Virus record (IMG/VR): IMGVR_UViG_3300020185_000241
Span: 1-25,283 of that record
Strand: one strand, 5' to 3'
Length of the DNA: 25,283 nt
From: a virus
The notes under the pieces were generated by a model. That model ran no database searches and was not told the DNA's origin. It was given only the letters and a program-made list of their open reading frames with translations. The translations under genes were made by a program, and so were the position numbers. How positions within the stretch are numbered: the first letter of the stretch is position 1; each line of letters begins with the position of its first letter. Positions 1 through 25,283 of this stretch are shown here, one piece after another.

Positions 1-1131
1 AATTTCAGCAGCTGTAAAATCTTGCTCGGCATTATCGCTACTTCTACGGATTTTTACAACATTAGTTGTTGTAGATTTTAAATTTCTCAGAGAATAACCA
101 GCAGAAGCACCTGTATATGTATCTAATACTCCTTCTTCATCTGTATATGTATCTAATACTCCTCCTTCACCTGTATATGTATCTAATACTCCTCCTTCAG
201 TAAATTTGGTTCTTTTTTCTGCTTCTTGACTACCTATATCTTGTGTTACTATCCTTTCACCACTAACAATACTACTTTCAAAAAATTCTTCATTTTCAAC
301 CACTTCCATGGAAAATATAATTTTTGATTTTTCATTAAATTTATTAAAGGCATTCATGGATTTTTGTACTACATCTGGGATTATATATCCATTTAATTTT
401 ATGTTAAATGTTGTTTTTACTGATCTTTCTGCTCCTTTTTGAGTTTCTATAACATTAGTAAAATCATCAATCATTGCTCTAAACTTAAAACGTTCAGGAT
501 CACCCCAATATGAATCTGAAGCATAATTGATAGCTTCTATTATTTTATTCATTTGATCTACATAGTAGGTTGATATAGCACAGCTATATGTAACATTTAC
601 ATAATCAGGATAAACTACAGCAACAAATTCTTTTGTAGGAATTCTATTATTTAACACCGTAAAATTATCATATGCATTTTGGTCTGAATATCCTTTTTGG
701 AATATCCCAAAATTATTAGGGTTATTAGCATCTATTTTATTTCCTATGCTTCTTACTTTTTGAATACTATCACGTTTAAACATGATCATAGGGAACATTA
801 TTTTACCGTTCTTATCGCGGTATTTACCGTCTTTTTGAAACGACTTCCACCTTTCCGGTGAACCATATATAATTGGAACTTCAATGCGTTCACCATTTTG
901 ATCTACGGAAGGTTTTATTACATTTTGGAAGTAGTATAAGATAGCTTCATCAATATCTTTTATACCAACTGTAAAAGGTTTTGTATTATCACCTCTCCAA
1001 GAAATTTGTTCTCCTCTATTAGGTATAGTAGATAAATTAGGATTACCTACTTGTTTATCGTAAGGCTTTACTAAGCTATTTGATATTTCCTTTTGGGACT
1101 GTGGGGTTGGTTTTTTTTGATTTTGGGCCAT
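1..1131 (-). CDS. gp15-like tail terminator with C-terminal ArfB-like extension (3' end outside window)
   Basis: The frame is open for 377 codons from the ATG at 1131 to the window edge, so the C-terminus is missing. Residues about 50-260 resemble T4 gp15, the protein that caps the tail tube and sheath and joins the tail to the head: a block ERIEVPIIYGSPERWKSF, a segment VTYSCAISTYYVDQMNKII, and TTFNIKLNGYIIPDVV. After a charged linker come three decapeptide copies of the type GEGGVLDTYT (residues 311-340), then GASAGYSLRNL and VVKIRRSSDNAEQDFTAAEI. That end matches, from memory, the start of the ArfB-type alpha-L-arabinofuranosidase catalytic fold, often seen on phage virion proteins. The start overlaps the stop of the upstream gp14-like gene by one base (TAATG), implying translational coupling. 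The gp15 call rests on remembered T4 motifs and gene order; the fusion itself is read directly from an unbroken frame. Confidence 0.75.
   Translation of the reverse strand, partial: MAQNQKKPTPQSQKEISNSLVKPYDKQVGNPNLSTIPNRGEQISWRGDNTKPFTVGIKDIDEAILYYFQNVIKPSVDQNGERIEVPIIYGSPERWKSFQKDGKYRDKNGKIMFPMIMFKRDSIQKVRSIGNKIDANNPNNFGIFQKGYSDQNAYDNFTVLNNRIPTKEFVAVVYPDYVNVTYSCAISTYYVDQMNKIIEAINYASDSYWGDPERFKFRAMIDDFTNVIETQKGAERSVKTTFNIKLNGYIIPDVVQKSMNAFNKFNEKSKIIFSMEVVENEEFFESSIVSGERIVTQDIGSQEAEKRTKFTEGGVLDTYTGEGGVLDTYTDEEGVLDTYTGASAGYSLRNLKSTTTNVVKIRRSSDNAEQDFTAAEI
111..200. repeat. three tandem copies of a 30-bp unit inside the gp15-like gene
   Basis: Units lie at 111-140, 141-170 and 171-200. The first 20 bases of each unit (ctgtatatgtatctaatact) are identical in all three; differences are confined to the last 10. 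On the coding strand each unit encodes one decapeptide (TEGGVLDTYT, GEGGVLDTYT, DEEGVLDTYT). The last copy runs straight into the ArfB-like module, so the repeat duplicates the junction between the tail-terminator part and the extension. Confidence 0.95.
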
Positions 1132-1679
1132 TATAGTCTTTGTAATGTTATTCCTACTTTATCAGATGGAACATAGTGAGTATTACAGATGATTTGCTGA
1201 TCCCACCCAAATTGATCTAAACCTTCTTCAAATGGGTTTGGATTATTAGGATAGTCGGGATTTTTACCTACAAAGTATTTATTAGCATTTGTATCATCTA
1301 CTTCAAAATATGATTTGTTATATAATATAATATCTCCTGCTTGGGGTACCAAATCAGCTCCATATAGTGCTGTATCAACATTAAAATCTTTTGCTTTTCC
1401 TAATAAATCATCTCTTAAAAATCTAAATTGAATATTCCATTCAAAATCTACCCCATAATCTGTGTCTGGGTTCGTTTGGTCTGTTCTTTCGATTAAACAA
1501 TTTAACAAAACTGGACCCATATAAAATTTAGCACCCGAAGCTTCACCATAAATGTTTACCTTAGTTTCTTCTAATTCAAATTTATAGAAAGCTGCCTGTT
1601 GGGAAATAACATTTCCCATTAATTCACGGTTTATTGTTCTCAATAAACTTATATCTCTTGCAGCTCCAAATAATGCCAT
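1131..1679 (-). CDS. gp14-like neck protein
   Basis: This 182-residue protein lies between the gp13-like and gp15-like genes, the position of T4 gene 14, whose product helps close the head and form the neck. The N-terminal half has a segment SGAKFYMGPVLLNCLIERTD and an acidic FRFLRDDLLG stretch. The C-terminal half has AGDIILYNKSYFEVDD, which resembles the GDLIYFPMDNSLFEI-type strand pair I remember from T4 gp14. It is shorter than T4 gp14 (about 256 residues). The start at 1679 is one base after the stop of the upstream gene, and its stop overlaps the next start by one base, so the three neck and terminator genes form a tightly coupled unit. No transmembrane or signal segment is seen. Identification relies on gene order plus weak motif similarity. 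Confidence 0.7.
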   Translation of the reverse strand: MALFGAARDISLLRTINRELMGNVISQQAAFYKFELEETKVNIYGEASGAKFYMGPVLLNCLIERTDQTNPDTDYGVDFEWNIQFRFLRDDLLGKAKDFNVDTALYGADLVPQAGDIILYNKSYFEVDDTNANKYFVGKNPDYPNNPNPFEEGLDQFGWDQQIICNTHYVPSDKVGITLQRL

Positions 1680-1680
1680 A

Positions 1681-2859
1681 TTACCCTATATAAATTGTAA
1701 AGGGTACTCTACCTAATTCTTTTTCTAAAAAATCAGATTCTTGAGTCCTTCTTTCTAATAATTTTTCTCTTGAAGTTTCATCAAGATAAGCTCTTAATCT
1801 ATCAATTAATCTTTCTTTTTCTGAAGTTGCAGCTGTGATCAAATCGCTTTGATTTAATGTTACGTCTGCACCTGGGATTGGTACTGTTTGATATTTCCCA
1901 CGAACATAACCTAACATTTCTTTACATAAGGCTAAAGTATATTCAAATATCCAACTTCTACCTACAGAATTAATATTTGAGTATATTGGATTTACATAAG
2001 GAACATCACTAATGACTTTTATTTTACCCTTACCATCAGAAAATGCAGCTGATGCTTCTTCAGATTTTAAAAGATATTGAATTTTTAATTTTGATTTATA
2101 TGTACCAGCACCTATATTCCGTGGGATTGGAAATAATCTAAGTTTATTGTTATGTACTTCAAATGAAAAATTAGATCTTCTAACTGTATCATTAAACTCA
2201 ATAGCTTGAACTGTTGCTATTGTATAGTTAACAGGCATTAATACAAAATCAAGACCTGCTGCAGAATAAGCACCAAAACCAAATGAATCTAGTCCTGAAG
2301 ATATATCTCCACCTGCTGCTCCCCCACCTGCAAAGGGGTCATAATATCTTACAATAGCGGGTGTTGATTCAAAAAATACCCTCATAATTTGAAGATCACC
2401 TTTTTTATAATTAGGAATATTTTGATCTGCCCAAGTATTTAAATCATATTCTTGTTGACCATCTACTAAATCAACCATACCATCATACCAATCTACATTA
2501 CCACCTGAACCGGCTTCTACACCGTATTGTTCAGATATAGCTATTATACGAGCTAATGTTGGGGTTATTAAAGATTCATTAATATCTACAGTATCTTCTG
2601 CTCCTTCTAATGATAAATAATTTTCTCTTACTTTATAGGCATAAATTTCATTACCATATACAGTAACTGCTTCTTCAAAAGCTGTATAAAATTGGATGTC
2701 TTGCAATTCAACATCTACAATAGGATATCCTAAACGTTGAGCGCAAAACTTTGCTACTTTATCTGCATCTTTATCAAATTCTAAATCATTATCATAAAAT
2801 CCAAAAGGAGTTTCTCCTGGGGAAAAGGAACTAGATCCGGGCCAAATTGGTATATTCAT
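1681..2859 (-). CDS. gp13-like neck (head-completion) protein
   Basis: This 392-residue protein would form the connector between portal and tail after DNA packaging. Residues 42-52 (RLGYPIVDVEL), followed by a helical segment with FYTAFEEAVTVYG, match the N-terminal signature of T4 gp13. Near residues 325-341 there is VPIPGADVTLNQSDLIT, a loop and strand typical of the family C-terminus. A last helix rich in Arg and Glu follows. It is longer than T4 gp13 (309 residues), the extra length being mainly a glycine-rich insert (FAGGGAAGGD) in the middle. It starts 9 bases after the upstream beta-rich gene and ends one base before the gp14-like start. The A-rich leader has no Shine-Dalgarno sequence. 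Confidence 0.8.
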   Translation of the reverse strand: MNIPIWPGSSSFSPGETPFGFYDNDLEFDKDADKVAKFCAQRLGYPIVDVELQDIQFYTAFEEAVTVYGNEIYAYKVRENYLSLEGAEDTVDINESLITPTLARIIAISEQYGVEAGSGGNVDWYDGMVDLVDGQQEYDLNTWADQNIPNYKKGDLQIMRVFFESTPAIVRYYDPFAGGGAAGGDISSGLDSFGFGAYSAAGLDFVLMPVNYTIATVQAIEFNDTVRRSNFSFEVHNNKLRLFPIPRNIGAGTYKSKLKIQYLLKSEEASAAFSDGKGKIKVISDVPYVNPIYSNINSVGRSWIFEYTLALCKEMLGYVRGKYQTVPIPGADVTLNQSDLITAATSEKERLIDRLRAYLDETSREKLLERRTQESDFLEKELGRVPFTIYIG

Positions 2860-2868
2860 GGTTTTTTA

Positions 2869-3321
2869 TTAAGCGTTTACAAGAACATATTCTACATCTA
2901 TACTAGCACTAATAGCAAAAACATCAACAGATGTTAAAGCTGAGCCTGAAAAACCCCCATCAAATTGACTACCTGTAACTGCCGAACTAGCCCACATAAG
3001 TGAGGAAGTTGGGGTTAAATCTTGAGTCCAATAAATCCCATCAGAGTTTTCAAATGTAACTGCTAATGATTGTGAGTTATCTAAGTTAGTAATTCTAGCA
3101 TATCTAACGCTACTTGAAGGAAAAGTACCAGCTCCTGGATTTAGCCCATTAAAATCTACAAGATTAATTGAGGTTGTTTCGGGGCAAGTTACTATTCTTC
3201 TATCCACGTTAGTTACATTACCTATTCGATAAAAAGTTTCATTGATAGTTCTTACGTTTTTAATAACGTGTTCTTCCTTTATTTTTACTTGAAATGTACT
3301 TGGTGTTAGTGTAGATGCCAT
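2869..3321 (-). CDS. small beta-rich virion-type protein of unknown function
   Basis: I do not recognise a named family in this 150-residue protein. It begins with a charged segment (TFQVKIKEEHVIKNVRTINE), followed by Thr/Ser-rich alternating polar and hydrophobic stretches suggestive of beta structure and ending in SASIDVEYVLVNA. There is no signal peptide or membrane segment. Its place between phoH and the gp13-like gene suggests a minor structural protein such as a head decoration or neck fibre component, but that is inference from position. The start at 3321 is preceded by an A-rich leader and by one of the conserved AATATTTATAAC elements (3331-3342), so it may begin a transcript or a processed message. 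Confidence 0.7.
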   Translation of the reverse strand: MASTLTPSTFQVKIKEEHVIKNVRTINETFYRIGNVTNVDRRIVTCPETTSINLVDFNGLNPGAGTFPSSSVRYARITNLDNSQSLAVTFENSDGIYWTQDLTPTSSLMWASSAVTGSQFDGGFSGSALTSVDVFAISASIDVEYVLVNA

Positions 3322-3330
3322 GTCTTTTTG

Positions 3331-3342
3331 GTTATAAATATT
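3331..3342 (-). promoter_or_regulatory. conserved AATATTTATAAC element upstream of the 3321 start
   Basis: Read on the coding strand this is AATATTTATAACCAAAAA, nine bases before the ATG. It is one of five such elements found just upstream of minus-strand starts (others near 10759, 12675, 15205 and 20052). It may be a promoter core or a 5'-leader signal. On the plus strand it contains TATAAATA, the T4 late-promoter word, but in the wrong orientation for the gene. Confidence 0.35.
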
Positions 3343-3361
3343 AAAAAGGTTGTTTTAATTG

Positions 3362-4096
3362 CTATTTTTTAGATTTACCGCTGCTACCTGAAGACCCTAA
3401 TATAAGGCCTCGTTCAGCAGCATCATCATATATTTCAATTAATTCTTCAACAATTGAATCTCTATGGTTTTGTTTTAATGTAATGCCAATCATATTTTTT
3501 ACCTTACGAGCAGCAGCATATAAAAATCTAAATCCAGAATCGCGTTTTGATTTTAAATCGACTTGATGATCATCACCACAAATTACCATTTTACTACGTA
3601 AACCAATACGTGTAGTAATCATTTGCATTTGTTCGTGTGTTACATTTTGTGCTTCATCTACAATAACCATACTATCAACAAATGTTCTACCCCTCATAAA
3701 AGATACAGGTACAATTTCTATTTTACCTTCTTCAATAAATTTTTCTACTTTTACTTTATCGTATAAAAGAAACATATTTTGGTAAATAGGTTGAACCCAT
3801 GGATCCATCTTTTCTCTTAAATCACCTGGAAGGAATCCAATATCTTCTTTAGATACTGTAGGACGTGTTATAATAACTTTTTCATATTGTTTTCTAAATA
3901 AACCATCTAATGCTACTTGACACGCTAGCAATGTTTTACCTGAACCCGCAGAGCCTGCTAATATAGTTAATGTATTACTTAATATTTGTTCTTTTGCTAA
4001 TTTTTGTTCTTCGTTTAATTGGAGTTTAAATTTAATTGGGTTTTTCAATACTCTTTTTTCTTTAAATACTTCGTCTGTGTGTAACTTTGATGCCAT
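3362..4096 (-). CDS. phoH: PhoH-like P-loop ATPase
   Basis: This 244-residue protein is a compact PhoH-family ATPase, common in marine T4-like phages. Walker A is GSAGSGKT at residues 48-55. The family signature RPTVSKEDIGFLPG is at 78-91, Walker B VIVDEAQN at 144-151, and the sensor-type GDDHQ at 174-178. The C-terminus is a short Gly/Ser/Lys tail. In bacteria the family is linked to phosphate starvation and RNA metabolism, but the phage role is not settled. It has its own 5' region: a terminator for the capsid gene lies upstream and the leader before ATG is very A-rich (CCAAAAAAAACAATG), so it is probably transcribed separately from the capsid gene. The motifs make the family call firm. Confidence 0.93.
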   Translation of the reverse strand: MASKLHTDEVFKEKRVLKNPIKFKLQLNEEQKLAKEQILSNTLTILAGSAGSGKTLLACQVALDGLFRKQYEKVIITRPTVSKEDIGFLPGDLREKMDPWVQPIYQNMFLLYDKVKVEKFIEEGKIEIVPVSFMRGRTFVDSMVIVDEAQNVTHEQMQMITTRIGLRSKMVICGDDHQVDLKSKRDSGFRFLYAAARKVKNMIGITLKQNHRDSIVEELIEIYDDAAERGLILGSSGSSGKSKK

Positions 4097-4383
4097 TGTT
4101 TTTTTTGGTTTTATTAATAAATAAAAAGTTCAATGTAGAATTAATGGGTGTATAAAGGTAATGTGGGAGTATGTCAGAGGTATAGAAACGTGGCATGTAA
4201 ACGTTAATACATAACTCTAACCCGTTTATAATTAATAATAATATATTATATCTCCCCATATATAACTACATTGTAATGTTTAATGATAAATATGAAAAAG
4301 GGTTAGGGTAATGATATAATAGCAAAAAAAAAGCCTCGCTTTCGCGAGGCTTAATTTCTAAACTAAATTTTTAGTTTAATTGA
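4097..4383. other. intergenic region between the capsid gene and phoH
   Basis: This 287-bp stretch contains the capsid-gene terminator at 4322-4352 and otherwise very AT-rich sequence. On the minus strand a TATAAT word falls at 4245-4250 (in GATATAATAT), a possible -10 box for phoH, but I see no convincing -35 partner. A 7-base inverted pair (ctaaccc 4217-4223, gggttag 4300-4306) is far apart and may be chance. No coding frame or tRNA is convincing. Confidence 0.5.
4322..4352 (-). terminator. intrinsic terminator after the major capsid gene
   Basis: On the minus strand a 9-bp stem (AAGCCTCGC / GCGAGGCTT, arms 4344-4352 and 4331-4339) closes a GAAA tetraloop and runs into nine consecutive T residues. 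It lies 32 bases after the capsid stop codon. The GCGAAAGC apex is an unusually stable hairpin motif. Confidence 0.93.
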
Positions 4384-6015
4384 TTATAGGCTGTTTAAAC
4401 CAGCAACATCAATCTTACCATAAAATTCTGGTCTGATCATTTTCTTAGCGTAACGAGTTAAGAGACCTTTACGTGGAGTAAATGTATCTGGATCGTACAC
4501 TAGAGGGGTCATAATTAATGGAATGTATGGAGCAAATACAGCACCAGTTTCCAAGAATTGAGAACCTCTATAACCCATAAGGATTGTATTCTCAGTCATG
4601 TATGGGTTTTTGTATACATCGTAACGGCTATTAATAGCACCTACTTTTTGTACACCAAACGCATATTTTGCTTTAGCAGCATCACCATCTGAGTTAGAAG
4701 CGAATCCTGGGATTGATTCTAATACAGTAGCAACTGTTGGAGAACATACTAAGAAATTAGCACCACCTCTAAGAGTTAATTGGTGAATTTTGTTAGATAC
4801 TTTCTGCATTTTAGTTCCTAATGTTTGGAACCACTGACCTTGTGAGTTGTAGAAACCTAAATCAGAAGTTGTAGCACCTGAAATTGATTCGTTGTTTTTA
4901 GCCGACCATACTTCGCTGTTATTAGCTGGTACAGATTGGATTAACATATCAAGGATTTCTAAATCGATTTCCATTGCGATATATTCACTCATAATTGAAG
5001 TTAATTCAGCTTCAGCATCTAGAGATTGGTAAGCATTTAAATCTTGAGCAAACTCAGGAGTCCAAACAGCTTTCAATTTTCTAGTTTTAGCAACGATTGC
5101 TTCAGATTTCAACTTAACGTTGATTTCAGGAATAGAAATCGGAGAGTTGTTACCGTTTAATACGTCGTTTCTATCTTCAAAATCACCTCTTTCGTTATCC
5201 AAAGGTTGTAATTGATAAGTAATCAACATATCAGCAGCAGCAGCAGCAGCCCAGTTTCCAGCAGGTAGTGCGAAAGTTACGTTGTTAGAAGCATCTACGC
5301 TAGTAAATGTTTGCAAAATACCTTCGTTAGTACCTAAAGATGAAGATACGATAAACGCACGGACACCTTTGAAATCAGCGTTTGGCAATGCAGCAGCAGC
5401 AACAGTTACGGCATCATAAGTAGTACCATCAATAGCTGAAGCAGAAAATGCTGAATCATAGTTAAACGTAGCCCAAGTAGTTGAAGCTGAAGTAGCTGTA
5501 CCGGCTTGAGAAGCTGTGTTATTGATAGAATATCCAAATCTACCAGCACCATAAAGACCTTCTGATGGAGCATCTCCTTCAGTTAGACCATACATTGAAC
5601 CTGAACCATAAACATCTCCACCAGCAGTGAAAGGTGTTTTTTCAGTTCCATATTGGAAATCAAGGAAGAAAACTAGACCAGAAGGTAAGTTCATAGGTTG
5701 AACTGATACAAATTCTTGAGCAGCGATTTGTCCAAATACTTTACGTACCATTGGAAGAGCTACTCCAGCCCATTGTTCTCCAGTTCCAGCGGTAAAAGTA
5801 CCACCAGCTACCCCTCCACCCGAAAGTGAAGCTTCAGTTACTAATTGTTTTGCTTGGTTTTCAAGAATAAGACTCATGTTGTTTTTGTTGATCTCAGTAT
5901 CAAGACCTTCTAACAAACCTGTTCTATTCCACTTACCAGCAAGCCTTGCGGCGTCTGACTGCATGTTCTTCCAAGAACCAGCAGCCGATTCTAATAATGT
6001 GTTTAATTGTGACAT
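4384..6015 (-). CDS. major capsid protein, gp23-like
   Basis: This 543-residue protein is the T4 gp23-type shell subunit. The segment from residue 88 (PMVRKVFGQIAAQEFVSVQP, continuing into MNLPSGLVFFLDFQYG) aligns with the gp23 sequence I remember, including VQPMNxPxG. A likely maturation cleavage lies after QLVTE, with Glu at 61 and Ala at 62, matching T4 cleavage after FLTE at residue 65. The removed N-terminal propeptide is helical and charged. The C-terminal half has the conserved PLVYDPDTFTPRKGLLTRYA segment. The middle carries an Ala/Ser/Thr-rich insert (about residues 165-265) likely to be exposed on the shell. Codon use is cleaner and less AT-rich than in neighbours, as expected for a highly expressed gene. 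It follows the scaffold gene by 34 bases and ends at a strong terminator. Confidence 0.95.
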   Translation of the reverse strand: MSQLNTLLESAAGSWKNMQSDAARLAGKWNRTGLLEGLDTEINKNNMSLILENQAKQLVTEASLSGGGVAGGTFTAGTGEQWAGVALPMVRKVFGQIAAQEFVSVQPMNLPSGLVFFLDFQYGTEKTPFTAGGDVYGSGSMYGLTEGDAPSEGLYGAGRFGYSINNTASQAGTATSASTTWATFNYDSAFSASAIDGTTYDAVTVAAAALPNADFKGVRAFIVSSSLGTNEGILQTFTSVDASNNVTFALPAGNWAAAAAADMLITYQLQPLDNERGDFEDRNDVLNGNNSPISIPEINVKLKSEAIVAKTRKLKAVWTPEFAQDLNAYQSLDAEAELTSIMSEYIAMEIDLEILDMLIQSVPANNSEVWSAKNNESISGATTSDLGFYNSQGQWFQTLGTKMQKVSNKIHQLTLRGGANFLVCSPTVATVLESIPGFASNSDGDAAKAKYAFGVQKVGAINSRYDVYKNPYMTENTILMGYRGSQFLETGAVFAPYIPLIMTPLVYDPDTFTPRKGLLTRYAKKMIRPEFYGKIDVAGLNSL

Positions 6016-6049
6016 TGTTTTTGTTTTTTTGTTTAAAATTTAAAATTAA

Positions 6050-7159
6050 TTATTTAATTCCAGCTAATTTTTGCCATCTAGAAACCTGGGTATCAACTTC
6101 CATAATAGGTTGCTTTCTAGCTACTCCAGCTGGTTTTGAAGCTCTCCCTAGATTTTCTTTAACTACTGATTTCGTAGCAGTTGCTAAGTTCTCAGAAATT
6201 GTTTCGAATACTAGTTTTGCTTCTTTAACTGTTTGAGCTTTGTCAAATGCACTAAGTACTTTTGATTTTTGGCTTTCAGTTAAGTTTTTAGAACGGAAGA
6301 GTTTGTTAACATAAAGAAGTTTAGAATTCAATAAATTGATTTCGTTTAATTCTTTTTTCAAAGATTCAACTTGATCCTTCATTTCTTTCATTTCCATGTC
6401 TTCTTTCTCATCCTTCATTCCGTCTTTGTAGCCTTCTTCTTCAGCGTCAGTACGTGCATCTTCTGCCATTACTTCTTCATCATCTTCAATTTCTACATCA
6501 ACATCTACTTCTTCGTTATCATCTTCTACTTCTTCACCAGCTTCTAATTCACCAGCGCTAACCATATCAGCGATTACGTCTTCGATAAAAGATTTAAGGT
6601 CGTCTTCTGACATATCTTCAAGATCAATTTCTTCATCTTCGTCTTTGTCTTCTTCGTCCTCTTTCTCATCTTCCATGCCGTCTTCGTAGCCTTCTTCTTC
6701 AGCATCAGTACGTTCGTCCTCTTTCAAGTCCTCTTTTTCGTCCTTCATACCGTCCTTGTAGCCTTCTTCTTCAGCATCTGTACGAGCATTTTCATCTAAC
6801 TCTTTTTCGATTTCGGCTAAGATTTCATCTAAGTCCATTTCTTCATCCATACCTTCTTTGTCACCTTCTTCCATGCTACGCATGTATTCAGTTTCACGTT
6901 CTGGTTCGTCGTCGCCTTTAAGACCTCGACGCATTACAGGATTTGAAAGTTCTTCAACTTCTTCTTTTCCGTAACCCTCTTCTACTTCGGTTTCAGCACC
7001 TTCATCCATATCTTCCATCTCCATTAGCTTATCAGCTAACATTGATCTTAGTTGTGGGTTGAATGCTTCTTCCAGAGCAGCTTTTGCATTTGCTATTGCC
7101 ATTTCTTTTACAGCTTTAGCGTCAGCGATTGCTTCTTTTAGCATTTCTCTGTTTTTCAT
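6050..7159 (-). CDS. prohead scaffold protein, gp22-like, with acidic repeats
   Basis: This 369-residue, extremely acidic protein immediately precedes the capsid gene, the position of T4 gene 22, the major core scaffold. The N-terminus is helical (MKNREMLKEAIADAKAVKEM), with a possible protease site after LKE at residue 9. Residues 126-144, 150-168 and 236-254 are three copies of a 19-residue acidic motif of the form RTDAEEEGYKDGMKDEKED. Residues about 255-330 look like a coiled coil, and the C-terminus (VDTQVSRWQKLAGIK) is a basic tail that could bind the capsid protein. The start is supported by a GAGG-like site (TTTTGAGGTAATG), one of the few good Shine-Dalgarno sites here. It has its own 5' region bounded by the protease-gene terminator. 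The role rests on position, composition and length. Confidence 0.82.
   Translation of the reverse strand: MKNREMLKEAIADAKAVKEMAIANAKAALEEAFNPQLRSMLADKLMEMEDMDEGAETEVEEGYGKEEVEELSNPVMRRGLKGDDEPERETEYMRSMEEGDKEGMDEEMDLDEILAEIEKELDENARTDAEEEGYKDGMKDEKEDLKEDERTDAEEEGYEDGMEDEKEDEEDKDEDEEIDLEDMSEDDLKSFIEDVIADMVSAGELEAGEEVEDDNEEVDVDVEIEDDEEVMAEDARTDAEEEGYKDGMKDEKEDMEMKEMKDQVESLKKELNEINLLNSKLLYVNKLFRSKNLTESQKSKVLSAFDKAQTVKEAKLVFETISENLATATKSVVKENLGRASKPAGVARKQPIMEVDTQVSRWQKLAGIK
6398..6784 (-). repeat. three copies of an acidic 19-residue repeat in the scaffold gene
   Basis: Copies lie at 6728-6784, 6656-6712 and 6398-6454. The first two are 24 codons apart in register; the third follows after 68 more residues. 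All share RTDAEEEGY, a DGM core and DEKED. They represent internal duplication of the scaffold's acidic arm. Confidence 0.9.
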
Positions 7160-7355
7160 TACCTCAAAATTTTTTGTTTGTGGAGTACGATTATTAGGAA
7201 TCGTAATTTAGATTAATTTAAGTGAATACCATATGAGATGGTATATTGTTCACGTATAATAATACATATATGAAAATATCTAAAAGTCGCAATAGAAAAG
7301 AAAAGCCCGCTTTCGCGGGCTTAGGTCTTAGGATACTATCCTAAGGGGGGGAGGG
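7160..7355. promoter_or_regulatory. 5' region of the scaffold-capsid transcript
   Basis: This 196-bp region separates the protease gene from the scaffold gene and contains no coding frame. It holds the protease-gene terminator (7298-7322) and, at 7226-7244, an inverted repeat ATACCAT / ATGGTAT with a 5-base loop. This is enclosed by GTGA (7222-7225) and TCAC (7250-7253), so a longer bulged hairpin can form. A promoter for the scaffold and capsid genes is expected here because of the upstream terminator, but no late-promoter consensus is obvious. Confidence 0.45.
7298..7322 (-). terminator. intrinsic terminator after the prohead protease gene
   Basis: On the minus strand an 8-bp stem (AAGCCCGC / GCGGGCTT, arms 7315-7322 and 7303-7310) closes a GAAA loop and continues into TTTTCTTTTC. 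The apex GCGAAAGC is identical to that of the capsid-gene terminator. It lies 33 bases after the protease stop. Confidence 0.88.
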
Positions 7356-7955
7356 TTATATAATTGGACACTGCCCGTTAGAGCAAAGTATTTCTGATAT
7401 AATAGAATTTACTTTAGTGTATTTATTTTGTGATGAAAAATCTAAACCTTCTTTAATTAAATGCATATATGAATCTGGGTTTGATGGTGTTGAAACAAAA
7501 TCCCAACATAACAATTCAAAATCATCTTGAACTTCTAGTATTCCATCTCTATCTTCTAATGAACCCATACCTCGTGATGAAACACCAACGGTAATACCAC
7601 TTTCAACTAATGCTTTTAGAATATTTCCACATGGGGTTGGTAGTATTTCTATCTTACCCATTACATGGTCTCCATCCCACCACATATCAGATATATTATG
7701 AGAAACATTTTGCAAGTTAATAACGGAAGACTCTGGGTGGTCTAATTCACCCATTGCTCTATGTTCTTTAACTAATTCTTGATATTTAGTAATTTCTCTG
7801 TCCCATAAATCTCTAGAATAGTAACGCCCGTTACCATTTTTTATTTCAGCTGTTGCTAAAATACCTTCAACTATAGGGAGACCACGATCAGAAACTTTAC
7901 CTTCTGAAAGTACGAAACCTTTAGGTTTGAAGAGTTGAGTTTCTACTAGTAACAT
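7356..7955 (-). CDS. prohead maturation protease, gp21-like
   Basis: This 199-residue serine protease of the T4 gp21 (S77, herpesvirus-assemblin-like) type would cleave scaffold, capsid and internal proteins after (L/I)xE. The likely catalytic His is H73 in GELDHPESS; the likely Ser is S126 or S127 in GVSSRGMGSL, followed by the DFVSTPSNPDSYM block common to these enzymes. Possible self-cleavage sites are VLSE (ending at residue 18), LIKE (ending at 169) and IISE (ending at 188), fitting the family's habit of destroying itself after maturation. The start at 7955 is 4 bases after the stop of the upstream core gene. A terminator follows. Length is close to that of T4 gp21 (212 residues). Confidence 0.9.
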   Translation of the reverse strand: MLLVETQLFKPKGFVLSEGKVSDRGLPIVEGILATAEIKNGNGRYYSRDLWDREITKYQELVKEHRAMGELDHPESSVINLQNVSHNISDMWWDGDHVMGKIEILPTPCGNILKALVESGITVGVSSRGMGSLEDRDGILEVQDDFELLCWDFVSTPSNPDSYMHLIKEGLDFSSQNKYTKVNSIISEILCSNGQCPII

Positions 7956-7959
7956 ATTA

Positions 7960-9033
7960 TTAAAAGTTTGAGTTTGGAATTGATTGACCTACTGTTTTAG
8001 GATCAGCATCCATACTTGTACCATTCTGACGGTCAAATGATGCACTATCCATTTCATCTACCATTTCTTTTTTAGTATATGACTTCCCACACATCTTCTC
8101 ATACATTTTTTCCATCGTTGCTCTTTTCTTTTCTAAAAGCTTGATTTCTTTTTGCATTTCTTTCATTTTCTTCTTATCTACTAATTCAGATAAATTTTCA
8201 TCTTCTGATACCATAGATAATCTTTCATTTTTAGCTTCAATAGCTTCATCAACACTATCCATTTGGGCTTCCATAGTAACAATTTTACCTGCTTTTTCTA
8301 TTTCTGCTAGTTTTGAATCTAATGTTGGCTTTTTAGCTTTTCTAGCTTTTTTAGGAGCTTTGTCTTCTTCGTTTTCGTTTATAAGATCTAGTAATGAAAT
8401 CATTTTATTTTCTTTTAATTCTAAATATCCGGTTCCTACTTCTCCCTTAGGAAAATCTTTTTTTGTAGGTTCACCATACCCGCTGTTTGCGTTTTGTTTT
8501 ATTTCTTTAGGTACTAATGCTACTGCATCTTCAGTATACCCTGCTTCAACCCCAAACATACCATTTTTAGTATAATAGATTGGGTCTTTAGCTAAATTTT
8601 TTCTTACAATATCTTTAATATCTTCCAAATCTTTTTCAGGTGCTTGTTTAGCTTCAAAATATACACCATTCTGGAATTGGTCAAAAATTAAATTATCTTG
8701 AACATCTTTATCTTCAGTATTATAAGCATGAGATGCATCTTCTTCTACCTCTTTAGATACTTTTTTTTCAACTGCTTTTGCTTCTTCAGCTATAAATGAT
8801 GCAAATGAAGTTTCAAAGCCTTGTTTTGGAGTTGGTTCCATTTTATTGATAGGTTTTAAATCTACATAATGTTCTGAAATTACGCCTTTACTTTTTAAAG
8901 CAGTAGATGCCTCTTCGAAGTTAGCAACGTGCCTAATTTCACTAGGAAACATTGATTTTGCTTCTTTTAAAAAGACATCTTTATGTCCTTTTCCTTCTTT
9001 AATAAGGTTATATTGTGTTTGTAATGTTTTCAT
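7960..9033 (-). CDS. probable prohead core or internal protein with several (L/I)xE sites
   Basis: This 357-residue, Lys/Glu-rich protein is the last of three genes between portal and protease, where T4 has core genes 67 and 68. I recognise it as conserved in marine T4-like phages but know no named function. It begins MKTLQTQYNLIKEGKG, similar in style to the T4 capsid-targeting peptide MKTYQEFIAE. Candidate protease sites follow IKE13, LKE24, ISE54, IAE83 (in FASFIAEE) and INE220. At residues 211-220 MISLLDLINE looks like a second leader inside the protein, followed by a basic then coiled-coil segment (to about 320), suggesting fusion of two leader-bearing proteins. Its start overlaps the upstream stop by 4 bases (ATGA). 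Confidence 0.72.
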   Translation of the reverse strand: MKTLQTQYNLIKEGKGHKDVFLKEAKSMFPSEIRHVANFEEASTALKSKGVISEHYVDLKPINKMEPTPKQGFETSFASFIAEEAKAVEKKVSKEVEEDASHAYNTEDKDVQDNLIFDQFQNGVYFEAKQAPEKDLEDIKDIVRKNLAKDPIYYTKNGMFGVEAGYTEDAVALVPKEIKQNANSGYGEPTKKDFPKGEVGTGYLELKENKMISLLDLINENEEDKAPKKARKAKKPTLDSKLAEIEKAGKIVTMEAQMDSVDEAIEAKNERLSMVSEDENLSELVDKKKMKEMQKEIKLLEKKRATMEKMYEKMCGKSYTKKEMVDEMDSASFDRQNGTSMDADPKTVGQSIPNSNF

Positions 9034-9893
9034 TCTTCTTTATCTTTTAAAATGTCTAATATGTCGTTTAAGTAATCAACAACTAAATCTGTACCATATA
9101 CTACATCATATGATTCTGGGGTTTCTTTATAAAACTCTTCGGTTTCCCGTTTAGCATCGTTTAATAATGGGTTAATTTGACCTAACAAATCTCCTATACG
9201 ATCAAAACCTAACATACGTTCTTGATGAAATTCTTTAGGTGATTGTCCTTCTTCTTCTTTAAATAAATTTTTAACTTCTAATCCAGAACCTTTCTGAACG
9301 TAGTTTCCATTTTTATCTTTAGGTACTAATTTATACTTAAATTGTTTAACATAAGCATTATCTTTAACTCCATCTTCAGATGCTTTAGGGCCTGGGCCTA
9401 AAGTAGCACCAATTCCCTCTTTAACTTCTTTATATCCTAATTCTTTATAAGCTTTATCATTTGGTTTAGATCCTTTTAATCTAAAAGCATATGGGGTTTG
9501 ATACGCACCTGCACCACCTGAAGTTGAAATTTCATCCATTACTTCTTCAGCAACACCCATAGCTTTTCTATATTCTTCAGGGTAATTATTGCGAACGTGA
9601 GTTCGGATTTTATTTCTTAATAATTTAGCATCATTATAAATATCTCTAAATTTAGGATCATCTTCAACTTTAACAGCGACGGATTTTGATGTGTTAGTTA
9701 ATTCATTAGCATCTTTTACTAATTCTCCCACATCTGGGATATAGTCAACATCCCAAGAAATTTTACCAGTTTCTGGGTTTATATTAGTTATAGTTGATTT
9801 TATCCCACCCGAGACTTTAACATCTCCAACTTTTGCACCCTTTATAGCAGGTGGTTGGGGGGCTTCTTTAAGTTTATACTTTAATTTACCCAT
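9030..9893 (-). CDS. probable prohead core or minor head protein
   Basis: This 287-residue protein sits between portal and protease. The N-terminus MGKLKYKLKEAPQPP carries a short basic leader ending in LKE at residues 8-10, a possible protease site. A central glycine-rich segment STSGGAGAYQTPYAFRLKG is flanked by lysine-rich regions, and the C-terminus is helical and acidic. No enzymatic motif or membrane segment is seen. The start overlaps the stop of the upstream gene by 8 bases (ATGGGTAA) and its own stop overlaps the next start by 4, so the three core genes are translated as a coupled set. I infer a core or head role from position. Confidence 0.7.
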   Translation of the reverse strand: MGKLKYKLKEAPQPPAIKGAKVGDVKVSGGIKSTITNINPETGKISWDVDYIPDVGELVKDANELTNTSKSVAVKVEDDPKFRDIYNDAKLLRNKIRTHVRNNYPEEYRKAMGVAEEVMDEISTSGGAGAYQTPYAFRLKGSKPNDKAYKELGYKEVKEGIGATLGPGPKASEDGVKDNAYVKQFKYKLVPKDKNGNYVQKGSGLEVKNLFKEEEGQSPKEFHQERMLGFDRIGDLLGQINPLLNDAKRETEEFYKETPESYDVVYGTDLVVDYLNDILDILKDKEE

Positions 9894-10743
9894 TAGACTT
9901 TTTTAATTCTTCTACTAGTGAATAATATTGTAACAGATTGACTAAATGATCATCATTGATTTTAGTATTTTTACTAGCTTCAACAATTATACTTATAGTT
10001 TCTTTAACTTTAATCTGAACTGTTTTGTCTTTCACATTTTTATTAAGTTCAGTAAGCATTGATTTTATCTCTTTAATTTTAGAATTATAAAATTCTTTCA
10101 GTGCTGGGTTTGAGTCAACAGACTCAATAAATTCTTTAAGTACGGTTTTTTGATTAGAATTTAATTTATCATACTTACCATTAAATTTTTCTAATATTAT
10201 ACGATATGTTAATATACGAAGATCTTTATCATAACCCTTAAATTCTTCTATAAGGTTATCTTCAACCTGTTTTTTGTCTACAGATTGAGAAGTAAGGTGT
10301 TCTAAAAGAGTAACTTTATGGTCTATGATTGTTGTTGGGTTTGTTAACTTACTATTGTTGTAAATTTCCATTAACAAATATAATGAAGCCTGAACTTTAT
10401 AATGTGGGAGTTTTGTTTTAAAAAACTCATCTAAATTATAATGCTTTTTTATTTCATTAATTAAGTTATATTTTTCTCTTTTTAAATAAGATTTATTTAA
10501 CTTTTTAGAAGACTCTAAAACTGTATTAACAATAATATCAGCTTTCCCCTCAGTTAATCCTACCTTTTGAAGGAGGATTTCATAAAGTTTATATTCTTTA
10601 GATAGTTCAGATTTTATGAAATATTTTTTCATAATCCCAGTTGCCGGGGAGTTTTTACCTGATAGAGTATCAGATGTAATTTGTCTAACTAGCAATTCAA
10701 AAAGAATACCTGTATTTTTATATTTTGAATGTTTAATTTTCAT
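9886..10743 (-). CDS. conserved helical protein downstream of the portal gene
   Basis: This 285-residue, lysine-rich, almost wholly helical protein is of unknown function. The N-terminus KYKNTGILFELLVRQITSDT is a hydrophobic-basic helix I associate with T4-like marine phages at this locus. There are no Walker, nuclease or metal motifs and no signal peptide. It is the first gene after the portal, the position of T4 gene 67 (prohead core). Unlike its two neighbours it has no clear (L/I)xE leader near the N-terminus. The start at 10743 is preceded by GAGGG immediately before ATG and by a conserved AATATTTATAAC-type element at 10759-10770. An alternative to a core role is an assembly chaperone. 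Confidence 0.68.
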   Translation of the reverse strand: MKIKHSKYKNTGILFELLVRQITSDTLSGKNSPATGIMKKYFIKSELSKEYKLYEILLQKVGLTEGKADIIVNTVLESSKKLNKSYLKREKYNLINEIKKHYNLDEFFKTKLPHYKVQASLYLLMEIYNNSKLTNPTTIIDHKVTLLEHLTSQSVDKKQVEDNLIEEFKGYDKDLRILTYRIILEKFNGKYDKLNSNQKTVLKEFIESVDSNPALKEFYNSKIKEIKSMLTELNKNVKDKTVQIKVKETISIIVEASKNTKINDDHLVNLLQYYSLVEELKKSNG

Positions 10744-10758
10744 CCCTCAGTAGGTTTT

Positions 10759-10770
10759 GTTATAAATATA
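10759..10770 (-). promoter_or_regulatory. conserved ATATTTATAACAAAA element between portal and next gene
   Basis: Coding-strand sequence TATATTTATAACAAAA, 15 bases before the 10743 ATG and directly after the portal stop. It is the same element as at 3331, 12675 and 15205. Confidence 0.35.
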
Positions 10771-10776
10771 TAAAGA

Positions 10777-12657
10777 TTATTGTTCCTTGATATTGGATTC
10801 ATCAAGTAACGACTCTCCTTTATTATCATTTTCAAATACTAATTTTTTACTGTTAACAGGTACTTTACTTAATAAAGTTTCTAGTGCTAGGGGTGATTTA
10901 CCCTTATAAGAAGATTTAGGTTCGTTTACATCCCGTTTCATCCCCTTAGCACCTAATCTATCTTTACCAAAAGCACTATCTTGTGTATTACGATCAGATA
11001 CCTTTTCTTTAGGACGTCCTAATTTAGGATCAATTGTACCTTGATCATAACCATCTGGAACATTTGTTGGATCTGAATCCATTCTACCTTTACCATATAG
11101 TGAAGCTAAATCATGAGGTGTACCATATGATTTACCAGTTTCAACTGGGTCATTACCTTCGGCTTCTATTTGGTTTAATCTAAATTTACGTTTAGCATCT
11201 TCGCTAATAAGATCTCTATACTCATCATATTCGTTTTCACTAAACCTAAAGATATTATCATAAATCCAATCTGTTGGTAGTAGTTTAGTTTCCATCATTT
11301 GAGCAGCTAAATCTACTTTTTCTTTCATCAATGCTATACGTTCTTGGTCGTATATGATAGATGGGGTAGTTAAACTTAATTCAAAATTTGATAACTGTTC
11401 TCCAGTGTATCCTTGAGTATATAAATGTACGGTTGCTATCTTATATAATTCAGATACTATAATACGTTGAATACGGTCAATTGTGCGACCAAAACGAATA
11501 TCCTCAGCAGCTAGTGTAGCTTTACCTTCTGTAGTTTCATCGTATCCTAAAAATGCTTTAGGTACTTTAAGTGCTGCAAATAATTTATCTCTTAAATATT
11601 CAACATCTGAAATACCATCATAATCTAAGCCTTTAGTAGTATCTATCTTAGTAGCTGAATCATTACCTCTTACAGGGATGAAGAAATCCTCCATCATATT
11701 CTGCATATTATACTTTAAATTATAATCACCGGTTTGTTCATCAATGTAAGGGGCACGTTTCATTTTTGAAACTGTTTTTTCCATAAATGCATCTACTTCA
11801 TTAGGTGGAATACCTCCAACATTAATATAGTAAATACGTTTTTCAGGAGCACGTACTATTCTATGTACTAACATAGCATCTTCCATTAACGCATATTGTT
11901 TATATAATTTACGAGCTGGTTCAATATATGATCTACCATAAGGTAAATAATTGGCATCTGCTAATAAGCGGAAATGAGCCATTTCATAATTATCAAAATA
12001 TATATAATTACCACTATCTTTATCTACACCAACAACACTACCATAGCCCCCATAAGTACCACCAGCACCCTGACCGTTAGGATCATATTGGAATATAATT
12101 TCACTTGGGTTATCAGGATTAGTACCTTCAAGTCTTGATATATTGTAGGCTGTATATGGTATTACATTATAAACACCATACTTTTCTGCTATTTCTAATT
12201 TTAGGAAAAAATCACCATATTTACACATTTGGCGAACCCACATCCATAAATTAAATTCTATATTTAATACATCATAAAATAAGTTATATAATACCTTTTG
12301 AATATCTTCATCACTACTTTTAATACGTAGCACATCACCCATTTCATCTTTTAAAGTACTTTCATCAGCTATAATGTCAAGAGCTGATGCTATAATTGCA
12401 TCAGTATCCATTGCTTCATAATCACCATAAAGCTCAACTCTCATTGTCTGATAGTTGAACGCTATATTATTATATGGATATTGGCTTGTAGTATATAATC
12501 TAGAGAACCTATCAGTTAGTGAATTTGTTTCAAGTTCACCTGCTTGCTGTATTGAATTAGTATCAATTATTTTTAGTTGATTACCCCCTACATTACGAAT
12601 GATAACATCCGTAGAGAATAATCTTTTTAACCTTGTAAATACACTTTTATCAGCCAT
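10777..12657 (-). CDS. portal protein, gp20-like
   Basis: This 626-residue protein would form the dodecameric portal through which DNA is packaged and to which the neck attaches. Recognisable gp20 features are the N-terminal YGDYEAMDTDAIIASALDII block with ADESTLKDE, the RIVRAPEKRIYYINVGGIPP segment, and the crown/stem region PKAFLGYDETTEGKATLAAE with a following RTIDRIQRII helix. It is about 100 residues longer than T4 gp20. The extra length is a low-complexity charged C-terminal tail (from about residue 510) rich in Asp, Gly, Lys and Pro. It starts 27 bases after the terminase stop with no Shine-Dalgarno sequence (AAAATATAAAAATG). Confidence 0.93.
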   Translation of the reverse strand: MADKSVFTRLKRLFSTDVIIRNVGGNQLKIIDTNSIQQAGELETNSLTDRFSRLYTTSQYPYNNIAFNYQTMRVELYGDYEAMDTDAIIASALDIIADESTLKDEMGDVLRIKSSDEDIQKVLYNLFYDVLNIEFNLWMWVRQMCKYGDFFLKLEIAEKYGVYNVIPYTAYNISRLEGTNPDNPSEIIFQYDPNGQGAGGTYGGYGSVVGVDKDSGNYIYFDNYEMAHFRLLADANYLPYGRSYIEPARKLYKQYALMEDAMLVHRIVRAPEKRIYYINVGGIPPNEVDAFMEKTVSKMKRAPYIDEQTGDYNLKYNMQNMMEDFFIPVRGNDSATKIDTTKGLDYDGISDVEYLRDKLFAALKVPKAFLGYDETTEGKATLAAEDIRFGRTIDRIQRIIVSELYKIATVHLYTQGYTGEQLSNFELSLTTPSIIYDQERIALMKEKVDLAAQMMETKLLPTDWIYDNIFRFSENEYDEYRDLISEDAKRKFRLNQIEAEGNDPVETGKSYGTPHDLASLYGKGRMDSDPTNVPDGYDQGTIDPKLGRPKEKVSDRNTQDSAFGKDRLGAKGMKRDVNEPKSSYKGKSPLALETLLSKVPVNSKKLVFENDNKGESLLDESNIKEQ

Positions 12658-12674
12658 TTTTATATTTTATTATT

Positions 12675-12686
12675 GTTATAAATATT
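12675..12686 (-). promoter_or_regulatory. conserved AATATTTATAAC element upstream of the portal gene
   Basis: Coding-strand AATATTTATAACAATAATA, 17 bases before the portal ATG. It overlaps the last bases of the terminase stop codon. One of five matching elements. Confidence 0.35.
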
Positions 12687-14262
12687 ACTTAAGAAGCCAA
12701 CTAATGTCTTCCTTCCCACCATACGGGTTATCTATCTTGAAGGGGTTATCTGCACTATTTCTAGAATAGACCCCTGAGTAAGCAGTTGTTGTTTTATTCA
12801 TTGCATTTAATGATGCCTTTGTTAAATCTATTCCTTGTTGTCTAAATTTAAAAGCCGTATCACGCATGAACATAGCGATAGAGAATGACATAACCAAGTC
12901 ATCATTGTAGCCAATTTGGGCTTCTGCTCTTCCATTTTTCCAAACAAACACTTTCATTTCTTCTACCAATCTTTTTGATTGTATTGTAACCCCTTTATCA
13001 CTAATGTATTCTTGAAATTTACCAATTGCCATTGGTCTTGTTCTTGAAGACATTGTAAATCCTGGAGTCATTCTACTTTTATCACTATAGGCGTCAAAAT
13101 ACGAATCTGATGTTATGTCTCCACTCTTAGGTGAATAGTAAAGATTAGTATAATTTCTATCAATAGCTACTTGAATAGTTGCCCATCCTATGTTTGCGTT
13201 TTCAATTACAAGTAAAGCGTTATTATATTCGGTAGCTATACCTACTAATAAATGGCCATATTCTTTAGTACCTATTTGACCTTTATATTCTGCTACTTGA
13301 ACATTATTATCAACATCTATAACATGAAATGCTGAGTAATCTTTTCCATCACCTCTAGCTACATCAGCTATCACCATATATGTTCTAGAGTAATCTGCAG
13401 GTTCCCAAACCCATAAATTTTTATCTGCTCCTCTTTTTTCAAGTGGATCTTTAATGTAGGTTTGTTCGTAGAAACTTATATATTCTGGGTAGAATACTAT
13501 ATCTCCAGATGTACTAAAATCACAATCACATTCTTGGGCTGCCATTCTAGGATCACCTAATAATTGATCTTGAGAATCTCTCCATGCTTGATCTCGTTCA
13601 GGATGAACAAACCATGGAAGTTTAATAGGTAAAAATTGGTTTTCTGAATTTTCTGCTCTAACCCAAGTTTGATGGAACCAATTACCAGTACCATAAGGAG
13701 TACTTAACGCAATACACCCACCACCAGTAGCTAATGTTTGTTGAGCTGAGGCCCATATTTCACCAATATTATCAATAAAAGCAGCCTCATCAATTAACAA
13801 TAAAGAAACGGCTTCTGATCTACCAGCATCTGAACTTGCTGATGTTGCTTTAATTTGAGAGCCATTATTTAATCTTAATGTTAGTTTATTATTTTCATCT
13901 GCATCTACTTTTAACCAAGAAGGTAAATTTTCATACATAAATTTAACCTTTGTAACCATATTTTTGGCTGTTTCTTGCTTTGTTGCAATACAAAGTATAT
14001 TTTTATCTTTATGGAATAACATTAACCATAAAGAATAACCAGCACCTAAAGTAGATATACCTAACTGTCTAGATTTTAGTACTACAGAATAAGGATTTTC
14101 CTGGAAGAGTTTTAATACTTTTTCTTGAAATGGGTATAAATTAAATTGGATTCTACCTCTTTGAGGGTGTTGAATAAAACAATACTTTTTCATAAAATGA
14201 ACTGGGTCTTGAGCACATTTAAGATATTCTTGTCTTATAATATATTTTAAATCCTCAGCCAT
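12685..14262 (-). CDS. terminase large subunit, gp17-like
   Basis: This 525-residue protein is the packaging motor and DNA-cutting nuclease. The ATPase has a deviant Walker A, KSRQLGIS at residues 63-70, where the lysine sits at the start as in some other terminases rather than before the final Ser. Walker B with catalytic Glu is LLLIDEAAF at 154-162, and the coupling motif ALSTPYGTGNWF is at 185-196. The RNase-H-like nuclease has D300 (VIADVARGDGKDYSAF), E354 (LLVIENANIGW) and D454/D455 (YNDDLVMSF). It is slightly shorter than T4 gp17 (610 residues). The start overlaps the stop of the upstream membrane-protein gene by one base (TAATG). No intein or frameshift is seen. Confidence 0.95.
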   Translation of the reverse strand: MAEDLKYIIRQEYLKCAQDPVHFMKKYCFIQHPQRGRIQFNLYPFQEKVLKLFQENPYSVVLKSRQLGISTLGAGYSLWLMLFHKDKNILCIATKQETAKNMVTKVKFMYENLPSWLKVDADENNKLTLRLNNGSQIKATSASSDAGRSEAVSLLLIDEAAFIDNIGEIWASAQQTLATGGGCIALSTPYGTGNWFHQTWVRAENSENQFLPIKLPWFVHPERDQAWRDSQDQLLGDPRMAAQECDCDFSTSGDIVFYPEYISFYEQTYIKDPLEKRGADKNLWVWEPADYSRTYMVIADVARGDGKDYSAFHVIDVDNNVQVAEYKGQIGTKEYGHLLVGIATEYNNALLVIENANIGWATIQVAIDRNYTNLYYSPKSGDITSDSYFDAYSDKSRMTPGFTMSSRTRPMAIGKFQEYISDKGVTIQSKRLVEEMKVFVWKNGRAEAQIGYNDDLVMSFSIAMFMRDTAFKFRQQGIDLTKASLNAMNKTTTAYSGVYSRNSADNPFKIDNPYGGKEDISWLLK

Positions 14263-14852
14263 TATTTTCCTATTTTCCAGTATATACGGCCTGACATGAT
14301 AGGTTGGAAATCTTGATTAACACCTAACCCAAAACCGTATATTTGTTTATTTTTTGTTTTATATAACAATTCCCCCCCTAAATAATTTAGTTGGTTTGTT
14401 CTTCCTTGTAATCCTAAACCCCCATAAAATTCTCTATTATTAATATAAACTGTGTTAGTTATTGTAGTGGTGGGGATTAATACATTAGGAGTAATTTTTC
14501 TTGATATAATTAAATTTTGAGTTATAGTATCATTTATAATTATATTTCCTATTGAATCTAAATTTAATGTATCGACATATGCGTGGGTTGCATAATAATC
14601 TTTTAAAATATATAGTGTATCTACTATGGTAGGTATAGTGTCATGTATGGTTTCGATTTTAGTTCTCCACTTGGGAACATACACTATACTATCAATTTTT
14701 AACGTATCCCATTTAACTTCGACGTTTGTAATTGTTATTGGGTCTGTTGCTATAGTTTGGTTCCCACTACCCGAGCATGCTCGCATAAATAGAATTATTA
14801 TAACTAATACTACAATGAGTAGATTTTGGATATTTTTAAAGATTTTTTTCAA
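14262..14852 (-). CDS. membrane-anchored protein, possibly envelope or lysis related
   Basis: This 196-residue protein has one hydrophobic segment (LLIVVLVIIILFMRAC, about residues 11-26) followed by a Ser/Gly/Asn linker. The cysteine at 26 gives a weak lipoprotein-like end, but the box (MRAC) is not canonical. The exported part is rich in Thr/Asp/Ile with repeated DTL, DSI and DTI strands. The end GGLGLQGRTNQLNYLGGELL, followed by short aromatic strands, looks like beta-hairpins of an outer-membrane barrel. It may be a spanin-like or other periplasm-spanning lysis protein, or a superinfection factor; I cannot decide. The start overlaps the upstream gene by 17 bases and the stop overlaps the terminase start by one. 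Confidence 0.65.
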   Translation of the reverse strand: MKKIFKNIQNLLIVVLVIIILFMRACSGSGNQTIATDPITITNVEVKWDTLKIDSIVYVPKWRTKIETIHDTIPTIVDTLYILKDYYATHAYVDTLNLDSIGNIIINDTITQNLIISRKITPNVLIPTTTITNTVYINNREFYGGLGLQGRTNQLNYLGGELLYKTKNKQIYGFGLGVNQDFQPIMSGRIYWKIGK

Positions 14853-15189
14853 GTTTTTTCTTTTCAGCTGTAAGGTCTTTTAATTTATCTTTAATTTGAT
14901 CTTTTAAATCACCTTTTGCTTCTTTAAATTCTTTAGCTAAACCTTTCATTTTGGCAACTATTTTTTGTAATTTTTTAGCAGTAGTAGCTACAGAATCTTT
15001 TTTCTTTAAATCTGCTGAGGTTGGTTCACTATCTTCATCTTCAGTTAAACCCACTTCTTTAGATAATGCTAGTGTTTTTTCTAACTCAGTGTTATATTCT
15101 TTTTGAGCATCAACATCCTCTTTAGATACTTCAGATAAAATTTCAACTATTTCGTTTTTAAGGTATTCTTTAAATTCTTTTCTTTTCAT
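14836..15189 (-). CDS. small charged coiled-coil protein with capsid-targeting-like leader
   Basis: This 117-residue protein is mostly Lys, Glu, Asp and Leu. Residues about 60-117 form a long heptad-like helix. The N-terminus MKRKEFKEYLKNEIVEILSE resembles the leaders of the CTS-tagged proteins elsewhere in the window and ends in LSE (18-20), a possible gp21 site. It may be an internal or core protein, or simply a small structural helper. It follows the kinase gene by 27 bases and is preceded by a conserved ATATTTATAACAAAA element (15205-15216). No known family is recognised. Confidence 0.65.
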   Translation of the reverse strand: MKRKEFKEYLKNEIVEILSEVSKEDVDAQKEYNTELEKTLALSKEVGLTEDEDSEPTSADLKKKDSVATTAKKLQKIVAKMKGLAKEFKEAKGDLKDQIKDKLKDLTAEKKKLEKNL

Positions 15190-15204
15190 TTGGGGTGGAT
15201 TTTT

Positions 15205-15216
15205 GTTATAAATATG
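15205..15216 (-). promoter_or_regulatory. conserved ATATTTATAACAAAA element upstream of the 15189 start
   Basis: Coding-strand CATATTTATAACAAAAATCC, 15 bases before the ATG and immediately after the kinase stop. It matches the elements at 3331, 10759 and 12675. Confidence 0.35.
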
Positions 15217-15747
15217 TCAAAGACCAATATAGTTCACCATTTGGTGTATTCTATCTTCTGTACTACCTTCTAATGTATATAACTTTTTAATTCTATGATT
15301 ATACTTAGTTGATAGTTTAACAATCATATTATCAATTGTTTGTCTATATGTAGCATTAGTTTCACGAACGCCATTATCTTCAATTTCTACACCAACAGGT
15401 GATACGTAAAATATATAATCATATTCCCTAACTAAATGAGAAGCTAATGTTTCAAAATCTTCTTTATCATATATATCCATTGAATTTGAACAATTGGCAA
15501 AGGCCATAACATCAATTACAGTACGATCTGTAATAATATTATCCTGCATTAATTCACCTGCTCGTTCAGCTAAAAATACACATTGCCCCTTTAATGTTGA
15601 GTCAGTATTTAATGGTATACCTTGAGCCATAAGTTCTTTAGAACGTTCTGTTCTAAAATTATAACCTTTAAAATAATCTAGCTCCTTAAGTGCATTAACT
15701 AATGTAGTCTTACCTACACTCATTGTACCACATAATCCTATCTTCAT
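15217..15747 (-). CDS. P-loop kinase of the NadR/AAA_28 type
   Basis: This 176-residue single-domain P-loop protein has Walker A GTMSVGKT at residues 7-14, then FRTERSKELMAQGIPLN (substrate-binding loop), and ITDRTVIDVMAFAN at about 96-109, whose DRTxxD is typical of nucleoside- and nicotinamide-riboside-type kinases. A FYVSPVGVEIEDNGVRET segment near the C-terminal half fits the lid of AAA_28/NadR-like enzymes. It could phosphorylate a nucleoside, nicotinamide riboside or another small metabolite in the infected cell; the substrate cannot be read from the sequence. It lies at the downstream end of the metabolic block, 10 bases after the gene before it. Confidence 0.82.
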   Translation of the reverse strand: MKIGLCGTMSVGKTTLVNALKELDYFKGYNFRTERSKELMAQGIPLNTDSTLKGQCVFLAERAGELMQDNIITDRTVIDVMAFANCSNSMDIYDKEDFETLASHLVREYDYIFYVSPVGVEIEDNGVRETNATYRQTIDNMIVKLSTKYNHRIKKLYTLEGSTEDRIHQMVNYIGL

Positions 15748-15757
15748 AACTTATAAT

Positions 15758-16042
15758 TTAATTAGAGAATCTTTCACTTCCAAGCATATATTGAAGAACT
15801 GGTTCAGGAATGCCGGAATGTGTAAATTGTTCTAATTTAGCTAATGCTTGAGTTACATCTTGAGCTATAATAGGAACATTTTTAATATCACCTTTATCAG
15901 CGTATGCACACTCATATATTAGGTTATCTTTTATTTTAGATGTTCCTACTAACTTAATTTCTAGTACAGCAATATCTCTTCCCATATCTTGGATAGATTT
16001 TATTAACTCACTATTTTCTTTTTTATATTTTTTCTTAATCAT
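15758..16042 (-). CDS. small protein of unknown function in the metabolic block
   Basis: This 94-residue protein starts with a basic helix (MIKKKYKKENSELIKSIQDM) and continues with alternating strands (AVLEIKLVGTSKIKDNLIYE) and a helix ending QYMLGSERFSN. No motif is recognised and no membrane segment is present. It fits tightly between the cupin gene (2 bases upstream) and the kinase gene (10 bases downstream), so it is probably translated with them. Confidence 0.6.
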   Translation of the reverse strand: MIKKKYKKENSELIKSIQDMGRDIAVLEIKLVGTSKIKDNLIYECAYADKGDIKNVPIIAQDVTQALAKLEQFTHSGIPEPVLQYMLGSERFSN

Positions 16043-16044
16043 AA

Positions 16045-16455
16045 CTAAAATGGTAAATTATTATAATCATCTTCTTGTGATGAACCCGGCATTACTCTGT
16101 AACTATCACTATCAAAGTGTTGAGTTGATACTTCAAATATAGTAGCTCCCTCTGTGAGAGCCAACATTTGGTGGGGTTGTCCTGGCATTAGGTGAATACA
16201 ATCACCTTCTTCAACTGTCATTTCCTTTTCAGCAGATGTTTCAGTATCAATATACTTATACAAAAATCTACCTTTTGAAATATACCATGCTTCATCCTTT
16301 AATAGATGGAAATGCATTGAAAATGATTTATCTTTTTTAAATACTAATAACTTACCACAATATAGTTCATTATTAATAATCCATAATTCATGACCCCATG
16401 CTTTTTCATAGCGTTTACCTTCATAGGGTTGTGCTTGTAGTGTATGTTCTCTCAT
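16045..16455 (-). CDS. cupin of the mannose-6-phosphate isomerase type
   Basis: This 136-residue single cupin barrel has metal-ligand residues H48, H50 and E55 in SMHFHLLKDEAWYISKG and H95 in LMPGQPHQML, the classic two-motif arrangement. The N-terminal KAWGHELWIIN and the end FEVSTQHFDSDSYRV are typical of type II phosphomannose isomerase C-terminal domains and related sugar-nucleotide cupins. It may convert or bind a phosphorylated sugar, perhaps for virion or host-surface glycan chemistry. No nucleotidyltransferase domain is attached. It lies one base after the upstream small gene and two bases before the next. Confidence 0.85.
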   Translation of the reverse strand: MREHTLQAQPYEGKRYEKAWGHELWIINNELYCGKLLVFKKDKSFSMHFHLLKDEAWYISKGRFLYKYIDTETSAEKEMTVEEGDCIHLMPGQPHQMLALTEGATIFEVSTQHFDSDSYRVMPGSSQEDDYNNLPF

Positions 16456-16456
16456 T

Positions 16457-16729
16457 TTAATTTCTATTTTCCCCTGCTCTACCCATAGCGGTTTTATACC
16501 AAGGTAAACCTTCTCTTTCTTTCATCAATTCTGCATATTCTTCAGAATTATATTCACTACCATTTAAAAAGTATGATTTTACAAATTCACTGTCTTTACG
16601 ATGGGGTTCTATTGCTGGACCTTCCCATCTATGATGTTTCCAATGTTCTTCTCCTGAAAATCTTACTAAATGGTGATGAGCACCTTTATAATTAATAGTT
16701 TTGTACTCATATACTTTTTCTTTAGCCAT
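16457..16729 (-). CDS. small His/Trp-rich protein of unknown function
   Basis: This 90-residue soluble protein has a charged start (MAKEKVYEYKTINYKGAHHH), a central HWKHHRWEGPAIEPHRKDSE and YFLNGSEYNSEEYAELM. The pattern G-P-A followed by YFLNG and SEEY recalls MORN-like beta-hairpin repeats common in phage small proteins, but only about one repeat is present. The cluster of histidines may bind a metal. It follows the FAD-enzyme gene by 27 bases; the gap carries AATATTATAAG, a near match to the conserved leader element. Function unknown. Confidence 0.62.
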   Translation of the reverse strand: MAKEKVYEYKTINYKGAHHHLVRFSGEEHWKHHRWEGPAIEPHRKDSEFVKSYFLNGSEYNSEEYAELMKEREGLPWYKTAMGRAGENRN

Positions 16730-16756
16730 AACTTGTTTTGTTTAATCTTATAATAT

Positions 16757-18109
16757 TTAAAAATGTTCGTGGAAATCTGGGTAATCCTGATTTTGTTCTA
16801 ATATATAATCTGTAACATAAATTCCTTGTGCTCCTGATACTGTAATACCTCTAGCACTTAATGCATCACCTACAAAGTGAACATTTGGGAAATCATTTAA
16901 TGATAAATTTTTATAATTAACCAATGGCTCAGGCGACAAATATTTAACTTCAGGAATATAAACACCCCAATCGTCACCTAATGTTGGAAATACTTTCTTC
17001 ATATCATCAATGAAGTCATCAATATACGAATAATATCCGTGGAAGACACTCCTAACTTCACTCATTTGTTCTTCTGTAATAGATACAGCACTTACATCTT
17101 CACCCTCAGATGTTATAGATGGTGTACGAGTTGGACTATAATATAAACCAGTACCTTCTTTATTTACTTTAGATACTAATTCTCTAGACCAAGCAAATGG
17201 TTCTTCAATACCTGGTATTTCCATTAGTATACCAAAATTGGTCATATTATTCCGGAATGCTTCATCTTTTTTAGCATGTCCATTGTAACTGTGATTCCCA
17301 TACGTTTCTTCAACTGCAACATATGCTGCATTGTTGTTTGTACAGAAAGAACGTAGTGATACTCCTTCATCAAATTTTCTATATAGTTTAAAATCGTAAC
17401 TAATATCAATTAGTTTCTGAAAGTGTTCCTGTGGTGCTTCAAATCTAACACCAATTTGTACTGGTTTTGGTTCAGTTGGTAAGGTATAATCGTCTGCTAA
17501 TTGTTTACCAAAATCAATACCCGATTTACCTACAGCAAATATAAGGCGATCGTATTTGAAAGGGACACATTTTGCAATACTTCGAGTATTGACTTTTTTA
17601 TGATCAATTGTTTGGTTTTTAAAATCAATACCTGTTACTTTTCGTTCCCATTCAAAGTTAACACCATTATCAACTAAGAAATCGTACCAATTTTTACCTA
17701 TTTCATGTAAATAATCTGTACCAACGTGCCATACCGGAAATAATCTTAAACCGAAATATGGTTTAATAAAATCTGGTTCTGCTTGAGGATCTGAACATTG
17801 TACTTCCTCTGGTTTAGGGTGGAAGCGTTTAAAGTTATTGATTACCTCATCAAACAACTCCATTGCTTTATCTTCACCACAATACTTAGACATATGTCCC
17901 CCAATTGAAGTATGATAAGTTAATTTACCATCAGACCAACCACCAGCTCCTAGAAAACCTTCCATTACTTCGGAGTATTTTCTATTATATGGGTCTTTAC
18001 CCATATCAATGATTGTTATATCTTTTCCAGGATAACCACTATCCACAAGTTTAGTTGCAGCATTAACACCTGCTACACCTGCACCTACAATTACTAATTT
18101 TTCTGCCAT
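16757..18109 (-). CDS. FAD-dependent dehydrogenase (COG2509-like)
   Basis: This 450-residue flavoprotein has an N-terminal Rossmann FAD site VGAGVAGVNAA (GxGxxG at 9-14) followed by ITIIDMGKD. The segment EGFLGAGGWSDGKLTYHT matches the GGAGxxSDGKL signature I remember for COG2509 uncharacterised FAD-dependent dehydrogenases. A middle RLIFAVGKSG supplies the second dinucleotide contact, and the end VHFVGDALSARGITVSGAQG is the family's C-terminal FAD-binding GD block. All key elements are intact, so it is probably active. Electron donor and substrate are unknown. It sits between structural genes as an apparent auxiliary metabolic gene, with the cupin and kinase downstream. A long hairpin lies just upstream of its start. 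Confidence 0.88.
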   Translation of the reverse strand: MAEKLVIVGAGVAGVNAATKLVDSGYPGKDITIIDMGKDPYNRKYSEVMEGFLGAGGWSDGKLTYHTSIGGHMSKYCGEDKAMELFDEVINNFKRFHPKPEEVQCSDPQAEPDFIKPYFGLRLFPVWHVGTDYLHEIGKNWYDFLVDNGVNFEWERKVTGIDFKNQTIDHKKVNTRSIAKCVPFKYDRLIFAVGKSGIDFGKQLADDYTLPTEPKPVQIGVRFEAPQEHFQKLIDISYDFKLYRKFDEGVSLRSFCTNNNAAYVAVEETYGNHSYNGHAKKDEAFRNNMTNFGILMEIPGIEEPFAWSRELVSKVNKEGTGLYYSPTRTPSITSEGEDVSAVSITEEQMSEVRSVFHGYYSYIDDFIDDMKKVFPTLGDDWGVYIPEVKYLSPEPLVNYKNLSLNDFPNVHFVGDALSARGITVSGAQGIYVTDYILEQNQDYPDFHEHF

Positions 18110-18228
18110 TTATATTTGATTTTATAGTTTAATATACGAACAAATTGTGACGTCTCCAAATTTGAAGACGCCACAGATGTCATGTTTTTTATTTAAAGCG
18201 ACTGGCTATGAATCAGTCTATAAGTTTT
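18110..18228. other. intergenic region with two hairpins upstream of the FAD enzyme gene
   Basis: This 119-bp gap contains no coding frame. One hairpin is at 18146-18175 (see its own entry). Another weak one pairs gactg (18200-18204) with cagtc (18214-18218). T-rich stretches lie on both sides on the plus strand, but on the coding strand neither hairpin has a clean U-tract. Confidence 0.6.
18146..18175 (-). terminator. 12-bp hairpin between the cupin-like and FAD enzyme genes
   Basis: As minus-strand RNA the arms UGUGGCGUCUUC and GGAGACGUCACA pair over 12 bases (10 Watson-Crick, 2 G-U) around an AAAUUU loop. The two wobbles exist only in RNA of the coding strand; the plus-strand RNA has A-C mismatches there, so the fold seems selected in the transcribed direction. 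The following AUUUGUUCG is only weakly U-rich, so it may be a processing or stabilising hairpin rather than a full terminator. Confidence 0.5.
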
Positions 18229-18486
18229 TTATTTATTTATCTTTAATTTTAATGTGCCTGTTCCTTTAATAACTCGATGCCATTTATGTCTTGGTATAAA
18301 TATACGATCTTTAATTGAGGTAGGCAAGCAATTATCTAATTGAATTTGCCAATCTGTATCTTCTAAAATTTCAACTGTCCTATCTTCATCATCTCGATGC
18401 CACATAAGTTCGATTGGGTCTATATTTTCGTTAAATTCACGAATAATATATTCATCTGTAACCTCTAAATCAATATAGGGTTTCAT
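18229..18486 (-). CDS. small cupin-like protein
   Basis: This 85-residue protein has MWHRDDEDRTVEILE, WQIQLDNCLPTSIKDRIFIP and HKWHRVIKGTGTLKLKI. The WHRD...E...IP...HR(V/I)xxGxGxL pattern is that of small phage cupins I remember from T4-like marine phages, and the histidines near residues 30, 70 and 73 could bind a metal. No enzyme activity can be assigned. Its start overlaps the stop of the upstream fibre-like gene by one base (TAATG), so it belongs to the virion-gene transcript rather than the metabolic block beyond the hairpin. Confidence 0.72.
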   Translation of the reverse strand: MKPYIDLEVTDEYIIREFNENIDPIELMWHRDDEDRTVEILEDTDWQIQLDNCLPTSIKDRIFIPRHKWHRVIKGTGTLKLKINK

Positions 18487-18995
18487 TATCCAGCTTTTGT
18501 TTGAATTCTATACCATTCAACTCCATCAGACCAAACCATAATACCTTCATATGCTTTATTAATAGTGTATGAGCCTGCTCCTCCATCTAATGTTTGACCT
18601 GAAAGTGGGGTTAGTTCTGCTCTTGTACTTGTTGAAAAAGTACTATCACTAATAAATCTAATTGATCTATTTACATTAACAGCAGCTGTAGCATCAGGAA
18701 GATATAAATTCATAGTACCATTATCTCCAGTCCAATCTAAATGAATCATAGCTGTATTAGCATAGGCTGAACCTGTTAAATATTGATCAACTGTTGCTTC
18801 AACTGTTATATCAACAGGTACTAAATAAGAATTATTAGTATTACTTTGATTATAAGTTTCAATAGAACTAGTTACGTAATTTGTAACATCATCTAAGGTA
18901 GTGTATTTAGTTACACCACCTTGCACATCGGCAAATAGTTCATCTCCTTGTAAGGTAGATGAAGCTGGTAATCCTGATATTGGTAAATTAGGCAT
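18486..18995 (-). CDS. fibre-like or decoration virion protein
   Basis: The N-terminus of this 169-residue protein, PISGLPASSTLQGDELFADV followed by QGGVTKYTTLDDV, is the recurrent phage tail-fibre and head-fibre leader (LPxxxxLxGxELxxVxQxGxTxxxT). The rest is Thr/Ser/Asn-rich and beta-like, with a GGAGSYTINKAYEGIMVWSD end that resembles a trimeric fibre tip. It may form a short fibre or decoration trimer. It overlaps the upstream small gene by 8 bases and the downstream cupin-like gene by one. No chaperone or receptor-binding enzyme domain is seen. Confidence 0.75.
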   Translation of the reverse strand: MPNLPISGLPASSTLQGDELFADVQGGVTKYTTLDDVTNYVTSSIETYNQSNTNNSYLVPVDITVEATVDQYLTGSAYANTAMIHLDWTGDNGTMNLYLPDATAAVNVNRSIRFISDSTFSTSTRAELTPLSGQTLDGGAGSYTINKAYEGIMVWSDGVEWYRIQTKAG

Positions 18996-19263
18996 AAGCT
19001 GTTATAAAAATGTTATTTCCGTCTTCTTGTTGTAAATTAAATAAATCTTCTTGGAGAAGAAAACCTATATTTTGAAGAGTTTCTTTCTTTTTTCCCCCTT
19101 TATTACACTTAAGCCAATTTAACTGTTGGGTATAACATTGGCGTTGATATTGTAATTCATTTAAATATTGGTTATATTGATTGACTTGCTCGTTTAAAGA
19201 AAGTTTACGAACATGATTAAGTTCTTTAAATTGGGGCCATAATATTTCATTAAAAATATCCAT
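18988..19263 (-). CDS. small Gln-rich helical protein
   Basis: This 91-residue protein is rich in Gln, Asn and Leu (NEQVNQYNQYLNELQYQRQC) and mostly helical. It lies between two beta-rich virion genes, 8 bases after the first and overlapping the second by 8. A role as fibre chaperone or attachment adaptor is possible from context only. No family is recognised. Confidence 0.6.
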   Translation of the reverse strand: MDIFNEILWPQFKELNHVRKLSLNEQVNQYNQYLNELQYQRQCYTQQLNWLKCNKGGKKKETLQNIGFLLQEDLFNLQQEDGNNIFITAYA

Positions 19264-19271
19264 CAGTTATC

Positions 19272-20045
19272 TTAAGAGTCGTTTCTAGAAATTATATCTG
19301 TTACGTTATTATCATCATAAGTTAAAGGCCACCATGTTATTTCGGTTGCGGATGCAACACTTCGAATTGCTACAAAACCTCCTACCCCTGTATTAGTATA
19401 CCATTGAGCTCGCATTGCTGTCGCGTAGGTAGGTAAAATCCCACTATTACCTCTACCAGTTATAGAAGTATCTCCTACATATTCAGACAATCTTTCAACA
19501 TTTGCAGATCCCGTAGAGTAGAAAATTAAATTCCATTGTCTGTTATCTAATGGACCGTAGGCGGATCCACCAAGGAGAGTCCCCCCAATAACATCACTCC
19601 CAGTAGTAATCAATATAATATCACCGTCGGCGACATTAACTGTAGAATTTGCGGTTTTATTTAGTGGGTAAGGACCAAAAAAGAGAGGTTCTCCTTGTGA
19701 ACCAATTTGATAAGAAGATTGTAGGTATGGGTTATTCTTCACACCATCATTTAGTATTGATATTGGGTAAGGTATACCAGAAGATGGGAATGCCTGGACA
19801 AGATTACCTGGGTTGGCAGTTGAATCGGTTGTTGCTGTAAATTTTACCCCATTTGTATATGCCGCAGGTACTCCTGGTGAACCATTTGCTGTAAAACTAG
19901 TACCTATCCAATACCCCCCACTACTTAAATCATCTGCACCTATGTTTCCAGCGTTATAACAATAATATGGAGGGGCAGAAGTTATCCACCATTGGAAATT
20001 ATCAGAGTATATTGAGTTTGGTATTTGTTTTCCTGTTACTGCCAT
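19272..20045 (-). CDS. beta-rich virion protein, fibre or adhesin-like
   Basis: This 257-residue protein is rich in Gly, Ser, Thr, Asn and aromatic residues, without charged helices, as in fibre or adhesin domains. Segments such as GGYWIGTSFTANGSPGVPAA and TSITGRGNSGILPTYA look like beta-strands with glycine turns. No enzyme motif or known receptor-binding family is recognised. It is the first gene of the fibre-like group. Its 6-base-spaced upstream element (20052-20063) and a gap to the preceding gene suggest a possible new transcript or leader here. Composition (less AT-rich, fewer Lys) differs from the internal-protein genes just upstream. Confidence 0.68.
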   Translation of the reverse strand: MAVTGKQIPNSIYSDNFQWWITSAPPYYCYNAGNIGADDLSSGGYWIGTSFTANGSPGVPAAYTNGVKFTATTDSTANPGNLVQAFPSSGIPYPISILNDGVKNNPYLQSSYQIGSQGEPLFFGPYPLNKTANSTVNVADGDIILITTGSDVIGGTLLGGSAYGPLDNRQWNLIFYSTGSANVERLSEYVGDTSITGRGNSGILPTYATAMRAQWYTNTGVGGFVAIRSVASATEITWWPLTYDDNNVTDIISRNDS

Positions 20046-20051
20046 GATTTA

Positions 20052-20063
20052 TTTATAAATATT
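20052..20063 (-). promoter_or_regulatory. AATATTTATAAA element upstream of the 20045 start
   Basis: Coding-strand AATATTTATAAATAAATC, six bases before ATG. It belongs to the same group as the four other elements and is the only one that also has TATAAATA (the T4 late-promoter word) in the sense direction. Confidence 0.4.
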
Positions 20064-20069
20064 ATTATT

Positions 20070-20834
20070 TTACCAAAATCCGCTAAAGTTTGATTTAAGT
20101 CCTAACAATTTAGCGTATCGAGGTAATCTACAACTCCAATATCCTGCTTTTGTTTTATCCTTTTTAGTTGAACATTTGTGACGTTTTGCAAATGCATTAC
20201 GTGCTTTTTTGTCGTTAATTTTAGCTCTTAAACCACCTGAACCAAAACGTACTGTTTTTATTTTCTTGGTTTTAGGGTCTTTAACGTAAACCTTATATGC
20301 TTTACCTCCTGAAGAGTCACGCATTGGTTTATTGAGGGGTTTATCTTTAGCTTCATCAAGTGTTTGAGCTATTTTAGCTATAACGGATTCTTCCCTATCA
20401 GGGTAGGATGTCCATTCTTTTTTCTTTTTAGCTAATTTTTGGGCTATATTTTTTGGTAAATCACTATCTATTATATCACCTGTTTTGGTGTCAATTACTT
20501 TATATTTATCTATATCTTCGTTTAATTCGATAGGAAAATCTAAGGGCACTTTTTTACCTTCAAACATACCATAATGACCTAAATCTGTTTCGGTTAAAAC
20601 AGCTAAATCATCTTCATGAGTAATCTCTAATATCTCACGAGAGTATAAAGAACGAGCTTCAGCCCATAAGTTAAAGTAACTATCCGAACCAGCACGATAT
20701 AAGTGTTCTGTTAGCGGTTTATTAGCGTCCATATGGTATTTTAAACCTTCAGACAATATAGCACGTGGAGCTAAACTTTCGTTGAGCATTAACGTTGATT
20801 TTGTATCACAAGTATTACATCCGCAGTCACACAT
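20070..20834 (-). CDS. DUF5872-type virion-associated protein
   Basis: Residues about 165-250 of this 254-residue protein (KPLNKPMRDSSGGKAYKVYV, FGSGGLRAKINDKKARNAFA, KAGYWSCRLPRYAKLLGL) match the domain I know as DUF5872, widespread in T4-like marine phages. The N-terminus MCDCGCNTC has cysteines at 2, 4, 6 and 9, a possible metal site. It is followed by three (L)xE sites: LNE17-19, LSE27-29 and LTE41-43. The middle has LYRAGSDSYFNLWAEARSLY and a LTETDLGHYGMFEGKKVPLD block seen in related phage proteins. The C-terminal domain is strongly basic and could bind DNA. It is probably a virion or internal protein; biochemical function is unknown. Confidence 0.78.
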   Translation of the reverse strand: MCDCGCNTCDTKSTLMLNESLAPRAILSEGLKYHMDANKPLTEHLYRAGSDSYFNLWAEARSLYSREILEITHEDDLAVLTETDLGHYGMFEGKKVPLDFPIELNEDIDKYKVIDTKTGDIIDSDLPKNIAQKLAKKKKEWTSYPDREESVIAKIAQTLDEAKDKPLNKPMRDSSGGKAYKVYVKDPKTKKIKTVRFGSGGLRAKINDKKARNAFAKRHKCSTKKDKTKAGYWSCRLPRYAKLLGLKSNFSGFW

Positions 20835-20837
20835 AAT

Positions 20838-21920
20838 TTATATTTTTAATCGGGGTACTAAATCTGAAGGGTTAGCTACTATAATATCATTACCAATAGC
20901 ATCTATAAATAAATCTCCTTCATAATATTTAAAATTACCTTTATTATCTGAGATCATAAATCCATCAAATCCATGTTCTTTGAAATAATCTTGGGCTAAT
21001 TTTTTAGCTAAAGCATATATAAAGTTTTTAGATTCAAATTCGTTATCATTAAAATAAGATTCAAAATTTAAATCTAATTTATTCTTATACCATGAACTTA
21101 TTTCTTTAGACAAATCTTTAGCAAGTTTATTCTTATCTAAACCGGCTTCTAATCCTGCTTGATATAAGGTATTAATTTTATAAGGCCAAGAGGTTCCTTT
21201 AGGTCTAATTAAATTTTTTATAGATTCTTTTTGTTCATTTTCTAAATTAAAAGAATCAATTAATTTTTCCATTTCTTTAATTAAATCATCTGCTTTGCCT
21301 CTTACTACATATTTAGGTGCTACTAGGGCTCCGGTGCTTCCTGTTCTTGATTTTAATTCAATTTCTTTACCATCTATCATTAAATCACCTTTACTTTTGG
21401 CTTTTTCAACATTATTAAAAAATACAGAAAGGAAAGCTTCACCAGGACCTAAAGATACTGTTCCTTGAATTGAATCTTTCATATCATTATATAATGATGT
21501 TAATTCAGAAGAATCAAATCCGGGAATTTGATCAAAGTAATTTGATTTATTTAAATCAAAAGTTGGAGGATTTTCAGCAATTTTAGCAAAGTCTCCAGTT
21601 TTACCTAGATCAGAAAGTAAAGATTGAAAAAATAAAATATCTTTAGTACTTAAATTTTTAGAAGATAAATGAGTTTTCATTTGTTTTCCAAATCCTAAAT
21701 TTTTAGCATATTTAGTAATTTGTTTTAAATCTTCCGGATCAGAAATGTTTCTAATAATACTATCTAAATTATTTCTTAATTCATCTAAATCTATTTCTTC
21801 TTCCTCTTTAATAAGATTATTTACCATTTCAAATAACATAGCCATATCCTCAGGACTATCTGGGTATCCTTTAGGAAATTTATACGCAATCCTATTTAAA
21901 TATTTTGTTATATTATCCAT
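20838..21920 (-). CDS. PD-(D/E)XK nuclease-like protein, start set at the internal MDN
   Basis: I place the start at 21920, giving 360 residues, because MDNITKYLNRI resembles the other leaders here and overlaps the upstream stop by 8 bases (ATGGATAA), as at 9893. A longer frame to 21974 would add 18 residues and overlap the neighbour by 62 bases. In this numbering a nuclease-like core is GPGEAFLSVFF (E161), KGDLMIDGKEIELKS (D179, E188, K190), the spacing of the PD-(D/E)XK superfamily. The remainder is helical and Lys-rich with a C-terminal FKEHGFDGFMISDNKGNFKYY that could be the DNA-recognition part. It is placed beside CTS-tagged genes, so it may be packaged, or it may act in the cell on host or phage DNA. 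Active residues look present. Confidence 0.72.
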   Translation of the reverse strand: MDNITKYLNRIAYKFPKGYPDSPEDMAMLFEMVNNLIKEEEEIDLDELRNNLDSIIRNISDPEDLKQITKYAKNLGFGKQMKTHLSSKNLSTKDILFFQSLLSDLGKTGDFAKIAENPPTFDLNKSNYFDQIPGFDSSELTSLYNDMKDSIQGTVSLGPGEAFLSVFFNNVEKAKSKGDLMIDGKEIELKSRTGSTGALVAPKYVVRGKADDLIKEMEKLIDSFNLENEQKESIKNLIRPKGTSWPYKINTLYQAGLEAGLDKNKLAKDLSKEISSWYKNKLDLNFESYFNDNEFESKNFIYALAKKLAQDYFKEHGFDGFMISDNKGNFKYYEGDLFIDAIGNDIIVANPSDLVPRLKI

Positions 21921-22353
21921 TTTCTTTTCTTTCTTGCCAATCGTAAGATATGCTATCTTCTGTGATAGGCCCACCTTTAGCCCAAGTTCTACAAGTTCTA
22001 GCTGAATGGCATTTAAAATTATGCATCCAACAGTAACCTAATCTACCATCGTCGTCGCTTGTTTTACCAGGCATACATTCATCCATTCTAGGTGAAATAT
22101 CAAAAGCAACACAATTACCACATAGGGATGCTTTTGCTGCTTCTTCTGTTGTGTCCCAATGTTCGGCTAATTCTTTCCAATAATCTCCTGGTTCATCTAC
22201 ATTTAATGGACCATATTTAATATAATCGGCTTTAATTGAAGCATCTCGATTTTTAGTATTTAACTCAAGGTTTTGAGTAGCAGCAGGACAAGCCATTGCT
22301 GCTTCAAATAGCTTATTTTCAGCTAAATATTTTCTTAAATCGAAATTATCCAT
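21913..22353 (-). CDS. CTS-tagged cysteine-rich protein
   Basis: This 146-residue protein begins MDNFDLRKYLAENKLFEAAM, the same leader as the two genes upstream, with possible gp21 sites after LAE12 and LFE17. The body has seven cysteines (22, 78, 81, 93, 108, 115, 121), including CGNC, a GYCW and a KCHSARTC cluster, which suggest an Fe-S or Zn site. LNTKNRDASIKADYIKYGPL and the CWMHNFKCHSARTCRTW region are strongly conserved in marine phages as I remember them, without known function. The gene lies within 11 bases of the polyprotein gene stop, joined by TTTTA repeats. If the leader is removed in the prohead, a metal-binding protein of about 129 residues would be packaged. Confidence 0.8.
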   Translation of the reverse strand: MDNFDLRKYLAENKLFEAAMACPAATQNLELNTKNRDASIKADYIKYGPLNVDEPGDYWKELAEHWDTTEEAAKASLCGNCVAFDISPRMDECMPGKTSDDDGRLGYCWMHNFKCHSARTCRTWAKGGPITEDSISYDWQERKENG

Positions 22354-22367
22354 TTTATTTTATTTTA
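22310..22367. repeat. 58-bp leader cassette copy A (before and at start of the cysteine-rich gene)
   Basis: Covers three TTTTA units (coding strand TAAAA) and the first 15 codons of the gene. It is identical to copy B (23632-23689) at 56 of 58 positions. The upstream gene's stop codon TAA and this gene's ATG lie inside the cassette. Confidence 0.95.
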
Positions 22368-23675
22368 GTTTCTTCTTTTATATGGTGTTAAACTTTTTAT
22401 ATAATCAGTTGGATCAGATATTGATTCTAAATCTGATTCCTTAAAAGAGAATGACATTGCATTTTTTCCCCTGTAGTTTAATTTTGCAACTGAATAAAGG
22501 TATTCACCATCTTTGGTTTCTAAATTTTCAGGTTTATTAATGTAAACATCTTCAATTTGACCAATATATTTATCTCGGTTTTTAGGTTGTACAAAATCAC
22601 CTATTTTAAATTTGGGGGATTGATTTTCTTCAAATAGCTTACCTTCAGATAAACCTATTTTATCAAATTGATCGGAAGTTAGAACATCAAACTCATAATC
22701 TTCAAATCCCCCACCACCATAAAATATACCTGATATTGCCACAGCAATGTCATCTCTTAATTCTTTTGAACTAGCATTTAAAGTTTTTACTGCTTTAACA
22801 TATCTCTTAAAGGTATCCATAGTGTCATCAGGCACATCTTTAAAATCAGCATCAACACCACCAGCATCAATCACACCATCATTTCCTACTTCAACTTCCC
22901 CAGCTGCCCATTCTGACCAATAGTCTTTTAAGTTGTCTTCTTTTAATAGCTTACCTTCCTCAAAATATTCTCTATCCCCATATTCTCCACTAGACATCCA
23001 CATTAAAACAACATCTAAACCATACTTTTTAGTCATATTGTTTAATATAGCTACATCTTGGTCATTGTCATTTAATTGACCCAAAGGAGAATTAGGGTCA
23101 TCTATGTCATATTTATTTTCTTTTAATAGCTTACCTTCAGCTAAACTCTTATACATTTTCATAGCTTCTTCAGCCGATACTTCTTCTTCTTGAAAACTAC
23201 CTTGATCAAAATCTTTAAAATCAACACCCATTTCTAAACGATTATCTTCATCATCGAAATATAATTGATCGAAACCAATTTCATTTTCTTCTCTATCCTC
23301 CGAATTTACTAACTGGTACATATAACCAGTTTTTCCGTTATCATATTCAACGTTAGTAGTATAAAGAGTATATCCTTGTTCTTCGTTTTCTTTTAATAGC
23401 TTATTTTCATCTACATCATGTGATACAATAAACTCACCTACTTTTGCACCTGCTATTACTTTTTTTATTTGAGCTAAATCTGCGTTTTTAAAATCCATCC
23501 CAAATTCTCCTCTATTAGTGAATTTAATACCTTTATCTTTTAAAGCCTGTCTTACTATTTTAGTATCTTCTTTGGCTTTATCACTTGTTCCTTTTCTTAT
23601 GATAGCACCACTATATTTTTCTTCTTTTAAAAGCTTGTTTTCAGCTAAATATTTTCTTAAATCGAAATTGTCCAT
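22365..23675 (-). CDS. CTS-tagged polyprotein-like protein with five leader repeats
   Basis: This 436-residue acidic protein starts MDNFDLRKYLAENKLLKEEK. The second half of this leader recurs inside it: ENKLLKEN ending at E96, EGKLLKEN at E186, EGKLLKED at E246 and EGKLFEEN at E350. Each copy ends in LxE, the T4 gp21 cleavage consensus, and most have a further (L/F)xE just before. Cutting there would give segments of roughly 78, 90, 60, 103 and 87 residues that do not look alike. The last, KFKIGDFVQPKNRDKYIGQI, resembles a small SH3-like barrel; the second is strongly acidic. It looks like five small internal proteins fused head to tail. Cleavage is inference; an alternative is uncut repeats serving as flexible linkers. 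Confidence 0.82.
   Translation of the reverse strand: MDNFDLRKYLAENKLLKEEKYSGAIIRKGTSDKAKEDTKIVRQALKDKGIKFTNRGEFGMDFKNADLAQIKKVIAGAKVGEFIVSHDVDENKLLKENEEQGYTLYTTNVEYDNGKTGYMYQLVNSEDREENEIGFDQLYFDDEDNRLEMGVDFKDFDQGSFQEEEVSAEEAMKMYKSLAEGKLLKENKYDIDDPNSPLGQLNDNDQDVAILNNMTKKYGLDVVLMWMSSGEYGDREYFEEGKLLKEDNLKDYWSEWAAGEVEVGNDGVIDAGGVDADFKDVPDDTMDTFKRYVKAVKTLNASSKELRDDIAVAISGIFYGGGGFEDYEFDVLTSDQFDKIGLSEGKLFEENQSPKFKIGDFVQPKNRDKYIGQIEDVYINKPENLETKDGEYLYSVAKLNYRGKNAMSFSFKESDLESISDPTDYIKSLTPYKRRN
22626..23403 (-). repeat. four internal leader repeats in the polyprotein gene
   Basis: Junction codons lie at 23388-23402, 23118-23132, 22938-22952 and 22626-22640. The first three contain an identical 16-base plus-strand sequence ttcttttaatagctta; two of them share 21 bases. 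The fourth shares 14 bases (cttcaaatagctta, 22628-22641) with the leader of the next gene (22302-22315). The DNA-level identity points to recent or conserved copying of the leader. Confidence 0.9.
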
Positions 23676-23689
23676 TTTATTTTATTTTA
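23632..23689. repeat. 58-bp leader cassette copy B (start of the polyprotein gene)
   Basis: The TTTTA units and the first codons of the polyprotein gene. 56 of 58 positions match copy A and 50 of 58 match copy C. The spacer to the upstream gene continues as one TTTTTA unit. Confidence 0.95.
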
Positions 23690-23692
23690 TTT

Positions 23693-24025
23693 TTATTGTT
23701 CTGGTATAATAAATGAGCCTATGATATCATCTTCTTTTCTTTTAAAAGTTACTTTTCCATATTCTGGTATTTGTAAAGAAATTGGTGAAGTTGTAAGAGC
23801 TTGAAGTGTTGCTCTAAATTGATCAGCATTATCATAATTTTCAGAATCTCCATATTCCTCTCCATCCAATACTAGTGTTTCAATATCACCAGGGGCACCT
23901 TCAAAAGTATCACCTCCCTCAAGGTACATTTGGAAGGCATTTTTAAGGTATTCTACAGCGACAGAATTTTCTTCTTTAAATAGCCTACCTTCAGCTAAAT
24001 ATTTTTTTAAATCAAAGTTGTTCAT
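23693..24025 (-). CDS. CTS-tagged small acidic protein
   Basis: This 110-residue protein begins MNNFDLKKYLAEGRLFKEEN, a diverged copy of the leader in the next two genes, with a possible cleavage after LAE12 (the second LxE is changed to FKE). The body (VEYLKNAFQMYLEGGDTFEG, PEYGKVTFKRKEDDIIGSFI) is small, acidic and mixed helix-strand; no family is recognised. It would be a single-domain member of the packaged set, comparable in size to one segment of the polyprotein. It follows a long TTTTA tract and precedes the polyprotein gene by 17 bases. Confidence 0.75.
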   Translation of the reverse strand: MNNFDLKKYLAEGRLFKEENSVAVEYLKNAFQMYLEGGDTFEGAPGDIETLVLDGEEYGDSENYDNADQFRATLQALTTSPISLQIPEYGKVTFKRKEDDIIGSFIIPEQ

Positions 24026-24039
24026 TTTATTTTATTTTA
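23982..24039. repeat. 58-bp leader cassette copy C (start of the 110-residue gene)
   Basis: The most diverged of the three copies, 50 of 58 positions matching copy B. Most changes are in the leader codons; the TTTTA part is unchanged. Confidence 0.93.
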
Positions 24040-24069
24040 GTTTATTTTATTTTATTTTATTTTATTTTA
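24025..24069. repeat. TTTTA pentanucleotide tract, nine units
   Basis: Forty-five bases made of nine TTTTA units, with a single T-to-G change at 24040. On the coding strand it reads TAAAA repeats, running from the stop codon of the 152-residue gene (TAA at 24069-24067) to the ATG of the next gene. Shorter versions (three to four units) precede the other two leader-cassette genes. Confidence 0.97.
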
Positions 24070-24525
24070 TACTACTTCTTCAGTATCTGAAACTTCTACA
24101 TCTATGTCATCAGTTGAAATATCTTCTGAACCCTCAACATCGGCGGCTTCAGTATCATCTACTTTGCTACCATTTCTTAATAATCTTGCAATTGCTTTTG
24201 TAGCACTTTCCATTTCTGGAAGGTTTAATAGATAGTATTTTTTACCTGATACTTCCGCTATCCAACTTCTTGTATGGTAAATTAAATATATAAATTCATC
24301 ATTAAGAAATACTACACGAAATGTAGTTGGTTTTGGAGCAACCCAATCAATACTATCAATAAATTTGCCATAATCAGATGTTAATAAATCAACTATAACA
24401 TCTTTTAATGCTGGGAAGGCAGTTAATTCTTCATATTCAACAGCACTTACTTCGGCTTTATTAAATGAAGATAGTGCCTGTGGGGCAATTTTTTTTATTT
24501 TTGCTATTAATTCGGATTTAGTCAT
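24067..24525 (-). CDS. conserved protein of unknown function, probably structural
   Basis: This 152-residue protein has a helical start (MTKSELIAKIKKIAPQALSS), a central block LKDVIVDLLTSDYGKFIDSI with DWVAPKPTTFRVVFLNDEF, then SWIAEVSGKKYYLLNLPEME. These are features I recall from conserved T4-like phage proteins encoded near virion genes. The C-terminus is a long acidic Asp/Glu/Ser tail. No enzymatic motif is seen. The start overlaps the upstream stop by one base (TAATG), so it is coupled to that gene, and its stop codon is part of the TTTTA tract. Confidence 0.68.
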   Translation of the reverse strand: MTKSELIAKIKKIAPQALSSFNKAEVSAVEYEELTAFPALKDVIVDLLTSDYGKFIDSIDWVAPKPTTFRVVFLNDEFIYLIYHTRSWIAEVSGKKYYLLNLPEMESATKAIARLLRNGSKVDDTEAADVEGSEDISTDDIDVEVSDTEEVV

Positions 24526-25271
24526 TATTTTTTAGGTTTTTTTTCGGCTTTCAACATAGCTATTGCTTTTTTAATTTTAGCTTGTTGGTCCATAGGAAGT
24601 TTTTCTAATCTATCTTCTTCTTTAGCTTTAGCCCATTCTTCTTCAGACATACCCTCACTCATTTCTCTTCTAGCTTGGTTAATCCAAGCATTAGCTGCAC
24701 CTTCTCCCCCATCAATAGTTTTAACTTTTACCCCGTTTTTAAATATATCATATACTCCTGGGTTTATAAATTTTTTGGTAAATATTTTATCTTTTGGGTT
24801 TGGTTCAGATTTTTCATATCCCATAGGATCACTAAACATTCCTATCTCGTCAATTGCTTCTTCTTCAGCCGCAATATTTACCATAGCATCGATTGCTGGT
24901 TCTTTTAACTCAAAATCTAGATAATGTTTAGCCCCTGAAATCATATTTTTAGCAGTGACAATTTTTGATTGCCACCAATGTGGAAAATCTACTTCACCAC
25001 CCACATTTTCTAGATCATCCATCATTTGATATAATTCCATAGAATATTTTCCGATTTTATATAAATCGCCTTTTAACATTCCTGGTTCATTATCTTGATG
25101 ACCAAGATCCATATCTTCTTGCATCATGTCCATATCATCATCTTCCATATCAAGATTTTCGAGAGTACCTTCTAATGTAACATCGTATCTATTTGAACTT
25201 GTACCAAAATCTAAAGCACCATAAGCATCTAATCTTCTATATTCACCTGGGAAGTTATTTCTAAAGATCAT
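24525..25271 (-). CDS. probable virion or core protein; start may lie beyond the window
   Basis: This is 248 residues from the ATG at 25271, but the frame stays open to the window edge (four more codons), so the true start may lie outside. An acidic Met/Asp-rich stretch (MEDDDMDMMQEDMDLG) precedes a helical domain PGMLKGDLYKIGKYSMELYQ with DFPHWWQSKIVTAKNMISGA and KHYLDFE, a pattern I remember in marine phage structural proteins. The C-terminal part (KFINPGVYDIFKNGVKVKTI, GGEGAANAWINQARRE) may be a separate small domain. The end is basic (EKKPKK). Function unknown; the context suggests a virion component. Confidence 0.68.
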   Translation of the reverse strand: MIFRNNFPGEYRRLDAYGALDFGTSSNRYDVTLEGTLENLDMEDDDMDMMQEDMDLGHQDNEPGMLKGDLYKIGKYSMELYQMMDDLENVGGEVDFPHWWQSKIVTAKNMISGAKHYLDFELKEPAIDAMVNIAAEEEAIDEIGMFSDPMGYEKSEPNPKDKIFTKKFINPGVYDIFKNGVKVKTIDGGEGAANAWINQARREMSEGMSEEEWAKAKEEDRLEKLPMDQQAKIKKAIAMLKAEKKPKK

Positions 25272-25283
25272 TTTAGCTTGATC

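Follow-up and report, generated by a model that had tools for sequence, protein, structure and literature searches.

A conserved FAD enzyme and kinase cassette with a kissing-loop RNA, a candidate switch, ahead of the terminase genes of uncultured T4-like phages

Introduction

Why should a phage keep metabolic genes among those that build and fill its virion? The question is raised by IMG/VR virus record IMGVR_UViG_3300020185_000241, whose positions 1 to 25,283 make up the window, that is, the whole 25,283-nucleotide stretch analysed here. An earlier note, made from the letters alone, described a block of five open reading frames at 15217..18109, comprising an FAD dehydrogenase, an isomerase-type cupin, a NadR/AAA_28-type kinase and two small genes, and suggested that the three enzymes form a cofactor- or sugar-modifying pathway. 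All five reading frames are present at those positions on the minus strand, and their neighbours are as described, with fibre-like and head-protein genes on one flank and T4-type terminase genes on the other. The lineage is uncultured, T4-like, mostly marine and related to Flavobacterium phage immuto, and comprises hundreds of contigs. Its T4-like traits, found on the terminase flank, are a T4-type large terminase, portal, prohead protease and major head protein; the closest cultured terminase is that of immuto (61% identical, four records). Which genes of this block belong together, and what might they do at the entrance to the packaging and head genes?

Results

The FAD gene (16757..18109, minus strand) encodes a putative FAD-dependent oxidoreductase of 450 aa in the VP0956 family, which I take to be COG2509. 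The earlier assignment to this family is borne out by the fold, which matches VP0956 of Vibrio parahaemolyticus (PDB 3NLC) along its whole length (386 residues, 2.7 A; VIA-align Z 32.9, runner-up 19.0, where folds missing from the list do not count as excluded), and by the VP0956 sequence profile (E 3.4e-27); Pfam reports Pyr_redox_2 (6e-8). Among 46 family sequences, G9 and G11 of the GxGxxG motif and G414 and D415 of the C-terminal GD motif are invariant, G14 is kept in at least 90%, and the gene shows a dN/dS of 0.12-0.16 against its relatives. Bacterial COG2509 members are about 27% identical to the window protein and share with it the invariant glycines, C256, E387, K389 and G414-D415, but the phage proteins form one deep clade, and the window protein lacks a Cys-rich insert found in most bacterial relatives sampled. 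No constant neighbour emerged among the 10 of 80 bacterial loci inspected, and the kinase, cupin and u90 profiles had no match near the bacterial relatives (plus-strand ORFs only). Matches labelled as phage fell in 37 Campylobacter records and 10 unannotated faecal contigs; the latter, recorded as human gut phage, held bacterial genes in the three inspected and were not counted as phage. The sole cultured-phage relative is the 'NAD(FAD)-utilizing dehydrogenase' of the Campylobacter Fletchervirus group (PHROG 12409), which is 23% identical and sits in a different neighbourhood (dUTPase, endolysin). Among open papers, those listed for Fletchervirus gave no gene function and the only one listed for COG2509 was unrelated; Fletchervirus NCTC12673 has no kissing-loop RNA of the kind described below.

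The kinase (15217..15747, minus strand) is a P-loop protein with a nucleoside-kinase fold. Its placement in AAA_28 stands (Pfam 4e-13; 50.3 bits against a gathering score of 27), and G7, G12, K13, R75, R128 and R135, which are Walker A and basic residues, are invariant in its family. Structural scores tie among NadR, deoxynucleoside and thymidylate kinases, with the NadR kinase domain at Z 16.5, while the best sequence-profile match is deoxynucleoside kinase 2JAQ (E 1.6e-5); Pfam dNK matches weakly (0.059). At 176 aa the protein is a kinase domain only, and the NMN adenylyltransferase domain of NadR is absent. The cupin (16045..16455, minus strand) is, by sequence, of the sugar-isomerase type, as the earlier note had called it: it scores over the curated cut-off for Lyx_isomer (1.8e-7; 31.1 bits against 20.8), matches Cupin_2 (5e-7) and the profile of D-lyxose isomerase 2Y0O (E 9e-4), and falls under the cut-off of the WbuC model (27.3 bits against 42). 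Its metal ligands, HxH...E...H, are invariant in 19 sequences (H48, H50, E55, H95).

Comparison with relatives shows which predicted genes are constant. In every one of the 118 loci with both an FAD and a terminase gene, the FAD and kinase genes occur in the same order before the terminase, so their association is not chance. Where loci were chosen by the kinase instead, the FAD gene lay upstream in 39/39 and the terminase downstream in 63/63, and a more diverged set kept the cassette in 62 of 65. These counts are not independent, as some loci of different sets share contigs; four loci were removed from the 118-locus set by hand, and distinct-sequence filters were applied for the RNA only. The small protein u90 (16457..16729, minus strand), present in 112/118 loci, with a family alignment of its own and no match among cultured phages, completes a constant core of FAD gene, u90 and kinase upstream of the terminase. 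The next fixed gene downstream is the large terminase itself (12685..14262, minus strand; T4 gp17 type, PHROG 2, E 1.7e-51). Between it and the kinase lie u117, a charged helical protein (14836..15189, minus strand; 97/118 loci), and u196 (14262..14852, minus strand; 79/118), which has an N-terminal hydrophobic segment and, as a guess made by eye only, a role in lysis or the envelope.

The interval between u90 and the kinase is a slot that receives sugar-tailoring genes, filled in the window by the cupin and by u94 (15758..16042, minus strand), a rare accessory gene present in 23/118 loci. Of 195 slots compared, 135 hold the cupin and 10 a MannoseP_isomer cupin, never both at once, and 37 hold neither a cupin nor any other gene found. 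A few loci add a heptose-type nucleotidyltransferase, which adjoins the kinase, or a methyltransferase; the slot genes include an FkbM methyltransferase, a pyruvyltransferase-like gene and a glycosyltransferase (the last named by eye). Since the core without a sugar gene is common, sugar chemistry is not needed for it. Purifying selection acts on the FAD, kinase and cupin genes. The five genes of the earlier note thus do recur together elsewhere, but the complete set is found only in the 23 loci that carry u94, and its enzyme trio does not hold as a unit, for the cupin is optional (87/118 loci), being absent from 31 loci of that set and from most more diverged ones.

The block described in the earlier note ends short of a 55-nt structured RNA at 18218-18164 on the minus strand (covariance-model match 72.4 bits). 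Comparison shows this predicted RNA, in most members of the cassette family, to be a pair of hairpins with loops that base-pair to one another. In the window, P1 (18218-18214/18204-18200) closes loop ATTCATAGC (18213-18205), P2 (18181-18179/18169-18167) closes loop ATCTGTGGC (18178-18170), and a kissing helix of five pairs joins 18210-18206 with 18176-18172. Both loops are 9 nt long, near-invariant and mutually complementary. Across relatives P1 is 100% paired with changes on both sides at all 5 pairs, P2 is 96.7-98.2% paired with both-sided changes at 3/3 pairs, and the kissing helix is 94.4% paired with both-sided changes at 3/6 pairs. A shuffle control on A9 used five measures, none of which was reached in any of 500 shuffles. 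In a loop test fixed in advance, compensated loop variants yielded 30 real elements (28 by the script criterion and 2 by reading), and 0 of 8 matches to uncompensated variants were real. Rfam release 15 gave no match at the window element up to E 5, and on seven relatives gave only L20_leader at 26.9 bits against a cut-off of 58.7. None of the open papers listed, a set without preprints, describes the RNA or the cassette, and on that basis the RNA, which has no Rfam match, is previously undescribed.

A motif scan made independently of the FAD gene found that gene downstream in 113 of 116 matches; counts from the exact-loop scan are lower bounds. The genes upstream are diverse (48 clusters for 147 elements) and the downstream gene is constant, the FAD operon still following where other genes sit between it and the element. 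The element starts a median of 11 nt past the upstream stop codon, and in the window the stop of an 85-aa protein (18229..18486, minus strand), a common neighbour but not a constant one, lies about 10 nt before P1. By my tally 14 of 193 FAD loci hold no recognisable element, nor do three whole FAD-bearing records of 111-180 kb (G013, G014, G019), so the RNA is dispensable. In 395 Bacteroidota genomes there were six weak matches (23.5-32.4 bits), which I judged to be chance; of the four aligned, the best lacked the second loop and three departed from the consensus.

Overlapping the RNA is a terminator-like hairpin (18146..18175, minus strand) of 13 bp with loop AATT, followed by ATTTGTT. It folds at -27.6 kcal/mol (z -5.13), and its T-tract, weak in the window, is stronger in most relatives. 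By sequence the hairpin overlaps the second loop in 181 of 204 elements; the other 23 have no recognisable terminator. Because part of loop 2 is built into its 5' arm, the terminator and the kissing form would be mutually exclusive, and because it is far more stable than P1 and P2 together, a bound factor must be assumed if the kissing form is to prevail. A promoter-like site (18131..18160, minus strand) consists of TTTGG at 18160-18156, within the terminator hairpin, and TTCGTATATT at 18140-18131; by eye, the arrangement of TTGG, about 18 nt and TYGTATATT recurs before other genes in two long relatives. The T4 late promoter TATAAATA was also sought before the FAD gene and dropped, since exact copies stood in 8 of 137 upstream regions, where shuffled sequence gave 5.1, and the window itself was no better than chance.

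Discussion

On balance I favour, with modest confidence, a joint reading in which a conserved enzyme cassette heads the terminase and head-gene cluster and a switch made of kissing-loop RNA and terminator stands at its entry; the RNA is a candidate conditional terminator or riboswitch guarding the FAD-kinase-terminase operon. Transcripts from the upstream fibre and internal-protein genes would arrive at the RNA. If a small molecule or protein held the kissing form, the terminator would be blocked and transcription would read through into the operon; if not, transcription would stop, and the promoter overlapping the terminator would serve the operon alone. With less assurance, the FAD enzyme and kinase may belong to a single pathway whose substrate, a nucleoside or activated sugar, is needed late in infection, with slot genes adapting the sugar part. 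That the hairpins bind a metabolite connected with the FAD enzyme and kinase, thereby blocking the terminator and forming a new class of phage riboswitch, is a possibility I hold only tentatively. Two riboswitch traits are present: a structured RNA that covaries and, judged by sequence alone, an expression platform incompatible with the conserved structure. The element stands constantly before the FAD gene, yet the promoter-like site comes only after it, on the 3' side, so an mRNA started there would lack the element; the RNA may matter for read-through transcripts only, or merely end the upstream transcript. It is somewhat doubtful that the RNA is no switch at all, being instead a constitutive 3'-end element that terminates or protects the upstream mRNA, its tandem hairpins bound by a protein. 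Its start close behind upstream stop codons, with a terminator next in most elements and then a promoter-like site that could serve the following operon, is what such an element would look like, but the upstream genes vary while the FAD operon is constant, even past inserted genes, and simple termination would not call for a covarying kissing helix partnered by the terminator arm.

As to the chemistry of the cassette, the pathway idea of the earlier note survives in part: sugar is supported only indirectly, by the slot genes and cyanophage cupin relatives, whereas a cofactor (NAD) has only the NadR fold tie. Glycosylation of virion fibres or host glycans with an activated sugar made by the block is conceivable and no firmer than that. 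The cupin relatives of S-SM2, Bellamy, P-SSM2 and P-TIM68 lie within heptose or nucleotide-sugar clusters, and the mannose-6-phosphate-isomerase cupin, heptose-type nucleotidyltransferase and FkbM methyltransferase of the slot point the same way, as do glycosyltransferases in two long relatives, those of G001 among collagen-like fibre genes (named by eye, with Pfam backing for two glycosyltransferases of G001); but cores with an empty slot are common, and the kinase resembles nucleoside kinases rather than sugar kinases. That kinase likeness, in fold and in its best profile match, would suit modification of DNA or nucleotides, with an unusual deoxynucleoside phosphorylated by the kinase and oxidised or reduced by the FAD enzyme. 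Immuto has relatives of the kinase (about 28% identical) and of the 85-aa upstream protein; its kinase relative, unlike the window kinase, sits in a deazaguanine cluster (DpdA/QueE/FolE/QueF genes), and a 112-kb relative carries, besides genes of the QueC/QueD type, one related to immuto DpdA. However, just 1 of 8 long cassette contigs has a DpdA relative, there the cassette is among late genes distant from the deazaguanine genes, and the slot is mostly filled by sugar genes rather than base-modification genes, so I regard modification as unlikely. In immuto itself the FAD gene was not found, and its whole genome held no kissing-loop RNA. Chance accumulation of unrelated cargo genes in an island would account for the varying slot, but is disfavoured as very improbable, for the order and purifying selection of FAD gene, u90 and kinase are kept across lineages 62-91% identical. 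Least probable of all is salvage of NAD against NAD-depleting defences by a NadR-like nicotinamide riboside kinase. NadR has a nucleotidyltransferase followed by a kinase, an order repeated in the few loci with a nucleotidyltransferase directly upstream of the kinase, and both AAA_28 and the structural match to the NadR kinase domain fit; but that nucleotidyltransferase fits RfaE domain II and TagD better than NadR/NMNAT models and is missing from most loci, and salvage would leave the FAD enzyme without a role.

Some comparisons are at hand. The manA and wcaG motifs are riboswitch candidates, ligand not known, of marine T4-like cyanophages near carbohydrate genes (Weinberg et al. 2010, PMC2864571); they resemble the window RNA in phage type and gene setting but differ in structure, and an Rfam scan covering both families gave no match to it. 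The marine Methylophilales phage Melnitz is described as encoding a glutamine riboswitch, with a tmRNA as the gene concerned (PMC9004378); it too is a marine phage, but RNA family and gene differ. Cyanophage S-SCSM1 is described as carrying a type II mannose-6-phosphate isomerase as a single auxiliary gene (PMC9602691); a cupin of that kind replaces the window cupin in 10 relatives, there inside the FAD-kinase cassette.

The minimal core shows which genes of the earlier grouping belong together. Few phage riboswitches are known, and this one would combine the lack of an Rfam match and exact loop-loop covariation with a place where the packaging and head genes begin, repeated in uncultured phages by the hundred. 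Its ligand, if any, may point to the substrate of the uncharacterised COG2509 oxidoreductases, and the RNA offers a handle on late-gene timing in uncultured T4-like phages. If it is a riboswitch, the phage would tie entry into its terminase and head operon to the metabolic state of the infected cell.

A conserved cassette upstream of the terminase

The 25,283-base IMG/VR virus record carries five minus-strand genes which, as an earlier note had it, lie between fibre-like and terminase genes, and all five were confirmed there. The FAD oxidoreductase gene (18109-16757, -) comes first, followed 3' by u90, a cupin gene, u94 and a kinase gene ending at 15217, u90 and u94 being small proteins without assigned function. 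Downstream of the kinase lie the genes u117 and u196, a T4-type terminase, portal, prohead protease, major head protein and PhoH, in that order, and upstream of the FAD block are fibre-like and internal-protein-like genes. Among cultured phages, Flavobacterium phage immuto (61%, four records) and Microcystis phage Mel-JY01 (54%) have the nearest terminases. A strong terminator (AAGCCTCGCGAAAGCGAGGC plus nine T; 4352-4324, -) stands immediately 3' of the major head protein gene. Three window proteins, g23.7 (23693-24025), g22.4 (22365-23675) and g21.9 (21913-22353; all -), and five from the related contig L155 are otherwise different and share the N-terminus MDNFDLKKYLAEGRL/NKL, which resembles a capsid-targeting tag cut off during head maturation, as in T4.

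Viral contigs hold at least 597 relatives of the FAD protein, of which the best 80 were kept. Among 118 loci with both FAD and terminase genes (picked for similarity in FAD or cupin, after manual removal of four repeats), the kinase lies between the two in all 118, u90 in 112, the cupin in 87 and u94 in 23. The grouping proposed in the earlier note is partly right: on comparative grounds, FAD–u90–kinase forms a constant core and a real conserved unit. Where loci were picked by kinase instead, 39 of 39 have FAD upstream and 63 of 63 have terminase downstream, and among diverged FAD relatives, which share 62-78% identity with the window protein, 62 of 65 have the kinase at most 3.5 kb away. Phage FAD proteins form a single clade distant from 30 bacterial relatives (tree support 99), and kinase, cupin and u90 profiles had no match near FAD in the plus-strand ORFs of 80 bacterial loci.

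Two related contigs encode, in the late region, a large protein with a CTP_transf_like stretch near a Zeta_toxin-type kinase (L155:17626-19977 and L156:352-1149, both -). Another (L151:2394-7036, -) carries QueC-, QueD- and QueE-like (radical-SAM) genes along with one whose product shares 38% identity with immuto DpdA; 7-deazaguanine DNA modification is probable in this one relative.

Enzyme families and the variable slot

The family assignments of the earlier note also held. The FAD protein (Pyr_redox_2 in Pfam, PHROG 12409), called COG2509-like, has the profile and fold of VP0956 (3NLC): its profile matched 3NLC at 3.4e-27, and its AlphaFold2 model (pLDDT 88.8) matched it by Foldseek (E 1e-20) and with a VIA Z of 32.9 over 386 residues at 2.7 A, the second-best match reaching 19.0. 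The isomerase-type cupin matches Lyx_isomer and Cupin_2 (Pfam) and, by profile, D-lyxose isomerase 2Y0O (9e-4), with invariant metal ligands. The NadR/AAA_28-type kinase matches AAA_28 (Pfam), and its model (pLDDT 90.7) gives tied or nearly tied Z scores for the NadR kinase domain (16.5), M. mycoides deoxynucleoside kinase (16.4), dCK (15.9) and thymidylate kinase (15.4); judged from this model, it is a nucleoside-kinase-like putative enzyme. In the comparisons shown, dN/dS is 0.12-0.16 for FAD, 0.11-0.18 for the kinase and 0.06-0.22 for the cupin.

The slot between u90 and kinase, surveyed in 195 loci where FAD precedes the kinase, holds the window-type cupin in 135 and a MannoseP_isomer cupin in 10 (Pfam 3.1e-30 for one), and in none both. 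Other slot genes encode an FkbM-type methyltransferase (10 loci), a nucleotidyltransferase whose best-matching models are RfaE domain II and TagD (5), a DUF6884 protein (5), a glycosyltransferase-like protein named by eye and without a Pfam match (4) and, at single loci, a 2OG-Fe oxygenase and a protein with a weak match to pyruvyltransferase; at 37 loci neither a cupin nor another slot gene was found. At L008 and L013 the order is FAD–u90–isomerase cupin–nucleotidyltransferase–kinase. The cupin relatives of cyanophages S-SM2, Bellamy, P-SSM2 and P-TIM68 sit among heptose and nucleotide-sugar genes, a 131-kb relative has WecB-, NeuB- and KdsB-like genes, and in a 112-kb relative the genes for glycosyltransferases and an oxygenase lie among those for collagen-like fibres (fibres identified by eye). 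The slot gene types, the cyanophage neighbours and the sugar genes of the long relatives favour sugar chemistry for the slot; this says nothing on the role of the core. On the 131-kb contig the genes for the WecB-, NeuB- and KdsB-like proteins and for epimerases form one cluster (L318:8117-15407, +), for which nonulosonic acid synthesis is possible.

A kissing-loop RNA before FAD

A strikingly conserved stretch upstream of FAD (window 18218-18164, -) came to light during a promoter search. It comprises hairpin P1 (5 bp, loop ATTCATAGC), an A/T-rich spacer and hairpin P2 (3 bp, loop A(G/T)CTGTGGC). The exact loop 1 lies no more than 200 nt from FAD at 146 of the 193 loci, and no more than 2.5 kb from it at 161; the remaining 32 have loop variants (18) or no recognisable element (14). 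All five P1 pairs are present at 177 of the 190 distinct loop-1 sites, and more than 30 stem sequences are represented. In alignment A8 (55 sequences), P1 is paired in 100% of cells and P2 in 98.2%, with both-side changes in 5/5 and 3/3 pairs, respectively, and RNAalifold predicted the identical 8 pairs.

CATAGC in loop 1 is complementary to GCTGTG in loop 2. Both segments are invariant in most sequences, and invariance alone is no proof of pairing. The loops can be said to kiss because variant loops change together and stay complementary: CATATC occurs with GATGTG, CATAAC with GTTGTG, CATTAC or CATTGC with GTAGTG, and TATAGC with CTGTAA. In alignment A9 (51 sequences, loop variants included) 94.4% of the kissing-helix cells are paired, with both-side changes in 3/6 pairs, none of 500 shuffles reaches any of the five whole-structure measures, and pairing is lost when the partners are slid by 1-3 columns. 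In a pre-set test, all viral contigs were scanned for the compensated TATC/GATG and two uncompensated combinations. The former gave 33 matches, of which 28 have full P1 and at least 2 P2 pairs and 2 more have full P1, a shifted P2 and FAD downstream; FAD follows 26 of these elements and 4 are at contig ends. The latter gave 3 and 5 matches, with no real element and none with FAD downstream. As a structure, the kissing-loop RNA is firmly established by this comparative evidence.

A scan by RNA motif alone gave at least 116 matches; among the 116 examined, FAD lies downstream in 113, a contig end in 2, and 1 is a chance match in a coding region. Of 208 elements in a relaxed set, 185 have the FAD start no more than 130 nt away and 207 no more than 3.5 kb away; the larger distances mostly reflect inserted genes, e.g. 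for Pyr_excise or GIY-YIG-like proteins (the latter by eye). The gene upstream is variable (48 clusters for 147 elements), its stop codon a median of 11 nt from P1. With the covariance model, the window, the 112-kb contig and the 131-kb contig each gave a single copy, at FAD, and the complete genomes of immuto, Mel-JY01, four cyanophages, two Campylobacter phages and Karimac gave none. In a group of seven other long relatives, three match the model, L362 has a variant that it missed, and G013, G014 and G019 have no RNA element. L359 carries, besides its usual copy at 7888, a second, variant kissing-loop RNA (6452-6507, +) 1.5 kb upstream of FAD, before genes for a Pyr_excise-resembling and a GIY-YIG-like protein (by eye). 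Rfam 15 has no family matching at the element. A phage contig of this lineage has a SAM-II riboswitch-like match (L377:1527-1583, +; 38.9 bits, gathering 44, E 7.5e-4).

Possible function of the RNA

In 181 of 204 elements a 6-13 bp hairpin followed by a T-run starts in or before loop 2, and the kissing form and this terminator are therefore mutually exclusive. The strand alone folds as P1 together with the terminator (-27.6 kcal/mol and z -5.13 in the window, z from -4.6 to -7.0 in five relatives), and the kissing form with read-through would require a bound factor. Little or no variation is also seen at the loop nucleotides that take no part in the kissing helix (TT in loop 1; A and GC in loop 2), which suggests a putative binding site.

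A promoter-like site, TTTGG plus TTCGTATATT, overlaps the terminator and extends 3' of it, so transcripts of FAD that lack the RNA may also exist; in that case the element would control read-through from genes upstream. This spacing is also seen before other genes: by eye, TTGG, about 18 nt and TYGTATATT precede several genes in both of the long contigs G001 and G009, and they occur in the window at 18160-18131 (-).

Searches of open papers gave no printed description of the kissing-loop RNA or the FAD–kinase cassette. The nearest precedents in kind are manA and wcaG from marine T4-like phages, both orphan riboswitch candidates (PMC2864571). It is a good hypothesis that the RNA before FAD acts as a regulatory switch.
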